A stretch of DNA of 64,000 nt from Bradymonas sediminis (GTDB taxonomy: Bacteria > Myxococcota_A > Bradymonadia > Bradymonadales > Bradymonadaceae), in the NCBI RefSeq assembly GCF_003258315.1, contig NZ_CP030032.1:4633501-4697500 (forward strand), given 5' to 3'. Below the pieces are notes generated by a model, which worked only from the letters and a program-made list of their open reading frames with translations, was not told the origin of the DNA and searched no databases. Of the stretch, positions 1 through 64,000 are shown in pieces; position 1 is the first letter of the stretch; each line of letters opens with the position of its first letter. The position numbers and the translations under genes are program-made.

Positions 1-390
1 GACGGTGTTTTGGGGGAGCTTGGCGTCAGGGAGCGCCTCATCTCGTTCGTTCGGCTCATCCTGAGCCTCGGGCGGGGTGGGCGCGGCCAGCTTAGCATTG
101 GATGGTGTGTCGTAGGGCTTCTCTTCTCGGATTTTCTCAGGCTCTTCGGCGAAGCTCTGTGTTTTGGACTTATCGGGCTCACGGGTGCCGTAGATGCTTG
201 CCGCCAGCCCGATCAGCACTATCAGCGCGGCAACAACTCCCATGACACGTCTTTGCGTGAGTTTAGGCCCATAAGACGCCGCGGGCGAAATATCTGCGCT
301 ACCCGCGCCCTCGCCGCGCCCACAATGCGGGCATTTCGGAGCCGCCGAGGAGATCCGCTGTCCACAATATTTACAGGGAATCAGCGCCAT
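1..390 (-). CDS. Zinc-ribbon single-pass membrane protein (3' end outside window)
   Basis: The reading frame starts at an ATG whose complement is 388-390 and stays open to the window edge, so the C-terminus is missing. The N-terminus carries two CxxC pairs (CKYC and CPHC) separated by about 12 residues, a zinc-ribbon of the kind placed at the start of many membrane proteins. A hydrophobic stretch at about residues 52-70 (GVVAALIVLIGLAA) is a likely single membrane span, followed by an acidic, proline-rich linker. The start lies 3 bp after the stop of the upstream minus-strand gene, so the two are probably co-transcribed and translationally coupled. The function is not recognisable from the visible part. 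Confidence 0.7.
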   Translation of the reverse strand, partial: MALIPCKYCGQRISSAAPKCPHCGRGEGAGSADISPAASYGPKLTQRRVMGVVAALIVLIGLAASIYGTREPDKSKTQSFAEEPEKIREEKPYDTPSNAKLAAPTPPEAQDEPNERDEALPDAKLPQNTV

Positions 391-393
391 TGC

Positions 394-1119
394 TTAATCC
401 CCCGCCGCGTTGGGAGTTACTGTGACATCCGAGGAGGGCTCCTCCACCGAGTGAATCTTCATTTTGGGCAAGCGGAGCGCCACTTCGCGCATCTGCCAGA
501 CAGACTCCGCGATATGATAGATGACGCGCAATAGAGTCGTGCCAAACACCGCTTGGATGATGAGTGCGATGCCCATTGATTGATAGTCAATCACCAGACC
601 AATAAATCCAGCGGATCCCGCAATCAATAGGTTCAAATAGCCCAGCATCCCCAAAAAAACGATGCTCGGGGGAAGCTCGTTTGTTCGCTTCGGCAGCTTA
701 ACCTCGGAGCTAAATGCTCGTAGGCCGTTAGGTGTTACAACCTCCGCCGTGTCGGGCTCTCGCGCAAAAAATAGAGCGCTCGGAGACGCAGTAAATTGCA
801 GCGCCCCGCGCTGTCCCACGGCAAGTTCTGGCTCGTGCTGGATAAACCCGACGGCGAGTTGCCGGGGATTGGTGAGCACAACCACCTGGCCGCCGAAGAT
901 GTCGTCGCGGTGCGCGATCACTCCCTCAATACGCCCACTTCGCTCGCGCTGCAGGCTATCGCTGCGATGGGTTGCCTCTGTCTGCTCGACGTATTGAATA
1001 AGTTCCTGCATCGGAAATCCGCACCCCGGGCAGAGCCCGTCTGCAAGCCCGTTAATCTGCTCTTTGCACTCGGGACAACGCGTTTGGTCGACCCTTGAGC
1101 GACGTTGAACTTCCGTCAT
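394..1119 (-). CDS. Zinc-ribbon membrane protein of unknown function
   Basis: The protein is 241 aa. The start at 1119 was chosen over longer upstream frames because a strong ribosome-binding site (AGGGG, 6 nt upstream) precedes it and a zinc ribbon begins at once: CPEC near residue 13 and CPGC near residue 29. The middle (about 60-135) looks like a small beta-rich soluble domain. Two hydrophobic segments follow (about 155-178 and 183-203), then a basic and acidic tail. The next gene starts 3 bp after the stop and also begins with a zinc ribbon, so the pair looks like an operon of related envelope proteins. I do not recognise a catalytic motif; the specific role is unknown. Confidence 0.7.
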   Translation of the reverse strand: MTEVQRRSRVDQTRCPECKEQINGLADGLCPGCGFPMQELIQYVEQTEATHRSDSLQRERSGRIEGVIAHRDDIFGGQVVVLTNPRQLAVGFIQHEPELAVGQRGALQFTASPSALFFAREPDTAEVVTPNGLRAFSSEVKLPKRTNELPPSIVFLGMLGYLNLLIAGSAGFIGLVIDYQSMGIALIIQAVFGTTLLRVIYHIAESVWQMREVALRLPKMKIHSVEEPSSDVTVTPNAAGD

Positions 1120-1367
1120 GAAATCCCCTGAAAAATCTTTGAAATTAATGGCGAAGATCGGGATGACGCGCCCACATAAAGTAGGAAGCGCGTTTGTGTT
1201 TGCTGGGAGGAGTATAGCGGGAACAGCTTGATGGGCAATGGCCGCGTTGAGGGAAAAGATCGTGATGCGATCGAGCCAAATCCACCGTGCACACCCGTAC
1301 GTGATGTGAAACAACAAATAAAAACTCCCCTCCCGACCCGTCACGGTCAAGAGGAGAGCCTGGTAGT
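1120..1367. other. Non-coding stretch upstream of the zinc-ribbon operon
   Basis: No convincing gene is seen here. It must contain the promoter of the minus-strand zinc-ribbon operon. Open frames crossing it lack start signals and coding character. Its left part (about 1322-1385) resembles 3120-3190, which contains the same trailing 20-odd bases of the duplicated spy locus. Confidence 0.4.
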
Positions 1368-1411
1368 CGAGCAGACCTACCACATCCGCCCACTCGCCAA
1401 ACTTAGCGGTC

Positions 1412-1965
1412 TTATTTGCCGCGCTTCCCGACGCGCTGCTTCGTCTGCTCGCGTAGCTGCTGGAACTTCTGCTTTTGCTCAGCGTCTAAGACCTTCTCGA
1501 TCTCGGCGGCGCGATTCTCCATGATACTCTTGGCTTCGCCCCTGAAGGCATCGCGGTCGAAAAACTGCCGTCACGATCCCGTGGAACTCTCAAATCCAGC
1601 GTGCCCACGCGGCTGGTCATCTTGCGGGTATAGTGGCCATTTCGCTGGCCCTGGCGCCCGTCTGTGTGCTCATATCGCTCTGCCTGCAGGTGCTCAGTCA
1701 TCTCGGATTCAAGCACCTGGTTCAATACCACCTCGGCGAGCTTCTCAATGCCGCGGTCATTCAAAAATAGGTCTTGGATCAGCTTGCTATCGATTGTAAC
1801 CTCAAACTCAGCCATCGTCTTTCTCCGTTTTTAGCTTCTTGTTTCTACTCAATCAGAAGCCTAACGGAGGGCGGTGGCCTTTTTAAGTCCGACCAGAATT
1901 TACACAATCATACGGACTTAACTGAGGGCGATGAGACAGGTCATGATGATTCGCGATGCTTTCAT
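1412..1965 (-). pseudogene. Disrupted duplicate of the Spy-like gene, split by an IS256-type remnant
   Basis: The N-terminal fragment begins at 1965 and encodes MKASRIIMTCLIALS, nearly identical to the start of the intact spy-like gene at 5922. It is cut by a stop inside inserted DNA at about 1921. The C-terminal fragment (about 1558 down to 1412) encodes a helix ending VGKRGK, again matching the intact gene's tail (shared run EVLDAEQKQKFQQ, with K for E at one site). The roughly 85 codons between are lost and replaced by the transposase remnant. Homology continues on both sides: 1368-1411 matches 5458-5490, and 1966 to about 2145 matches 5923-6185. The whole locus was therefore duplicated before the insertion. 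The pieces are not expected to make a functional protein. Confidence 0.8.
1556..1921 (-). mobile_element. Remnant of an IS256-family insertion sequence
   Basis: On the minus strand, reading inward from 1921, there is an element end with a short inverted repeat (TTAAGTCCG at 1883-1891 against CGGACTTAA at 1913-1921), an untranslated leader, and the first 87 or so codons of a Mutator/IS256 transposase starting at 1815 behind a good GGAG site. The recognisable N-terminal region runs from MAEFEVTID through the family motif RNGHYTRKM and RVPRDRDG. The remaining roughly 300 residues, including the DDE catalytic core, and the other element end are gone. The frame runs directly into the remaining spy fragment at about 1556. 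This is an immobile, internally deleted relic. Confidence 0.8.
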
Positions 1966-2319
1966 GTGTTTTGCTCCGTTCTTAAGGGGAGTGGTTTCTT
2001 AGCCTCAACATCAATATACGCAGTGGATCTTAAGGAAATGTGAAGCGAAGTGATTTTTCCCAGTGGCGTGGATTAACTTGGGGTCTGGGCATCCGCGGGT
2101 GGAGTGAGCGTAAGGTTTGCTGCTTCGTCTTTCGGGGCATTCTCGGTGTTTTAGAGGGCCCTAATCTACTCGCCAGGGCCATTCGGAACTCGGGTATCAA
2201 TCACCCATAAAGCATAAACGGGGAATGGAAACCATGACCTATATATGAGAGATAAAGGGGGCAACGTCGATAAAGACAACGGGGCCGTTTTTATCTCCAA
2301 ACTACGTGAGAATAGACCT
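1966..2319. other. Duplicated spy/regulator control region without an intact gene
   Basis: From 1966 to about 2145 this follows the spy-to-regulator intergenic region at 5923-6185. Shared blocks include GGAGTGAGC near 2100 and CTTTCGGGG near 2131. The regulator gene that follows in the intact locus is absent. From about 2150 to 2319 I see only a possible leader for the DUF4345 gene. Confidence 0.5.
2023..2044 (-). promoter_or_regulatory. Second copy of the putative OmpR-type operator
   Basis: This 22-bp segment is identical to 5981-6002 upstream of the intact spy-like gene. Read on the minus strand it contains two related half-sites, TTCACAT and TTAAGAT, 11 bp apart. It has survived although the gene it served is broken, so it may now be a decoy or simply not yet eroded. 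Confidence 0.35.
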
Positions 2320-2724
2320 ATGAAGAACAAAGAAGTCATCCTTCTTCGCCTCAGCGCGCTTATTTTGACGGCATATGCACTGGCGTTTCTGGTTTATCCG
2401 GAGTTGTTGGGCAGGTTGGTTGGATTCTCCCATCATAGTCCGAACACGCTGGTCGAGGTGACGGCGTTTTACGGCGGACTTGAGTTGGGTTTGGCGGCGT
2501 TTTTGTTCTGGTCATCGAACGACGAAACCCGAGTCTTCTCGGGGCTAAAGACGCTGTTCTTCGTGTTTTTTACGGCCGGGGTTGCGCGCGCTGTCGGGAT
2601 TGCTCGGTTTGGGTTCGAAGACCCGAGTCAGCCCATAGTCACATTTCTCGAGATTGTCTGGGGGCTTGGGGCGAATTGGATGGCACCACGATTTGTTGCG
2701 CGACTCAACGGCTCAGAACGCTGA
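2320..2724 (+). CDS. DUF4345-like small integral membrane protein
   Basis: The protein is 134 aa and is almost entirely four hydrophobic helices (about residues 6-24, 38-58, 69-88 and 104-122). It has the short DUF4345 layout, with a conserved glycine-rich turn near FYGGLELGLA. I start it at the ATG at 2320, because the longer in-frame extension is hydrophilic and adds nothing family-like. The ribosome-binding site is weak (GTGAGAA). The family has no established biochemical function. The gene stands alone on the plus strand between remnants of the duplicated spy locus, and there is no evident operon. Confidence 0.7.
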   Translation: MKNKEVILLRLSALILTAYALAFLVYPELLGRLVGFSHHSPNTLVEVTAFYGGLELGLAAFLFWSSNDETRVFSGLKTLFFVFFTAGVARAVGIARFGFEDPSQPIVTFLEIVWGLGANWMAPRFVARLNGSER

Positions 2725-3558
2725 GTAAAAACGTCTGTGCGCCAGTATTTTCGCGACGCACCGAGTCCAAACCGCTTCAGACCGAGCATGGCGCGAGCGG
2801 CGTCGTAAATGGAAAAAGGCGCGAAGGCGGCCTTCGCGAGTCTCGATAGGCGTGTTTTCGATGAAAGATGCCCTTTAGCCCGCGTTGAACTCTGTTTTTC
2901 GTCGCAAAACCGCTTATAGCAAAGCGTGTACGGCCCCATTGCGACCCAACAAAGCTGCGAAGGGACCCCAGATCGCTATTTACGTCGCGATGGCGACGAG
3001 TAGGACTCCTTCAAGGGTCCTGTTGAGTCGTGACAACGGCTCCGAGGACACCTTGAGGGGTGGCGTCGCTGCAGAGAACTGCTGAGCGTGAATCTCGCTC
3101 GCCGCCGCCCCAAAAATAGCGACCCCTCCCGACCAAGAGTGGAGCCTGCTAATCAAGCAGACCTACCACATGCGCCTGCTCGCATGGCCTGATTTTCCCC
3201 CGCCCCTCCAAGCGTTCATGCACCCCGTTGCGCATATGGCTGAGCAAACGAAAGCTCCACGCCGACGCTTGCCATCCATGAAACAAGGACTTCTCGAATT
3301 GTGTTGCGAAGGAGGGACGCCCCTATTATTGTGACCACCAACAATCGCTTCAAATCGTTTGCATAATAAAATTGGTCGGATGCACCTTCAACTCGACGGC
3401 TTTCTGGTGAGCAGTATTCGATGAACTGCGATCTTATCGTCGAAGCAACGGCTCCATCCCGTTAAAAGCGCTGATTAGGCGGCGAGTGTTGACTCGCGTC
3501 GCCCCCCGAATCATCGCCGTCACCGCATCTAAATGCGATAGAATCATAGGGAATATAT
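2725..3558. other. 834-bp gene-free region with a third partial copy of the spy-tail repeat
   Basis: No open frame here has a convincing start, ribosome-binding site or protein-like composition. At about 3120-3190 there is a degenerate copy of the sequence next to the spy genes: the run GCAGACCTACCACAT occurs here and at 1369-1383. The last 100 bp must carry the kinase promoter. Confidence 0.4.
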
Positions 3559-5367
3559 ATGCAACTCAGGTCACCCAACGACATCTATGATGTTGAGCAA
3601 CCGACGGCAGAAGGCGGCTTCGGCGTCGTGAGTCGGGCGACCCGTCAGTCTACGGGCGAACGAGTCGCGATCAAGCAACTGAAGCTCGCACAGTCGTCGA
3701 CATGGGGTTCCGTCGAGCGATTCAAGCGCGAGGCGCGGATCTTGAAATCGCTGGAGCACCCCCTCATTCCCCGCTATATCGACGCGTTCTCAGACCCGCA
3801 AAGCGGTGAATATTATCTGGTTCAGGAGTGGGTGGATGCCCCCAATATGCTCGAGTTCATCGAGTCCGGTACACCGCTAGAGACCAGCCGCATTGCCGAT
3901 TATCTGCGGGATTGCCTCGATATTTTGGCCTATCTAAGCTCCTTTACGCCCCCGATTATCCACTGTGACCTGAGCCCTCGAAATATCCTCATCGGCCCCA
4001 GTCACGCCTATATCATCGATTTTACCGGTGTCGTGCTCAGAGGAGAAGCGCGTGCGGTCGACGCGTCGGTGACCGGGACCTTCGGGTATATGGCGCCCGA
4101 ACAACTCGTCGGAAACGCCGTGCCCGCCAGCGACGTTTATGGGCTTGGCGTCAGCTTTGCCCAGCTCACCACTCGCCAACCCCCGAGCGACTGGCCAACG
4201 GACCCGTCCAGCGGGCTGCCCTCGCCGCAGCAGCCACTCCAATTCGCCTCGCGGGAGCTCGTCGATGCGCTCACCGCGATGACGCGCCCCAGCCTGGGCG
4301 AGCGCGTCGCCGACCCCCAACGCCTTAAAATGATGCTCGCCGGCGGGGTGCAGCCCAATACCCCGCTCGCTAAGACCAACCCGTCGAGCGAAGACTCTGG
4401 AGGCCAACGAAATTCATCGCCCAACGGCATCATGGTCCCGGCCTTGCTCGTCTTACTTCTAGTCGCTGGTGCCGCTGGTTTCGTGTTCTTTAGCGGGAGC
4501 CCTGCGTCAATCCCCGACCCACACCAAACCTCCGTGACGAGCACGCCGAAGATAGCAATATCGGACGGAGAACGATCAGAGCCAAACCGCCCGCCCAAAC
4601 CCGCCCCGGCGAGCCGCTTCGAGCAGAGCTCAATCGGTCAAAAACTCGTCATCGAAAATGACAGCGACAGCACCGTCTCGTTGCGACTCGTCGCGGAAAA
4701 TGGACATCTTAAACTCGCGCTCAACGGGTCTTCCCTGCCCGACGGGACCCGGCTTCGGGTCCATGAACAAAAATCCACAGCCCGCTTTGGGATCGCTCAA
4801 CTCAAAGTAGAGCTCGATTACCCGCTCGGCGAGATCCCCATCAGCGCGCTCGACGGGGTTGGCGCGACGGTCGATATCGACACAACGCTGACGATCATAT
4901 TGCCCAACACCAAACCGATCAGCCAGCAAATCCCGGAGCTTCCGGTTCGAATCGGAGCCCTTCAGGCGCTGTCTTCAGGCGTCAAAACGGGGCTTCTATT
5001 TCCCGGCGAAGCCGAGGATGAGCCCGCAAATGCTGGAACGGTCGCCCTTCTTACGCGCTCAAATATTCAATTTAAGGTCTTCGGCCCGGGCCGCCGGCTC
5101 AAGGATATCGACTTGCTAGCCGCGAAGGAGCATATCGAGACCGACCGCACCATCGAGTGCAAAACCACCGACGGCAAGATGGTGACCTTTCGAGAGGTCG
5201 ATTCTCAAATAACCCTCCACGATCGACGAAGCGGCGATATTATCGCAGAAAAACGATTCAATGCGCCCCATAAGTGCTCGAAATACGAGTTCGCCGTCGG
5301 GGATACACCCGGCCATTTTGCCGACCCAAAGGCGATTGAAGCCTGGTTGACGAGCTTTTTGGATTGA
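3559..5367 (+). CDS. Transmembrane serine/threonine protein kinase
   Basis: The protein is 602 aa with an N-terminal Hanks-type kinase domain (about 8-260). It has a glycine loop GGFGVV (19-24), the ATP lysine in VAIK (K39), helix-C Glu58, a catalytic loop HCDLSPRN (D137, N142), metal-binding Asp154 in DFTG, an APE motif (179-181) and Asp192. The usual HRD is HCD and DFG is DFTG, both compatible with activity but unusual. A single membrane span lies at about 291-311, followed by a roughly 290-residue exported domain with no motif I recognise, presumably the sensor. An AGGGAA ribosome-binding site supports the ATG at 3559. It is the only kinase gene in the window and has no obvious phosphatase or substrate gene beside it. 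Confidence 0.9.
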   Translation: MQLRSPNDIYDVEQPTAEGGFGVVSRATRQSTGERVAIKQLKLAQSSTWGSVERFKREARILKSLEHPLIPRYIDAFSDPQSGEYYLVQEWVDAPNMLEFIESGTPLETSRIADYLRDCLDILAYLSSFTPPIIHCDLSPRNILIGPSHAYIIDFTGVVLRGEARAVDASVTGTFGYMAPEQLVGNAVPASDVYGLGVSFAQLTTRQPPSDWPTDPSSGLPSPQQPLQFASRELVDALTAMTRPSLGERVADPQRLKMMLAGGVQPNTPLAKTNPSSEDSGGQRNSSPNGIMVPALLVLLLVAGAAGFVFFSGSPASIPDPHQTSVTSTPKIAISDGERSEPNRPPKPAPASRFEQSSIGQKLVIENDSDSTVSLRLVAENGHLKLALNGSSLPDGTRLRVHEQKSTARFGIAQLKVELDYPLGEIPISALDGVGATVDIDTTLTIILPNTKPISQQIPELPVRIGALQALSSGVKTGLLFPGEAEDEPANAGTVALLTRSNIQFKVFGPGRRLKDIDLLAAKEHIETDRTIECKTTDGKMVTFREVDSQITLHDRRSGDIIAEKRFNAPHKCSKYEFAVGDTPGHFADPKAIEAWLTSFLD

Positions 5368-5393
5368 CCTTCGCTGTCGCTGCCTGAGCGCGT

Positions 5394-5425
5394 AAAAAAT
5401 CCCGGACCAGCGCGGGTCCGGGATT
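5394..5425 (-). terminator. Rho-independent terminator of the Spy-like gene
   Basis: A perfect 11-bp stem (AATCCCGGACC at 5398-5408 and GGTCCGGGATT at 5415-5425) with a 6-nt loop is followed, on the minus strand, by a T run (complement of the A run 5394-5399). It lies 66 bp after the spy-like stop. Its position 27 bp after the kinase stop means it could also slow plus-strand transcription, though there is no T run in that direction. Confidence 0.8.
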
Positions 5426-5490
5426 ATCTCGCACTCATGAAGAAGAGCACGGCGTTCTGCAGGTAGGCCACTATCGCCTGCCCGCCAAAC

Positions 5491-5922
5491 TTAGCGGCCT
5501 GATTTACCGCGCTTCCCGACGCGCTCCTTCATCCGCTCGCGCATCTGCTGGAACTTCTGCTTTTGCTCAGCGTCTAAGACCTCCTCGATCTCGGCGCGTG
5601 TGGCCTCCTTCGCCTTCTTGAACTCGGCGCGTGCGGCCTTCCGATCGCCCTGGTGGCGCGCTTTGATGTCCATCTTCTCGGTCTGGGCGCGCTCAAAGAT
5701 CTGGCGTACCTTTACCTTCTGGGCGTCGGTAAGCTCGAGCTTTTCGGCGAGGCGCTCGACTCTGCGGTCGAGGCGTTTTTGGAGGTGTTCGAGCTTCTCT
5801 TGTTCGGTCATTTGCTCCCAATTGGCGCGGTCTTTGTGTTTGCCTCCGCCGGCGTAAGCGCTGGTGGTGAAACCGAGGGAGAGGGCGATGAGACAGGTCA
5901 TGAGGATTCGCGATGCTTTCAT
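5491..5922 (-). CDS. Spy/CpxP-like periplasmic protein
   Basis: The protein is 143 aa. The start at 5922 is supported by GGAG 9 nt upstream and by a clean signal peptide (MKASRILMTCLIALSLGFTT, cleaved after AYA near residue 24). The mature protein is highly charged and all-helical. Two repeated segments of the form LTDAQKVKVRQIFE and LDAEQKQKFQQMRE match the LTxxQ motifs of the Spy/CpxP/CnrX metal and envelope-stress family. Such proteins act in the periplasm as ATP-independent chaperones or as brakes on sensor kinases. It is divergent from an OmpR-type regulator and sensor kinase, the arrangement of cpxP with cpxRA, so I infer it is a target and possible feedback regulator of that pair. A broken paralogue lies at 1412-1965. 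Confidence 0.85.
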   Translation of the reverse strand: MKASRILMTCLIALSLGFTTSAYAGGGKHKDRANWEQMTEQEKLEHLQKRLDRRVERLAEKLELTDAQKVKVRQIFERAQTEKMDIKARHQGDRKAARAEFKKAKEATRAEIEEVLDAEQKQKFQQMRERMKERVGKRGKSGR

Positions 5923-5970
5923 GTGTGTTGCTCCGTTCTTAAGGGGGAATGGTTCCTTAGCCTCAACACC

Positions 5971-6002
5971 AATATACGCAGTGGATCTTAAGGAAATGTG
6001 AA
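5971..6002 (-). promoter_or_regulatory. Putative OmpR-type operator and promoter for the Spy-like gene
   Basis: Reading the minus strand, TTCACAT and TTAAGAT form two half-sites 11 bp apart (6002-5981), the spacing bound by OmpR/PhoB-type dimers. A TATATT hexamer (5976-5971) follows where a -10 would fall, with the repeats covering the -35. The block is conserved in the decayed duplicate at 2023-2044, which supports function. The binding protein is inferred to be the adjacent regulator. Confidence 0.45.
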
Positions 6003-6218
6003 GCAAATTAATCGTGCGGTGGAGACCAGCAATTGGAGCCAGGTCATCTTGACCTGGGAGCAAGAGGCTTGTTTTTCCAGGCATGGAAGGTCGGGCTCCG
6101 ATGTTAAACAGGCTCACTGAACGCGGGCGGAGTGAGCTTAAGATTTGCTTAATATTTGCTGATTAATCTTTCGGGGTCTGCGCAACGCGATGGGTGTCCA
6201 TAACCAAGATAGGCCACT

Positions 6219-6899
6219 ATGACTGATCAAATTCTGCTCATTGAAGACGACTTCGCCCTGGGCGATGAGCTCTTCGACTCGCTTGACGCCGAAGGCTACG
6301 AAGTGACCTGGATCAAAGACGGCGCCGAGGCGTACCGCGAGGCGATCGAGGGGTACGACCTGGTGGTCCTGGACTTGATGCTGCCGGGTAAGCACGGCTT
6401 CGACGTGCTCAAAAAATATCGTGAGAATTCCGATGTGCCGGTCATTATCCTGACCGCGCGCCGGGAGACGCGCGACAAGCTTCGCGGCTTCGAGCTCGGC
6501 AGCGACGACTTTATGACCAAGCCCTTTTTGCCCGAAGAGCTCCTGGCGCGCGTTCGTGCGCGGCTTCGCCGCCCGGTGATGCGCCGCGAGGCCGACCGCG
6601 AGCTCGGCCCCCTGTCGATCGACTTCGACGGGCGCACCGTCTCCGTCGACGGCGAGCCGGTCGAGCTGACCGCGGTCGAGTTCGACATCCTCGCCGAGCT
6701 CGCCAGGCGCCCGGGCATGGCGCTGAGCCGCCGCCAGCTCGTCGAGCGCGCGCTCCCCAGCGAGAGCGAGGCCACCGATCGCACCCTCGACGTGCATATC
6801 TCGCGCATCCGAAAAAAACTCGGCGTGGCTGGCGAGCTCGTCCAGACTGTCTGGGGCATCGGCTATAAGCTCGATAATTCGAAGAAGAGGTCGCGTTGA
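6219..6899 (+). CDS. OmpR-family two-component response regulator (CpxR-like)
   Basis: The protein is 226 aa. The receiver domain (1-115) has the acidic pocket E9/D10/D11, phospho-acceptor D52 in VVLDLMLPG, T79 and K101 in FMTKPF. The C-terminal winged helix (about 130-224) has the typical LTAVEFDIL opening and ends with the VWGIGYKLD wing. The regulator overlaps the downstream sensor kinase start by 4 bp, so the two are translated together. It is divergent from the Spy-like gene, whose upstream region has an 11-bp-spaced repeat suited to this class. The natural reading is a CpxRA-like envelope-stress pair; the exact inducing signal cannot be read from the sequence. Confidence 0.95.
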   Translation: MTDQILLIEDDFALGDELFDSLDAEGYEVTWIKDGAEAYREAIEGYDLVVLDLMLPGKHGFDVLKKYRENSDVPVIILTARRETRDKLRGFELGSDDFMTKPFLPEELLARVRARLRRPVMRREADRELGPLSIDFDGRTVSVDGEPVELTAVEFDILAELARRPGMALSRRQLVERALPSESEATDRTLDVHISRIRKKLGVAGELVQTVWGIGYKLDNSKKRSR

Positions 6900-8257
6900 A
6901 GCTTCGGCCAAAACTCGCCGTGACCCTGGTCGCCATCGTCATCCCGGTGCTGGTGGTCTTTACGCTGTTTCGGATCTCGGCCGAGCGCCGCGCCTTCCGC
7001 GAGCGCACAGCCGAGCGCGTCGCGGCGCGTCTGGAGGCGAGGGCTCCCGGTCGCTGCCTGCGCGATCCAGAGAGCTTCCACCTGAACCGGCGTGGCTTCC
7101 AGATTTACGGCTACGGCCCCGACTATCGCTCGGCAAACCCGCAGGCGCCGCCGCTGCCGGGCGATGTCGTCGAGGCGTTGCGCGCCGGCGAGGAGACCGC
7201 AAGCGCGTCTTTCTGGAGAAGATCTCCCTACGCCGGCGTGAGCGCCGTGGGCACTCAGTGGGAGGACTCGCCGTGTTCGGCGTTGGCCGTCTTCTGGCCG
7301 CATCACGTCGGCCGAGGTCCGGGGCGCTTCGCCAGAGATATCGCCCTGCAGACCTTCGTCGCCTTCATGGTCCTGCTCCTGACCGCCCTGATCGCCGCCG
7401 GGCCGATCGTGCGCCGGATTCGCCGGCTCACCGAGGCGATCGAAGAGGCCGGCGGACCGGACTATCAGGTCAAAGAGGAGACCGACGCCGACGACGAGAT
7501 CGGGGAGCTCGCGCGCGCGTTTAACACCGCCGGTGAGCGGGTCAGCGAGACGGTCAGCCAGCTCGAGGCGCGCGACCGCGCGCTGACCGAGTATATCGCC
7601 AACACCACCCACGACCTGGCGATCCCGCTGACCGTGCTCCAGCACAGGTTGAGCAAGCTCCAAAAACAGCTCGAAGCCAGCGACGACCGCGCGCTCGCCG
7701 ACGCCGCGATGGAAGAGGCGCATTATATCGCCGCGCTCATCACCAATATGGGCGCCGCCGCGCGCCTCGACCGCACCGGCGAGGAGCTCACCGTGCACCC
7801 GTGCGACCTCTGCGAGCTCGTCGAGCGCGTCGTCTCCCGCTTCGAGCCGCTGGCCGAGCAAAAGGAGATCGAGCTCAACTGGGCCGTCCCGCCAGAGCGC
7901 CTCGAGTCCCGCTGCGACTCGACCCTGGTCGAGCAAGCGCTGAGCAATTTTGTCCAAAACGCCATCCAATATAACTCGGCAGGCGGGCATATAAGCGTGC
8001 TCCTGGAAGACGCGAGACCGAGCGACGGGCGCGGCGGCTTCGAGCTGCGCGTCCTCGACGACGGCCCCGGCGTCCCCGAAGAGCTCCTCGCCCGCCTCAC
8101 CGAGCGCTCGTTTCGCATGGATGAGTCACGCACGCGCCAGCCGGGCGGGCAGGGCTTTGGCCTGTCGATCGCCCAGCGCGTAGTCGAGCTGCATGGGTGG
8201 AGCTTGAAGCTGCAAAACGGCGCGGAGGGTGGGCTAGAGGTGGTCGTCAGCGCCTAA
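6896..8257 (+). CDS. Sensor histidine kinase, partner of the OmpR-type regulator
   Basis: The protein is 453 aa and uses a TTG start at 6896 that overlaps the regulator stop (TTGA), with AAGAGG just upstream. Membrane spans at about 7-25 and 149-170 enclose a roughly 120-residue periplasmic sensor. A HAMP region follows (172-225), then an H-box with H239 in the context TTHDLAIPL. The normal ELRTPL is replaced, but the acidic residue after His and the proline are retained. An N-box has N355, and the ATPase G boxes are DDGPGV (388-393) and GQGFGL (418-423). It should phosphorylate the regulator encoded before it. The short periplasmic domain and adjacent Spy-like gene fit envelope-stress sensing. 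Confidence 0.92.
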   Translation: MKLRPKLAVTLVAIVIPVLVVFTLFRISAERRAFRERTAERVAARLEARAPGRCLRDPESFHLNRRGFQIYGYGPDYRSANPQAPPLPGDVVEALRAGEETASASFWRRSPYAGVSAVGTQWEDSPCSALAVFWPHHVGRGPGRFARDIALQTFVAFMVLLLTALIAAGPIVRRIRRLTEAIEEAGGPDYQVKEETDADDEIGELARAFNTAGERVSETVSQLEARDRALTEYIANTTHDLAIPLTVLQHRLSKLQKQLEASDDRALADAAMEEAHYIAALITNMGAAARLDRTGEELTVHPCDLCELVERVVSRFEPLAEQKEIELNWAVPPERLESRCDSTLVEQALSNFVQNAIQYNSAGGHISVLLEDARPSDGRGGFELRVLDDGPGVPEELLARLTERSFRMDESRTRQPGGQGFGLSIAQRVVELHGWSLKLQNGAEGGLEVVVSA

Positions 8258-8464
8258 ATTGGGCGCTCAAACTTTGATCATTTGAGCATGCTCCCGCGCC
8301 ATATATTTCTAGCTTCACACACTCTTAGTACTTTCCTCGTATCAATATTTGTAGGGCAGGACACGGAGCAGCCCGACCTGACTTGCCCTGACGTTGCGGT
8401 GATAAGCCGTTCACTATTTCTGAAGACCGCGTGACGTGACGCGGTCGAATGCAAGGAGAGACAA

Positions 8465-8833
8465 ATGAAGAAGACAATGGTCAAGATGAGCCTGATTGTG
8501 GCGTTTGCCTTCGGGATGGTTGCTGTCAGCGCAAGCTCGGCGTTCGCCTTCGACTTCGATATCGACATCCGCGTCGATAAGCCCAAACCCGCCCGCACGG
8601 TGATCGTCAAAGAGCAACGAGCGCCCAAACGTGTTGTGGTGGTCAAGCCCGATCGCCACCATCAGCACAACGCCAAGACGGTCGTAGTCCAAAACCATGG
8701 CCCCAAGCCTCACAAGAAGGTCAAAACGGTCAAAGTGGTGAAGACGGTCAAGAACAAGAAGGTGCAGAAGGCTAAAGCGGTGCAGAAGGTCAAAGTGGTG
8801 AAGAAAGCGAAGAAGTTCAAGAAGCAGCGCTAA
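8465..8833 (+). CDS. Secreted Lys/Val-rich repetitive protein
   Basis: The protein is 122 aa behind a strong AAGGAGAG site. A signal peptide (about 1-28, ending SAFA) leads to a short mature protein whose last 60 residues are built from degenerate KVKTVKVVKTVK-type repeats. The net charge is strongly positive and there are several His residues (about 60-75). No enzymatic domain is visible. Alternating Val/Lys could form an exposed beta-strand or bind polyanions such as nucleic acids, LPS or acidic polysaccharide; that is inference. It sits just downstream of the stress two-component genes but is separated by about 200 bp and is probably transcribed independently. Confidence 0.75.
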   Translation: MKKTMVKMSLIVAFAFGMVAVSASSAFAFDFDIDIRVDKPKPARTVIVKEQRAPKRVVVVKPDRHHQHNAKTVVVQNHGPKPHKKVKTVKVVKTVKNKKVQKAKAVQKVKVVKKAKKFKKQR

Positions 8834-9088
8834 GAGTGCAAAGCACCGGGCGAAGGCGCACGATCAATCGGGTTGGTTTGAAAAAGCGCTTTAATTTCAG
8901 ACGTATAAATCCTGATGAGCCGTGCGCCTTTGCGCGGGCGCTCCGTGGCGGGCGACTCGGAGCGCAACCTCGCCCACCTGCCATGCCCCGTCCCCCCACC
9001 TCCAAGATGCACCACCCCCCAATCAGAGTTATACTTCGCGCCTCGACCGCCTCACACACCGCCTCAACCCAAAAACAAGGTCTCCCAG

Positions 9089-10150
9089 ATGCCGCGACTT
9101 GGACGAATTTTAACCCTATTAGGCTGCGCGCTGCTCTCGCTCATCTCGACGAGTTGCTCGCCGCTTGGCGAGCCGGTGGCTGAGGGGATTTCGTCGGGGT
9201 ATTATTTTTCGAGATGGGGCGATGAGGTGTTTTTCTCGGCCGAGGGGAATTGGCTGGGTCTGGGGAAGTCGGTGGTGGAGGGGGCGGATCGGGAGAGCTT
9301 TCGGCCGCTCTCCGAGCACCTGGCGGTGGACCGCGCGCGGGTCTATTATCGGCAATATCCCCAGCCGCAGGTTGACCGAGACAGCTTTCGCGTCCAGGGG
9401 CGGGTTTGGCAGGACGACGCGCATATCTACTATGCGCGCAGTCGGGACACGCGACTTCGCGTGGTTGAGGGGGCCGATCCGGAGATGTTTCGCTACCTCT
9501 TTCCCGAGGCTGAAAACCCGACGGATTGGGCGCGCGACGCCGAGCATTATTATCTGAGGCATAAGGCCGTTGAGGTCGACGTCGACTCGTTTCGTATCTT
9601 AAACGAGACCTTTGTGGCCGACCGCGACTCTATCTATCGCAACAACACGCTGCCCCTGGCGCGAATTGTCGAGGTCAGCGGGCCCATCGAGCAGATCAAC
9701 GACTTTCATCTTAGGATGGGCGATCAGATCATCAGCGCGGGCAGTTGGGCGTTTGAGGTGGTGACATTTGACGCGATCGACGAGGTCCGCGCGATCGGCA
9801 CGCGGGTGCTCGTGCTCAACGGGCAAGTCTATGAAAAAGGGAAGCTTTTGCGGGAGTGGGACGGCGACGCGGCGAGCCTCACGACCTGGCCGGACAACCC
9901 CTATTATGCCCATGACGCGGGCGCGGTCTATGCCTTGCGCCCGGTCCTCAAGCGCGTCGAGGGGGCGGATCTGGCGAGCTTTGAGCCGGCCCAGGATTAC
10001 GGCGCGTATGCTACGGATGCGCGGCGGGTGTATTTTAACGGGCGCCACTTAAAAGATGCGGACCGCGCGACCTTTGCGATCGGCCGCGACGCCGATGGCG
10101 TCTTCGCCCACGACAAGCATGGTCGCTTCATGATGGGCATTCGCCCGTAG
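9089..10150 (+). CDS. DKNYY-family lipoprotein
   Basis: The protein is 353 aa. I start it at the ATG at 9089, because this places a lipoprotein signal (LTLLGCALLSLISTSC, lipid Cys near residue 22) at the N-terminus. The longer upstream frame is proline-rich noise. The rest is a chain of about eight DKNYY-type repeats, each of the form GAD..SF..L......D...VYY. They are seen around LAVDRARVYY, WQDDAHIYY, FVADRDSIYR and YATDARRVYF. Such repeats probably form a beta-rich scaffold; no activity is known for the family. The predicted location is a lipid-anchored envelope surface. Confidence 0.85.
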   Translation: MPRLGRILTLLGCALLSLISTSCSPLGEPVAEGISSGYYFSRWGDEVFFSAEGNWLGLGKSVVEGADRESFRPLSEHLAVDRARVYYRQYPQPQVDRDSFRVQGRVWQDDAHIYYARSRDTRLRVVEGADPEMFRYLFPEAENPTDWARDAEHYYLRHKAVEVDVDSFRILNETFVADRDSIYRNNTLPLARIVEVSGPIEQINDFHLRMGDQIISAGSWAFEVVTFDAIDEVRAIGTRVLVLNGQVYEKGKLLREWDGDAASLTTWPDNPYYAHDAGAVYALRPVLKRVEGADLASFEPAQDYGAYATDARRVYFNGRHLKDADRATFAIGRDADGVFAHDKHGRFMMGIRP

Positions 10151-10260
10151 GTCTTGCGAGTCGAAAGTAGGCGCAATTCGTTGCGTTTTCGGCGCTGTGT
10201 GGGCAAACTGCGGGGTGGCCCCGTCCACAACCATCCAATTCCCTCGAAGTCGCCGTACGT

Positions 10261-11415
10261 ATGGATATTCGCACACTCCTGATCTGCTTTTTTGCCGTGC
10301 TCAGCCTGCAGGCGATCGTGCTCTTTGTGGCGCATCGCAACCGCCAGGCGCGTGACGGCACCGGGTGGATGGCGCTGGCATTTGGGGCGCTTGGGCTGGC
10401 CAGTGGGCTCTTTATGCTCCGGGATATCCTGCCGGATTTCCTCACGATCATTGTGAGCAATACGCTGTTTGCGTCCGGGCTTGCGCTGATGCATCGGGGC
10501 GTCTCGGAATTTGTGGGCTTGGGCCGCCGCCATCTCGTCATGCATCTCTTCGTTCTGAGCGGGGTGCTCGCCGGCGTGACCTATTTTACCTATGGGGACT
10601 ATGACACCCCGATGCGCATCGTGACCGTGAGCCTTGCCTATTTTGTCGAGGCCGGCCTCAGCGCGCTTCTTTTGGTCCGAAGCACGAGCGTCACCCGCGA
10701 CGAGGAGCGGTTTTTGGGCGCGATGTTCGGGGTGCTCGCCATCGCCAACGCCCTGCGCGCCGGGTTGACCCTGCGTTACGGGTCCTCGCCCGATTTTATG
10801 CAAAGCGGGCTGATTCAAAGCCTGTCTTTTTTGGTCTTTATCGTGACCTGCACCGCCATCGGCTTCTTTTTCGTGTGGATGAGCGTTGCCCGGCGTCACG
10901 TGATGTTGCACCGCCAGGCCACTCGAGACCCGTTGACCGGCCTATTGAATCGCCGGGGGTTTTTGTCGCTGGCGCCGGCGCGCATGCGCGCGGCGCAACA
11001 AGAAGGTCGCGAGGTCTTGCTCCTCTTCGCCGATATCGACGGCCTCAAGCAGGTCAACGATACCTTCGGGCACGGCGCCGGAGACAATATTATTTGTGAG
11101 GCCGCCGATGTATTGCGCGAGGTGCTGCGCGCGTCGGACAGCGTCGCGCGCCTGGGCGGCGACGAATTCTGCGCGCTGATGCCGGTGAGAGCGATTGAGG
11201 ACGGGCCGCTGATTCTGCGGCGGATCGAAGACCAGGTGGCGCTGCAGAACGCGTCGGCCGGGCGCGAGTATATCCTGAGCATCAGCGCGGCGACCGCGGC
11301 GGTGTCGCCCCTGGAGACGCGCCCGCTCGAGGATCTCTTGGGCGAGGCGGACCGCAAGATGTACGCGACCAAGCGGCGGCGAAAGTCCCCGGCGAGTTTG
11401 AACGTCGCAGGTTGA
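10261..11415 (+). CDS. Membrane-anchored diguanylate cyclase (GGDEF)
   Basis: The protein is 384 aa. The N-terminal half has seven hydrophobic segments (between residues 3 and 207). The C-terminal GGDEF domain begins at RDPLTGLLNRRGF and has an intact active site RLGGDEF, preceded by the catalytic loop FADIDGLKQVND. An RxxD inhibitory site (RASD) lies exactly five residues before GGDEF, so the enzyme should synthesise cyclic di-GMP and be product-inhibited. The ribosome-binding site is poor. No EAL domain or c-di-GMP effector is encoded next to it, so the target process is unknown. Confidence 0.92.
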   Translation: MDIRTLLICFFAVLSLQAIVLFVAHRNRQARDGTGWMALAFGALGLASGLFMLRDILPDFLTIIVSNTLFASGLALMHRGVSEFVGLGRRHLVMHLFVLSGVLAGVTYFTYGDYDTPMRIVTVSLAYFVEAGLSALLLVRSTSVTRDEERFLGAMFGVLAIANALRAGLTLRYGSSPDFMQSGLIQSLSFLVFIVTCTAIGFFFVWMSVARRHVMLHRQATRDPLTGLLNRRGFLSLAPARMRAAQQEGREVLLLFADIDGLKQVNDTFGHGAGDNIICEAADVLREVLRASDSVARLGGDEFCALMPVRAIEDGPLILRRIEDQVALQNASAGREYILSISAATAAVSPLETRPLEDLLGEADRKMYATKRRRKSPASLNVAG

Positions 11416-11674
11416 GATCCTGGTCTGCGCCGGACCCCTTTCTATTGTGCTCGCGGCATCACGAGCGCCTTGCACCAATTTTGCGCCAAAGTGGCGCTAA
11501 ACTTGCGCCAAAATATGGGGATTTGGGTTGTGTTTGCGCTCTTCGTTGAGTGACACGAGGGCCGGGTTCTGAGAAAATATAGTTCACACTTGGCAATATA
11601 TTAGCGTCGAAATTGTGCGAATTATGGACGTGGATCGCCACGTTTTTTTGGAGCCCAGCCACCAAGGTAAGATT
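11416..11674. other. Short intergenic region with a small GC hairpin
   Basis: Between the GGDEF gene and the Cys-rich lipoprotein, a hairpin GCGCCA-AAG-TGGCGC (11483-11497) lies in a stretch with three near copies of TTGCGCCAAA. It has no T run, so termination is uncertain. No small gene is supported. Confidence 0.35.
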
Positions 11675-13564
11675 ATGAAAAGATTAGATATTCATCAGCC
11701 CTTTTTCTCGAGCGTCAACGCAAAGTTGCTCGGCCTCGCCGCCGTTTCCCTCTTGAGCCTGTCGGCCTGTATTACCAGTCCTGTCGAGGACAGCGTCATC
11801 TGCTGCGAACTCGAGGACGGCACGATCTCATCAGAGACCTCCTCCGATTGTGAGAAATTTGGCGGGGTGGGGGTTGAAGATGAACTCTGCGAGTGCAGCG
11901 TGGATGTCTGTTGTAAGATCGACGGTGGCTTCCAGACCCTCCCGTCGAATGAGTGTCCAGACGCCCAGGTGGTCTCCGGGGAGATGTGCACCCCCGAAGA
12001 GAGAGAGCTGTGTTGTAAGCTTGATGACGGCTTCCAGACGGTCCCCGTCAGTCAATGTCCGGAGGGTCACGAGGCCTCGCCGGAGATGTGCCGCCCGGAT
12101 GAAGAAGAGCTGTGCTGCAAGCTCGACGGTGTCCTGCAGACGGTCCCGGCGAGTCAGTGTCCGGAGGGCGCCGAGGCGCCGGCGGAGATGTGCACCCCCG
12201 AAGAGAGAGAGCTGTGCTGTAAGCTTGATGACGGCTTCCAGACCGTGCCCGTGAGTCAGTGTCCGGAGGGTCACGAGGCCTCGCCGGAGATGTGCAGCCC
12301 GGATGAAGAAGAGCTGTGCTGCAAGCTCGACGGTGTCCTGCAGACGGTCCCGGCGAGTCAGTGTCCGGAGGGCGCCGAGGCGCCGCCGGAGATGTGCAGC
12401 CCGGATGACCAGGTTTGTTGCATGGACGCCGACGGCAGCGTCTCGTTCGTGCCGGGCAGCGAATGCGCGCCGCAGGCGGTGCTCCCCGACGACCGTTGCA
12501 TCGCGGCGGACACCAATGTTTGCTGCGAGAGCCCCGATGGCTACGAGACGATTCCGGCAAGTCAGTGCCCGGATGGTCTCGAGACCTCGCCGGAGATGTG
12601 CGCCGCTTATGAAGAGACCTGCTGTAGGCTCGAGGGTGGTGTTTTCCAGGTGGTCCCGGTGAGTGAATGCCCGACAGGCCAGCACGCCCCGGCCGAGATG
12701 TGTGTCCCCGACGAAGAAAAGGTCTGCTGCGAGCTCCCCGATGGCTACCAGACCGTTCCCAGCAGCGAGTGCCCGGATGGCTACGCGACCTCGCCGGAGA
12801 TGTGCCTGCCCATCGAAGACGATGTCTGCTGCGAGCTCCCGGACGGCTACCAGACGGTTCCCAGTAGCCAGTGCCCTAGCGGTTTCGACGTCCCGGCAGA
12901 TTATTGCATCGCCTATGAAGAGGTCTGCTGCGAGCTCCCCGATGGCTACCAGACCGTTCCCAGCAGCCAGTGCCCGGACGGCTACGCGACTTCGCCGGAG
13001 ATGTGCCTGCCCATCGAAGACGACGTGTGCTGCCTGGACGCCGCTGGCAACGCCACGTTTGTCCCGACCAGCCAATGCCCCTCGGCCGCGGTGGTCTCCG
13101 ACGATCGTTGTATCGACCCGCAGCCGGTTGAGTGCACGAAGTTCCGCGCGGTTGACATGAGCGCGCTTCCCTACACCACGACTGCTGGGGACACGCTTCA
13201 GTCCTTCACCTCAATCCAGGGGACCTTTCCGATCAGCACGGCGTGGTCGTCGCCGTGCTATGAGATGCCCGCAGGCGCTCAGCGTGCACACGTAGCCGTT
13301 GGCCAAGACCTCGTGCTGAACTTCACGTCGCCGGTCTCTTCGATCTTTTTGCTGCGCTACTATGCACAACCTGGTGATGAGCTGATCGTCCCCGGAGCGA
13401 CGCTCACGCCCACGTTTTGTGGGAATAGCGCCTACGACAACATTACGCGGGTCGATCTGGCGACACCGAGCACGACCGTGACGGTGCAAGACATCGACTC
13501 CGACGGCGGCTCCGGCTACTCGCTCTTTCTCGCCGAATGCATCGAGTGGGGGCAACAACCCTAA
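11675..13564 (+). CDS. Modular cysteine-rich lipoprotein
   Basis: The protein is 629 aa. The start at 11675 follows AAGG and gives a lipoprotein signal ending LSLSAC (lipid Cys near residue 36). Next come about 13 tandem modules of 33-36 residues, each with a CC pair, a central S/NxCP and a closing EMC or DxC (four cysteines per module). Modules 2-3 and 4-5 are a 204-bp duplication. A C-terminal domain of about 120 residues without the pattern follows. The paired cysteines imply a disulfide-stabilised rod on the cell surface; adhesion is a guess. A strong terminator follows 88 bp after the stop, so it is a single-gene unit. No homologous named family is recognised. Confidence 0.85.
   Translation: MKRLDIHQPFFSSVNAKLLGLAAVSLLSLSACITSPVEDSVICCELEDGTISSETSSDCEKFGGVGVEDELCECSVDVCCKIDGGFQTLPSNECPDAQVVSGEMCTPEERELCCKLDDGFQTVPVSQCPEGHEASPEMCRPDEEELCCKLDGVLQTVPASQCPEGAEAPAEMCTPEERELCCKLDDGFQTVPVSQCPEGHEASPEMCSPDEEELCCKLDGVLQTVPASQCPEGAEAPPEMCSPDDQVCCMDADGSVSFVPGSECAPQAVLPDDRCIAADTNVCCESPDGYETIPASQCPDGLETSPEMCAAYEETCCRLEGGVFQVVPVSECPTGQHAPAEMCVPDEEKVCCELPDGYQTVPSSECPDGYATSPEMCLPIEDDVCCELPDGYQTVPSSQCPSGFDVPADYCIAYEEVCCELPDGYQTVPSSQCPDGYATSPEMCLPIEDDVCCLDAAGNATFVPTSQCPSAAVVSDDRCIDPQPVECTKFRAVDMSALPYTTTAGDTLQSFTSIQGTFPISTAWSSPCYEMPAGAQRAHVAVGQDLVLNFTSPVSSIFLLRYYAQPGDELIVPGATLTPTFCGNSAYDNITRVDLATPSTTVTVQDIDSDGGSGYSLFLAECIEWGQQP
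11987..12394 (+). repeat. Tandem 204-bp duplication inside the Cys-rich gene
   Basis: Positions 11987-12190 and 12191-12394 are in-frame near-identical copies, each encoding two 34-residue Cys modules (68 aa). Differences are mostly single synonymous changes, such as TGTTGT versus TGCTGT near the module start. The high identity compared with the diverged neighbouring modules indicates a recent expansion. Confidence 0.85.
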
Positions 13565-13652
13565 GCCTCCCGGCCCCGCTCGCCTTCACGCAGCGCTGCT
13601 TAACTAAATGTGCGTGGGGGCGAGGTTTTGGGGAGTGTCTGGTCAGCGATGA

Positions 13653-13686
13653 GCCCCCGCCGTCTTTGGAGACGGCGGGGGCTTTT
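13653..13686 (+). terminator. Rho-independent terminator after the Cys-rich lipoprotein
   Basis: A perfect 12-bp GC-rich stem (GCCCCCGCCGTC at 13653-13664 and GACGGCGGGGGC at 13671-13682) with a 6-nt loop is followed by TTTT. This is a classical strong terminator and closes the Cys-rich gene as its own transcript. Confidence 0.92.
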
Positions 13687-13703
13687 GGCGTTGACATTCA
13701 ATT

Positions 13704-14022
13704 CACCCCAAAAAGTCACCCCTGAAGCCCACCTCCGGAGGCCCGAGCCCGACTAATTCGGAACCTCGGGCTCAGCCCGGACGGCCCGAGCCCTCAAAAT
13801 TCGGCCTGCTACCCCATTTTTGAGGGCCTTGCCCACCCGATTTGAGCCGACGGTTCCGATTTTTATGGCCCCAGGCCTCGCGAAACGCGCAGGGGGCTTG
13901 TTTTTTGAGGCCGTTGGGCTCAAAAATGGGCCGAGGGTTATATTTTTTGAGGGCTTGGCCCTGGGGAGACCGAGGGTGGGCTGCAATCCGGATGGGGGGC
14001 GGCCTGCGCGATGGGGGTCGTG
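13704..14022. repeat. 318-bp dispersed direct repeat, copy A
   Basis: This stretch matches 22267-22583 with about four differences (two 1-nt indels and two substitutions), close to 99% identity. It is rich in short inverted segments such as CCCTCAAAA against TTTTTGAGGG and GGGCTCAAAAATGGGCC, and could fold into several hairpins. Open frames on both strands are conserved only because the DNA is. No transposase is present. It might be a non-autonomous element, a structured RNA or a recombination repeat. Confidence 0.9.
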
Positions 14023-14107
14023 GGTCGGCCGCATGCGCGCCCAAACAAGATTGATAGCGCGTTATATTTTCATCACTATTACGTCATTTTTACACCGGCA
14101 TCAGGCA

Positions 14108-15010
14108 ATGAAACTTCACCCAGAGCAACCCAGAACAGGCAACGAGGCGGTCGACCGCCTCGTTGCGCACCTATTTGCGCATCTTGAGAGCGACCCGGGC
14201 AACCGGTATGGGCAGCGAGAGGTGCCGGACGAGCTTCGCGAGCAGATTGTCGCGGCCGACGCCCCGATGACACAGGCGCTCCTGGCGATTCTCGCGGATC
14301 GCGAGCTCAGTTGGGAAGACGCGCCCGGTGAGGGTTGGATCGTCATCCTGGCGCCGCGTCTGCTCGCCGCGCGTGGCGATGAGGCGGCGATCGAGCCGAT
14401 GATCGAGCTCTTGTCCGAGTGCCATTGGGAGACGTGGTTGTACGGGGAGCTCATCAGCGCGCTGCAGATATTCGGCAAAGCCGCGTTCGGGCCGACGCTT
14501 CGAGCGCTTGAGGCGGCCGAGGCGTCTGGCGAAGATCCCGAGGATGAACAGGGTTTTCGAGGCGGGCTACTCGAGGTTTTGATCAACGTGGGCGTCCATG
14601 ATGACCGGGTTTATGAGCGTCTCCTGACTGAATTGCACGAGGATATCGAGCTCGGCGCGTCGCACCTGGGCACCTACGGAGACGAGCGCGCTCTTGAGCC
14701 CTTGTCGCGCGTGTTCGATGGCGAAACGGTCGATGAGTCCGGCGGTTTGGGCGCCAACCAGCACGTGCTCGAGCTGAGCGACGCGATTCGCCGACTGGGC
14801 GGCAGCCTCAGCGATGCGCAGCGAGCAAAGGTCCGGCGAGCTGATCGGATACGTGAGGAGTCTCGGGGGCGGCCGCAGCCTGTATTCGGCGCGCCCGGAG
14901 TGCAAGAAAGCGGCTCGTATACCAAGAGTCCGCGTGAAGAAGTTGGCCGCAATGCGCCCTGCCCCTGCGGATCGGGGAAGAAGTACAAGCGCTGTTGCCT
15001 TCGGCGATGA
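14108..15010 (+). CDS. HEAT-like repeat protein with C-terminal SEC-C zinc motif
   Basis: The protein is 300 aa. I start it at the ATG at 14108, after the repeat. The upstream frame runs through the 318-bp repeat and is not coding. The body is helical with recurring aspartate- and leucine-rich units resembling HEAT-like repeats (for example LAARGDEAAIEPMIELL and YGDERALEPLSRVF). The last 20 residues are a SEC-C motif, CPCGSGKKYKRCC, a zinc-binding tag found on SecA and many bacterial proteins. No catalytic residues are evident. It is the first gene inside the segment bounded by the direct repeats and is not close enough to the sugar operon to be coupled to it. Confidence 0.8.
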   Translation: MKLHPEQPRTGNEAVDRLVAHLFAHLESDPGNRYGQREVPDELREQIVAADAPMTQALLAILADRELSWEDAPGEGWIVILAPRLLAARGDEAAIEPMIELLSECHWETWLYGELISALQIFGKAAFGPTLRALEAAEASGEDPEDEQGFRGGLLEVLINVGVHDDRVYERLLTELHEDIELGASHLGTYGDERALEPLSRVFDGETVDESGGLGANQHVLELSDAIRRLGGSLSDAQRAKVRRADRIREESRGRPQPVFGAPGVQESGSYTKSPREEVGRNAPCPCGSGKKYKRCCLRR

Positions 15011-15373
15011 GTTCCGTGTGGGCGAGATTGTTGGGAGTCTTTGGCGATTGTGGAAGAAGTCGAAGACCTCTTTGAGCGCGGCCGTCCCGTCCTCCCAGAC
15101 CTCCCAGACCTCCCAGACCTCCTCGTGCTGCTCGGTGCGCAGGACAATGTGGTCGACGACATTGGCAGATTGGTGCGTGCGCTCGTTTATTTCAATCATT
15201 CGCTTGAGTTTTGCGTTATCACCATTATTATTTATCTCGTCTAAGTTTTTCGGAGCTTAGATATTTACAATTCAACCCGATCAATACGTTGTCTCAATAT
15301 CCGGCATTCCTCGCCGGAGCCTCGCCCGAGGTGGCCTCGTACGGATCGGTTCCCTTCAGCTTTGAGGAGCAAA
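15011..15373. other. Intergenic region with a 9-bp tandem repeat
   Basis: Positions 15091-15117 hold three exact copies of CCTCCCAGA followed by a partial fourth. Frames cross the region on both strands, and one on the minus strand (15199 downward) reads the repeat as EVW units, but none is convincingly a gene. The last 100 bp are AT-rich and should contain the promoter of the small 15374 gene. Confidence 0.4.
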
Positions 15374-15568
15374 ATGTCGAATTCGAAAGCCGATCGAGAC
15401 AACCGTTCGAACCAGCTCAACCCCAATAACGATGCGTATTGGAGTTCGCGGGGCCAAGATGCGCCCGGAGCGCAGCCATCGTATTCGCCGAGCCAAGACG
15501 ATCGGGATAACCGCTCGAGGCAACTCGACCCCGAGCACCCCACTTATGACAAGTCACGGGGCAAATAA
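15374..15568 (+). CDS. Small hydrophilic protein with a duplicated DNRSxQLxP motif
   Basis: The protein is 64 aa, and the start at 15374 is fixed by a near-perfect GAGGAG site 5 nt upstream. It consists of two copies of one motif: DRDNRSNQLNPNNDAYWSSR near residues 7-26 and DRDNRSRQLDPEHPTYDKSR near 43-62, joined by a Pro/Ser linker. No signal peptide or membrane segment is seen. The motif (DNRSNQLNPNN..Y..SRG) looks conserved in style, but I cannot assign a function. It lies about 160 bp upstream of the sugar/radical SAM operon on the same strand. Small proteins in this position can be precursors or regulators; there is no direct evidence for either. Confidence 0.7.
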   Translation: MSNSKADRDNRSNQLNPNNDAYWSSRGQDAPGAQPSYSPSQDDRDNRSRQLDPEHPTYDKSRGK

Positions 15569-15602
15569 CTCGCCTGATTAAGGCAGGTAAACCGGTACCG
15601 AT

Positions 15603-15663
15603 CTGGCTTCGGCATTTTCGTGTCGATGTGTTTGTCATGCAGCAGTGTTGCAGCCGAAGCCAG
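15603..15663 (+). promoter_or_regulatory. Long inverted repeat ahead of the glycosyl/radical SAM operon
   Basis: CTGGCTTCGGC (15603-15613) pairs perfectly with GCCGAAGCCAG (15653-15663), leaving a 39-nt loop that can extend with GC pairs. There is no T run, so an ordinary terminator is unlikely. It lies 62 bp before the first operon gene. A protein-binding site or leader structure controlling the operon is possible, as is a weak terminator for the small 15374 gene. Confidence 0.45.
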
Positions 15664-15724
15664 GCGGCGCTGATCTGTGAATTATTATTTTTTACTGCGA
15701 ATAACTAAAAATTAGGGATTTTGG

Positions 15725-16675
15725 ATGCAGCGTATTTTGATCAGTGGCTCCGAGGGCCTTGTAGCGTCGGGTCTTATCCCGGCACTTGAGGCACGAGGGG
15801 TCGAGGTATGTCGTTTTGACTTATTGGGTCGGGAAAATTCGATTGAGCAGGGCGATATTCGTGAAGCTGCAGCGGTGCGCCGCGCCATGCGGGGCTGTAG
15901 CGGCGTCATTCATCTGGCGGCGGTATCGCGGGTGGTCTGGGGGCAAAATGACCCGGACTTATGTTGGGAGACCAATGTTGAGGGAACGAAGAATGTTCTG
16001 AAAGCGGCGGCCGAAAGTGAGCCGAAGCCCTGGGTTGTCTTTGCGAGCAGCCGAGAGGTTTACGGGGAGCCGGCCGGTTGTCCGGTCCGTGAGGATGACG
16101 AATTACGTCCCCTCAATATTTACGGCCGCTCGAAACTCGCCGGGGAGCAGGCTGTGCTTGATGCGCGCGAGCACGGGCTTCGCACTGCCGTGGTCCGCTT
16201 GTCGAATGTGTATGGACGTATCGATGACCACGTTGACCGGGTGATCCCCGCGTTTGCGCGCGCGGCCGTCGAAGGTAAGGCGCTGCGCGTGGACGGACGC
16301 GACCATACCTTTGATTTCACGCACCTCGATGACACGGTTCGCGGCATTATTGCGCTCTGTGATCGGCTTGAGAATGGAGCCAAAAACCTTCCACCAATCC
16401 ACCTGCTCACCGGTCGGCCCACCACCCTGGGCGAGCTCGCCAGATTAACCGTCGACACCGCTCAGAGTGCATCAATAATCCACGAAGCACCGCCGCGTAA
16501 TTATGACGTCGCGACGTTCTGGGGTGACCCGTCAAGGGCGCATAAATGGCTCGATTGGAGGGCCGAAATCACGCTCGAAGAAGGCGTATTTCGCCTTATT
16601 CAGGACTTCGAGCGCGCGTTGAAGCACACCCCAGAGAAGCAAAAACAGTCCCCGTTGGAAAGGAGCGGCGTATGA
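15725..16675 (+). CDS. NAD-dependent sugar epimerase/dehydratase (extended SDR)
   Basis: The protein is 316 aa. The Rossmann glycine motif is GSEGLVASG (8-16). The catalytic set is Ser108/109 in FASSREVYG and YGRSK (Y133, K137), all intact. The C-terminal half carries the substrate-binding FDFTHLDD and GRPTTLGELA segments typical of UDP/dTDP-sugar epimerases and dehydratases. It should act in the cytoplasm on a nucleotide-activated sugar; which one cannot be read. An AGGGA site precedes the ATG. Its stop overlaps the next start (ATGA), so it is the first gene of a coupled operon and probably supplies the sugar used by the following glycosyltransferase. Confidence 0.9.
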   Translation: MQRILISGSEGLVASGLIPALEARGVEVCRFDLLGRENSIEQGDIREAAAVRRAMRGCSGVIHLAAVSRVVWGQNDPDLCWETNVEGTKNVLKAAAESEPKPWVVFASSREVYGEPAGCPVREDDELRPLNIYGRSKLAGEQAVLDAREHGLRTAVVRLSNVYGRIDDHVDRVIPAFARAAVEGKALRVDGRDHTFDFTHLDDTVRGIIALCDRLENGAKNLPPIHLLTGRPTTLGELARLTVDTAQSASIIHEAPPRNYDVATFWGDPSRAHKWLDWRAEITLEEGVFRLIQDFERALKHTPEKQKQSPLERSGV

Positions 16676-19020
16676 AAGTTTTGAAAGTTATCCACGGTTA
16701 TCCGATGCGCTATAACGCCGGTTCTGAGGTCTACAGTCAGATGCTCTGCCACGCGCTCGCCGAGGAGCATGAGGTGCGGGTATTTACCCGCGAAGAAGAC
16801 CCGTTTGCGATGGACTTCGCCATGCGCACCGAGCGCGATGAACTCGACGCGCGGGTGCTTAAATACCTGGTCAATGTCCCGCGAAGCAAAGACCGCTACC
16901 GCCATGTCGCTGTTGATCAGCGCTTTGCCGAGGTTCTCGATGTGTATCAACCCCACGTCGTTCACGTGGGGCATCTCAACCATCTCTCGACCTCGCTTCT
17001 AACCGAAGCTGCCGCCCGCGAGATCCCCATCGTCTATACCCTGCATGACTATTGGGTGATGTGCCCGCGCGGTCAATTTATGCAGTTTTTCGCCGAGGAC
17101 CCGACCGAGTTGTGGGCGGCATGTGACGGCCAGGAACACCAGAAATGTGCCGAGCGATGCTACGCGCGCTATTTTTCGGGGAGTCCCAATGAACGCGCAC
17201 AAGATGTGGAAATGTGGAGCGATTGGGTGGCCCGACGCATGGCGCATATGCGCGAGATGGTTGAGCATGTCGACCTCTTTATTGCGCCCTCGAAATATCT
17301 CTATAAGCGCTATCGCGACGAGTTTGGTCTCTCCGAGCGAAAGCTTGAATATTTGGACTATGGCTTCGATTTAGAGCGCCTGAAAGGACGCGTCCGTGTA
17401 CCGGATGAACCCTTTACCTTCGGATATATCGGCACGCATATCCCAGCGAAGGGGATCAATCACCTGATCGAAGCCTTCGGCGAGGTTAACGCGAGCGCAC
17501 AATTGCGCATTTGGGGGCGCCCACGCGGGCAGAATACGGCCGCACTCAAAGCACAAGCCGCGGCACTTGGCGGTGGCGCGGCCGAGCGTATCGAATGGTT
17601 ATCAGAGTATCGAAATGAGGAGATCGTCGAGCAGGTCTTCAATAAGGTCGACGCGATCGTTGTCCCTTCCGTCTGGGTCGAAAACTCGCCGCTGGTTATT
17701 CACGAGGCGATTCAGGCCGGCGTGCCCGTCATCACCGCCGATGTGGGGGGGATGGCGGAGCATATCGAACACGAGGTCAATGGTCTTTTGTTCCGCCATC
17801 GGGACCCCGCGTCGCTGGCAGCACAAATGCAGCGGCTGGCGCTTGAGCCTGCGCTAGCCGAGCAGCTCGGCGCCCACGGGTTTTTGCACTCCGAGTCGGG
17901 CGATATCCCGTCGATGAACACACACGTGCGTGACATTGAGGCTATCTACAAAAATGTCCTTGAGCTTCGCGACAAAGCACATCTTGAAAAGCTCGATGGC
18001 CCCTGGCGCATCACCTTCGATACCAACCCTGACACTTGTAATATGCGCTGCATAATGTGCGAGGAGCACTCTCAACTCAGCGACAAGCAAACGCAGCGTC
18101 GAAAAGCTGGAAAGCCGCGTCGGATTATGTCGATTGACCTCATCCGTCAGGTGCTCGAAGACTCGCGTGGCACGGCGCTGCGCGAGATCATCCCGTCGAC
18201 GATGGGTGAGCCGCTGCTCTACGAGCATTTCGACCAAATCCTCGATATGTGCGAGGAGTTTGACGTTCAACTCAACCTTACCACTAACGGGACATTCCCC
18301 AAAAAGGGCGCGCGCGCCTGGGCGGAGCGAATCGTGCCGGTGACCTCCGATGTAAAGATTTCGTGGAACGGGGCTACCAAGGAGACCCAAGAGAAGATCA
18401 TGGTGGGTTCAAATTGGGAGCGCGTGCTCGAAAACGTGCGCACCTTTATCGCCGTGCGCGACGCCCACGCCGCGGCTGGCGGCAATTTCTGCCGAGTCAC
18501 CTTCCAATTGACCTTTATCGAAGAAAATCTCCACGAACTCGCCGATATCATCAAATTAGCGGCTAGTCTCGGGGTCAATCGAGTCAAAGGCCACCACCTC
18601 TGGGTTCATTTCGACGGCATGGAGGAGCAGTCAATGCGTCGCTCTCCTGAGGCGATCCGCCGATGGAACGAGGCGGTTCTCAACGCACGAAAAGCGGCGC
18701 AAACCCACAAGCTCCCCGACGGCCAAACGATCCTACTTGAGAATATCTATCTGCTCGATGAAGAGGCCACCACGGATATCGCGCCTGGCGGAAAATGTCC
18801 GTTCCTGGGCCAAGAGGCGTGGATCAGCGCGATGGGCCGATTCAACCCCTGCTGCGCCCCCGATGAGAAGCGAAAGAGCCTGGGCAGCTTCGGCAATCTT
18901 TATGGTCGGAGCATCACCGATATCTGGAATAGTGATGACTATAACCGGCTGGTTCGCAGCTACCGCACCCGCGAGTTGTGCCTGGGGTGCAATATGCGAA
19001 AGCCCGCGGAGGAGTCATGA
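16672..19020 (+). CDS. GT4 glycosyltransferase fused to a radical SAM/SPASM enzyme
   Basis: The protein is 782 aa. Residues 1-430 are a GT-B, family-4-like glycosyltransferase with the acceptor-side glycine loop near NAGSEVYSQ and the donor E-x7-E motif ENSPLVIHE (337-345). Residues 440-780 are a radical SAM domain with the 4Fe-4S triad CNMRCIMC (C456, C460, C463). The GEP motif is in TMGEPLL (about 510-516), and a C-terminal SPASM-like region carries cysteines at about 708, 726, 727, 769 and 772. The start is set by GGAAAGGAG and the 4-bp overlap with the previous gene, and the stop overlaps the next start. The fusion implies that sugar transfer and radical modification act on the same substrate. 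The substrate (glycan, lipid-linked sugar or peptide) is unknown. Confidence 0.88.
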   Translation: MKVLKVIHGYPMRYNAGSEVYSQMLCHALAEEHEVRVFTREEDPFAMDFAMRTERDELDARVLKYLVNVPRSKDRYRHVAVDQRFAEVLDVYQPHVVHVGHLNHLSTSLLTEAAAREIPIVYTLHDYWVMCPRGQFMQFFAEDPTELWAACDGQEHQKCAERCYARYFSGSPNERAQDVEMWSDWVARRMAHMREMVEHVDLFIAPSKYLYKRYRDEFGLSERKLEYLDYGFDLERLKGRVRVPDEPFTFGYIGTHIPAKGINHLIEAFGEVNASAQLRIWGRPRGQNTAALKAQAAALGGGAAERIEWLSEYRNEEIVEQVFNKVDAIVVPSVWVENSPLVIHEAIQAGVPVITADVGGMAEHIEHEVNGLLFRHRDPASLAAQMQRLALEPALAEQLGAHGFLHSESGDIPSMNTHVRDIEAIYKNVLELRDKAHLEKLDGPWRITFDTNPDTCNMRCIMCEEHSQLSDKQTQRRKAGKPRRIMSIDLIRQVLEDSRGTALREIIPSTMGEPLLYEHFDQILDMCEEFDVQLNLTTNGTFPKKGARAWAERIVPVTSDVKISWNGATKETQEKIMVGSNWERVLENVRTFIAVRDAHAAAGGNFCRVTFQLTFIEENLHELADIIKLAASLGVNRVKGHHLWVHFDGMEEQSMRRSPEAIRRWNEAVLNARKAAQTHKLPDGQTILLENIYLLDEEATTDIAPGGKCPFLGQEAWISAMGRFNPCCAPDEKRKSLGSFGNLYGRSITDIWNSDDYNRLVRSYRTRELCLGCNMRKPAEES

Positions 19021-20690
19021 ACCTACCTGATTGGAAGAAAACAAGCGTCTCACCCGACCAATCACATCACCTTTGTTCTGGCAAACCGCTCTACGACAAG
19101 CGCTTTGATGAGGTACTCAAATACCATGCTCCTGGACTGGCTCCTGCTCGCGACGCCTCGGGAAGCTATCATATCGACCTGATGGGCCAACCGGTCTATG
19201 CCGAACGCTACCAGCGCACCTTCGGCTTCTATGACGGGCGCGCCTCGGTGGTATCCAACGGCCGCTGGTTCCATCTCGGGGAGCACGGCGAGCAGATCTA
19301 TTCGGCGCATTACGCCTGGACAGGAAACTACCAGGAGGGACGATGCACCGTGCGGTCTGAAAGTGGACTCTATAGCCATATCGATCGCCTGGGCCAGCCC
19401 GTTTACGACGCGCAATATCACTACGCCGGCGACTTCCGAGACGGCGTGGCAGTCGTGCAAAACGAGGCCGGCCATAGCACCCATATTGACCGCGACGGCG
19501 CGCTGATTCATGCGCGTTGGTTTGCGGACTTGGATGTCTTTCACAAAGGATTTGCCCGCGCTCAAGATGAGCGAGGTTGGCACCATATTAACCGCTCAGG
19601 CGACGCGCTCTACACAAGGCGCTTCGCGGAAGTTGAGCCCTTTTATAACGGCCAGGCCCGCGCCAAACGCTTCGATGGCGGGTTGGAGGTTATCGACGAG
19701 CGCGGCGAGCGCATGCTTGAGTTGCGCCCCGGCCGGCCAACGCCATTGCAGACGCTCTCCGATGATATGGTCGGGTTCTGGAAGACCCAGACCATCCAAG
19801 CTGGCGTTGAGTTGGGCGTATTCGACGCATTGCCGGCAAATACGGCGGAGGTCGCACAACGTACCGAATTGGCTGAGCGTCGTGCGATGCGATTACTTTA
19901 TGGACTCTGGGAGCTCGAACTGGTGAGGCCAGACGACGCCGAGCGCTGGTGTTTAACCGAGTGTGGTGCGCTTCTTGGCCACGAAAGCCCGAGCGCGATG
20001 GCTTATGCGTCGTCAGTTTGGGCGCGCGATCACTACCAAAAGTGGCAGCGCCTGCCCGACGCGCTCCGCGCAGAGGCAACCTCGGAGAAATCCTATTTCA
20101 AGGGGCTCTCAGGCGCGCAAGTCGCGACCTACCAACGCGCTATCTCCGGCTACGCGCGCCATGATTACGCGCACCTGCCCGAAACCATAAATTGGCGCGA
20201 ACATAAGCACGTCATCGACGCCGGTGGCGGGCAAGGTGTGCTCCTGGCACAACTCTTGACGGCTCACGCACATCTGCAAGGCACCCTACTGGAACTGCCC
20301 CAGGTGCTAGGCACCTTCGAAAGCCCAGGCGAGTTCTCTGGACGCTTGCGTGCCCTCCAAGCAAATCTCTTCGAGCCCTGGCCAAGCAAAGCAGATGCCA
20401 TCGTGCTCGCCCGAGTGCTCCACGACTGGCCAGATTCGGACGCCCTTCGGATTCTAAAGCGAGCGCGTCAATCGCTTCATCCCAACGGAAAACTCTATGT
20501 CATCGAGATGATACGCCCCGACGACAAACCGGACGGCAGTCTGCTCGACCTCAATATGCTGGTGATGACCGGCGGGCGCGAGCGCACCCACAGCGAATGG
20601 ACAAAACTCTTAACAGATGCTGGTTTTCACTTATTGGAAACACGCAACTTACCGTCTGTCAGCGATATTTTAATCGGAGCTATAAAATGA
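19017..20690 (+). CDS. WG-repeat protein fused to a class I SAM O-methyltransferase
   Basis: The protein is 557 aa. Residues about 45-235 are five WG-type beta repeats of the form Y.HID..G.PVY...Y..A..F..G.A.V. Residues about 245-557 are a methyltransferase of the dimerising O-methyltransferase class. A helical dimer domain comes first, then the SAM loop VIDAGGGQGVLL (399-410), then LARVLHDWPD, whose His matches the general base of that class. The start overlaps the previous stop (ATGA), with GGAGG just before it. The WG part may bind the substrate or a partner while the enzyme methylates it. Together with the fused enzyme before it, this points to a multi-step modification of one acceptor. 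Confidence 0.88.
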   Translation: MNLPDWKKTSVSPDQSHHLCSGKPLYDKRFDEVLKYHAPGLAPARDASGSYHIDLMGQPVYAERYQRTFGFYDGRASVVSNGRWFHLGEHGEQIYSAHYAWTGNYQEGRCTVRSESGLYSHIDRLGQPVYDAQYHYAGDFRDGVAVVQNEAGHSTHIDRDGALIHARWFADLDVFHKGFARAQDERGWHHINRSGDALYTRRFAEVEPFYNGQARAKRFDGGLEVIDERGERMLELRPGRPTPLQTLSDDMVGFWKTQTIQAGVELGVFDALPANTAEVAQRTELAERRAMRLLYGLWELELVRPDDAERWCLTECGALLGHESPSAMAYASSVWARDHYQKWQRLPDALRAEATSEKSYFKGLSGAQVATYQRAISGYARHDYAHLPETINWREHKHVIDAGGGQGVLLAQLLTAHAHLQGTLLELPQVLGTFESPGEFSGRLRALQANLFEPWPSKADAIVLARVLHDWPDSDALRILKRARQSLHPNGKLYVIEMIRPDDKPDGSLLDLNMLVMTGGRERTHSEWTKLLTDAGFHLLETRNLPSVSDILIGAIK

Positions 20691-21400
20691 TCGAATATGT
20701 GATTCCGCCAACGCTCGTGCAGAGCCTCGCTGCTATCCCGACCGACCAGCCGGTGGCCCTGCTTCTGCGGCATTCCGTGCGCGACCCCATCCCCGAGGGA
20801 GAAACCGGAAACGACCTGCCGCTTACCGATAAAGGCGTTGAGATTGCCCGCGAGTTGGGAGAAAAACTCAAAGGCCGTCTGTCGACGTTGCACACAAGTC
20901 CCGTGCGCCGCTGCGTCCAAACCGCTGAACACCTGCGAAGCGGCGCTGGCATCAATTGCGAGATAAAGCTCGATCGAATGCTCGGTGATCCGGGGGTTTT
21001 TATCGAAGATGCCGAAGTGGCCGGGCAGAATTTTCATACACGAGAATACTGGGAGCTAATCGCGTCATTGGTTCGTGGAGAGAAGTTGATCGGTATGCGT
21101 CACGGCCCAACCGCCGCGCGCCAACTCACCGAGCATATGCTGGCGCAAATAGATGGAAAGCCTGGGGTACACATCTTCGTCACCCACGATTATTTCTTGG
21201 CGACCCTCGCCGCTGTCGGTCTCGCACTTGCCAGCGACGAGAGCTTAGCCCCGAAATTTTTAGACGGCGTATTTATCTGGCAGGACGCTCAAATTCACGG
21301 GCGCTATAAGAGCAATCAGGGCGTCATCAAGTGGCCGACACAAACGCAGACCTCACCGAATAGAATCTGCGTTCTGGAGGGCCAAAATGAGGCTGGTTGA
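20687..21400 (+). CDS. Histidine phosphatase superfamily protein
   Basis: The protein is 237 aa. The phospho-accepting motif is LLRHSVRD (R28, H29), followed by the second arginine in SPVRRCVQTA. The closing catalytic His lies in FVTHDYF, near residue 166. This branch is like SixA/phosphoglycerate-mutase-type phosphatases acting on small phosphorylated compounds. It starts inside the stop of the methyltransferase (ATGA) behind TCGGAG, and its end overlaps the next gene by 14 bp. In this operon it may remove a phosphate from a sugar or other intermediate; that is inference from neighbours. The active-site residues appear complete. Confidence 0.85.
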   Translation: MIEYVIPPTLVQSLAAIPTDQPVALLLRHSVRDPIPEGETGNDLPLTDKGVEIARELGEKLKGRLSTLHTSPVRRCVQTAEHLRSGAGINCEIKLDRMLGDPGVFIEDAEVAGQNFHTREYWELIASLVRGEKLIGMRHGPTAARQLTEHMLAQIDGKPGVHIFVTHDYFLATLAAVGLALASDESLAPKFLDGVFIWQDAQIHGRYKSNQGVIKWPTQTQTSPNRICVLEGQNEAG

Positions 21401-22040
21401 AAAAGACATTCTATCCTTTGCGTGCGTTTGGTTTGACCGCCTCTTTGCAGGAAAGTTTAGGGGACGCGTATATTTGGCTGGCGGCGCGTTTAAATCAGTC
21501 TTGCACGGACGACCGCCCAATGACCTGGACCTGTTCGCCGCTACCGATCCCGGTCGCCAGGCGCTGCTTGATATCCTGCAGCAAAATGGTGCGATTATTC
21601 TGCAGGATAACAAACCCTATCAAACGATTTTGAGTTGGCATGGTCAGCGCGTCGAACTTGCATATAGCACCCAATATCAAACGCTCTCGGAGCGGCTGGC
21701 GCAATTTGATCTGGACCTCTCCGCAGTCGGCGTGGAATACGATGATGGTCGTCTTCATCCCGAGATCCACCCTGTCGCGCGTGAATCGCTCGTATCGGGC
21801 GAAGTCCTGCTCATTAAGCCCCTGAAAAACTGGAAATACGTGTTGGCGACGCTCGAGCGCATGCGCCGTTACGCCCGCGAACTCGATCTGGTACTACCCA
21901 AGGCCGAAATAAACTATATTTGGAGCATTTTTGAAGACCAACCCCTTGAGATGCAGCGAGGCATGATCGAACGCTTTCGCCTTGTTGGCCGCGACACCCA
22001 GGCTATTCAAAAGGAGGCAGAATGCCGAATCCACCCCTAA
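21387..22040 (+). CDS. Nucleotidyltransferase-like protein (Pol-beta/poly(A) polymerase head fold)
   Basis: The protein is 217 aa with a GGAGG ribosome-binding site inside the end of the upstream gene. Residues 27-50 have the nucleotidyltransferase signature LAGGAFKSVLHG followed by NDLDLF, that is, GG with two Asp in the DxD position. A third acidic residue is likely near VELAY. The remainder is helical. The fold is shared with CCA-adding enzymes and small-molecule nucleotidyltransferases. In this cluster, transfer of a nucleotide to a sugar or metabolite is more plausible than RNA work, but nothing in the sequence proves it. It overlaps the next start by 19 bp. Confidence 0.7.
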   Translation: MRLVEKDILSFACVWFDRLFAGKFRGRVYLAGGAFKSVLHGRPPNDLDLFAATDPGRQALLDILQQNGAIILQDNKPYQTILSWHGQRVELAYSTQYQTLSERLAQFDLDLSAVGVEYDDGRLHPEIHPVARESLVSGEVLLIKPLKNWKYVLATLERMRRYARELDLVLPKAEINYIWSIFEDQPLEMQRGMIERFRLVGRDTQAIQKEAECRIHP

Positions 22041-22257
22041 TCGCGGGACTCTATCCATACGTGCGCGAGGGCGTTCATCACCCGCCAACGTTTACGCTAC
22101 GCGAGATCCCACAATGCCTAGCCATCAACCCCTGGTACCGCGACGAACTCCTCGTACTCGCCGGAGACGCGGACTCCGCCCGCGCGCACAGCTCAATTGG
22201 GCGGATGAGTTGAGGCATGCGTGTGATACCAATAAGCGCTTTGATATCCTTGATTGA
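22022..22257 (+). pseudogene. Last operon gene, small and probably frameshifted or truncated
   Basis: A canonical AAAGGAGG site precedes the ATG at 22022, inside the end of the nucleotidyltransferase gene. The frame gives 63 aa (to 22213) rich in Pro and aromatic residues (IAGLYPYVREGVHHPP). Near 22185 the coding character shifts frame: the other frame continues with a plausible helix, LNWADELRHACDTNKRFDIL, to a stop at 22255-22257, while the annotated frame ends with low-complexity residues. A 1-nt indel is the simplest explanation. The 318-bp repeat copy B begins 10 bp later and may have truncated it. No family is recognised. Confidence 0.55.
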
Positions 22258-22266
22258 CGTCTAACC

Positions 22267-22583
22267 CACCCCAAAAATCACCCCTGAAGCCCACCTCCGG
22301 AGGCCCGAGCCCGACTAATTCGGAACCTCGGGCTCAGCCCGGACGGCCCGAGCCCTCAAAATTCGGCCTGCTACCCCATTTTTGAGGGCCTTGCCCACCC
22401 GATTTGAGCCGACGGTTCCGATTTTTATGGCCCCAGGCCTCGCGAAACGCGCAGGGGGCTTGTTTTTTGAGGCCGTTGGGCTCAAAAATGGGCCGAGGGT
22501 TATATTTTTTGAGGGCTTGGCCCAGGGGAGACCGAGGGTGGGTTGCAATCCGGATGGGGGGCGGCCTGCGCGATGGGGTCGTG
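22267..22583. repeat. 318-bp dispersed direct repeat, copy B
   Basis: This is the second copy of the element at 13704-14022, in the same orientation and about 99% identical. It begins 10 bp after the end of the sugar/radical SAM operon. The same hairpin-forming segments are present. Each copy lies immediately upstream of a plus-strand gene, at about 85 bp (copy A) and 69 bp (copy B). Confidence 0.9.
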
Positions 22584-22651
22584 AGGAGTCTCGGAGGCGG
22601 CCTTGGCCTGGCCGGAGAATGTCAATCTTAAACCTATACCGCACGGAATTT

Positions 22652-24013
22652 ATGAGTAATTATCGCCGAATCGAATCGTTTCGCGCCTTCAAACCAATAT
22701 TCTTGGCGTGTCTGCTGGCTCTTCTCATGCCGCTTGGTTGCTCAAGCGATTCAAACGAATCCAGGAGCGACTCGGGAATCCAGCCGCAGCAAGATGCCGC
22801 GGAGGACGCGCGTGATGCCCAGCCTGATAGCGAGCAAGCCCAGGACGGTCATAGCGACGCCGATAGCTCCGAGGAGCCTTCGGACGCGGACTCATCCAAC
22901 CACGACGCCTCTAACTCAGACACGGGTGACGTCTGGTCGCCCCCGCTGGATTGCCCGAGCGACACGCCTGGCTTTGCGATCACACGGGTCGACGGCGACC
23001 TGGAAGACGGCGCCCCGTTGGTGGTGTGCGGGGCGGGCTTTGGCGCGCAGGGGCCCGAAGCGGTGTTTTTTGAGAATTTCGAGTCCGGCACCGCTGGCGA
23101 AGATGTCACCGAGTCCAGCCCGGTTCGGGGCAAATGGCTCAGTCCCAGCGGGCGCTATATCGATGACGCGGCGCGCTCGGGTGCCCTCTCCTTGCTGGTC
23201 GCGGACGCCCAGGAAGCCGGCGGGCGCGGCGTGGGCGCGGTGATGGGATTTCCCGACGAGTCGGGCGACTTTGGGCTGATGCACTTCGACCAATTCTTCG
23301 TGAGTTGGGCCGAGCGCGATCTGGGAGATTTTCCTGGCAATGACTCGAGTCCCACCGAATTTTCGTCGGACTCCAGCGCCAAGGATGTCTGGGTCATGTA
23401 CGGGACTCGAGGCGACAATTACGACTATTCGTGCAGCCAGGGAGAGTGCAACGGCAATGATATTGTGCTGGCCACGCACACCGGTGGCGGCGCTTTTAAG
23501 ATGGACGGCAACACCACCCAAAGCAATTGGTGGATGGGCGATTTTTGGGCGTTTCAGCAGTGGAATATGATGTCGGTCTACCTCGCCGTGAACCAGCAAG
23601 CCCCTTACGTCGACATCGACGCCGGCGTGTTCGAGCATTTTAGCGCCGACAAACCGATGCACCGCGAGGAGTATGGCGGCCCCATCATGCGCCAGGAGCT
23701 CGACCAGATCCCGCCGGTGTGGGACCGAATCAAATTTGGCGCCTGGTATCGACAGGCCGGCGACGTGCGCCGCATTATGGACGATTTATACGTGTCCGTG
23801 GGCGAAGGCGCCCCGGCGCGCGTCGAGATCGCCAACGCTCAAAATATCGAGGACGCCACCCGCATCGCCATCTCGGTGGTCGACCAATGGTCCGACACTC
23901 GCCTGGACGTCACGCTTAATCTGGGCGGGTTTGATCCGGCTCAACAAGATTTGTACTTGTTCGTGGTCGACGCCAATAACCAGCGCTCCAGCGGATATGC
24001 GCTGGGCGAGTGA
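22652..24013 (+). CDS. Asp/Ser-rich lipoprotein with a lectin-like beta-sandwich domain
   Basis: The protein is 453 aa. I start it at the ATG at 22652, which gives a lipoprotein signal (LLALLMPLGC, lipid Cys near 29). An acidic linker of about 60 residues made of D/S/E repeats leads to a globular region (about 100-450). That region contains FFENFESGTAGED and DVWVMYGTRGDN blocks and ends with a beta segment, DVTLNLGGF...LYLFVVDANN. The fold resembles concanavalin-like carbohydrate-binding or lyase domains, but no catalytic residues can be identified. It is convergent with, and paralogous in its C-terminal third to, the lipoprotein at 24034-25446. Expected location: anchored in the outer envelope. 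Confidence 0.8.
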   Translation: MSNYRRIESFRAFKPIFLACLLALLMPLGCSSDSNESRSDSGIQPQQDAAEDARDAQPDSEQAQDGHSDADSSEEPSDADSSNHDASNSDTGDVWSPPLDCPSDTPGFAITRVDGDLEDGAPLVVCGAGFGAQGPEAVFFENFESGTAGEDVTESSPVRGKWLSPSGRYIDDAARSGALSLLVADAQEAGGRGVGAVMGFPDESGDFGLMHFDQFFVSWAERDLGDFPGNDSSPTEFSSDSSAKDVWVMYGTRGDNYDYSCSQGECNGNDIVLATHTGGGAFKMDGNTTQSNWWMGDFWAFQQWNMMSVYLAVNQQAPYVDIDAGVFEHFSADKPMHREEYGGPIMRQELDQIPPVWDRIKFGAWYRQAGDVRRIMDDLYVSVGEGAPARVEIANAQNIEDATRIAISVVDQWSDTRLDVTLNLGGFDPAQQDLYLFVVDANNQRSSGYALGE

Positions 24014-24033
24014 CGGTCGAGGCGAGGGCGGGC

Positions 24034-25446
24034 TTAATCGCTGGCGTTTTCGAGCGCCAACGTGCCCGCGAAGGTGGGCTGATTGGCGTTGTCGACCCAG
24101 TACAAATATAGCTCGCTCCGATCATGGAGCGCGCCGAGGTTCAGCGCGAACTCAATGCGCTCGTCCTCCCAGGTGATGGGGCGCTGCAACTCGACCTTGG
24201 AGGTCTCCTCCCAGGTCGGGGCGTCCGCCAGATAGAGCCGCCTCCAACTATCGTCGACGTAGACCTCTCCGAAATAATAGTCGGGCTGATCATAGCCGGC
24301 TGGCTCCGGGCCGACCTGGTGGTAGAAGCCGCGCGTCTCATCCCAATATTCGTTGGGGGTCCAGCGTCCGACTTCGTTGCCATCGGGGTCCTTCATCATC
24401 GCCGGGAGCCATTCGTTGCGTCCGGTGTCGGCAAACCACAGATACCAGGTATTAAAAATCTTTCCCGGCTTGGTGTCGCCCGTCGGGTCAATCAGCATCT
24501 CCTGGAGGTGCCACTGGCGAATGTCGCCCGAAGGAAGCGAGGACCAAACAGGCACCATATACCCGTTTTCGCGAGGCGGCGGCCAGACGAGCTCGCCATC
24601 GGCGTTCGTATAGCTCCACTGGTTTTTAGCGATATTGCCCGCCGCGGATCCGGACCAGCCATGATGCTGGGAGTCGCGCTGGGAGCCACGCATCGTCTTA
24701 AGCGAATTGTCGTCGGCCCCTTCGGGAAAGACCTGGCGATATGAATAATAGTAGCGGCCGTCTCTAAACGGTTCGGGACTGCTGGTCTTTCCGCCGGTAG
24801 CCTGGACCCCCATAAAATAGGCCCCGGCCTTCTCGCCGTCGGGGCTTCCACCCGGCGCGAAATAGTATCCCAACGAAGCGTCGAAGCGCATATTTTCGCC
24901 CGTTGTCTTGAAGATGGGCGGGTTGCGCGCCGAATTGTAGGTGCCATAGAGCGGTGAAGCCAACTCGGGCTCCATGGCAAAGGCGCCGTCTTCGAGGTCG
25001 GCATTATAGCTGCTCGATTGACCGTCGATATAGACCTCGGTGCCGAAGTCCCACAAACGCGGCGGACCGCCGCCCGGCTTGGTGCCCAAACCACCACCGG
25101 GGCGCGTCAATTCGATGAGCGAGCGGTCCGCGGCCGCACCCGAAATTTCGTACCCCTCGGCCGCGGTCCACGGACTCGAAGCGCCGCCGGTGTCAGATAA
25201 GGTGTCGGTCGCGGTGTCACCCACGGTATCACCCGACGTGTCATCGCTATCATCAACCTCATTTGTCACATCCGAAGGTGTCTGATGCGTGTCATCTCGC
25301 CTAACGTCAGCGCTCGAGTCGACATCTGCCCCGCCGCTTATGGCCGCGTCCGCGCGGTCCTGGTGAGTTTCATCCTCGCAGCCAGCGCCGGCGAGCAGGG
25401 CGCCAACGCAAAGGGCCATCCACATAGGTTTCCATTTATAATTCAA
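24034..25446 (-). CDS. Asp/Thr-rich lipoprotein, paralogue of the convergent neighbour
   Basis: The protein is 470 aa. The likely start is TTG at 25446, preceded by AAGGA at a good distance; an ATG seven codons in is the alternative. The signal peptide ends GALLAGAGC. A long D/T/S-rich linker follows, then a roughly 340-residue region rich in Trp and Tyr (for example YYYSYRQVFPEG and WYLWFADTG). The end is EFALNLG...LYLYWVDNANQ, matching the end of the plus-strand lipoprotein across the 20-bp gap. I read the two as diverged duplicates placed tail to tail. Carbohydrate binding is plausible; no enzyme motif was found. Confidence 0.8.
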   Translation of the reverse strand: MNYKWKPMWMALCVGALLAGAGCEDETHQDRADAAISGGADVDSSADVRRDDTHQTPSDVTNEVDDSDDTSGDTVGDTATDTLSDTGGASSPWTAAEGYEISGAAADRSLIELTRPGGGLGTKPGGGPPRLWDFGTEVYIDGQSSSYNADLEDGAFAMEPELASPLYGTYNSARNPPIFKTTGENMRFDASLGYYFAPGGSPDGEKAGAYFMGVQATGGKTSSPEPFRDGRYYYSYRQVFPEGADDNSLKTMRGSQRDSQHHGWSGSAAGNIAKNQWSYTNADGELVWPPPRENGYMVPVWSSLPSGDIRQWHLQEMLIDPTGDTKPGKIFNTWYLWFADTGRNEWLPAMMKDPDGNEVGRWTPNEYWDETRGFYHQVGPEPAGYDQPDYYFGEVYVDDSWRRLYLADAPTWEETSKVELQRPITWEDERIEFALNLGALHDRSELYLYWVDNANQPTFAGTLALENASD

Positions 25447-25559
25447 CGGTTTGTCCTTGATCTTATGCGCTCGGGAATTGGATTCGACGTCAACGCTTGG
25501 GATCGGCCCGGTCTAACACGAAGGCATGATGATTCGTGTGATCTTCGACCTTCCCAACA

Positions 25560-26102
25560 GGGGTGTCGATAAAGGCGTGCCGACGAGCGCTGTATATTGG
25601 TGTCGAGATCGTGCCGTCTGCGGAGGGAATCGTCAACCGGTTCTTCTTCCTTCCCGCAGCCCAACCCCACCTCCAAGCCCTCCTCCCTCAAAAAACCGCG
25701 CTTCCGGGCGCGTAGAGAGGGCGAAGGCCGACAAACCCAAAACCCCGCCAACGCGAATATCGGCGCCAACGCCAGGTTCGTCGCGCCCTCGCTTACGACC
25801 CAAGCGGGCTGGCGCGCCAGCTTTATAAACGCGTGCAGACCGTCGAATCGATGCTCGGTCCGCTGAGCGTCACGCACCCAACCATTGCCCAGACCGACCG
25901 CCTGCTAAATAACCCGCGCTTGGGAAGCGAGCGACACCAGACCATCACGTTGGCGCGCCGCGCCCTGCTCGGCCGATTCCCCGGCTTAAGCCCCGACGGC
26001 CGTGAGCGCGCCCCAAATATCTACACCCTGGCGCCGGAGCGCTGGGAGCAGGGAAGCGCTCATAAGGAACCGCTTGTGCGGTATTTGAAGGGGGATATTT
26101 GA
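25560..26102 (+). pseudogene. Probable decayed coding region of unknown identity
   Basis: One frame reads protein-like across most of this interval. It opens with CRRALYIGVEIVPSAEG and NRFFFLPAAQPH, meets an in-frame TAG at 25713, then continues with LAYDPSGLARQLYKRV and a long open stretch to a TGA at 26100-26102. No start with a ribosome-binding site fits the whole span, and two TGA codons block it upstream. This looks like a gene broken by at least one nonsense change. I cannot name the family. The rest of 25447-26199 has no other supported gene. Confidence 0.35.
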
Positions 26103-26199
26103 TCTGTGGGCGAATGAGGGGGAAGGTGAATCCTGTATAAACCAGTGACTCATAGCTATCCGCCGATTTCTAAAATTTATACCCCTTCCGAGATACACC

Positions 26200-27147
26200 A
26201 TGTCTGACATCCCAAGCCTGATCATTCACGGGGGAGCCGGAAGCTCCCTTGGCGATCCGTCGCGCGCCGGCCGGATTCGAGACGCCTTATTTGCGGTGCT
26301 CGACCCGCTCTATGAGATGCTCCTGGCCGGGGCAACCGCAAAAGAAGCGGTGCTCGCCGGGTGCCGCATGCTCGAAGATGATCCGCTCTTCAACGCCGGG
26401 ACCGGCTCGGCCATCCAGTCTGACGGCCAGATCCGCATGAGCGCGTCGCTGATGGACGGCGCCAGCCAGCGCTTTAGCGGGGTGATCAACGCCATGCGGC
26501 TGGCCCATCCGATCGACCTCGCCGCGCATCTTCAGGGCGAGCGAGACCGCGTGCTCGACGGCGCCGGGGCGCTTGAGCTGATGAGAGAGTTGGGCGTGCC
26601 GCCCCACGACCCGCTCGTCGAGCGGCGGTTTCGCCGGTGGCTGGACGAGCGCGAGCGCGGCTTCTCAAAAGACGCGGTCAATGTGGTCGCAGGCGAAGGA
26701 GATGATCGCGGACAGGGGACGATCGGCGTGGTCGCCCGGGATACCCACGGACGTCTATGCGCAGGCACTTCGACCGGCGGGCGCGGGTTCGAGCGCGTCG
26801 GGCGCGTCAGCGACTCGGCGACGCCCGCGGGCAATTACGCCGATAAGGCCTGCGCCGTCAGCGCCACCGGCATCGGCGAAGACATCCTCGACATATGCTT
26901 GAGCGCTCGCCTGTGCGTCCGCGTGACCGACGGGATGAGCCTCGAGCGGGCGCTGCGCCGAACTTTTGATGAGTGCCACAACCAGAACCTTCGCCTGGGC
27001 GCCATCGCCATCGGGGCCGACGGACGCATCGGGTGGGGCAAAACCAGCGATATTTTGCTGGCCGCCTACCGCGTCGGCGACCGGCAGGGTGACACGATCT
27101 CGGCGCCTGTTGGAACATATGTTGCGACCCTGTCGCCCTTACCCTAA
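26200..27147 (+). CDS. iaaA: Isoaspartyl peptidase / plant-type (type 2) asparaginase
   Basis: The protein is 315 aa, the normal length for this Ntn-hydrolase family. The N-terminus has IHGGAG, and FNAGTGSA follows near residue 64. The autoprocessing site is GQGTIGVVA with the nucleophile Thr at about 174, so the chain should self-cleave into alpha and beta subunits. The beta subunit starts at that Thr and has STGG near 191 and GNYAD near 212 as substrate-binding elements. The enzyme hydrolyses isoaspartyl dipeptides and L-asparagine in the cytoplasm. It is a single-gene unit with a weak GAG ribosome-binding site. The symbol reflects family membership rather than proven activity. Confidence 0.9.
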   Translation: MSDIPSLIIHGGAGSSLGDPSRAGRIRDALFAVLDPLYEMLLAGATAKEAVLAGCRMLEDDPLFNAGTGSAIQSDGQIRMSASLMDGASQRFSGVINAMRLAHPIDLAAHLQGERDRVLDGAGALELMRELGVPPHDPLVERRFRRWLDERERGFSKDAVNVVAGEGDDRGQGTIGVVARDTHGRLCAGTSTGGRGFERVGRVSDSATPAGNYADKACAVSATGIGEDILDICLSARLCVRVTDGMSLERALRRTFDECHNQNLRLGAIAIGADGRIGWGKTSDILLAAYRVGDRQGDTISAPVGTYVATLSPLP

Positions 27148-27159
27148 CTCGCAGATTTA

Positions 27160-27372
27160 GGACCCCAGGGCGAGTTCCAAGTACCCCCAGGTCGCGACTT
27201 TGGGACCCATGAACACACCCAGCCTCTGTCCTAAGTCCTGTTTGCGGGGCTCTGGACCCACCCACCCCCCACCCTTAACCCGCGTTTGCGGCACCCGGGG
27301 GGCACCTACCCCCCACCCCTAATCCGGGTCGGCGGGGCATCCGACCCACCCTGGCGGTGTCCCTGGTCCCGA
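27160..27372. repeat. Degenerate 44-bp tandem repeats, strongly C-rich on the plus strand
   Basis: About four units with a 44-bp period start near 27197, 27241, 27285 and 27329. They align through TTTGCGGGGC/TTTGCGGCAC, GACCCACC and CCCCCCACCC blocks. Between units the C tracts reach 6-8 bases. No gene overlaps. The rest of 27148-27738 (591 bp) shows no other supported feature except the promoter region of the following gene. Confidence 0.55.
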
Positions 27373-27738
27373 TTATGGGGATTTACCCATAGGTATAGGC
27401 GAAAACGCCGGCTCCGACGATGTAAACAGCACGGTGGTCCGCTGCCGCTGCAGATAGGTATCCATCCGCCACACCATGATGCTCCCGAGCGGTAGACAGC
27501 TATGTATACCATCCCACAAGCACTTCCCCCGCCTGCGCTCCAAGACCACAGCTTCCGCTGGAAGGTCGGGATCTGACAGCGCCGGCCTCAGCGTGCTTGA
27601 GACTGCCCTGCTCGATGAAGCGAATTCTATCAACCCAAGCTATAACCCCGTATCACGATCAATATAGATTTGAGAGTTTCCCGCTGCCCCGGTATATATA
27701 ATGGCCAATCACAATACTCGTTAAAATAGGGGCGAGCC

Positions 27739-28617
27739 GTGGCGTTGGAGATACTTGAAGCACCCGAAGAAGCGTGGGCTGAGGAGTATGAATGGTCGGA
27801 GGGGGAGCGGTTTGAGCTGAAGGTTCCGCAGGATCGCTCGGCGCGGGTGATGTTGTTGCCGCTGTGGGGGTGGGTGCGGGTGGTTTATCGGTACCGCTTT
27901 ACCTGGCATGTCGCGGATGCCGACACGATAGACCGGATCGACGCGGATGTTTTTGAGGGGCCGGGGGGACGCGTGCTCGTCGTTGCGCAATATGACGGCG
28001 TGGAGGAGGAGTTGCCGTTTGGTGAGGATGATTATACCCACAACAGCGGGGCAAATGTGTGGGAGGCACCGGCGCGGGTTGCCGAGGTGCCGCTGGAATT
28101 GGTGGATGTGGGGGGCCGGCGGGAGTTTCAAAATTGGCTGCTCGACGGTGTGGCACCGGTTGCTTCTCATTGGCATCGGTCGCGCGATATCGGGATCGAT
28201 GCCCGTTTCGAGAAGGTGAGCGTGGTCGATCCCGCGGAGCTCGCCGATTGGCTCGTCGAGGCGGCGACGGAGCTTAAAGAAGAACTCGGGCTGGGCTGGC
28301 GAACGCGCGATATCAGCGTCGCCGACGCGCCGCGGATGGTCGTTCACTACCCGGACGGGCGCTTTCAGATCGGCGCGGTGGCCGCCTGGGCGCTGGGCTA
28401 TGAGGGCCGCGTCGGGGGCGTCGATTTTATGATGGTGCTCGTCTTTGAGCGGTGGCGCAGCGGCAAGCTTCGCCAGCATGGGCAAATGGTCTGGGGCGAC
28501 GCGATCGAAGCGGTGGTCGACGCCTACGGTGAAGAAGGGCTTGCCAGGCTTTTGACCGGTGTGCTCTTCGAGCGGAATGCGTGGAAATTGCAGGGGATGA
28601 TGTATCCGTCGGAGTGA
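27739..28617 (+). CDS. Hypothetical protein, 292 aa
   Basis: The protein uses a GTG start with AGGGGCG just upstream. It is acidic and tryptophan-rich, without signal peptide or membrane segments, so it is probably cytoplasmic. The sequence alternates short beta-type stretches (about 35-130, including WVRVVYRYRFTWHV) with a helical C-terminal half (about 165-290). I recognise no catalytic motif or family. It is followed by further unknown genes on the same strand up to the NYN nuclease, with gaps of about 200 bp that argue against a tight operon. Confidence 0.6.
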   Translation: MALEILEAPEEAWAEEYEWSEGERFELKVPQDRSARVMLLPLWGWVRVVYRYRFTWHVADADTIDRIDADVFEGPGGRVLVVAQYDGVEEELPFGEDDYTHNSGANVWEAPARVAEVPLELVDVGGRREFQNWLLDGVAPVASHWHRSRDIGIDARFEKVSVVDPAELADWLVEAATELKEELGLGWRTRDISVADAPRMVVHYPDGRFQIGAVAAWALGYEGRVGGVDFMMVLVFERWRSGKLRQHGQMVWGDAIEAVVDAYGEEGLARLLTGVLFERNAWKLQGMMYPSE

Positions 28618-28646
28618 TTTAGTTTGACACAGGTCTAGATGGGACG

Positions 28647-28790
28647 GTGAATTTAGGCTTCGACCGCAGTGAAGTCTTTGCGCCGCTGCCCATCAAATCC
28701 GATCAATTCGAAGCGTTTATGGAGTGGGAAGCCCGGCGAGAATTCAAATCGCGGGTGCGTAAAGATGGGTATAACTGGAAGCGGCGTTAA
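28647..28790 (+). CDS. Possible small ORF or gene remnant
   Basis: A GTG-initiated frame of 47 aa ends in a basic tail (FKSRVRKDGYNWKRR) with a plausible helix before it (FEAFMEWEARREF). The composition is protein-like and the interval is otherwise empty, but there is no good ribosome-binding site. It may be the 3' remnant of a longer lost gene or a short regulator. Confidence 0.3.
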   Translation: MNLGFDRSEVFAPLPIKSDQFEAFMEWEARREFKSRVRKDGYNWKRR

Positions 28791-28831
28791 GTCCCTGTGT
28801 GTAGGTGCAAAAATTCGAAAGGAGTAATTAG

Positions 28832-29512
28832 ATGAATAAACGAGAGCGTGTCAGTCAAATTTTGAGTCGTCTTGAATATACCGGTGAGGACCTATTGGAT
28901 CTGTCGGACGATATCTGGCTGGGTATTGACCATAATAACCCCGATGAGCTTGAAGAAGGCGTTGCTTTTAAACGCGAATATAACAAGGCGATGACTGAAT
29001 TTGCGCGAGTCTCCGAGAATATCCAACGCCTTATCGCTGACTTCACACAGGTCAAGGCGGACGACGAGGCAACGCCCGCCGACGCGGACTCCGACAATAT
29101 CGAGCATGAACGCATTATCCGCGAACTCGACCGCACCGAAAGCCACACGCTCGATGAGGACTTCCGCTACAAACGCCCCTTTGGCTTCGTTTTTAAAGAC
29201 CACGCCGTCAAAGACCTTCGCACATGGCGCGCGGTCTACGAGCATGCCTGCCATATGCTCGTTCGACTTCAGGGAGAGGCTTTCAAGCGCGTAACGGTGG
29301 CCGACGAATTTGCTACCAATCGCGGCAACCGAATCTTCGCAGACACCGGTGAAAATATGCGTCTCGGTGTCGAAATAAGCCCCGGGCTTTTCGCTGAAAT
29401 GAACTTCTCCGCGAATGATATCCGCGACCGCATCAAGGAGTTATTGACTTTTTTCGGCTACGATTGGGGCTTGTTTATTGTGTATTTGCGAGAGGATCGG
29501 GACGCGGATTGA
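28832..29512 (+). CDS. Hypothetical protein with a C-terminal domain seen in defence-type genes
   Basis: The protein is 226 aa behind a strong AAAGGAG site. The N-terminal 95 residues are helical and acidic, possibly coiled. The C-terminal 115 residues contain KRPFGFVFKDHAVKDLRTW, an aromatic block, and MNFSANDIRDRIKELLTFFGY. That last pattern, (N/S)xSAxxI followed by a helix and FGY, occurs at the end of many uncharacterised proteins near restriction and other defence genes; I recall this from the families and cannot verify it here. No nuclease or ATPase motif is visible. It lies between the 292-aa unknown protein and the NYN nuclease on the same strand. Confidence 0.6.
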   Translation: MNKRERVSQILSRLEYTGEDLLDLSDDIWLGIDHNNPDELEEGVAFKREYNKAMTEFARVSENIQRLIADFTQVKADDEATPADADSDNIEHERIIRELDRTESHTLDEDFRYKRPFGFVFKDHAVKDLRTWRAVYEHACHMLVRLQGEAFKRVTVADEFATNRGNRIFADTGENMRLGVEISPGLFAEMNFSANDIRDRIKELLTFFGYDWGLFIVYLREDRDAD

Positions 29513-29574
29513 TAGAGATAATAAAGGAGATGCCACGGCATTGTTTTGCTATATTGGCTTTGTTCGAGCGGTAA

Positions 29575-29796
29575 CAAAACCACCGAGAAAACCTGACGAA
29601 TCGACTGTCACGTAGGGCCTTGTTCCCAGAGGTAGCGGTCGATTTGCCAAATTTGAGTAGCACATTGAGCCGCATGCGTGATCGTTTAAGGCGTCCAACT
29701 GCCCCAAAAAAAACATTAAAAAAGGCCATGGAAAATGATCTGTTGTGGATTCTCGACGTCCTAAGCAAGAGGCATGACCATGACCTTCGAAAATGA
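29575..29796 (+). other. Short open frame overlapping the NYN nuclease start
   Basis: This frame is open from the TAA at 29572 to the TGA at 29794-29796. It reads as a basic helix (MRDRLRRPTAPKKTLKKAME from 29674) followed by NDLLWILDVLSKRHDHD. Its end overlaps the nuclease start by 17 bp. It could be a small coupled gene or a decayed one; there is no good ribosome-binding site. The rest of 29513-29779 holds nothing I can support. Confidence 0.25.
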
Positions 29797-30556
29797 TAAT
29801 CCGATCCGCGCTTATCTGGCAAACGTGACCTGTGCCCCCTGTTTCCTGCAAACCAAAACCCCAATGCTCGCGATATTAAACCCACTCGACATCTCGATCT
29901 CACCGCCCGAGATAATCGCTCTCTACATCCTGCTGCTCGCCGTTGTAACCGCTCTCTTGTATCTCTACCTCCGAATTTTAAGGAGAGGACGCGACCCAAC
30001 GAGAGAAGGCTACCCAGTCGATGATGGCTCAGGTCGTAATGATAGATGGCGAGCGCCGCGGCCGTCCCTTGATGCAACGGGCTGGACCCTACTCGTTGAC
30101 GGCAGTAATTTTGCTTATAGAGACCTCTATGATGGCTCAAAGGAGGTCCGCTTGAGCCATCTGCAGGACGTTCTCGACGCCCTCGGGCGCCGCTTCGAAC
30201 ACGCTGATATTCAGGTCTTCTGCGACGCCAATCTGCGCTATAAATTTGATAAAGAAGACAAGAACCAATTTCTGGCGCGGGTTAAATGCCCCAACCCTTC
30301 ATTCCACGAGACGCACGGTAAAGCCGCAGATGAGGTTTTGTTAAAATACGCGCGCAGAAACCCTAATAGCATCGTCGTTTCCAACGATAGATTCCGCGAC
30401 GACGACCAACTCCAACAGCGTGTGGGCGTTCCGCTGCTCAAAGTTGAGCTTGCAAATTCGCGGGTCTATTTGAAGCCAGCCGTTGACTTCTTCGGCGACC
30501 CAAATCAACCGTTTAAGAACTCTCGGACGCCACTGCGCAAATTGTTTGAATCCTGA
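29780..30556 (+). CDS. Membrane-tethered NYN-domain ribonuclease (Zc3h12a/Regnase-like)
   Basis: The protein is 258 aa. I prefer the ATG at 29780 because AAGAGG then sits 7 nt away; an ATG two codons earlier would be too close. One membrane span (about residues 42-64) precedes a soluble NYN/PIN-like domain (about 98-250). Its acidic metal site is formed by Asp in LLVDGSNFAY, Asp in FCDANLR, the pair in GKAADE, and NDRFRDDD. These match the Zc3h12a-type RNase family, which cleaves structured RNA. Anchoring to the membrane is unusual for the fold in bacteria and suggests RNA decay at the inner membrane or a defence role. It is convergent with the sulfur-binding-domain-like protein. Confidence 0.8.
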   Translation: MTFENDNPIRAYLANVTCAPCFLQTKTPMLAILNPLDISISPPEIIALYILLLAVVTALLYLYLRILRRGRDPTREGYPVDDGSGRNDRWRAPRPSLDATGWTLLVDGSNFAYRDLYDGSKEVRLSHLQDVLDALGRRFEHADIQVFCDANLRYKFDKEDKNQFLARVKCPNPSFHETHGKAADEVLLKYARRNPNSIVVSNDRFRDDDQLQQRVGVPLLKVELANSRVYLKPAVDFFGDPNQPFKNSRTPLRKLFES

Positions 30557-30619
30557 GCGAGATCACGTTCTCATCAACTTTTTTGGATCGAGGCTTAATA
30601 AGGAGCGATCGCGCCCCCC

Positions 30620-31657
30620 TCACCGCCCCGCCCACTCCAACACCACATCATGCATCTGGCGAACGGGCGACCAGCGCCGCGCCTCGACCGATACCGGCGT
30701 GTACACTCCCTGGTAGCGATACGAGAGCGCATCTGCTTCTCGGGCCTCTTCTTCCTGGGTAAATACGAGGATCTGCTCGGCGTCCATCAGGGTGTCGAGG
30801 ACCTCCCAGCCGTCGTATTGCCGGCTCGAGAGTGACCAGTGGAGCCGCATGTCGGCGTCTTGTGTGGCGTCGGATTCGCGGGCGTCCTCCAGGTGCCAGG
30901 CGGTGTCGGCGATAAAGAGCGCGCTGGTCTCGGGGCTGAGTATATGCGCCGAGGCGGCGTCCGGTTGGATGCCGACCGCGAGGTGCGCTTGCAGGGCGTC
31001 GGCGGTGTAGGATTCGTGGCGCTTAAACTTCGTCAAGAGGTGTTGGTCAGCGGGCGTGTCGTCTGGGTTGGAGGCGGAGTTTGGGGTCGAAGGGGCGGGT
31101 CGAAATGCGGGCGTTTGGGGCTCCAATCCGAAGTCGGCCAGCGCCTCCTCGAAGGCGTGTGAGCAATATTGGTTGAGCAAGAATGTCACAATATTCTGGC
31201 GAAGATGGGGGTCGCCGGTGATGGCGACCCAGGCGGCCGGGTCGAGGACGCCCACGGTGGTGTCGGGGCTGTGCTGGGTGGGGGAGGCGGGTGCCGCCGG
31301 GACGTCCTCGCAATATTGGCCCCAACTCATCACGCGCCAAAACCGATGGCGCTGCAATCGCCAGAAGGGGTATTGGGCCGTCGCCGAGCCGCCCAGCGGG
31401 GCGGCCCAGCGCTCCAGGAGTTCGGTGATGCGCTCTTTATGCAGGTCGAAGGACAGCACGTTGGTCTTCTGGCGCGTGCTCCACGCGATGATATAGAGCA
31501 GCAGCACCGCCTGCGCGGGGCCTTCGTCGTGGGTGCCGGGCAGGCGGAAGAATCCGCCGCCGAAGCCGTCGAGCAGGCGAAACCACTCGGTGGCGGTTTG
31601 GGCGTCGGCGTTGGTCCACAGAAGATCGAAGTCGGGGATGCGTGGCGGGGTTTTCAT
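30620..31657 (-). CDS. Putative modified-DNA reader: sulfur-binding-like domain plus DUF3427-like domain
   Basis: The protein is 345 aa. The N-terminal 120 residues resemble the sulfur-binding domain of ScoMcrA-type type IV restriction enzymes: a helix AQAVLLLYIIAW, then a helical LHKERITELLERW, then the signature YPFWRLQRHRFWRV. The C-terminal part (about 220-345) follows the DUF3427 layout: Y.A.ALQAHL, a beta strand SALFIADT, FHW-like LHWSLSS, ILVFTQEE, and YRYQGVYTPVSVE. There is no HNH or PD-(D/E)XK motif, so cleavage would need a partner. Reading of phosphorothioate or otherwise modified DNA is inferred. It is unrelated in orientation to cysK downstream and convergent with the NYN RNase. 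Confidence 0.55.
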   Translation of the reverse strand: MKTPPRIPDFDLLWTNADAQTATEWFRLLDGFGGGFFRLPGTHDEGPAQAVLLLYIIAWSTRQKTNVLSFDLHKERITELLERWAAPLGGSATAQYPFWRLQRHRFWRVMSWGQYCEDVPAAPASPTQHSPDTTVGVLDPAAWVAITGDPHLRQNIVTFLLNQYCSHAFEEALADFGLEPQTPAFRPAPSTPNSASNPDDTPADQHLLTKFKRHESYTADALQAHLAVGIQPDAASAHILSPETSALFIADTAWHLEDARESDATQDADMRLHWSLSSRQYDGWEVLDTLMDAEQILVFTQEEEAREADALSYRYQGVYTPVSVEARRWSPVRQMHDVVLEWAGR

Positions 31658-31801
31658 GAGATACTCTCGCTGGGGGATAGGGGCCGAGGTACGCCTGTAT
31701 CATGCCCAGCGGGTGAGAAATCGTCAAAAGCACGTTGTTCGTGATGCGATCACTTAACGAAGAATTCCTGTTTCAACACCAGCCGCCATTCCCCCCACTT
31801 C

Positions 31802-32755
31802 TCACCAACTCTTCAGCCACTCCGCGCTATAATAGCGGTCGAGTGAATCCGGGAGCACCGTGACGATGGGGCCGTCGAAGTCGCCGCTTTTGGCCAGGCG
31901 GATGGCCGCGGCGACGTTGACGCCGGATGAGCCGCCGACGACGAGTCCTTCTTCGCGGACCAGGCGTTTGGTGACGGCGATGGCTTCTTCGTCGGGGATT
32001 TGCAGGGCGTCGTCGATGATGCTGATGTCGAGGGTGTCGGGGACCGTGGAGGAGCCGATGCCCTCGGCGGAGTAGGGGCCGTTGGGGGTCGGGGCGCCGT
32101 CGCGCACCCACCCGGCCAGCCCGGAGCCAACGGGGTCGGCGAGGATGACTTTGACGTCCGGGAGTTTGGCTTTGAGGCTTCGGGCGACGCCGGTGATGGT
32201 GCCGCCGGTGCCGGCGGCGCAGACAAACGCGGCCAGGTTATTGTCCATCTGGGTGAGGATCTCGGGGCCGGTGGTGAGCTCGTGAACGCGGGGGTTGGCC
32301 TGGTTTTGGAATTGAGCGGTTAGGAACCAGCCGTTCTCATCGGCCAGGCGTTGGGCGACGTTTCGGAAGTTGTTGGGGCTTGAGAGGGGGCCGGGTTTGC
32401 TCAAGACGATCTCGGCGCCGAGCGTGGCGAGTGCCTGTCGCTTATCTGCAGACATGGTCTCGGGCATGACACAAACGAAGCGGTAGCCGCGGGCGGCGGC
32501 GACCAGGGCGAGTCCCATGCCGGTGTTGCCGGCGGTGCCTTCGACGAGGGTGTCGCCGGGCTTGATGACGCCTCGCGCTTCGGCGTCGTCGATGATGGAG
32601 ATAGCCGTGCGGTCTTTGATCGACCCGCCGGGGTTCATATGCTCACATTTGGCATAGATGGGGACCGGCAAATCCTGACTGATGCTCGTGAGTTCCACGA
32701 GCGGAGTGTTGCCAATATTGTCGAGAATGCTCTTTGTTCGCGCCGGAGTCGTCAT
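31802..32755 (-). CDS. cysK: Cysteine synthase A (O-acetylserine sulfhydrylase)
   Basis: The protein is 317 aa, typical for CysK. The PLP lysine is K47 in NPGGSIKDR. The substrate loop is EGTAGNTGMGLA and the phosphate-binding loop is GTGGTITG. It converts O-acetylserine and sulfide to cysteine in the cytoplasm. A good AAGGCG site precedes the ATG. It follows the malic enzyme gene on the minus strand after 119 bp, so co-transcription is possible but not required. CysM or cystathionine beta-synthase activity cannot be fully excluded, but no C-terminal CBS domain is present. Confidence 0.92.
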   Translation of the reverse strand: MTTPARTKSILDNIGNTPLVELTSISQDLPVPIYAKCEHMNPGGSIKDRTAISIIDDAEARGVIKPGDTLVEGTAGNTGMGLALVAAARGYRFVCVMPETMSADKRQALATLGAEIVLSKPGPLSSPNNFRNVAQRLADENGWFLTAQFQNQANPRVHELTTGPEILTQMDNNLAAFVCAAGTGGTITGVARSLKAKLPDVKVILADPVGSGLAGWVRDGAPTPNGPYSAEGIGSSTVPDTLDISIIDDALQIPDEEAIAVTKRLVREEGLVVGGSSGVNVAAAIRLAKSGDFDGPIVTVLPDSLDRYYSAEWLKSW

Positions 32756-32874
32756 TGAATCGCCTTGCCAGGTCTAGAGTTGATATTGTGTGAATGCCTT
32801 TGAGGTTTTTCCCAACCGTCGAACCTCTTAGGAGACACCACTTAAGTAGCAAATAAAGGGGCGTCTCTCCAACC

Positions 32875-34554
32875 TCAAACCGCGCTGCGCCGGTAGTTGC
32901 GGTAGCGCGGCCGCCAGAAATTGCGCTCGATGGACTCTTTGAGCTTCTTCTCGCTGGAGCGAAGGGCGACGTGGTCGACCTGTGCCTGGCGGCCCACGGC
33001 GAATGCGATGGCCTTGCTGAGCGCCTGAATCTCGGTGATCGGCGGGAGCAGCAACCTTTCGCCGGTGCGTACGATCGGTGAATATTCGGCGAGGGCGACG
33101 GCGGCGGCCATGAGCATATTGTCGGTGACGCGGGTGGCCTGGGAGGCGACGACGCCCAGCCCGATGCCCGGGAAGATATAGGCGTTATTGCATTGAGCGA
33201 TGCGAATTTCTTTGCCGTCGCGCGTGACGGGTCCGAAGGGGCTTCCGGTGGCGACCAGGGCCTGGCCGTCGGTCCATTCGAGGATGTCGGCGGGGGTCGC
33301 TTCGGCGCGGTCGGTCGGGTTGGACAGCGGCATGATGACCGGGTGTGGGCAGTTTGCGTGCATCGTCTCGATGAGCTCTTTGCTGAAGAGGCCGCGCTGG
33401 CCGGACACGCCGATGAGGATCGTCGGCTTGGCGAAGGCGACGACGCTTGAGAGGGAGGTGTCGGGCCAATCGTCGAAGCTGCTCGAGGGGTGGGCGAGTC
33501 GGCGTTGGGTTGGGTCTAAGTCTTTGGATTGGTCGGTTAAGAGGCCGTCTTTGTCGACCATATAGATGCGCTGGCGCGCGTCGGCCTCGCTCAACCCCTG
33601 GGCCTGCATGGCGCTGATGAGCTGCTCGGCGATGCCGCAGCCGGCTACGCCTGCGCCGACAAAGGCGATGCGTTGCTCCCTGAGTTTGGTGTCATTGGCC
33701 ATGCAGGCGGCAGTGAGCGTCGCCAGGCAAACCGCTGCGGTGCCCTGTACGTCGTCATTAAAGCTGCAGATCCGGTCGCGGTAGCGGTCGATGATCGGCA
33801 TCGCCCGGTCCAGGGCGAAGTCCTCGAATTGCAGCAAGACGTTGGGCCAGCGGCGTTTGAGCGCCTGGATGAAGAGCTCGATAAACTCGTGGTACTCCTC
33901 GTCATTGATGCGCGGATGGCGCCATCCCATATACATCGGGTCTTCGAGCGCGACCTGGTTATCGGTGCCGACGTCCAAAAGGATCGGCAGCGTATAGGCC
34001 GGGCTGATGCCGCCGCAGGCCGTGTAGAGCGAGAGCTTCCCGATCGGAATACCCATCCCGCCGATGCCCTGATCCCCCAGCCCCAGAATGCGCTCACCGT
34101 CGGTGACGACGATGACTTTGACTTTATCTTTAGTGACGCTTCGCAGGATATCGTCGATCCGGTCGCGGTCCGGGTAGGAGACGAAGATGCCGCGATAGTT
34201 GCGGTAGATCTTTGAGAAGTTTTCGCAGGCTTCGCCGACCGTGGGGGTGTAGATGATGGGCATCATCTCTTCGAGGTTCTCTTCGAGCAGCCGGTAAAAG
34301 ACGGTCTCGTTGTCGTCCTGAATTCCGCGCAAAAAGATATGCCGGTCGAGGTCGTTGGTGCAGCGAAGGTAGCGAGAATAAGCGCGCGCGACCTGCTCCT
34401 TAATGGTCTCGACCGTGCTCGGCAACAGCCCGATGAGGTTGAAGTCGATGCGCTCCTCGGGCGTAAAGGCGCTGCCTTTATTGAGCAGCGGGGAATCCAG
34501 GAGGGCAGGGCCTGCATAGGAGATATAGACGGGGCGGTCGGTCGGTTTGCTCAT
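32875..34554 (-). CDS. maeA: NAD-dependent malic enzyme
   Basis: The protein is 559 aa, the length of the large E. coli-type NAD enzyme. I start it at the ATG at 34554 with GAAGAG upstream; the longer frame adds an unrelated 31 residues. The catalytic Tyr is in [13 protein letters not shown], and the catalytic Lys/metal region is [16 protein letters not shown]. Asp is in the [10 protein letters not shown] motif, and the NAD-binding loop is [12 protein letters not shown]. It oxidatively decarboxylates malate to pyruvate and CO2 with NAD. It lies upstream of cysK on the same strand. Confidence 0.93.
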
Positions 34555-34674
34555 TTGATTGTTCTCTTCAATAGTTACTACGACAAAGCCGTTCAGGCGT
34601 AACACGAATAATTCCAGTGCTACACGAAGCCTCGCCCGAATGACCACCCCTAATTAAGTGTTTTTTGGGGGGCG

Positions 34675-35697
34675 CTACCACTTCGCGAAATGATCTTCGG
34701 CAAAGCCCCAGGCCCCATTGAGTGAAATGGTCTCATCGGGCAGATGGATCTCACCGTAAAACTGGCCGAAATGTTGGGTGAAGTTCGACTGCATAATTAG
34801 CACGTTGAGCTTCTCTTTGCGCTGGCCGCGCGGCGCAAAGGTGAGGTCGACGATGCCATCGGCCGAGCGCATCTTCCAGGGCTTCTCGGCTTGGTATCGG
34901 TCGAATTGAAAGTCCACCATGTCGACCTTGATGATGTGCCCGTCGAGCCACAGGGCGTTTTCAGTCACGCCCGTTTCGTTGACGCCTGCGGCGAGGTTTA
35001 GGCCGAGGAGTCGGCCATCTGGGAGGTGGCAGGAGAGGCTGCCCCAATTCCAAAACGTCTCCCGACGCATAAAGCCTGCGGTCCAATCGACCGCGGCCAG
35101 GGCGTTGATTTCATTCAAGTCAAACGCTCTTTTATCCCATTGGATGCGGCCTTCGCAGAGGTGTGCGGCGCTTTTTTGGGTGAATACCCAGCCGTCGTAT
35201 CCGGCGCGTGAGCAGACCGCCAGCGGATTATAGGCAGCGGCTTCGTCGATCGTCGCGTCGATCTGGACGCGCCCGGCGAGGTTCACCTTGACGCGACGGG
35301 TTCCGGGGTCGGGGGTGGCGTGGATCGTGAGGCGAGCGTCTCCTTTTCGGAAGGTGCTCTCGCCGCCATTGGGCGCGGGGTCCATTGAGGTCTTTCGGGC
35401 AAGTGGCTGGAGAAAACTGAACTCCTCAAAAGCGCCGGTGGCGGGCTCGTATAAATAGACAAACGCGTTGCTGATCAGCTTGAGGTCGACGATCGCGAGG
35501 CCCACGATGAGCTGTTCGCTGGCGAAGCTGATGAATTGAAATTGGTTAAACCCCAGGCGTTTGGCCAGGGGGCCGCGTTTGCGGTCCATGGTCGTGCGCA
35601 GGTCGTAGTCGAGGTAGTTGATCTTCTCGACTCCGTCGGGGAAGACGCCAAAGACGGGTTGACCGTTGGGTTGGATGAGCTTTTCGAGGCGAGGCAT
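34675..35697 (-). CDS. DUF2804 family protein
   Basis: The protein is 340 aa from the ATG at 35697. A TTG-started extension to 35808 exists, but its extra 37 residues are basic and lack a ribosome-binding site. The family pattern is seen throughout: an N-terminal FGVFPDGVEKINYLDYDLR, a middle GWVFTQKSAAH, ETFWNWGSLSC, and a C-terminal NFTQHFGQFYGEI with GAWGFAEDH. Such proteins are beta-rich (attractin- or lipocalin-like) and of unknown function, probably cytoplasmic as there is no signal peptide. It lies 120 bp upstream of the malic enzyme start and is independent in character. Confidence 0.85.
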   Translation of the reverse strand: MPRLEKLIQPNGQPVFGVFPDGVEKINYLDYDLRTTMDRKRGPLAKRLGFNQFQFISFASEQLIVGLAIVDLKLISNAFVYLYEPATGAFEEFSFLQPLARKTSMDPAPNGGESTFRKGDARLTIHATPDPGTRRVKVNLAGRVQIDATIDEAAAYNPLAVCSRAGYDGWVFTQKSAAHLCEGRIQWDKRAFDLNEINALAAVDWTAGFMRRETFWNWGSLSCHLPDGRLLGLNLAAGVNETGVTENALWLDGHIIKVDMVDFQFDRYQAEKPWKMRSADGIVDLTFAPRGQRKEKLNVLIMQSNFTQHFGQFYGEIHLPDETISLNGAWGFAEDHFAKW

Positions 35698-36016
35698 AAG
35701 AGACTCATATTCGGGGTTGTCTGGGGCGTTTGAGATGGCCGGGTGTTTCGGGTTCTTCCGAGCGGGTGGGCGACCAATCTTGCCGGTTGCTTCGGCCCGT
35801 CGCTTCAATGATGAATGGGGCTGAGGCTATATGAATGCGGGTTGGGAGTAAATTCGGAATCCCTCGCAGGTCCCGCGCCCATTGTGTCTTGGGAGGAAGA
35901 CAGTATAGATTTTGGGGCTCCGAGAGCCAGTATAAGAGGAAGATGGATAGGGCGGGCGATTGACGCCGGCTGATGGCCTTCATCTCGACCAATACGGAAA
36001 ATGAGAGCGCTTAATT
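35698..36016. other. Divergent promoter region
   Basis: This lies between the minus-strand DUF2804 gene and the plus-strand YbgA-like gene. No additional gene is supported. The 35698-35808 part could be translated if the TTG start of the DUF2804 gene is used. Confidence 0.4.
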
Positions 36017-36817
36017 ATGGAACAATCTCAGCCGGGTAGCTTCTTCTCAATCACATTCAGTAGGCCGCGAATCGGGCTTAGTGTCGGGCTAGCCAGCGGC
36101 GGCGCAGCGCGAGGGGTGGGTTCGTTTATCGCGCGCTTGTCTCAAAACGCGCAGATTGTGACGGTCACCCCGGAGGTTAAGGGCGCGTCTGAGTTCGATG
36201 AGGTCGACGGGTTTATCGTGTCGGCTGGGCCAGGGGCTGAGAGCTTCGCGCAGGAGGTTGCTCAACACCACGGCCCGCTGGCTATGGTGACGGACGCGCA
36301 ACTCCAAGATGACGCCACTCGCCGCCACTTTTTGACCCGGGTCTTCGCGTTCGCGGAGCTTCGCGGGCTTAAAGAAAAGCCGTCGCGCGCGGCGTTGACC
36401 GACTTCCAGCGGCGCCACAAGCATGTGTTGATGACTTATAGCCAGCAGAAGATGCGCGCCCTGGGCGCGATTGCTGCTGACGCTGACTCAAGCGATGTAC
36501 AAGCGGCCTACGAAGACTACGTGCGCACCTTTGGCGAGGCGCTTTGCGACGCGCCTACTCACGAGGCATGGGCCAACGCCGCACAGCATATGTACGGGCA
36601 TTTTAAGCAACAGATTCCCGCGGATGAGAAGGCAGAGTTTCTCGATATGCTTGCCGACTATCGCGCCGAAAAGATCGGGTTTGAGGCGGTGCTTGCGCCG
36701 ATTCGCGAGTGGTGTGCCCGCTACGAATATCATTATTTCGCGGACCAGACGCTTTTGGAGCCCTACCCGCGTGAGTTGGCTGGATGGCCTGAGGGCAGCG
36801 AGGGAGCGGTAGATTAA
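36017..36817 (+). CDS. DUF523-like/YbgA (DUF1722) protein with lost cysteines
   Basis: The protein is 266 aa. The C-terminal 130 residues match the YbgA/DUF1722 domain (RRHKHVLMTYS, MYGHFKQ, YRAEKIGFEAVLAPIREW, ADQTLLEPYPREL). The N-terminal 120 residues follow the DUF523 layout, which in related thiouracil desulfurases (TudS) carries cysteines for an Fe-S cluster. Here the ACLLG-like position reads VGLAS and the usual CPE reads TPE, so the metal ligands are gone. The protein may have kept only a structural or binding role. It is convergent with the plsC-like gene 30 bp away. Confidence 0.8.
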   Translation: MEQSQPGSFFSITFSRPRIGLSVGLASGGAARGVGSFIARLSQNAQIVTVTPEVKGASEFDEVDGFIVSAGPGAESFAQEVAQHHGPLAMVTDAQLQDDATRRHFLTRVFAFAELRGLKEKPSRAALTDFQRRHKHVLMTYSQQKMRALGAIAADADSSDVQAAYEDYVRTFGEALCDAPTHEAWANAAQHMYGHFKQQIPADEKAEFLDMLADYRAEKIGFEAVLAPIREWCARYEYHYFADQTLLEPYPRELAGWPEGSEGAVD

Positions 36818-36846
36818 ATGGCGTTTGCTTGAGTCGTGCAGCGCGT

Positions 36847-37617
36847 TTAGGCGGCCTCGGTCTCCAAGTCGCGCGGCTTTGCGGCGGGGACCTCGACGCC
36901 AAGGTCGCGGGCGTAGCGGGAGCGAAGATCTTCTGCGACTGCGCGTGCGCCGCGCTGGACCAGGTCGGCGTGGGGGATGGGCTCAAGCAGACGGACCTTC
37001 ACCGTGCCGCCCTTGCAATAGATTTTGTCGCGGGACCACACCTCGGCGGCTCCGTCGATCACCATTGGAACGATGTCCGCGCCCGAAACCTCGGCCATGC
37101 GAAACGCGCCCATCTTAAATTTTGATGGCGCCCGGGAGCTGGTGCGGGTGCCTTCGGGGGAGATGAAGACGCTCAGGTCCTCATCGCGTATCCGCTGGCC
37201 CGCCTTCTCAAGCGAGGCGATGGCGCGCTCACGATTTCGCCGGTCCAAGAGCACCAGCCCTGCCAAATAGGCTGACCAACCCATGAACGGAATATAGAGG
37301 ATTTCTCGTTTGACCACGGCGGTGCCGCCGGGGGTGTAGAGCGCGGTGACGATAAAGAGATCCAGGGTCGACGCGTGGTTAAAGGTGAAAACGCGCGGTG
37401 CGCGTCGCGACAACGCGCTGCAGTCACCTTCCAATTCCAGCTTCACTCCGGAAATTTTAAGCATTGTGCGTCCCCAGAAGCGGACCATCGGGCGAGTTAT
37501 CTGCTCGGGGAATTTCCCGGCCGTGAGCAACATCGCGAAGACCATCGCGACGGTAAAAACGGCGGAGAAACTCCATGCCAAGCTGTGTTGAATCGTTCCT
37601 CGGATAAAGCCTTTCAT
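36847..37617 (-). CDS. plsC: 1-acyl-sn-glycerol-3-phosphate acyltransferase
   Basis: The protein is 256 aa; I start it at the ATG at 37617 with GAGAG upstream. An N-terminal membrane segment (about 13-33) is followed by the acyltransferase motifs: NHASTLD (HX4D catalytic pair), a VVKREI block, SPEGTRTSS (glycerol-phosphate binding) and a VPMVIDGA block. It makes phosphatidic acid from lysophosphatidic acid at the cytoplasmic membrane. The upstream in-frame extension is low-complexity and probably not translated. Convergent with the YbgA-like gene. Confidence 0.9.
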   Translation of the reverse strand: MKGFIRGTIQHSLAWSFSAVFTVAMVFAMLLTAGKFPEQITRPMVRFWGRTMLKISGVKLELEGDCSALSRRAPRVFTFNHASTLDLFIVTALYTPGGTAVVKREILYIPFMGWSAYLAGLVLLDRRNRERAIASLEKAGQRIRDEDLSVFISPEGTRTSSRAPSKFKMGAFRMAEVSGADIVPMVIDGAAEVWSRDKIYCKGGTVKVRLLEPIPHADLVQRGARAVAEDLRSRYARDLGVEVPAAKPRDLETEAA

Positions 37618-37924
37618 CGGTGCTCTCTTCGATAAGTGTGGAGAAACCTTCGGCAAGCGCGGGGGCTGAGGGATTGATTCGCTCGTCGTGGATTGGGAGT
37701 TAGAAGTGCTCGTGTCTGTTGGGTTATCACAGGATTCGGCTGGCAAGATTTAGTAACCCCGTGGGGCGCAAAAGTCTATGGGGGCAGATTCCTGCGTCGT
37801 TAATGAGCCCCAAACGACGCCTGAGGCTGCTGGCGGGAAAACCCGCTTGCAAAATCGCGGCATTCGTCATTTATCGGGGGCGAGTTATTGGCTGTCAGAG
37901 ATGCCCTATAAGTAAGCGATATCG
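37618..37924. other. Divergent intergenic region
   Basis: This lies between plsC (minus) and the Gcr-like gene (plus). I see no small gene or clear hairpin here; it should contain both promoters. Confidence 0.4.
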
Positions 37925-39910
37925 ATGCGAATTAAGCTAGAAGAGATCTTTCAGGAGTCATCGGGAACCCAGGCGATACGACGTCTCGTTGATGTGGTGC
38001 GCCCACCCAAGGGGGCGACCCCCCAGGAGATCGACGAGCGGCTGCATAAGCTGGTCGATATATTGCTGGCGAACCGTGATTTGCGCGCATCGTTCGATAG
38101 CGCGATTCGCGAGACTCTCTCGGAGTCGCGTCTGGTGCATGCGTTTGCCGAGAGCGGGATCTTGTCTCAGGCGGGGTTCTTTCGTGAAGTTCATGACCGG
38201 GTGCTCGGCCACCTGCTGCCGCGCCAAGTGCCCGAGGACGATATCCGCCATGTTATCGCGGAGCTGTTTCCGAAAAAGGATGACTGGCGCTGGGTTGGGG
38301 CGGCTTCGCCCGAGGCGTGGGCCGAACTCTTCGCCCTCACCGAGCAACAAAGCTCTTGGGAGCACCCCGACCGCGACCTGGCCGGGGCTATTCAGGGGTT
38401 GGCTCTGCGCATCGGGGCGCTCGGGATTGACGAGGAGCTCAACGCGAAGTTGGAAGATGTCGATAGCTACGATTCTCCGTTTCTCAACCTCGCCATTCAC
38501 GCCCATGAGTTTTTGGAGCGCCACCATAGTGATGAGTCGGGTAACGACGCGTTTGACCTGCTGATTGAGACGGTCAACGAGTGTCGCGACCTCATCGTGT
38601 CGCTGCGCGAGAAGAGGTCGACCTACGGAACCAGCCTGCGGCTGACGTCGGTGTCGCGGCGCCTCTTGCAGCAATTGGACCGCCTGGAGCGGCTGGCTCA
38701 TCTGATTCATCCCGATAGCTCCCAGGACCTTATCGCATGCTCGGTGCGGCTATTTATCGACCTGCTGGAAGCCGAGCAGAACGCGCATAGCGTGAGTCGT
38801 CTGGTGAAAGAGAGCGCTGATTTGCTGGCGTTTCAGATCACGGAGCAGAGCGCAAAGAAGGGGCAAAAGTATATCTCGGATACCCGGAAAGGGTATTGGA
38901 AGTTTTTGCGCGCGGCCCTTCAGGGCGGGGCGATCGTGGCGCCCTTCGGGCTGTTTAAATTCTACCTCTCTCAATTCCCCTTCTCGCTGGCCGCCCAGGC
39001 GCTGATTTATAGCCTGAATTACTCGGTGTGTTTCGTGTTGATCTACCTGACCGGGTCGATCCTTGCGACTAAACAGCCGGCGGTCACGGCGTCGGCGATC
39101 GCGAGCAAGATGGACGAAGCCACGTCTTCGGAAGGAGCCATCGAGGGCGTCGCGGACGTCATTATCTTGGTCTGGCGCAGCCAGTTTATCTCCTTTATTG
39201 GCAATGTCTTCGCAGCCCTGCCGGTGGCTGCGCTGATTGGGTTTGTGTTCGCGACCTGGGGCTCGGCGCCGCTGGCCGATGCGGACGGGGCGCGGTACCT
39301 GCTCGGGAAGATCCACCCCTTCGAATCCGGCGCCCTTTTCTACGCGGGCATCGCCGGCGTGGCCCTGTTTACCGCCGGTGTCATCGGCGGGGCTGTCGAG
39401 AATCGGGTGCTCTACACCAATCTGGAGAGGCGCATCGCTGAACATCCGGGGTTGCGCTGGTTGGGGCGAGGACAGAAGAAACTGGCGGTCTTCGTCTCCA
39501 AAAATACGGGCATGCTGACTGGCAACGTCGCCCTGGGGGTGATGCTCGGGTGCGCCGGGCCCATCGGGGTTATTTTGGGTCTGCCCTTTGATATTCGCCA
39601 TATCGCGTTCTCTTCGGCGGAGGTGGGCCTGGCGACCTTCACCATGCCCCAGATCGCGCTGACGACCGTGGGCCTGGTGGCCCTGATTAGCGTCTTCGCC
39701 ATCGGGCTGTTCAACTTCCTCGTCGCCTTCGTCCTCACCATGGTCGCCGGGCTTGCCTCACGCAGCGTGACCTTCGGGCAGACCCGGGTGTTGGTGGGCA
39801 TTCTCGTGCGTCGTTTTTTGCGGCGCCCGTGGGAGTGGTTTTATCCGCCCAAGGAGCCGCTTTATCAGTTGTCGGAGAGTGTGTCGGAGGATGAGGTGGG
39901 AGGGGAGTGA
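37925..39910 (+). CDS. Gcr-type ('site-specific recombinase' family) integral membrane protein
   Basis: The protein is 661 aa. The N-terminal 330 residues are a soluble helical region with the family pattern FAESGILSQAGFF and LFPKKDDWRWVGA. The C-terminal half has about seven membrane segments (between 340 and 640). This layout matches the family named after Neisseria gcr. The recombinase name rests on an old genetic observation; there is no tyrosine- or serine-recombinase motif here, so I regard the true role as an unknown membrane function. The ribosome-binding site is weak. The gene stands alone. Confidence 0.75.
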   Translation: MRIKLEEIFQESSGTQAIRRLVDVVRPPKGATPQEIDERLHKLVDILLANRDLRASFDSAIRETLSESRLVHAFAESGILSQAGFFREVHDRVLGHLLPRQVPEDDIRHVIAELFPKKDDWRWVGAASPEAWAELFALTEQQSSWEHPDRDLAGAIQGLALRIGALGIDEELNAKLEDVDSYDSPFLNLAIHAHEFLERHHSDESGNDAFDLLIETVNECRDLIVSLREKRSTYGTSLRLTSVSRRLLQQLDRLERLAHLIHPDSSQDLIACSVRLFIDLLEAEQNAHSVSRLVKESADLLAFQITEQSAKKGQKYISDTRKGYWKFLRAALQGGAIVAPFGLFKFYLSQFPFSLAAQALIYSLNYSVCFVLIYLTGSILATKQPAVTASAIASKMDEATSSEGAIEGVADVIILVWRSQFISFIGNVFAALPVAALIGFVFATWGSAPLADADGARYLLGKIHPFESGALFYAGIAGVALFTAGVIGGAVENRVLYTNLERRIAEHPGLRWLGRGQKKLAVFVSKNTGMLTGNVALGVMLGCAGPIGVILGLPFDIRHIAFSSAEVGLATFTMPQIALTTVGLVALISVFAIGLFNFLVAFVLTMVAGLASRSVTFGQTRVLVGILVRRFLRRPWEWFYPPKEPLYQLSESVSEDEVGGE

Positions 39911-40457
39911 GGCTTGAGGTTTTGGGGCGTGGGGGATTCGATTCGCGGGTTGGACGCGGTAGTGCGTGGGTCGGCGCCGTCGGGCGGGGCTCCGGGGGTT
40001 AAAGTAGAGTGACCGACGTGGTCGGGCGAGTCCTTTGCGGGTGAAATAGAGCGGCCGTACTGGTCGGGTAGCTTCCGTGCTGGTCATGCAAGCGTGGGGA
40101 CTCCGTCAGGGGGCTATTTCAAATTGATAGAACCTAAACGACGGCGTGGGTGTGTGTGTTTTAGTTGCGCCGACGTCGTCGACCGCGGTGGCAAGGAAGG
40201 TTTAGTTTTTTTGAGGCTCCCCGACGCGGTCGTGTGGATTGTTTTAGGTAGGAAACAGGTCCTATACGGGGTCAGTTGGGGTATTTCAGTGATTTTAGGG
40301 TGCGTTAGCTCAATCGCTAGAAATTAAGTTTGAACGGCCAGTGTCGGTGCTTAAGCTCGGGGCGGCACGATACAATTCAAGGGTCTGAAGCTGTCCGGGC
40401 AGAGAGTCGAATGGTCGACGCTGGTGCTTGGGAGGACAATGCACGGAGGCATCTGTC
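39911..40457. other. 547-bp gene-free region with imperfect tandem segment
   Basis: Near 40003-40055 two similar segments lie end to end (AAAGTAGAGTGACCG...GGTCGGG and AAATAGAGCGGCCG...GGTCGGG). Near 40303 there is a tRNA-like D-arm string (TAGCTCAATCGCTAGA), but the rest does not fold as a tRNA. No protein gene is supported. Confidence 0.4.
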
Positions 40458-41279
40458 ATGGCAGCAATTTCGAAAACAACGGCGAATAGGCGTATGATCA
40501 CCCATACGCTGGCCAGCTCGGTCGACACGCAGGGAGGACAATTGGCCGGAGCGCTAAATGCGGTGCTTTTTGAGGGGAATCCGCCGGACCCGCTCACGAT
40601 GAGTGCGGTCATTGGGGCGGTGATTCGGGTGCTTCAGCGGGATTATGCGGAGCTTAATCGGCTTGATCAATTGGTTGCGAAGGAGAAAGCGCAGGCGGAG
40701 AAGAAGCGAGTGTTGCGTGACCAGCAGATCGCGCGAGTGCGCCAGCGTGTGTTCTCGATCCGGAGCCTGCTGGAGGGGAGTTTTGGCGGCGAGGCGATTC
40801 CGGCGATGGGGTTGGGTGGACGTACGCCGGAGGGGTGTGATGCGCTGATTACCCACGGGCGCAATATCCAGGCACAGCTCGAAGAGGGGCTGAGTTCGTA
40901 TGAGACGCTGTTTGGGCTGGAGCGACCGAATCTGGGCGCGATGTCGGCGGAGTTGGGTCGAGATTTGGACCAATTGGAAGCTGCGGTAGATGCGGTTCGG
41001 GTTGAAGTGCGGGAGACCGAGGATGCGCAGGCGGCGCATAATCGGGCGAACGAGGCCTGGAGTCGTCACTACGCGCCGGTGGCGGGGATTTTGGAGAACC
41101 TGTATCGGTTGGCCGAGATGAATGCCCACGCGGATCGGTTGCGGCCGACGAGTCGGCGACGCGCGGGTTTGCCCGAAGCTGCGGATATCGAGGAGGGCAT
41201 TAATGTTGCGGATATGCTGGCGGTGAGTGCGGATATACAGGCGGTTGAGTCGGCGATTAGCCGGGCTGAGAGTCGTTGA
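40458..41279 (+). CDS. Hypothetical coiled-coil protein
   Basis: The protein is 273 aa with a CGGAGG site at the right distance from the ATG at 40458. It is predicted to be mostly long helices with heptad-like segments (about 55-105 and 150-215), no signal peptide and no membrane span. No enzyme motif or named family is recognised. A structural or partner-binding role is likely from composition alone. It is a single gene followed by short GC-rich tandem repeats. Confidence 0.65.
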   Translation: MAAISKTTANRRMITHTLASSVDTQGGQLAGALNAVLFEGNPPDPLTMSAVIGAVIRVLQRDYAELNRLDQLVAKEKAQAEKKRVLRDQQIARVRQRVFSIRSLLEGSFGGEAIPAMGLGGRTPEGCDALITHGRNIQAQLEEGLSSYETLFGLERPNLGAMSAELGRDLDQLEAAVDAVRVEVRETEDAQAAHNRANEAWSRHYAPVAGILENLYRLAEMNAHADRLRPTSRRRAGLPEAADIEEGINVADMLAVSADIQAVESAISRAESR

Positions 41280-41286
41280 TGGTGAT

Positions 41287-41405
41287 GTGGTGGGGGGGGC
41301 TGGCGGTCAGTTTGATTCACCGGCCGGGCGAGCCGGCCGGGGTCTGTGGTGGTGGGGGGCTTGGCGGTCAGTCTGATTCACCGGCTGGGCGAGCCGGCCG
41401 GGGTC
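41287..41405. repeat. Two tandem 60-bp units with a GC-rich palindrome
   Basis: Units at 41287-41344 and 41346-41405 share GGCGGTCAGT, TGATTCACCGGC and the palindromic core GGGCGAGCCGGCCGGGGTCT, differing by a few bases. Each can form a CCGG-rich hairpin. A further small hairpin (GTCGC-TTT-GCGAC at about 41439-41451) follows. The block may terminate transcription between the convergent coiled-coil and aldo/keto reductase genes. Confidence 0.65.
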
Positions 41406-41537
41406 TAGCTAGATTGCTGGTGCGCAGCCCCCCTTCTGTCGCTTTGCGACATCTTCCCCGGAGGGTAAGAAATACTGTTGCTTGTGGGGGCGCTTCTGGG
41501 TGGCGACGTCGCGCACCCAGTGCGTCTTAGCGTTAGC

Positions 41538-42554
41538 TCACGCTCCTTTTGTGCGCCGGCCCATCACCGGAAATACCTCCTGGTCGGGGATTTCGCGTCC
41601 GGCGTGGGTGCCGCGCGGGACTAGCGCGTCGATGGCCTCTTCCAGCTCATCGTCAAAGTCGACGTCCAGGCACGCGAGCGCGTCTTCGGCCTGCTCTAGG
41701 GTGCGGGGGCCGATGATGACGGAGTCGATATAGTCGTTATTGAGAGCCCAGGCGGTGGCCAATTGGCTCATGGGGATATTGCGCGATTCGGCCAGGGGGC
41801 GAAGGGCTTCGACGACGCGAAGGCTTTCCTCGCGCCATTCGGCCTGCTTCATGCGTTTGTCGCCGGTGGACAGGCGCGAGCCTTCGGGCGGGGCCTGGTC
41901 CCATTTGTATTTTCCGGTGAGGACGCCGCGGGCCAGCGACGAGTAGGTGACGACGCCCAGGCCGTAGTGTTGGGCCATGGGGATGAGTTCGCGTTCGATG
42001 TCGCGGTTGAGGATATTATAGAGGGGTTGGACGACGTCGAGGGGTTGCCAGCCGTGCTGGCGGGCGACCGCGATGCGGTCGGCGACCTGCCAGGCCTGGT
42101 GGTTGGACACGCCGACATAGCGGACTTTGCCGCTGCGAACGAGGTCCTCCATGGCGCGCAGGCTCTCCTCGGTGCGGGTGTTGGGGTCGGTGAAGTGCAT
42201 ATAAAAGATGTCGAGATAATCGGTGCCCAGCCGGCGCAGCGATGCCTCGCAGGCGGCGATGAGATGGCGCGCGCTGAGGCCGCGGTCGTTGGGAAGATCG
42301 CTCATGGTGGCCCAGGCTTTTGTGGCGAGCACGACTTCGTGGCGGCGGCCTTCCATTAATTTACCGACGACCTCTTCGGAGGCGCCGAGGCTATACATAT
42401 CGGCGGTGTCCCAGAAGTAGGCGCCGCGCTCAAGGCATGCGTCTGCGATGCGTCGGGATTCTTTGAGGTCGGTGCGCCCGCCGAACATCATGGTGCCGAG
42501 GCAGATGCGGGAGACTTTGAGGCCGGTTTTTCCGAGTCGTCGTGCGTTAGACAT
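41538..42554 (-). CDS. Aldo/keto reductase
   Basis: The protein is 338 aa with the TIM-barrel AKR pattern: KTGLKVSRICLGT at the start, Asp and Tyr of the catalytic tetrad in WDTADMYSLGASE, Lys in ATKAW, and His in YMHFTDP. The NADPH-binding end has IIGPRTLEQAEDAL. It should reduce an aldehyde or ketone with NADPH; the substrate is unknown. An AAAGG site precedes the start. It is the last gene of a minus-strand operon (transporter, double-SDR protein, this enzyme), with 78 bp to the upstream gene. Confidence 0.92.
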   Translation of the reverse strand: MSNARRLGKTGLKVSRICLGTMMFGGRTDLKESRRIADACLERGAYFWDTADMYSLGASEEVVGKLMEGRRHEVVLATKAWATMSDLPNDRGLSARHLIAACEASLRRLGTDYLDIFYMHFTDPNTRTEESLRAMEDLVRSGKVRYVGVSNHQAWQVADRIAVARQHGWQPLDVVQPLYNILNRDIERELIPMAQHYGLGVVTYSSLARGVLTGKYKWDQAPPEGSRLSTGDKRMKQAEWREESLRVVEALRPLAESRNIPMSQLATAWALNNDYIDSVIIGPRTLEQAEDALACLDVDFDDELEEAIDALVPRGTHAGREIPDQEVFPVMGRRTKGA

Positions 42555-42632
42555 AAGCGAACCTTTTATTGGAGTGCAGGGTTATCGTGTTTGAAGAGTC
42601 GTGCTGAGCGCTGCGTATTATATGCAGAGGGC

Positions 42633-44366
42633 TCAAGTTGGGAATTCGTCTTTGACGCTGCGGCGCATGAGCTTTTCGAAGACCGAGGGGGCCAGGCGAT
42701 TTGCCCACCAGGCCAGTTGAGCGGTGCGCCCAACCATGACCTGGCGTTGGCGTGATTCGACGGCGTCGACGATGGAGTGAGCGGCGACGTTGACGTCGAT
42801 CTCTGCGGCGCCGTCGGCGGCGTCTCGGCGCATGGCGGTTTTGATATAGCTTGGGCAGGCGAGGGTGACCGAGACGCCGTCGCCGTCGACCTCGGTGCGC
42901 AGGGAGTCGAAGAAACCATGGAGCGCGTGTTTGCTGGCGGCGTAGGCGGTGCGACCGGTGAGCGGGGCGAAGCCTGCGACGCTCGAGATGGCGGCGATGC
43001 GTCCACGGTGTTGGCGGATAAGAGGCAGCGCTGCCTCGGTCATGCGCACGGCGCCGAGCAGGTTGACGTCGATGACCTGGGCGACCTGGTCGGCGTCGAT
43101 ATCTTTGAACATGCCGCGCAGCGGGATTGCGGCGTTATTATAGAGTGTGTCGAGGCTTCCGAAGGTCTTTTGGGCGGTTTCGACCGCGCGGTCACACTGC
43201 GCCTGGTTACGAACATCGCAGACAACACGCACGGCTTGGGCGCCCTGGGCGCGGGCCATCATATAGGTGCGCTCGAGGGCGTCGGCGTCGCGGTCTACGA
43301 GGACGAGTCGGTGGCCGCGGGTTGCGTGGGCCTTGGCCAGCGCGAAGCCCAGGCCGCCGCCGGCGCCGGTGATCATCACGACGCGTGAGGCGTCGCGCGC
43401 GAGTTTGCCCTGGCGATAGCGCTCGAAGGCTTGTTCGCTGGTGAATTGGGGAGTGAAGCCGAAGTCTTCTTTGAGGCGGGTGTTATCGAAGACCGGGCGG
43501 TATTTGAGGAAGAGGATCTGTTCGGGGCCGTAGGGGCCGACGCCGGCGGCGGAGAGGCCGGTGAGGGCGCCGCGGATCGCGAATTCGGGCAAGGCGACGT
43601 ATTTTCCGCCCATGCGCGCGGCGATCTCTTCGAGGGTGAGCACGCCGTCGCCGGTGAGGTTAAAGATGCCAGATTGCTGGGTTTTTACGCCGTGGAGCAG
43701 GGCGCCGACGACATCTTCGTCGGAGATGATGCAAAAGCGTGAGTCGACGCCGCGAAGGCCGGTGACGATGGACCGCTCGAAGAGGCTGGTGATCTGGTTA
43801 TCGGTGCTTGGGCCGAGGACCGTCGATACGCGGAAGATCAATTGCTGGAGTTCAGGGTGTTCCTCGCGGACCACGGCGAGTTCTTCTTCGACGATACGCT
43901 TGTGGTGTGCGTAGGCGAAGGCTTCGTTGCCCTGGACGGGGTCCTCTTCGACGAGGAGTTCGCGGTTGCGCGGGTGGTAGCCGTAGGCCGCGCCGCTGGA
44001 GGTGTAGATAAATTGTTCGGTGCCGGCGGCGAGGCAGCCGGCGATGACGTGGCGGGTGCCGCGCACGTCGACGTTGAATTGCATCTCGCGGTGGTCGCCG
44101 GGGGGCGGTGTGACGATGGCGGCGAGGTGGACCGCGACGTCAGGGCGAACCTCTTCGAAGAGTTTGACCACCGCTTTTTCATCACAAATATCGAGGTATC
44201 GCGCGTCGACCCGGTCGCTTTCGGCGAGGTCGGCGTCGATATCGCGGATGTCGGTGGCGATGATGCGGTCGATGCCGTGTGGCTCATCTTCGACGAGCTT
44301 TCGCAGGAGGTATGAGCCGACGAAACCGGCGGCGCCGGTGATCAGGAGTGTTCGTTGCGTAGTCAT
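42633..44366 (-). CDS. Fusion of an extended SDR (epimerase-like) and a classical SDR
   Basis: The protein is 577 aa. Residues 1-320 are an extended SDR with GAAGFVGS (11-18), AVHLAAI, and a YAHHK that replaces the usual YxxxK pattern by spacing only. Residues about 330-577 are a classical SDR with GAGGGLGFA, NNAAI, SSVAG and an intact YAASK. Both halves bind NAD(P). Two oxidoreductases in one chain suggest sequential steps on a hydrophobic substrate. No ribosome-binding site is seen before the ATG at 44366, perhaps because translation is coupled to the transporter gene ending 59 bp upstream. Confidence 0.88.
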   Translation of the reverse strand: MTTQRTLLITGAAGFVGSYLLRKLVEDEPHGIDRIIATDIRDIDADLAESDRVDARYLDICDEKAVVKLFEEVRPDVAVHLAAIVTPPPGDHREMQFNVDVRGTRHVIAGCLAAGTEQFIYTSSGAAYGYHPRNRELLVEEDPVQGNEAFAYAHHKRIVEEELAVVREEHPELQQLIFRVSTVLGPSTDNQITSLFERSIVTGLRGVDSRFCIISDEDVVGALLHGVKTQQSGIFNLTGDGVLTLEEIAARMGGKYVALPEFAIRGALTGLSAAGVGPYGPEQILFLKYRPVFDNTRLKEDFGFTPQFTSEQAFERYRQGKLARDASRVVMITGAGGGLGFALAKAHATRGHRLVLVDRDADALERTYMMARAQGAQAVRVVCDVRNQAQCDRAVETAQKTFGSLDTLYNNAAIPLRGMFKDIDADQVAQVIDVNLLGAVRMTEAALPLIRQHRGRIAAISSVAGFAPLTGRTAYAASKHALHGFFDSLRTEVDGDGVSVTLACPSYIKTAMRRDAADGAAEIDVNVAAHSIVDAVESRQRQVMVGRTAQLAWWANRLAPSVFEKLMRRSVKDEFPT

Positions 44367-44425
44367 AATTTAATTAAGCGAAATGAGCGAGATAAGAAGC
44401 AATTAGAATGGGTGAAGTGCTGTAA

Positions 44426-45325
44426 TTATGAGGCTGTTCGGCTCCAGATGGTCGCCATGGTCAAGCCGGCGATGACATGCCAGATGCCCCACCAGCCGGC
44501 AATAACGGCCATACCTCCGAGCCCATCAAAGAAGGCGAAGGTGAGCACGAGGCCGAGACCGGAGTTTTGGATGGCGACTTCGATGGCCACCGCTCGCACG
44601 TCCTCTTTGGGTAGTCGCGCGGCTTTAGCCGCGGAATAGCCGACCGCCCAGGCCAGGGCGTTGTGCAGCGCGACTGGCAAGAAGATGATGCCGATGACCG
44701 CGACGAAGGCAGAGAAGTTGGACTGAAAAGCGATCGTGACCAGGGCGATGAATAGGAGGATGGATAGGATCTTAAATGGTTTAAGGGCGCGGTCAGCGAG
44801 GGTGGGGAATTTCGCGCGCAGGCTCATCCCGGCGATAAGGGGAAGGCCGAGCAGGATGAGCACGTTTAGGAACATGTCGAGCGGGTTTAGGTTGAAGTCG
44901 GTGAGCAGCGCGGCGGTGTCAGGAGACATCGAGCCCCAGAAGGAGACGTTGAGGGGGGTCATAAAGACGGCGGCTGCGGTCGAGACCGCGGTTAACGAGA
45001 TCGAAAGGGCGGTGTTCGCGCGGCTGAGGTGGGCGATGAGGTTGGAGATATTGCCGCCGGGGCACGATGAGACGAGGATCATGCCCAGGGAGATGCTCGG
45101 GGGGAGTTCCAGGAGTCGAGTGAGTGCCCAGGTTGCGGCGGGGAGCAGGAGAAATTGGGCGAGCATGCCGATCAGGGGGGCGCGGGGGCGCTTGGCGACC
45201 TCGCGAAAGTCGGAGACGCGCAGCGACAGCGCGATGCCGAACATGATGAAACCCAGAATTAGGTTGAGCGCGAGGAGGCTGCCCGGGTCAAAGTTCAGCG
45301 AGATGGCGTCAATCGATTCAATCAT
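44426..45325 (-). CDS. Bile acid:sodium symporter (BASS) family transporter
   Basis: The protein is 299 aa with about nine hydrophobic segments. BASS motifs are present: SSCPGGNISN (discontinuous helix and sodium site) and EVAIQNSGLGL in the second half. I start it at the ATG at 45325; longer frames upstream are not membrane-like. It should move an organic anion with sodium across the inner membrane. It heads the operon with the double-SDR and aldo/keto reductase genes and is divergent from the flavin monooxygenase, suggesting uptake plus oxidation/reduction of one compound class. Confidence 0.88.
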   Translation of the reverse strand: MIESIDAISLNFDPGSLLALNLILGFIMFGIALSLRVSDFREVAKRPRAPLIGMLAQFLLLPAATWALTRLLELPPSISLGMILVSSCPGGNISNLIAHLSRANTALSISLTAVSTAAAVFMTPLNVSFWGSMSPDTAALLTDFNLNPLDMFLNVLILLGLPLIAGMSLRAKFPTLADRALKPFKILSILLFIALVTIAFQSNFSAFVAVIGIIFLPVALHNALAWAVGYSAAKAARLPKEDVRAVAIEVAIQNSGLGLVLTFAFFDGLGGMAVIAGWWGIWHVIAGLTMATIWSRTAS

Positions 45326-45651
45326 CAGGTGGCTCGTAAGACAGAGAGATAGCCCAAGAGATGACGGGCAGGCCCAAGGGCTCTGAGCAGGTGTGGCGTG
45401 TGGCCACCCAAACGCTCTTCGAAGGCGACCGTGGAGTCGCCGCTGAACCAGTCCGTTGCAGCACTGTCGCATATTGGCGCGACTTAGAAAACTCAGGTTG
45501 GGCAAAGCGCGGTTATCTGAGGGGCGTCGCAGGGAACATGTGATTGATAAATTTGGCCGATCGGTTAAACTCGGGGCATCAAGAATCTGTTCGGACAAAG
45601 CCGCCGTTAAGCAACGATTGAATATCCTCGAGGTCACCCATAGGATCGCCG
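45326..45651. other. Divergent promoter region between transporter and monooxygenase
   Basis: 326 bp without a supported gene. It should contain promoters for the BASS operon and the monooxygenase. No clear operator repeat was found. Confidence 0.4.
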
Positions 45652-47058
45652 ATGAATCAGCCCGTAGAGAGCACTGTCGCACATCAAGCCAAGATGAAGA
45701 ACGCGGAGGGGTTTGCCGGTGAGCAGATTCCGCGCGGCGAGCCCGGAGAGGTCATCGACCGAAGCGGGCGAGTGTGCGTGATCGGGGCGGGGCCGGCGGG
45801 TCTGACGACCGCGCGTGCGCTGGCCCGGAACGGCGTGCTCTATGACCAATTCGAGCGCCACAGCGATGTCGGCGGGGTGTGGGATATGGATTCGGAGTAC
45901 GCGAATATGTACGAATCCGCGCATCTTATCTCGTCGAAAGCGTCGACGCAGGTCGCGGATTTTCCGTTGCCGGAGGAGGCGGCGGATTATCCGAGCCACC
46001 GCGTCATTAAGCGTTATTTTCGGGACTTCGCCGAGGCGTTTGGCCTCTATGAGCGCATCCGCTTTGAGGTCAGCGTGGAGCGGATTGAGCGCGATGGCGA
46101 CGGGTGGACGGTGGAGTTGGATACGGGCGAAATCTATCGCTACGACGCGGTGTGCATCGCTAATGGGCATCTAAACGACCCGAATTGGGCGGAGTTCCCG
46201 GGGGAGTTCGACGGCGAGATATTTCACTCCTGCGATTATCGAAGCGCGGATGTTTTTAATGGCAAGCGCGTGTTGGTGATCGGAGCGGGGAATAGTGGTT
46301 GTGATATCACCGTCGACGCGATTCATCGGGCTGAGTCGGTCGATCTGTCGATGCGTCGCGGTTATTATATCGTGCCCAAATATATTCTCGGGGTGCCGGC
46401 GGCGGACTTCGGCTCGGGCTCGAGCAAATTGTCAATGCCGATGTGGTTGAAGCAGCGGTTGGACGCGAAGTTATTGCGCACGCTTTATCCGGACCCGCGC
46501 AAATACGGCATCCCCGAACCGGATCATAAGTTGTATGAGTCGCATCCCATCGTGAACTCGCAGCTTTTGTATCACCTGGGCCACGGCGACGTGAGCATTC
46601 GACCGAATATCGCGCGCTTTGAGGGGAAGACCGTTCATTTTACGGACGGTAAATCGGCGGAGTACGATGTGGTCGTGATGGCCACCGGCTATAAGCTGAC
46701 GTTCCCGTTTATCGACCGCGATCATTTTACGTGGCGCGCGGGCGGCAAGGCGCCGAATCTGTATCTCAATATCTTCCACCCGGAGTATGATAATCTGTTC
46801 GTGATGGGGTTGATTGAGTCGGACGGCGGCGGCTGGGAGATTCGGGCGTCGCAGGGCGAGGCGGTGGCGAAGTTTTTGTCGGCCCAGAAGAGCGATCCGG
46901 CGAAGGCGGCGCGTTTTCGGGAGAAGAAGCGCGGTCCGGCGCCCGACACAACGGGCGGGGTCGACTTCTCGAAATTCGAGCGGATGGCGTATTATGTGCG
47001 CAACTCGGTCTATCGGGCGAGGATGGAGGAGTTATTGGCGTGGTTTGAAGAGGCCTAG
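45652..47058 (+). CDS. Flavin-containing monooxygenase
   Basis: The protein is 468 aa with TAGGATCG before the ATG. FAD-binding GAGPAG lies near residue 45 and NADPH-binding GAGNSG near 212. The FMO signature, with aromatic Phe-Asp-Gly before His in FDGEIFHSCDY, is at about 186-196, and a C-terminal ATGYK is near 346. The N-terminal 38 residues before the Rossmann fold are an unusual hydrophilic extension. It should oxidise a soft nucleophile or ketone using NADPH and O2. The divergent operon (BASS transporter, double SDR, AKR) makes joint metabolism of an imported lipid-like compound plausible. Confidence 0.92.
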   Translation: MNQPVESTVAHQAKMKNAEGFAGEQIPRGEPGEVIDRSGRVCVIGAGPAGLTTARALARNGVLYDQFERHSDVGGVWDMDSEYANMYESAHLISSKASTQVADFPLPEEAADYPSHRVIKRYFRDFAEAFGLYERIRFEVSVERIERDGDGWTVELDTGEIYRYDAVCIANGHLNDPNWAEFPGEFDGEIFHSCDYRSADVFNGKRVLVIGAGNSGCDITVDAIHRAESVDLSMRRGYYIVPKYILGVPAADFGSGSSKLSMPMWLKQRLDAKLLRTLYPDPRKYGIPEPDHKLYESHPIVNSQLLYHLGHGDVSIRPNIARFEGKTVHFTDGKSAEYDVVVMATGYKLTFPFIDRDHFTWRAGGKAPNLYLNIFHPEYDNLFVMGLIESDGGGWEIRASQGEAVAKFLSAQKSDPAKAARFREKKRGPAPDTTGGVDFSKFERMAYYVRNSVYRARMEELLAWFEEA

Positions 47059-47199
47059 AGTTCGTAGCCTTTTGCGTCCGCGTGTTTAGCATTGTTGCCA
47101 ATGCGGCCCCGGTATCTTCTGCATGTCACGCCAGCGGAGGAGAGCGTCGCTTGTTTGTCTGCAGCGTGTGTGATTCAAATGAGAGTTAAAGGAGCATCC

Positions 47200-47949
47200 A
47201 TGAAACGCGTCTCAATCGTTCTCTTCGCTCTATGTCTCCCGGCCTTCATTAACGGCTGTCACTTAACACAGGCTGAGGCGAAGTCGTCCAGTGGGTTTGA
47301 GAACATAACCCAGGCATCCGTCGCCAAGCTGCGAAATACGGGCACCGTTCAGGGAGAAAATGCGGGGGATCTCAGCGTTCAAATCGAGATCAAAGCCGAA
47401 CCCCACAAGGATAACGCCACGGCCCCCGGTGATTTTGAGACCGATTTTGAGATTAGGGTGATGCGAAAGGGCCAACCGGTGTCCGACGCCACCGTGACCG
47501 TGCAGGCTTATAGAGGTCCTGCGGTGAAGTTGCGGTTCGACGAGGACGAGTACGAAGCCGAAATTAAGGGCTATTACGGCGCATATCGCGTGGACATAAC
47601 CGCGGGCGCGGAGCGCGTGGAGGGGGTGTATCTGGCGAGCCCGGCGATTGTGACCTTCAGCTCCCACAAGCATCAAGAGCGGGTTTCGGCTGGGTCCGAC
47701 CTGAAATTGAGCTGGAAGGCCGACAACCCAAGCGCCGACCGCACGCAAATCGAAGGCGATGAATTCAGGGCCGTGACCCTCAAAAAAGGCGCGTCTTCCT
47801 ATACTGTTTCAGCCGCATCGCTGGACAACGATGAGGAGGACGAGTTCAAGATCACTCGCGTCAATGAGATGGAGCTACCCGGGCTGGCCAACGGTTCAAG
47901 CTTTATGATCGAGGTTGAGAACGAACTTGAGCTTCGACTGAAGCGCTGA
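47200..47949 (+). CDS. Hypothetical lipoprotein with Ig-like domains
   Basis: The protein is 249 aa. The start at 47200 follows an ideal AAAGGAG. The signal peptide ends INGC (lipid Cys near 19). The mature part is beta-rich, with a FEIRVMRKGQPVSDATVTV segment typical of Ig-like/carboxypeptidase-regulatory folds (about 85-150). A second beta region (about 155-240) follows. No catalytic motif. It is convergent with the MscS channel gene. Confidence 0.75.
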   Translation: MKRVSIVLFALCLPAFINGCHLTQAEAKSSSGFENITQASVAKLRNTGTVQGENAGDLSVQIEIKAEPHKDNATAPGDFETDFEIRVMRKGQPVSDATVTVQAYRGPAVKLRFDEDEYEAEIKGYYGAYRVDITAGAERVEGVYLASPAIVTFSSHKHQERVSAGSDLKLSWKADNPSADRTQIEGDEFRAVTLKKGASSYTVSAASLDNDEEDEFKITRVNEMELPGLANGSSFMIEVENELELRLKR

Positions 47950-48004
47950 GTCCTAGGAGGTTGAGCCTGAGGGGTTGCCGCAATCAGTCGGCCTCAACGA
48001 TCGC

Positions 48005-48937
48005 CTAGGGTTGAGTGCTTGCCTCGAGTTCAGTGGGTTGCTTTTCGGATGCGCGGAGCAGCATCGCGTCGAGGGTGACCCCGCCTTTGGGCCCAAACTC
48101 AAGGGTGGTGATGGGATAGGGCATATCGATATCGTTCTCGGCGAAGACCTTGGCGACGGCGATAATGGCCTCGCTCTGAGGGGCTAAGAAGTCGACGTGC
48201 ACGTGGAAGTTCACCCAGAAGCGCAGCGTGCCGTTGAAGGTTGAGGGGCCGATCTCGGTATAGAAGAACTCGATGGGCTGGTCTTTATCGACGGCTTCGA
48301 GGTTTTGAACGGCTTCGATGGCCAGGCGGCGGGCTTTTTCGTGGTCGTCGGCATAGGAGACGCCCAGACTGATATCGATGCGCCGCTTATGATTCCATGA
48401 ATAATTGGTCAGCGGGCTGTTGAGGATTTCCTTATTGGGGACATGCACCAATTGCCCCTGGGTTGTGCGAATGACCGTGGAGCGCAGGTTAATGTCGTGC
48501 ACTCGGCCGTAGAAGCCCTTGCATTCGATCATATCGTCGATGCCATAGGGGTGTTGGATCGAGAGGATGACGCCGGACATGAAGTTGGCGGCGATATCTT
48601 GGAAGGCAAAACCCAGCGCCAAACCGATGACACCGACACCGGCGAGCAGGGAGGTGACCGTGCCGTCCAATTTGAGGATGCCCAGGGCGATAAAGATGCC
48701 CGTGGTTAGGATGGCGACGCCGGCGGTGGTCTCGATGAGGCCGATGACTGCGCGGTTGGTGGTGATGCTTGTGAGGGTGCGGTTAATCACCCGGCGCACG
48801 ACCCAGCCAATGAGATAGAACGCGATGAGGATGAGAATCGCCGCGACGAAATTCGGCAGCATTTCGATGGCGCTACTGAGCCACCCGCTGAGCTTCTCGG
48901 TGAGGAGTACGTACGCTTTTTCGATGCCTAGTTCCAT
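48005..48937 (-). CDS. mscS: Small-conductance mechanosensitive channel (MscS family)
   Basis: The protein is 310 aa. Three membrane helices (about 27-50, 66-90 and 98-128) end in the pore helix GVGVIGLALGFAFQD, which matches the glycine/alanine packing of MscS. The beta domain has HPYGIDDMIECKG and VPNKEILNSPLTNYS, and the C-terminal domain is complete. It opens under membrane tension to release solutes after osmotic downshift. The ribosome-binding site is not obvious. The start at 48937 was chosen over a longer frame whose N-terminus is not helical. Confidence 0.93.
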   Translation of the reverse strand: MELGIEKAYVLLTEKLSGWLSSAIEMLPNFVAAILILIAFYLIGWVVRRVINRTLTSITTNRAVIGLIETTAGVAILTTGIFIALGILKLDGTVTSLLAGVGVIGLALGFAFQDIAANFMSGVILSIQHPYGIDDMIECKGFYGRVHDINLRSTVIRTTQGQLVHVPNKEILNSPLTNYSWNHKRRIDISLGVSYADDHEKARRLAIEAVQNLEAVDKDQPIEFFYTEIGPSTFNGTLRFWVNFHVHVDFLAPQSEAIIAVAKVFAENDIDMPYPITTLEFGPKGGVTLDAMLLRASEKQPTELEASTQP

Positions 48938-49100
48938 AATAAGGGCGGGTCCGAGGTTTTGAGGGGTTGCTGGCGGGCTGATTCTATCGATCTGATGGCC
49001 GGGGGCAAGTGTGAAGCAAGAGCATTGTTCCTTTCTCTTCTGGTGACAATCTTGGAAGATATCCTTTGCGCCCCACACAATCTATCGGAGCTCTTTAACG

Positions 49101-49445
49101 ATGAAGCCGATTCTAGTTGCTTATGGCTCGTTGGCGATCGCGATTATCTGCGAAGTGATCGGCACGACTTTTCTGATGGAGTCTGAGCAGTTTACCCGTA
49201 TCGGGCCAACCCTGACGATGGCGGGGCTGTATGTCTGCTCTTTCTACTTCTTGTCGCAGACGTTGAAAATAATTCCGCTGGGCATCGCTTATGCGATCTG
49301 GGCGGCGGTGGGCATTGTGCTGACCGCGATGATTGGCCTGGTGGTGTTCAAGCAGACGCTGGACGTGGCCGCGGTGTTTGGGATTGGGATGATTATCGGC
49401 GGGGTGCTGGTGATTAATCTCTTTTCACGGTCTTTGGGGCATTGA
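49101..49445 (+). CDS. emrE: Small multidrug resistance (SMR/EmrE-like) transporter
   Basis: The protein is 114 aa with four membrane helices. The essential proton/substrate glutamate is E18 in IICEVIGTTF, and the helix-3 signature is GIAYAIWAAVGIV. It exchanges protons for cationic compounds as an antiparallel dimer. I looked upstream for a guanidine riboswitch, since some SMR proteins export guanidine, and did not see one, so drug-type substrates are more likely. A strong hairpin follows the stop. Confidence 0.92.
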   Translation: MKPILVAYGSLAIAIICEVIGTTFLMESEQFTRIGPTLTMAGLYVCSFYFLSQTLKIIPLGIAYAIWAAVGIVLTAMIGLVVFKQTLDVAAVFGIGMIIGGVLVINLFSRSLGH

Positions 49446-49476
49446 GCGCAGGGAGGCGTGTGGCCTCCCTGCGCTC
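49444..49476. terminator. Bidirectional hairpin between convergent genes
   Basis: A perfect 14-bp stem (GAGCGCAGGGAGGC at 49444-49457 and GCCTCCCTGCGCTC at 49463-49476) has a 5-nt loop. It overlaps the transporter stop and lies 3 bp past the end of the convergent lipoprotein gene. It lacks a T run but is placed to end both transcripts. Confidence 0.75.
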
Positions 49477-49479
49477 ACA

Positions 49480-50124
49480 TTAGGCTGGAGGCGGGATAAC
49501 TACGCGCACCGTTTGCTCCGGCTGATCGAGGGTGAACTCAATCGTCTGGCAGCTGGGGTTGCTAATATGGCTCGCCTCATCCTCAAAGAATTCGGCGCCG
49601 TAGCAAAAGGTTGCTTTGAGGGTTTCGCCGGCGGCGAGTTCGGGGGTGATACAGTGGTCCTGGGGGTCTTGGTACCAGACGCGGCCGTCCCACTGATATT
49701 GGCGGGAGTCGCCGTCTTCAAAAAGGGTGCTCGAAGCGCTCGGGGCTGCACAGGCTACGTCGCATAGCGCGCACGTGCCGGTGGCCATCGCCTCGCAACT
49801 GCAGACGCCGCAATCCTGGCCTGGCCGCACGGCCTCGCCGTTACGTTCGATCGAGAGCCAGAATTGTTGTTCGAAGGAGCAAGGCCCCTGATTATCTACG
49901 GATTTATATGCGTAGAGTTGGGCGCCCGACTCATTTTTTAGTTCGAAGTTTATTTGGTAGCTCATCGTGCCGGCGTCGGTGCCAGTGTCGGCTGACGCGT
50001 CGGCGCCGGTGTCGGTTTGGGTTCCGATATCCCAGCCGCCGGTGTTCTGGCTGCGATCGTTGGAGCAAGCCGTCAGGGTGACTGCGATGAGTCCTATAAC
50101 CAGCGCTTTTGTCACGTTCTGCAT
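49480..50124 (-). CDS. Hypothetical lipoprotein with a Cys-rich centre
   Basis: The protein is 214 aa with GGAG before the ATG at 50124. The signal peptide ends VTLTAC (lipid Cys near 20), then a D/T/G-rich linker. The mature domain has paired cysteines in its middle (CGVCSCEA, CALCDVACA) and more near the end, suggesting several disulfides. It resembles in layout the other surface lipoproteins in this window, but no family is recognised. Confidence 0.75.
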   Translation of the reverse strand: MQNVTKALVIGLIAVTLTACSNDRSQNTGGWDIGTQTDTGADASADTGTDAGTMSYQINFELKNESGAQLYAYKSVDNQGPCSFEQQFWLSIERNGEAVRPGQDCGVCSCEAMATGTCALCDVACAAPSASSTLFEDGDSRQYQWDGRVWYQDPQDHCITPELAAGETLKATFCYGAEFFEDEASHISNPSCQTIEFTLDQPEQTVRVVIPPPA

Positions 50125-50172
50125 CGTTGTCTCCAGGGGGGCGGCGGCCAGGCGGTATTGTGCTGTGCGTTG

Positions 50173-50197
50173 AGGAGCGCCCATCACGGGCGCTCCT
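50173..50197. terminator. GC-rich hairpin after the polytopic membrane protein gene
   Basis: AGGAGCGCCC (50173-50182) pairs with GGGCGCTCCT (50188-50197) over a 5-nt loop. It lies 24 bp beyond the stop of the minus-strand membrane protein gene, with no T run in that direction. It is a probable but not classical terminator. Confidence 0.5.
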
Positions 50198-50220
50198 TTC
50201 TAAGTGGCGAAGGCCTTCGT

Positions 50221-51240
50221 TTAGCCGGCATGAGGGCGAGGGGCTGGTGCGGGTTGGAAGGCGAGTTGTGGCTGGTCGGAGGCGTTCTCTTCGGCTTTGC
50301 CGATGAGCTCGGTAAACTTCGAGGAGATCTTCCGAATGCGTGCGTCCCACGTGGGGTCGGGGGTGACGCCGACGATCTCGTAGTGATAGGTCGTCAGGGT
50401 ATAGGCCATGGCGAAGGGCTCGAAGAAGGTGGCCTTGATCGCCCACGAGGCGATGGCCGCGACGATGACGGCGAGGACGGTCAAAACAGTGCCGACGTCG
50501 GTGCTGCCAAGGGTGGCGCCGATGATGCCGGCGGGGACCAGAAAGACCAGGAAGAGGACGAAGCCGAGGACCTTGCCGAGCACCCAGGTTTTTGCGGCGG
50601 TGATCAGGATGGGCTTGTAGCATTGGGCGTATAACAGGACGCCGTGGCGGGCGCTGTTCCAGACGTTCTTTTCGCCGCGATAAATGGCGTAGGAGAGGAT
50701 GGCCTCGTCGACGTAGGTCAACGAGCGGGTCAAGATTTGGGTGATGATGTTGACCAGGTTTCTTGCCGAACCGGGGAGGGGCAACCAACTGCTGATGCGC
50801 AGGGCCTTTCGCTGCAAGGCTTTTAGTGCGCCTGTCACCAGGGTGTCGAGGGCAAAGAGCATGCTGACGTCTTTGAAATTCTCTTTGATGATCTGCTGGC
50901 CATATTTAAATTGGCCCATCCCGTCGGGGAGTTTGCCGCCCTTGAGCAGCTCGGTCATCGCCGCGATATGGGCGCCCTTGACCATATAGAGCAGGTAGCG
51001 TTGGGCCCATTTGCTCAGCCCGCCGAAGAGCGCCAGGCCGATGAATACCAAGATAAAGGGGAGCACGGGAATTTTGAGGAGTACTCCGGTCACGAACGCC
51101 AGGCCTGCGAAGATGCCGAACCAGAGCAAGGCGACCACAAAAAAGGTTGTGTAGACCGCCACGTTTACGCCGATATACGGCAGCGTTCGGGTGATCAGCA
51201 TGACCGCTGTGCTCCAATAGCTGACGTTCTGAGAGCTCAT
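50221..51240 (-). CDS. Polytopic membrane protein of unknown function
   Basis: The protein is 339 aa; I start it at the ATG at 51240 with a clear GGAG. Hydrophobic segments lie at about 20-55, 60-85, 195-225 and 235-265, with amphipathic stretches between. The middle contains conserved-looking YVDEAILSYAIYRG. The C-terminal 60 residues are hydrophilic and end in a Pro/Ala tail. I do not recognise the family; channel-forming or membrane-shaping roles would be guesses. Confidence 0.65.
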   Translation of the reverse strand: MSSQNVSYWSTAVMLITRTLPYIGVNVAVYTTFFVVALLWFGIFAGLAFVTGVLLKIPVLPFILVFIGLALFGGLSKWAQRYLLYMVKGAHIAAMTELLKGGKLPDGMGQFKYGQQIIKENFKDVSMLFALDTLVTGALKALQRKALRISSWLPLPGSARNLVNIITQILTRSLTYVDEAILSYAIYRGEKNVWNSARHGVLLYAQCYKPILITAAKTWVLGKVLGFVLFLVFLVPAGIIGATLGSTDVGTVLTVLAVIVAAIASWAIKATFFEPFAMAYTLTTYHYEIVGVTPDPTWDARIRKISSKFTELIGKAEENASDQPQLAFQPAPAPRPHAG

Positions 51241-51407
51241 CTTAAAATCTCCGCGTGAGAGTCTTAATTTAAAAGGCGCCGCCACTGCGTCGAGGAGGCT
51301 TGGGGGTTGTGTCGGGCGAAAATGGCGATTCGGTTGGATAGTGTACCAAATAACCCGAAGGTTCAAAGCCGGATTCGCAGGGAAGCCGTGGAGGCGCCTT
51401 TTGTCGC

Positions 51408-52496
51408 TCAGTCCATCGAAGTCGTGACATAATATCCGCTGATGCCGCGAACCATGATCTCCTCGCTGCGCGATGGATTGTAAATATTGACGTCCCATGC
51501 ATCGCGGTCATAGCCGAAGGTGCGTCGGGAGTCCCAGCGGAAGCTCTCATAGACCTCCATGCTCAAGCGGGCCCAGTGGTCATCGTTATTGTGTTGGAGG
51601 ACCGGCAACCTGCTGGAGAAGGGGAAGGTCAGCCAATACTCGTCGTCGATGACTTCGGCGCGAAGCCCGCCGCCGCTTGGCAGGGAGTGGTCAAATTCGG
51701 CCGGAAAACGTTGGGTCGTGAGGCCTGTGAACTCAACCCAGCCCTCACCGGCGTCGTAGGACTCCCCGTCATAGTCGGTTTCGGAGTAGGCCTTAAAGAA
51801 TGTGACCTCGCCGGGCGTTGCCAGCGCGGCGGTGTGAAGGGTGCCGTCGACCGTGAAGCGCACCCATTCCACCTTGACGCGGCCGTGGGTGTATTCGCCG
51901 GTCGGGAGGGACTCGGTGTCACATGAGCCGAGCAAATTATCTTGGAGGAGGTCAGCGACGACGGGCTCGTCGAGCTCGAAGCAGTTCACCCCGGTCGCGG
52001 CTTGGCGAGAGGTTTGAATATCGTATTGGCTGATCGCGACTTCGAATGCTTTGGGCGTTTGGCCCACATTGTGGTCGTTAAAGCTCTTTGCGCTGAGATC
52101 ACCGGCCAGATAGAGCGAGATGCTGCCGTTGTCGGTCTGGACGTCGGGTTCGCCGGGGCCGGCGTCGGTGGTTGCGTCGGGCGCTGGATGGCCCGCGTCC
52201 GGTGAGGTGACGTCCGGCGAATGCGTATCTGGCGAATCGACGTCCGGCGCGCCGGCGTCGGCCAGAACATCTGGATTGTCGGGGTCTACATCTGGAATTG
52301 GGCCGGAACCCGCGTCGGAGGCGTCGGGGCCGGAAGTGCCCGCGTCCGACAAAGTCGCGTCGTCTTCGATGGTGTCGGGGGAGGACTCGTTTTGTTTGTC
52401 GATATCTCGAAAGCCGGGGGCGGGTTCGGTGCAGCCGGCGCCCCAGATGCCAATAACGAGACAAGCGGCGAGCGACTTCAATACAAACTGAGACAT
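51408..52496 (-). CDS. Asp/Pro-rich lipoprotein
   Basis: The protein is 362 aa. GGAAG precedes the ATG at 52496. The signal ends IWGAGC (lipid Cys near 22). A roughly 100-residue linker made of repeated SPD, PDV and DAG units keeps the domain away from the membrane. The globular part (about 125-362) is beta-rich, with FELDEPVVADLL, EYTHGRVKVEWVRFTV and a final GISGYYVTTSMD. DUF4382-like folds share parts of this layout (IEWVR...), but I am not certain. No enzymatic residues are apparent. Confidence 0.75.
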   Translation of the reverse strand: MSQFVLKSLAACLVIGIWGAGCTEPAPGFRDIDKQNESSPDTIEDDATLSDAGTSGPDASDAGSGPIPDVDPDNPDVLADAGAPDVDSPDTHSPDVTSPDAGHPAPDATTDAGPGEPDVQTDNGSISLYLAGDLSAKSFNDHNVGQTPKAFEVAISQYDIQTSRQAATGVNCFELDEPVVADLLQDNLLGSCDTESLPTGEYTHGRVKVEWVRFTVDGTLHTAALATPGEVTFFKAYSETDYDGESYDAGEGWVEFTGLTTQRFPAEFDHSLPSGGGLRAEVIDDEYWLTFPFSSRLPVLQHNNDDHWARLSMEVYESFRWDSRRTFGYDRDAWDVNIYNPSRSEEIMVRGISGYYVTTSMD

Positions 52497-52656
52497 GAGA
52501 ACTTCCGTATTATGAGTGCTGTAGATGTGCCGGATTCACGAACTAACAACGTCTTAGGTTCGCAGAATTGCGCAACCGACACAAGATAAAAGCCGATTCG
52601 CGCTTGCCTGCGAGGGTATCGACGTGAGCACGAAAAGAGTATGCCCGGAACAGAGA

Positions 52657-52692
52657 CAGGGGAGGCGCCAGGTTTCCCTGATGCCTCCCCTG
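52657..52692 (-). terminator. Possible terminator of the fibre-like protein gene
   Basis: CAGGGGAGGC (52657-52666) pairs with GCCTCCCCTG (52683-52692) over a 16-nt loop that can pair further. It lies 66 bp after the stop at 52758 on the minus strand. The sequence after it is T/C-rich rather than a pure T run. Confidence 0.5.
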
Positions 52693-52757
52693 CAATTGGC
52701 TCAGCGCAAGTGGCTAAGCGTCATATTCTGCGGGTGATGCTGGTAGTTATGCGGCGA

Positions 52758-54302
52758 TTACTTCAGGCGCATCGAGCAGCATTGGAAATTAAAGCGGCGG
52801 TCCTCGCGGCCGTTGTCGTGCGTGCTATAAACGCCTTTTAAGACCTTGTCACCGGGGCAGGTATAATTCACTACCGCGTCGAAGTTGTTGACATAACCGG
52901 ACCAGGTGCAGTTGAAGGTTTGGATGCCAATTTGAGTGATGTGCTGGCTGGTAATCGTATCGTTGGCGATATCAGCGCCGCTGATGCTGCCGTTGGCGAT
53001 CTTATTGCCCGTCACACTATTGTCGGCGAGTTTAGAGTTGGTGACACTTGAGTTTCCAAGGTCGGCAGTGCCAATGCTGCCGTCTGAGATCTCGTTGCCG
53101 GTGATGGAGCCAGTGGCGATTTTATTGCCGGTGATGGTGCGGTCCGCGAGCTTGCCCCCTTGGATGGCGCTGTTCTTGATATCGACATTCTGGATGGTCC
53201 CGTCGACGATCTGCTCCGAGGTGATGAAGGGCACCGAGGACAGCGGAGCGACGCGCGCGTAGTCGATATAGAGGTCGGTGATCGAGGGGGTGAAGTTCTC
53301 GACGCCGAGGAATTGATCTTCGTCATCGGGGGCGAAGTCGCAGTAGATGACGAATTCCTTCCAAGAGTTATTTCCGCCGAATTCGGAGGGGACGATGGAG
53401 ACGGGGGCGAAGGTATTCCAGGTGCCGCCGCGCATCGACGCGCAGGTAATCTGGGCGAGCACCTGGCTGCTTCCGGTGTTGGTGACCTTTGCGCGCACGG
53501 TGGCGTGGATTGGCCCGTGGGCGAGTGAAGTGCCCAGCTCCGAGGAGGAGACGCCCCACATGCGGCCGGCGACGCCGCTGGCGCTGGGCGCTTCGCTGGC
53601 GAGCGCGCTGCGGGTGGCGGCGTTGGAGGCGCTTGGGTCGTTGGTCGAGGAGCCGATGCCCAGCGAGGCGACCGGGGTGGATTCGGCCTCGAAGAACCAA
53701 CCGGCAGCCTGATGGCTGGCGTAGCGGCTGTCGAAGACGCCTTCGGGCATATTGGTGACCTTAGCCCAATCAACCTCAGCGATATTCGCGTCGTTGATGG
53801 CGCCCGGGGCGATGCTCGCCGCCGTGATCGAGCCGTCGGCGACGGTTTCGGCGCGTTTGGCCACATCGGCGCGCTGGGCGATGATCGCATAGGGAACCGA
53901 GTTGAGGCGCTGGCGCGGGCTCATCTCCTCGCCGGCGTCGACCGCCATGGCGAGCCAGGCGGTGCCGTCGCGTAGGACCATCATGTCGAGGGGGTTATCT
54001 TCGCTGCCAAGCGTTACGGTATAGAATCCGTTGGCGGCTTCGACTTGTTGGACTTGCTCCCAAAGCATCGCCCCGCCGTTTTCGGCGTCGTAGAGGCGAA
54101 AGGTCATCTCGACGGTGTCGTTGACGGGCGTGCCGTCTTCGGCGAGCAAGCGACCTTGCTGGGTGAATTGAGCGGGGGCCGAGCCGGCCTGGACCGGAGC
54201 CCCGAGGGCGAAGACGCCCAGCAGGGCCAGGGCGCTGGCGCCGCGTCGGCCCCAACGATTCAGAAGAGTTGCTTTGGTCACGGTATTGATGGAGCTTTTC
54301 AT
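52758..54302 (-). CDS. Secreted fibre-like protein with pentad repeats and a dermatopontin-like end
   Basis: The protein is 514 aa behind AGGA. The signal peptide ends GAPVQA (near residue 39). A roughly 105-residue domain follows (FTQQGRLLAEDGTPVNDTV...LNSVPYAII), common to proteins with trailing fibre repeats. Two blocks of short repeats of the form GSI..ADI.N.S(V/I)T..KLAD..I (about 150-185 and 360-450) then flank a beta domain. The last 60 residues end in DNGREDRRFNFQCCSM, like dermatopontin repeats with a disulfide pair. A surface fibre or adhesin is inferred. It sits 57 bp downstream of a lipoprotein gene and may be its operon partner. Confidence 0.8.
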   Translation of the reverse strand: MKSSINTVTKATLLNRWGRRGASALALLGVFALGAPVQAGSAPAQFTQQGRLLAEDGTPVNDTVEMTFRLYDAENGGAMLWEQVQQVEAANGFYTVTLGSEDNPLDMMVLRDGTAWLAMAVDAGEEMSPRQRLNSVPYAIIAQRADVAKRAETVADGSITAASIAPGAINDANIAEVDWAKVTNMPEGVFDSRYASHQAAGWFFEAESTPVASLGIGSSTNDPSASNAATRSALASEAPSASGVAGRMWGVSSSELGTSLAHGPIHATVRAKVTNTGSSQVLAQITCASMRGGTWNTFAPVSIVPSEFGGNNSWKEFVIYCDFAPDDEDQFLGVENFTPSITDLYIDYARVAPLSSVPFITSEQIVDGTIQNVDIKNSAIQGGKLADRTITGNKIATGSITGNEISDGSIGTADLGNSSVTNSKLADNSVTGNKIANGSISGADIANDTITSQHITQIGIQTFNCTWSGYVNNFDAVVNYTCPGDKVLKGVYSTHDNGREDRRFNFQCCSMRLK

Positions 54303-54359
54303 AAAAAATCCTGCGCACTAAATATATTAATAATTAAAAAATAGGGTCTTATTTGCGCT

Positions 54360-54758
54360 TTATTCTGGGATGACCGCGCGCAGCGTTCCGAGCTCGACGC
54401 GGTAGCCGCCGCCGCTGGCTGCGCCGGCGCTGGGCTGCGCGGGGGCGGTGCAATGCGTGACGCGATAGCCGCCGCCGCTGGTGCTTCCGGCGGCTGCGCA
54501 TCGCTGGGCTGCCGACTCGGTGGTTGAGGGCTCGGTGACGACATCGGGTTCGCTGATGTCGGGCTCGATGACGTCGGGCTCGCTCCAGCCGGTATCTTCT
54601 TCTTCGATGCCGGTGTCGACTTTGTCGTTGCCGCTCACCAATTTGCTATTGTCCGACGTACATGCCGCGAGGAGGCTCAGCGCGCTGAGTATCACTGCCA
54701 CGCGCAGCATCCTCGCCCATGACGGCGTGAGGAGGGAGATCTTGTGTTTCTGTTTCAT
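54360..54758 (-). CDS. Small lipoprotein with two SGGGYR repeats
   Basis: The protein is 132 aa. GAGAAG precedes the ATG at 54758. The lipoprotein signal ends LLAAC (lipid Cys near 33). An acidic Glu/Pro linker (EPDVIEPDISEPDV) follows. The C-terminal region has two copies of SGGGYRV separated by about 20 residues, each preceded by an Ala-rich stretch. Function unknown. It is likely co-transcribed with the fibre-like gene 57 bp downstream and may anchor or assist it. Confidence 0.7.
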   Translation of the reverse strand: MKQKHKISLLTPSWARMLRVAVILSALSLLAACTSDNSKLVSGNDKVDTGIEEEDTGWSEPDVIEPDISEPDVVTEPSTTESAAQRCAAAGSTSGGGYRVTHCTAPAQPSAGAASGGGYRVELGTLRAVIPE

Positions 54759-55031
54759 GAAGCTTCTCGTTACAAATAATAGTATTGAACACACATTTTT
54801 GATCAGCTTTGCTGTCTTTCGTCCCGGCCGAAGCCGATTTATACGAGCAAAAAAACACTTCTCTCCCCGAGGCGATGATGAAAACCAGCCCCCGGGCTGG
54901 TACGAAGGGGTGCGATAATCATCGCCTTCGAGGGATTAAGATAAAATATAGATTATCTGTTGTGACTGGGGCACGATACGTTTGTTTGAGTCTGTTTGGC
55001 AAGCGAAACTCTGCGCATGCAACTTGAGCGA

Positions 55032-57254
55032 CTATCTTCCAAATCCGATCGACTTCTCCACCTCGGCGGGGTTTTCGTCGAGCGCGGCTTGGTCGAGCAG
55101 CTCGGTGGTCACCGGTTGGTCTGCGCGGGCGGCGCGGAAGGCTGCCTTAAAGACGGCGTTTTTGATGAGGCCGCCGCTTAAGCGGTGGCGCTCGGCGAGG
55201 CCGTCGAAGTCGATGGCGCCATCGGTGGGGACGCCTTCGGTGAGCAGGGTCTTCCAGATCTGGGCGCGCTCGCCGGCGGCCGGGAAGGGGAAGTCGAGGG
55301 TATAGGTGAGGCGGCGGTCCAGCGCTTCGTCGAGCTGGCCGGGGCGGTTGGTCGCCAGCAGGACCACGCCGTCGTGGCGCTCGATGGCGGTCAGCAGGAC
55401 GTTGACCACCGAGTCGTCGTGGCGCGAGGCGCGGGCCTCGCCGCGGGCCATCAGCAGGCTGTCGGCCTCGTCCAAAAAGAGCACCGCGTTATGGGCGCGA
55501 GCGTCGTCAAAGAGGCGGCTCAGGTTGCGCTCGGTCTCGCCGACCCATTTCGACTTCAGCCCGGCGACCGAGGCGACCCGAAGCGGTCGGTTCAGCTCGC
55601 TGGCGATGGCCTCGGCGCACATGGTTTTGCCGGTGCCGGGCGTGCCGTGAAAGAGCGCCGAGACGCCTTTACCGTAGGTCATATTGTGCCCGATGCCCCA
55701 GCGCTCCAGCACGGTGCGGCGGTGACGCGCGGCGTCGATCAGCTCCTCAACCTGCGCCTTGAGCGGGGCCGGAAGAATGATGTCGGCCAGGCGCACGCTC
55801 GGATTGACCAGCGTGGAGTCCTCCTCGGGGGGCGGGGTGAGTTGGGCGCGAGCGCAGCGCTCCAGCGTCTCCATGGTGATCAGCGGAGCGCTGTCCTCGC
55901 CGCATTGGTGTACCGCGTCGGCGACCGCGGTGAGCACCGCGTTTTTGATATACCCACCGGTCATTTCGAAGCGGTCGGCGAGCAGGTCGATGTCGACATC
56001 ATCGGCCAGAGGGGCGCTGTCGGGCAGATGCTTTTTCCAGATTTCGCGCCGGGCGAGGCGGTCGGGTTGGGCGAATTGGACCTTGACCAGGATGCGCCGA
56101 TCCAGGGCCTCGTCGAGGTGCTGGCGCAGGTTGGTCGCCAAAATCGCGACGCCCTCGAAGCGCTCGATCTCGGTCAACAGCATCGTCATCAGCGCGTTGC
56201 CCCGGCGGCGGTCTCCGAAGATGACCTCGCACTCGTCGAAGAAGAGCACCGCGTCCTGCATGCGCGCCTCGCGAAAGAGCGAGGGCAAGAATCGGCCGGC
56301 GTCGTGGTTCTCGATGAAGGTCGGGATGTCGACGTTGAGCACGCGCTTGCCCATCTTCTCGGCGACCGCGTGCGCCATCATCGTCTTGCCGGTGCCCGGC
56401 TTGCCGTAAAAGAGCATCAGCGCGCCCTTTCCGTATTGAATCACCTCGTCAAAGCCCCATTCTCGCCGGTATTTCAGATACTCATCGTGGCGCTCGATGA
56501 CCGACATGATGCGCCGCTTGTCTTCGGCGTTGAGGACCACCTGGTCGAAGCACGAGCGCGGCTCTTCGACCGAGGAGAATTCCATGAATTCATCCATGAA
56601 ATCATTATCGCCGACCAGATAGCCGAAGGTGCGATTGGACAGTTGCACCCGCGCGCTCAGCAGGTCTTCGGGGGCGTTGAAGCGGCTGGACAGGTCGACC
56701 GAGACCAGGTCATTTTTGACCAGGGGCTGCGCCTTGCTGAAGACGCGTCGGCGGGTGATGCGCTCGGCGAAGGGGAGCTCGCAGAAGTTGAAGATCACCT
56801 CGACGGTCAGGCCGAAGCGCGAGTTTTGCAGCTCGTCATAGAGATCTTCGAAGCTGCGTGAGAAGGCGATGGCCGAGGCGAGCAGCAGGATGGTGCGCTC
56901 GAAGTCGCTGAGGTCGTAGAGCTCGACGAGAGTGTCGATGGCGAGCTTGAAATCGCCGGCGCGCGTGGCTTTGAGGCGGCGGTTAACATAGGTGCGGCGT
57001 CTTTTTTCTGACTTGGTCTGCATCTTCAGGCGCGCTTCGAGCAGGTTCAGGGGCTCCTCTTCCTGTCGGCTCCATCCGTGGCCGGGCGAGTCGCTGCACT
57101 GGTTGTCGATCTGGCGCTGGGTGATGAGCCGCCGGCAGCGCATCTCGAGCCATCCAAGCTCGTCCTGCAGGTATTCGAGGTCGTCGCGGTAGGCGCCAAT
57201 GGGAGGGGCGTCGGCGGTCGCTTCGGAGATTTCGCTAGCTTTGAGATTCGTCAT
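55032..57254 (-). CDS. Tandem AAA+ ATPase
   Basis: The protein is 740 aa with AGGGACG before the ATG. A helical N-terminal domain (about 1-250) precedes AAA module 1 (about 255-470: Walker A GKPGTGKT, Walker B LFFDECEV) and module 2 (about 490-720: Walker A GTPGTGKT, Walker B LFLDEADS). Arginine-finger-type DRR motifs occur in both modules. The layout is that of remodelling ATPases of the CDC48/FtsH side. Similar ATPases occur in contractile injection systems, but no sheath, tube or baseplate gene is here, so I only call it a stand-alone remodeller. It is divergent from the FG-GAP lipoprotein. Confidence 0.9.
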   Translation of the reverse strand: MTNLKASEISEATADAPPIGAYRDDLEYLQDELGWLEMRCRRLITQRQIDNQCSDSPGHGWSRQEEEPLNLLEARLKMQTKSEKRRRTYVNRRLKATRAGDFKLAIDTLVELYDLSDFERTILLLASAIAFSRSFEDLYDELQNSRFGLTVEVIFNFCELPFAERITRRRVFSKAQPLVKNDLVSVDLSSRFNAPEDLLSARVQLSNRTFGYLVGDNDFMDEFMEFSSVEEPRSCFDQVVLNAEDKRRIMSVIERHDEYLKYRREWGFDEVIQYGKGALMLFYGKPGTGKTMMAHAVAEKMGKRVLNVDIPTFIENHDAGRFLPSLFREARMQDAVLFFDECEVIFGDRRRGNALMTMLLTEIERFEGVAILATNLRQHLDEALDRRILVKVQFAQPDRLARREIWKKHLPDSAPLADDVDIDLLADRFEMTGGYIKNAVLTAVADAVHQCGEDSAPLITMETLERCARAQLTPPPEEDSTLVNPSVRLADIILPAPLKAQVEELIDAARHRRTVLERWGIGHNMTYGKGVSALFHGTPGTGKTMCAEAIASELNRPLRVASVAGLKSKWVGETERNLSRLFDDARAHNAVLFLDEADSLLMARGEARASRHDDSVVNVLLTAIERHDGVVLLATNRPGQLDEALDRRLTYTLDFPFPAAGERAQIWKTLLTEGVPTDGAIDFDGLAERHRLSGGLIKNAVFKAAFRAARADQPVTTELLDQAALDENPAEVEKSIGFGR

Positions 57255-57521
57255 GAGTCGTCCCTTGAAAAAGGTGGTTAAATAGAGTGACGTAGGTGTC
57301 GCTAACTAATACCCGTGAGAATGCGGTTTCTCAAAAACTAGATTTTTTATTTTCATCTCAGGACGATCAAAGAGGCCTTTGGCGGGAGTCTAAGCACGAT
57401 TTTTCGTGTCGGATATTGTGAAGGAATTGTGCTGCCATTGGCTTTTCTGTTTTATTGCGCGAAGAATATCAGCCGCGCCGCCCCTCGTGTTTTCGCTTGT
57501 CACTTATGTAGGTTTTTTGAA

Positions 57522-59894
57522 ATGAAGACGTTGTTGCCTGGTCATCTGATGTGTTTGCGTTCGAGCGTTCTCGTTGGTTTGTGCATCGCGCTGCTGGCCG
57601 GCTGCGGTGAGTGCGGCGAAGGCAAGGGCAGCGGCTCGACGCTGCCGGGCGAAGACGTCGGTTCGGATGTGACCGTGGGCGGCGATGACGTGGGCGATCT
57701 GGACGTAAGTGAGCCCGATGGAGCATCGGACCAAGACACGCGTGACGTCCAGGATGATGTCGGCGAAACCTGCGCGCCAGAGAATCGCTGCGCGGAGCTA
57801 TGTTGCGCGAGTGACCAGCTCTGCCTGCGCGATCAATGCGTGCTCCCCGGGGCGGAGTGCGCGCATAACCTGGAGTGCGCCGAGGGCGATATCTGCGAGC
57901 CGTCGATGGGCCGCTGCATCCCCGACCCCGGCGTGGTCTGTACCTATCAGCCCGAGACCGAGATCTTCGATCCCGCCGTCACCCTTGCCTGGACGGACCG
58001 CGAAGACGTCGTCATGCCGGCGTTCAATCAGGTGATGATGACGCCGTCGGTGATCGATCTTAACGAGGATGAGATTCCGGATATTATCTTCGCGACCTTT
58101 GATGGGAGCAATGGAAACGCTGGCATCGAGCACGGCATCCTGCGCGCCATCGACGGTCAAACCTACGCGCCGATTTTCGACCTGACCGACGCCGCGCGCC
58201 GGGTCTCCGGCATCGCCTCGCTGGCCGCGGGCGATATCGACAATGATGGGCGGGTCGAGTTGGTGGCGCTCAAGCCGGGCGCGAACGGGATGATTGTCTT
58301 TGATGATTATTCGACGGACTGGGAGGTTATGTGGGAAGTGGGTGGCCTGTCGGTTGCGCGCGGAGGCCCCGCGCTCGCCGACCTCGACGCCGACGGAGAG
58401 GTTGAGCTGGTCATCGCGAACCGGGTCTATGACGCCGCGACTGGCGAGCTTCGCTGCGTGGCGACGGGCCTGAGCGCGAGCGCCGAGAAGTCGGCGATCG
58501 CCGACCTCACCGGGGACGGACGGCTCGAGGTGATCGCGACCAGCGGCGCCTTTAAATACGAGCCCCAAGACGGCGTTTGCCCGCATCTGTATCGCTACGA
58601 AGACGGCAGCGGTTTTCCTGCAGTGGGCGATTTTGGGACCTTTGTTGACGGCCAGCGCGAGTTTGGCGTGCTCGACGGCGTGCCCGAGATCGTGACGGTC
58701 AGCACTGCCGCGACCGAGCAAATCGTGCTGCATAACGGCCAAACCGGCGAGACGATTTGGAAGGCGACCTTCCCGGCGGCCGACCACCCGAAAGGATTCA
58801 CCGAGGCGCAATGCTCGCGCATTACTGGCGGTGGACCGCCGACGATCTCGGACTTTGACGGCGACGGCGCGCCCGAAGTCGGCACCGCCGGCGCCTGCTA
58901 TTATGTGGTCATCGACACCGACGGCACGATGCTGTGGAAGCACGAGTCCCAGGACTTCTCGAGCCGCACCACCGGCTCGAGCGTCTTCGACTTCCAGGGC
59001 GACGGCAAAGCCGAAGTTGTCTACGCTGACGAGTGTTTTTTGCGCGTCTATGACGGCACCACCGGCGACGTGCTCTTCAAGCAATCGCATAGCTCCGGGA
59101 CCACCCGCGAGATCCCGATCATCGCGGACGTCGACAACGACTTCCACGCCGATATCGTCTTTATCTCGAACGACTATAAAGGCGAGACGCTCTGCCAGCG
59201 AACCTGGGAGGATTATGACGCGGTCGATGGCCCCAAGCACGGCATCTCGGTCGTCAAAGACGCGCAGAATCGCTGGGTCTCAACCCGGCCGCTGTGGAAC
59301 CAGCATACCTACCACGTGACCAATGTGTGCGACGGCCGCCGCCCCTTCGACGACTGCCCCGGACGCATCGACAAAGCCGGGGCAATCCCGATCGGCGAGG
59401 TCTCCAATTGGACGGTGCCCGGGCTTAATAATTACCGTCAAAACGTCCAGGGCGAGGGCCTCTTCAACGCCCCCGATCTGGCCATCACCAACCTCGCCAC
59501 GGATTGCCAGGCGGGCGATGGGCTGACGTTTCGCATCACCGTGGCGAACCTGGGGACGCGCGGCGTGCCCGCGGGCGCGAATATCGCGGTATACGGCAGC
59601 GTCGACGGCGCCGAGCAATACCTGACCACCCTCACCACCACCGAAGCGCTCGCCCCGGGCGGCGCCCAAACGCTGACCTACGTGTGGACGGACGCCCCGG
59701 ATCCCAACGGCAAAACGGTCAACGTGCGCGCGATCGCCGACGCCGATGAAGACGGCGCCGGCCAGCATTTCGAGTGCAATGAGGATAATAACGAGATGCA
59801 AAACCAGGCCAGCTGTGCCTGTGAGGAGAACCGCGACTGCTCGCCCGGCGAGTTCTGCGCGACGACGGGTGAGTGTTTGCCGATGGATGGGTGA
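57522..59894 (+). CDS. FG-GAP/VCBS repeat lipoprotein with a CARDB domain
   Basis: The protein is 790 aa. The signal ends IALLAGC (lipid Cys near 28), from the ATG at 57522; an internal ATG nine codons later is possible. A D/G/E linker and a small Cys-rich domain (about 85-140) lead to a beta-propeller with calcium-type loops such as DIDNDGRVELVA, DLDADGEVELVI and DFDGDGAPEVGT (about six repeats between 160 and 560). A CARDB-type Ig domain (PDLAITNLATDCQAGDGLTF..., about 645-755) and a short Cys-rich tail follow. A large, surface-exposed adhesin-like protein is inferred. Confidence 0.88.
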   Translation: MKTLLPGHLMCLRSSVLVGLCIALLAGCGECGEGKGSGSTLPGEDVGSDVTVGGDDVGDLDVSEPDGASDQDTRDVQDDVGETCAPENRCAELCCASDQLCLRDQCVLPGAECAHNLECAEGDICEPSMGRCIPDPGVVCTYQPETEIFDPAVTLAWTDREDVVMPAFNQVMMTPSVIDLNEDEIPDIIFATFDGSNGNAGIEHGILRAIDGQTYAPIFDLTDAARRVSGIASLAAGDIDNDGRVELVALKPGANGMIVFDDYSTDWEVMWEVGGLSVARGGPALADLDADGEVELVIANRVYDAATGELRCVATGLSASAEKSAIADLTGDGRLEVIATSGAFKYEPQDGVCPHLYRYEDGSGFPAVGDFGTFVDGQREFGVLDGVPEIVTVSTAATEQIVLHNGQTGETIWKATFPAADHPKGFTEAQCSRITGGGPPTISDFDGDGAPEVGTAGACYYVVIDTDGTMLWKHESQDFSSRTTGSSVFDFQGDGKAEVVYADECFLRVYDGTTGDVLFKQSHSSGTTREIPIIADVDNDFHADIVFISNDYKGETLCQRTWEDYDAVDGPKHGISVVKDAQNRWVSTRPLWNQHTYHVTNVCDGRRPFDDCPGRIDKAGAIPIGEVSNWTVPGLNNYRQNVQGEGLFNAPDLAITNLATDCQAGDGLTFRITVANLGTRGVPAGANIAVYGSVDGAEQYLTTLTTTEALAPGGAQTLTYVWTDAPDPNGKTVNVRAIADADEDGAGQHFECNEDNNEMQNQASCACEENRDCSPGEFCATTGECLPMDG

Positions 59895-59938
59895 GGGGTG
59901 GTGCAGTGGTTGTTAATTGAGAAGTACGAGGGAAAACA

Positions 59939-60376
59939 ATGACAAAAAAACGACTTAAAAAAAGACGCCACCCCGCCCAATGCCCCTGCGGATCGAGCGC
60001 GTCCTACGGCGCGTGTTGCGGGCGGTTTCACCGGGGCGGCGTCGTGGCGGCGAGCCCGCAGGAGTTGATGCGCTCGCGCTACGCGGCGTATGCGCGCGGT
60101 GAGGTCGATTATATTGTGGAGACGACCGATCCGGGGAGTCCTGCGTGGCAGGAGCCGGTGAAGATCTGGCGCGATGAGATCCGGCGATTTGGCCGGGATT
60201 CGGAGTTTTTGGGCGTCGAGATTCTGGACGCGTCGGAGGACGGTGACCGGGGCGAAGTCGAGTTTTTGGCGAAGCTTCGGGCCGACGGGGAAGATGCTTC
60301 TTTTGAGGAGCGCAGTGCGTTCGTGCGCCGCGAGGGGCGCTGGCTTTATCAGTCGGGTGTGACGAAGTCGGTGTGA
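59939..60376 (+). CDS. ychJ: YchJ-like protein (UPF0225)
   Basis: The protein is 145 aa, the usual family length. The N-terminal SEC-C motif reads CPCGSSASYGACC, followed by the family pattern ELMRSRYAAYARGEVDYIVETTDP. The middle/C-terminal cystatin-like (NTF2-type) domain ends GRWLYQSG. The family is widespread and uncharacterised. It starts 44 bp after the lipoprotein stop and could be co-transcribed, but this looks accidental. Confidence 0.92.
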   Translation: MTKKRLKKRRHPAQCPCGSSASYGACCGRFHRGGVVAASPQELMRSRYAAYARGEVDYIVETTDPGSPAWQEPVKIWRDEIRRFGRDSEFLGVEILDASEDGDRGEVEFLAKLRADGEDASFEERSAFVRREGRWLYQSGVTKSV

Positions 60377-60405
60377 GCTTTTGTTGGTCGCCGCATAAGA
60401 TGCGG

Positions 60406-61368
60406 TTAAGGGGCGTCTTCATCCTCAATCATGCGCCACAGCCCGATATTCTCGGCGCGCATACGCGTCGCGCCGCGCACCGGCGAGGTGGCGTCGTAGC
60501 CGGGTTGGTCACCGGGGTATTGCGGGTCGCCCGGTAGCAGCAGGAAGACGGCGTCCTCGTGCATCTTCATATGCGGGATAATCGTGGGCGGGTGATGGGC
60601 GATGGCCCAGTCGAAGGCGGCGCGGGCCGTGTCGAATTCGCAGAGCTGCAGCAGGGTGTGTAGCGTCGGCGGGGCGAGGAGGAAGTTGCCCGCCTGGTTG
60701 GCGGCGATGGCGTCTTTGGGGCGAATCCATGTCGAGTCGGTGGTCTCCTCGTGGTCGTGCAGCGGGCGCTGGTTCTCGGGGGCGAGGGCGATAAAAAAGC
60801 GCGTGTCGTAGCGTTTGGGCTCGTGAAACGGTGTGATCCAGTGGGCGAAATAGGCGATGCGCTCGAGGGGGAAGATGAGGTCTTCTTGCTCGGCGAGGGC
60901 GCTGAGCGCCAGGGTGTTGCGGTTGAGCTGCTGGCGGTGGACGCGAAAGCGCTTGGCGACCGCCGCGTCGCTGGTGAGATCGATGAGCCCGCGCTCGCCG
61001 CTTCGGCGGGCGAGCAGGATGCCGGCCTCCTCGAAGGTTTCGCGAATGCCCGCCAAAAATAGGCCGCTGCCTAAATAGGCATCTGCGGCCTGTTCGGCGT
61101 TTTGGGCGCTGCATTGCAGGCTCGATTCCCCGAAGGCAGCTTGAATTTCGGCGGCGCTTCGCCCGTCTATACGCTCGGCGGCGCGCGCGGTGCAGTCGGC
61201 GGCGTCGAGTTTTCCGCCCGGGTACACGAAGCGGTCGGCCATAAAGCGACTCTTCGCGTGGCGCTGGACCATAAAGACCTCGAAGCCCCCCGGCGCCTCG
61301 CGTAGTATCACGACGGTGGAGGCGTTTGGGCATGCCTGTGAGGTGGGTGTTGAGGAACTTCCGGACAT
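60406..61368 (-). CDS. Nudix hydrolase (NUDT19-like)
   Basis: The protein is 320 aa from the ATG at 61368, which has AAGAGA upstream; an ATG six codons earlier has no ribosome-binding site. The fold begins TVVILREAPGGFEVFMVQRH, and the Nudix box is GLFLAGIRETFEEAGILL, with the R-E-x-x-E-E core intact and a long insertion before it. The C-terminal half is extended, as in NUDT19-type CoA-ester hydrolases. It likely cleaves a diphosphate-linked metabolite, possibly an acyl-CoA. Convergent with ychJ. Confidence 0.88.
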   Translation of the reverse strand: MSGSSSTPTSQACPNASTVVILREAPGGFEVFMVQRHAKSRFMADRFVYPGGKLDAADCTARAAERIDGRSAAEIQAAFGESSLQCSAQNAEQAADAYLGSGLFLAGIRETFEEAGILLARRSGERGLIDLTSDAAVAKRFRVHRQQLNRNTLALSALAEQEDLIFPLERIAYFAHWITPFHEPKRYDTRFFIALAPENQRPLHDHEETTDSTWIRPKDAIAANQAGNFLLAPPTLHTLLQLCEFDTARAAFDWAIAHHPPTIIPHMKMHEDAVFLLLPGDPQYPGDQPGYDATSPVRGATRMRAENIGLWRMIEDEDAP

Positions 61369-61498
61369 GGTGATTGTCTCTTGCATGGCGGTAGGTCTTT
61401 GTTGGAAGGTCGCTATAATGAAGCCCGCAGCGTCGTCCCAAAAAGACGGTGAAGCGATAAAATATCTAAGAATGCTAAAGATTCCAAAGGAGCCCGAT

Positions 61499-62569
61499 AT
61501 GCGTGGCCAACAATTTTTCTCGACGGGTATTTCGACGATGCGCCGGCTTTGTCTGGCCAGCCTGGTCCTGGGCATTTCCCTATGCGCCTCGACCGCGTTT
61601 GCGGAGGCGGGCTTTGAGTATCGGCTCGAGAAAAAGGTGCAGGTGAGCGAGGGGATGCCGGCGTTGGTGCTGCGCGCGACCGGGCAGATCAAGTCGGGAA
61701 CGGTCACATTTAAGAGCTCCACCGCAAAGTCTTTTACCAAAAAGATCGGCGCGATGAAGTCCGGTGAGACCAAAACGATCACGATGAAGCAGTCGCCGGG
61801 CACGCATAAGTTTGAGATTAAGATCAAGGCAACCGGTGCAGATGGCGAGGTGCTCGATGATGCTTTTGAGGTCGAGACCACCTCGGTCGCGCCCCTGAAG
61901 TTAAGCGTTGACCCCAAAAAGGCAAACCTCGGCGAGGGCAAGATTCAGGTCGGCACGAACCGTCCGTTGGATCATATCAAGATCGAGATCTTTGACTCCA
62001 AGAACCAATTGCTCCACGAGGGCACCCGCCAGCTGGGCGGGCAGAAGGGTGAGTTCGAGGTGAATTGGCCGACGCACGCGGATGTCACCGGCGTGCGCCT
62101 GACGGCCCATGACGTCGACGGGTTCTGGCAGAGTGTTTTACTCGAGCCCTTCTGGGTTGAAATCCCGCACAAAGAGATCATCTTCGAGTTCGGCAAGGCA
62201 TCTTGGACGGCGGAGGAAGAGCCGAAGTTGGAGGCCACCTTGGCCACCATCCGCGACGCGATGGAGAAGTATAAGGATAAGGGGTTGCAGATGCAGCTCT
62301 ATATCGCCGGTTATACCGATACGGTCGGCTCCAAGAGCGACAACCTTCGGTTGAGCACCGCGCGGGCGAAGGCGATCGCGACCTGGTTCCGCAAAAAAGG
62401 TCTGAAGATTCCGCTTTATTATCAGGGGTTTGGCGAGTCGGTCTTGGCCGTGAAGACCGAAGATGAGACCAAAGAAGAGCGCAACCGCCGTGTCATCTAC
62501 GTGCTCGGAAACTCGCGCCCGCCGACGTCTGAGACGCTGCCGAAGTCGAATTGGAAGGCGGTGCGTTGA
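61499..62569 (+). CDS. OmpA-family outer-membrane/periplasmic protein
   Basis: The protein is 356 aa. An ideal AAAGGAG fixes the start at 61499. The signal peptide ends STAFA (near 36). The middle (about 40-235) is beta-rich without a known barrel pattern. The C-terminal 115 residues are an OmpA peptidoglycan-binding domain: LYIAGYTDTVGSKSDNLRLS, RAKAIATWFRKKG, GFGESV, and the closing RNRRV. It should tie the outer envelope to the cell wall. It precedes the L,D-transpeptidase gene by about 200 bp, a fitting neighbour. Confidence 0.9.
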   Translation: MRGQQFFSTGISTMRRLCLASLVLGISLCASTAFAEAGFEYRLEKKVQVSEGMPALVLRATGQIKSGTVTFKSSTAKSFTKKIGAMKSGETKTITMKQSPGTHKFEIKIKATGADGEVLDDAFEVETTSVAPLKLSVDPKKANLGEGKIQVGTNRPLDHIKIEIFDSKNQLLHEGTRQLGGQKGEFEVNWPTHADVTGVRLTAHDVDGFWQSVLLEPFWVEIPHKEIIFEFGKASWTAEEEPKLEATLATIRDAMEKYKDKGLQMQLYIAGYTDTVGSKSDNLRLSTARAKAIATWFRKKGLKIPLYYQGFGESVLAVKTEDETKEERNRRVIYVLGNSRPPTSETLPKSNWKAVR

Positions 62570-62770
62570 GGCGAGGCGCCGCCGGGCGGCGCGACCTGGA
62601 GTCGACGGGGGAATTTTATCTCGTCGAAGCGACTTACCAAGAGGGGTTGCGCCGGCCGTAAGTGCTCGCCATTTCGGGCGATTAAATTGACGCCGGCGCG
62701 TTCCAGATACAGAGTCAGATAGGCCAATGTGGCCGAAGTTTTCACGCCCCTTATTTAGCACCCACTACAT

Positions 62771-64000
62771 ATGAATCGACGATTGGACACCAGGCCCTTT
62801 GCTGGGCATTTCTTATATTGCCTTTTAATCGGGGCGACCCTTTCGCTGGGCGTGGGGTGTGAAGAAGACACCACGATTCCCGTCGAGCAGGCCGAGCCTT
62901 TTGTGGCGGAGTGGTCGAAGTCGGTTGAGAAAACACTGCGCGAGATGGCGGTGGCGCCGGCGGGTAAGCAGAGCTTCAAGCAGCGCCTCGAGAAGGCGCG
63001 GGCGGCCGATGAGAAGCGCACGCAGCGCGACCATGCGCCCTATGACCTCTTTGTGGATGAGGTCTATAAAGAGCGCGAATACGAGTTCGCGTTTGTGGGG
63101 ACGGATGGGCTGACCGAGCGCGGAGAGGCGGTGTGGGATGTGCTGAAGGTGGTCGATGAGCAGGCGGTCGACCCCAAGCCCTACGCTCTTCAGGAGATCG
63201 AGGCCAAGCTGGTCGAGCTCGCCGAAGCGAATGAGCGTTTTAAGGAATTAGCGAGCTTCGAGACCAGTGAGGCGGAGCGCGCCGAGGCGCTCAAATGGGT
63301 CGATTCGCAGCAGGCGGATGCCTTTGAGTTGAACGCCGAAAGTTACGAGAAGTTGACCCAGACGGTGCTCGAGTCCGACAGCGCCGCGCGTATGAAAGAG
63401 CGGCTGGCCGAGTATGAAACGGTCAGCAAGGGGATGGCCGAGATCGAGGCGCAGATCGAGCAGCTTTTGGCGCGCGATCTGGTGCGCTACGCCGCCGAGA
63501 TGAAGCATTTTCGCATCCGCGACGTCTTCATTCACCGCAAGAATTTCGACCGCTATAATACCGCGAATATCGACGAGCGCCGACCGCTTAAAGGCAAGGC
63601 CGCCTGGGAAGCTCAGTCGGTCTGGCGAAAGGCCGGTTTGATCACCGATACGATCGCCGAGAAGCACGAAACCGAGATCCTCTACGAGCGCACCCGCCAA
63701 ACCCTTCGCGACGCGCTCACCGGCGACGCCGCGCTCGCCATGGCCGATCTTCTGCCGGCCCAGCCGCAATATGCGAAGCTCCGAAAAGAATATCTTCGCT
63801 ATCGCTCGATCGTCGAAAACGGTGGCTGGGAGAAGGTTGAGCCCGCCAATGGACTGCGAAAAGGCCAGAGCAGCGCGACGGTCGCGAAGCTTAAAAAACG
63901 CCTGCAAATCGAGGGTTATTATCCGGCCGACGCCGCCGTCGACACGAAATTCGACGACGCGCTCGAAGCCGCGATTACCGACTATCAGAAGACCCATCAA
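62771..64000 (+). CDS. L,D-transpeptidase-like lipoprotein, LdtD/YcbB type (3' end outside window)
   Basis: The frame is open from the ATG at 62771 to the window edge (410 codons), so the catalytic C-terminus is missing. The lipoprotein signal ends SLGVGC (near residue 31). The helical scaffold domain (about 60-360) is followed by GGWEKVEPANGLRKGQ and a peptidoglycan-binding repeat (KLKKRLQIEGYYPAD...FDDALEAAITDYQK). This order matches YcbB-type L,D-transpeptidases, where the YkuD catalytic domain with its Cys would come next. Cell-wall cross-linking in the periplasm is inferred from architecture only. Confidence 0.75.
   Translation, partial: MNRRLDTRPFAGHFLYCLLIGATLSLGVGCEEDTTIPVEQAEPFVAEWSKSVEKTLREMAVAPAGKQSFKQRLEKARAADEKRTQRDHAPYDLFVDEVYKEREYEFAFVGTDGLTERGEAVWDVLKVVDEQAVDPKPYALQEIEAKLVELAEANERFKELASFETSEAERAEALKWVDSQQADAFELNAESYEKLTQTVLESDSAARMKERLAEYETVSKGMAEIEAQIEQLLARDLVRYAAEMKHFRIRDVFIHRKNFDRYNTANIDERRPLKGKAAWEAQSVWRKAGLITDTIAEKHETEILYERTRQTLRDALTGDAALAMADLLPAQPQYAKLRKEYLRYRSIVENGGWEKVEPANGLRKGQSSATVAKLKKRLQIEGYYPADAAVDTKFDDALEAAITDYQKTHQ

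Follow-up and report, generated by a model that had tools for sequence, protein, structure and literature searches.

Mycofactocin, in which a peptide, a radical SAM enzyme, glycosylation and 2-O-methylglucose are combined (PMC7491314), is the described system nearest in logic to the operon discussed here. Like the mycofactocin cluster (MftA–F), the operon brings together a short precursor gene (here a predicted one), a radical SAM enzyme and a dedicated glycosyltransferase. There are several ways in which the two differ. First, the operon has a GT4 glycosyltransferase fused to the radical SAM enzyme, whereas mycofactocin uses a GT2 protein (MftF). Second, a WG-repeat domain with swappable enzymes, a phosphatase and a CCA-type nucleotidyltransferase have no counterpart in mycofactocin, while no MftB-like chaperone or MftE-like peptidase was found in the operon. 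Third, the peptide motifs are unrelated, the peptide of the operon ending in SRGK rather than in the MftA-type C-terminal Val-Tyr core. With neither that core nor a GT2-type MftF, the operon falls outside the mycofactocin family.

Three other systems share single features with the operon. In the lasso peptide pseudomycoidin, hexosylation of the phosphorylated peptide depends on a predicted nucleotidyltransferase (PsmN; PMC9266682). A nucleotidyltransferase-like gene is also present here, and kinases recalling PsmK occur in relatives as fusions to the WG domain. However, the operon has no lasso cyclase, a different precursor and a radical SAM enzyme, and pseudomycoidin has no protein equivalent to B, the GT4-radical SAM fusion. 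FxSxx and related peptides occur together with SPASM radical SAM modules beside ternary conflict systems (PMC7159879); the likeness lies in the small peptide and the SPASM enzyme, but those modules have a metallopeptidase and a peptide with a C-terminal motif, whereas the operon has a glycosyltransferase fusion, a WG-methyltransferase and no metallopeptidase. Lastly, the best NCBIfam match of the radical SAM half of B is the tungsten cofactor oxidoreductase radical SAM maturase (TIGR04317), with a score of 68.7 bits that lies far under the cut-off of 380, and the operon contains no tungsten enzyme.

This combination of enzymes is not described in the open-access literature searched (most subscription journals lie outside that scope), and open-access searches on the motif letters, the WG repeat and the glycosyltransferase-radical SAM fusion returned nothing relevant. 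This agrees with an earlier reading made from the DNA letters alone (the sequence-only reading), which knew no named pathway with such a combination. The cassette is apparently undescribed.

Organization of the operon

The window, i.e., the whole stretch of 64,000 nucleotides analysed, comes from the 5.05-Mb, single-contig genome of Bradymonas sediminis and contains the following features:

13707–14006, + strand: left copy of a 300-bp direct repeat (repeat search)
15374–15568, + strand: peptide gene, 64 aa, with an ATG start and TGAGGAGCAAA upstream; homologues are positioned likewise, ahead of A or B; predicted substrate
15725–16675, + strand: A, NAD-dependent sugar epimerase/dehydratase (SDR; Pfam Epimerase, 2.7e-44)
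16672–19020, + strand: B, GT4 glycosyltransferase (N-terminal half) and radical SAM/SPASM protein (C-terminal half; Pfam)
19017–19751, + strand: N-terminal part of C, WG-repeat domain of ~245 aa built of beta hairpin repeats (Pfam WG_beta_rep; AlphaFold)
19752–20690, + strand: C-terminal part of C, COMT/DnrK-like O-methyltransferase (Pfam Methyltransf_2, 1.3e-29)
20687–21400, + strand: D, histidine phosphatase, branch 1 (Pfam His_Phos_1)
21387–22040, + strand: E, Pol-beta-type nucleotidyltransferase with the head and neck of a class II CCA-adding enzyme and no body (AlphaFold, motifs)
22022–22257, + strand: F remnant, a decayed gene with a large internal deletion and a frame change (tblastn of an intact homologue)
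22269–22568, + strand: right copy of the direct repeat (99% identity), which begins 12 bp beyond the F remnant

The junction sequences show overlaps of 4 bp at A/B, B/C and C/D, 14 bp at D/E and 19 bp between E and the last frame, so the ORFs and junctions bear out all six overlapping frames of the sequence-only reading. The likely start of B is the ATG in its 4-bp overlap with A, rather than the mechanical ORF start at 16546. That reading bounded the operon at 15725–22257; its start lies upstream of these coordinates, and the first gene of the operon is the 64-aa peptide gene.

A scan reported 415 relatives of the GT4-radical SAM fusion, and the best 80 were fetched; the counts out of 80 given here rest on these, which are the closest ones. 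The 80 loci come from proteobacteria, planctomycetes, verrucomicrobia, cyanobacteria and other groups, and their genomes include those of symbionts, myxobacteria and cyanobacteria. Because B is 52–70% identical across the 80 loci and the gene order A-B-C-D(-E) recurs in many of them, it is confirmed that A–E form a genuine operon, beyond chance. Co-occurrence of homologues had been proposed as a check, and homologous clusters indeed co-occur across phyla. Active-site motifs are kept in all five genes.

The operon lies within the 8.56-kb segment between the two direct repeats. The 300-bp repeat is found near full-length at these two sites of the genome only, and the pair may mark the route by which the segment arrived, or allow its loss.

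A constant core with interchangeable enzymes

Pfam backs the enzyme classes of the sequence-only reading for A (epimerase), B (GT4, Radical_SAM and SPASM), C (WG and Methyltransf_2) and D (His_Phos_1). The PDB sequence relatives of A include UDP-glucose 4-epimerases and a TDP-glucose-4,6-dehydratase. Both halves of B carry the motifs that define their families: in 15 homologues the radical SAM CxxxCxxC (C456/C460/C463), the GT4 ExxxxxxxE (E337/E345) and the SPASM cysteines (C709, C727/C728, C770, C773; Pfam SPASM, 7.1e-10) are invariant.

The partner of B is the WG domain of C (C as a whole spans 19017–20690), which is modelled by AlphaFold with pLDDT mostly over 90. Across 284 Myxococcota genomes, this specific domain (E up to 1e-50) occurs in 20, every one of which carries B, and the next WG matches fall to 1e-17. 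The same domain follows B in nearly all of the fetched loci (best 80 of 415); the exceptions are a few contigs that end before C and one locus (L127) where other genes intervene. The pairing is thus near-obligate, and the invariant core of the cassette is the GT4-radical SAM fusion together with this WG domain.

What is attached to the WG domain varies. In the window it is an enzyme of the COMT type, with the Pfam domains Methyltransf_2 and Dimerisation, a conserved HDW motif, an invariant catalytic histidine (H469) and the corresponding fold (Z 33–37, rmsd 1.8–3.2 over about 315 residues); its matches are small-molecule O-methyltransferases. A PDB fold search with the whole of C listed matches for the methyltransferase part alone. 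The O-methyltransferase is the commonest fusion type (54 extracted proteins), but the WG domain is fused elsewhere to a protein kinase (L097, L152, L019), a class II aldolase (L111), a P-loop kinase-like domain (L122 and L129, the Pfam assignment of the latter being weak) or a histidine phosphatase (L035), and is also seen without any fused enzyme. In a second type of cluster there are, in addition, an aldolase, a carbamoyltransferase and two further SPASM radical SAM proteins. The methylating role given to C by the sequence-only reading therefore needs refinement: the O-methyltransferase is there, as the commonest of several enzymes attached to the conserved partner of B. Since the WG domain is constant while its fused enzyme changes, we infer that it is a shared recognition or binding module.

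The peptide gene

The window peptide contains two copies of a motif, DRDNRSNQLNPNNDAYWSSRG and DRDNRSRQLDPEHPTYDKSRG, with the consensus DNRANQLNPxxxAYxxSRG in the family, and the sequence ahead of its ATG (TGAGGAGCAAA) is a Shine-Dalgarno site. A profile based on the eight peptides found first and on five relatives from plasmids detected homologues at 24 of the 80 new loci, and an iterated profile at 25 of the 80 (best 80 of 415 B relatives), each directly ahead of A or B and on their strand. Peptide lengths at the 29 listed loci range from 50 to 101 aa, and the genes mostly lie 60–90 bp before A, or close before B. The locus of Azospira oryzae, a culturable relative, is one of those with the peptide. 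Two observations argue that these genes are real: a Shine-Dalgarno-like GGAG, GAGG or AGGA precedes 27 of the 29, and third codon positions hold 410 of the 870 differences between homologues, an excess drawn from pairs that are not independent.

The motif is linked to the core. Only 3 of 348 other Pseudomonadota genomes (~1%) have a match (E up to 1e-5); the motif does occur in Proteobacteria, but the idea that it is widespread there was discarded. Among the 284 Myxococcota genomes, 21 have B, 14 have a clear peptide match (E up to 1e-8) and eight have both, compared with ~1 expected; the hypergeometric P of about 5e-7 is approximate, since it treats related genomes as independent. In all eight, the peptide sits just upstream of A or B. 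The peptide is also found at 27 of 53 O-methyltransferase loci but at 5 of 31 loci of other types (P 0.002, a few contigs being counted twice). The motif occurs without B as well, in solitary plasmid proteins of 43–48 aa and adjoining unrelated genes. It has no match in Pfam, NCBIfam or the literature searched, phmmer of the peptide against the PDB gave no match, and some copies are unannotated in public records, which makes the family easy to miss.

FastTree trees of B and of the WG domain, onto which peptide presence was mapped, required 17 and 15 changes, respectively, compared with a mean of about 23.5 for 500 label shuffles, of which 0–1 were as low. Changes forced by starred branches number at least 13 for B and 6 for WG. 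The label is thus clustered yet still changes many times, which indicates that linkage to the peptide recurs in distant lineages; peptide-linked loci appear in deep branches (a divergent one from Electryonea, L149, and one from Verrucomicrobia, L146) and within mixed groups. The trees do not separate gain from loss of the peptide. The B tree joins betaproteobacteria, a halomonad, a desulfovibrio and myxobacteria, a grouping consistent with horizontal transfer.

About two thirds of the B-WG loci (best 80 of 415) have no recognisable peptide adjoining B, and these loci are the main evidence against a peptide-modification reading. In 17 of 20 whole genomes of such loci there is no peptide match at E up to 0.05; the other three are the genome with the divergent peptide of L149 (G298), which was found by eye among upstream ORFs, G300, and G289, the last with a weak match. 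When the peptide-less loci were searched for another type of conserved small ORF, matches were limited to related strains and to antisense frames. Three explanations are available: the cassette has further substrates, the peptide has changed too much to be detected, or it is an accessory. The conserved small ORF suggested as a check by the sequence-only reading exists, just outside the coordinates it gave, but is recognisable at 25 of the 80 related loci rather than in all clusters. Its discovery moves the balance towards a peptide product.

Proteins D and E and the remnant of F

In D, residues R28, H29, R32 and H167 are invariant in 22 homologues. E, read from its letters as nucleotidyltransferase-like, has no Pfam match at threshold (PolyA_pol head, E = 0.043), but its AlphaFold model (pLDDT 95) matches class II CCA-adding enzymes (Z 13.3, rmsd 3.5, 196 residues aligned). 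The active site, GG-x12-DxD, is intact, with G32, G33, D46 and D48 invariant, as is D108. The tRNA-binding body and tail domains are absent: E has 217 aa and aligns to about residues 1–255 of much longer enzymes. D and E form one ORF in many relatives. A search of viral contigs found no homologue of E.

The last frame does not have the functional part ascribed to it in the sequence-only reading. An intact homologue of 226 aa follows an E fragment at another locus (L079:337-1017). In tblastn, its residues 4–59 align at 22034–22201 of the window, and its C-terminal residues 210–218 align at 22189–22215 in a different frame, so the window copy has lost most of F. A functional small gene or precursor at this position was accordingly ruled out. 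The intact homologue has no Pfam match, and its DWDTV motif is suggestive of a glycosyltransferase.

What the cassette may make

As far as sequence can show, the locus is what it was first taken for, a glycan or glycopeptide modification operon with no described pathway. We consider it moderately probable that the cassette modifies a peptide in RiPP-like fashion, the WG domain serving as a shared recognition module. Its probable action is to link a sugar to the peptide (or to a different substrate), after which interchangeable enzymes mounted on the WG domain decorate the product. As in RiPP clusters generally, a short gene is encoded with modifying enzymes, and the peptide would be its substrate or precursor. 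The kind of sugar used, the sequence of reactions and the function in the cell are all inferred. In the proposed scheme, the short hydrophilic peptide would be made first. A would supply or adjust an NDP-sugar, the GT4 half of B would transfer the sugar, and the radical SAM/SPASM half might apply radical chemistry to what has been glycosylated, at the peptide or at the sugar. The WG domain of C would bring its swappable tailoring enzyme, here the O-methyltransferase, to the substrate, while the phosphatase D and the nucleotidyltransferase E may act on an intermediate or group that carries phosphate or a nucleotide. No PqqD-type leader recognition element (RRE) was matched by Pfam in the operon proteins; such an element is absent from some RiPP classes. 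Neither a leader protease nor an exporter is among A–E (Pfam, NCBIfam), and both could be encoded elsewhere.

The strongest rival is a small-molecule or glycan pathway. Here the B-WG pair would make a modified sugar product (surface glycan, lipid-linked sugar or natural product) to be decorated by the WG-tethered enzymes, and the peptide would have an accessory or regulatory part, in some lineages only. The peptide-less loci fit it, D, E and the partner enzymes (kinase, aldolase, carbamoyltransferase) look like those that tailor sugars or natural products, and the methyltransferase matches O-methyltransferases that act on small molecules. However, an optional accessory would not be expected to hold a conserved first position, or to be enriched across distant lineages (31% of loci vs about 1% of other Pseudomonadota genomes), and we regard this pathway as rather unlikely, if a serious contender.

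Less plausible still, and in our view improbable, is a conflict or defence module in which the peptide family and GT4-type enzymes counter invaders, the modified peptide being an effector or signal. B does pass Pfam GT4-conflict (PF20706; 1.6e-13, 50.9 bits against a cut-off of 26), but generic GT4 models outscore it widely (89–91 bits). Peptide and radical SAM modules have been described beside such systems (PMC7159879), and two B-independent peptide genes lie directly before MoxR-vWA genes (L075, L077); these adjacencies may be chance, since as many as 98 of the 284 Myxococcota genomes have bpMoxR matches. PADLOC yields weak, domain-level matches only (viperin, mad2), and STAND, MoxR-vWA and caspase partners are absent from the operon proteins. 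Very improbable, finally, is a chance assembly of genes into an ordinary locus for exopolysaccharide or LPS modification. An epimerase, a GT4 enzyme, an O-methyltransferase and a phosphatase are commonplace at loci of that sort, but the B-WG pair appears again and again in many phyla, with B 52–70% identical, and no polymerase, flippase or polyprenyl-phosphate transferase was found among the operon proteins.

Implications

Within the peptide-modification reading, a bolder version can be put forward tentatively, as possible but somewhat short of probable: the cassette may represent a new class of ribosomal glycopeptides, in which the GT4-radical SAM fusion modifies the DNRANQLNP-motif peptide and the WG domain is a universal docking module for substrates, on which different tailoring enzymes (O-methyltransferase, aldolase, kinases, phosphatase) were mounted time and again as the cassette spread horizontally through the bacterial phyla. 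If true, this would be a new ribosomal peptide class with glycosylation and radical chemistry in one protein; the WG-repeat domain would gain a role open to testing, that of a docking domain used by tailoring enzymes; and the 415 relatives reported in one genome collection would amount to a broad, unmined natural-product or glycopeptide family.

Direct repeats bounding the operon

The operon lies within an 8.56-kb segment of the window bounded by two 300-bp direct repeats that are 99% identical, and these are the only near-full-length copies in the Bradymonas sediminis genome:

13707-14006, 300-bp direct repeat, first copy
22269-22568, 300-bp direct repeat, second copy

Another gene of the window (11615-13564) encodes a lipoprotein-like protein of 649 aa with numerous near-identical cysteine-rich repeats (CCKLDDGFQTVPVSQCPEGHEASPEMC).

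Relatives of the peptide and cassette at other loci

Relatives of the predicted substrate peptide also occur alone. Plasmid loci L037-L041, from Thioclava, Cereibacter, Pseudomonas and Vibrio, each encode, at ~5900-6120, a solitary 43-48-aa protein with the sequence DNRSNQLNPNNDAYWxSRGYDERPDDW; some lack annotation, and none of these proteins has a Pfam family. Endobugula, Hormoscilla and Rickettsiales genomes carry the cassette (L130, L141, L145, L148, L157-L159) with no recognizable peptide next to it. Two further loci, separate from the cassette, have MoxR-vWA gene pairs (bpMoxR type) directly 3′ of peptide relatives on the same strand (L075:5694-9315 and L077:149-7160); at L022, such a pair adjoins the cassette itself.

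Homologs of B, the GT4-radical SAM/SPASM fusion, each contain one in-frame TGA, as read in the genome search, at L009 (G082) and L036 (G279), the G279 match being confined to the GT4 half. A second cluster type (L018, L019, L021, L024, L033 and L034) includes a WG-aldolase, a carbamoyltransferase and two additional SPASM radical SAM proteins; in L018, L021 and L024, the epimerase and GT4-radical SAM share a single reading frame.
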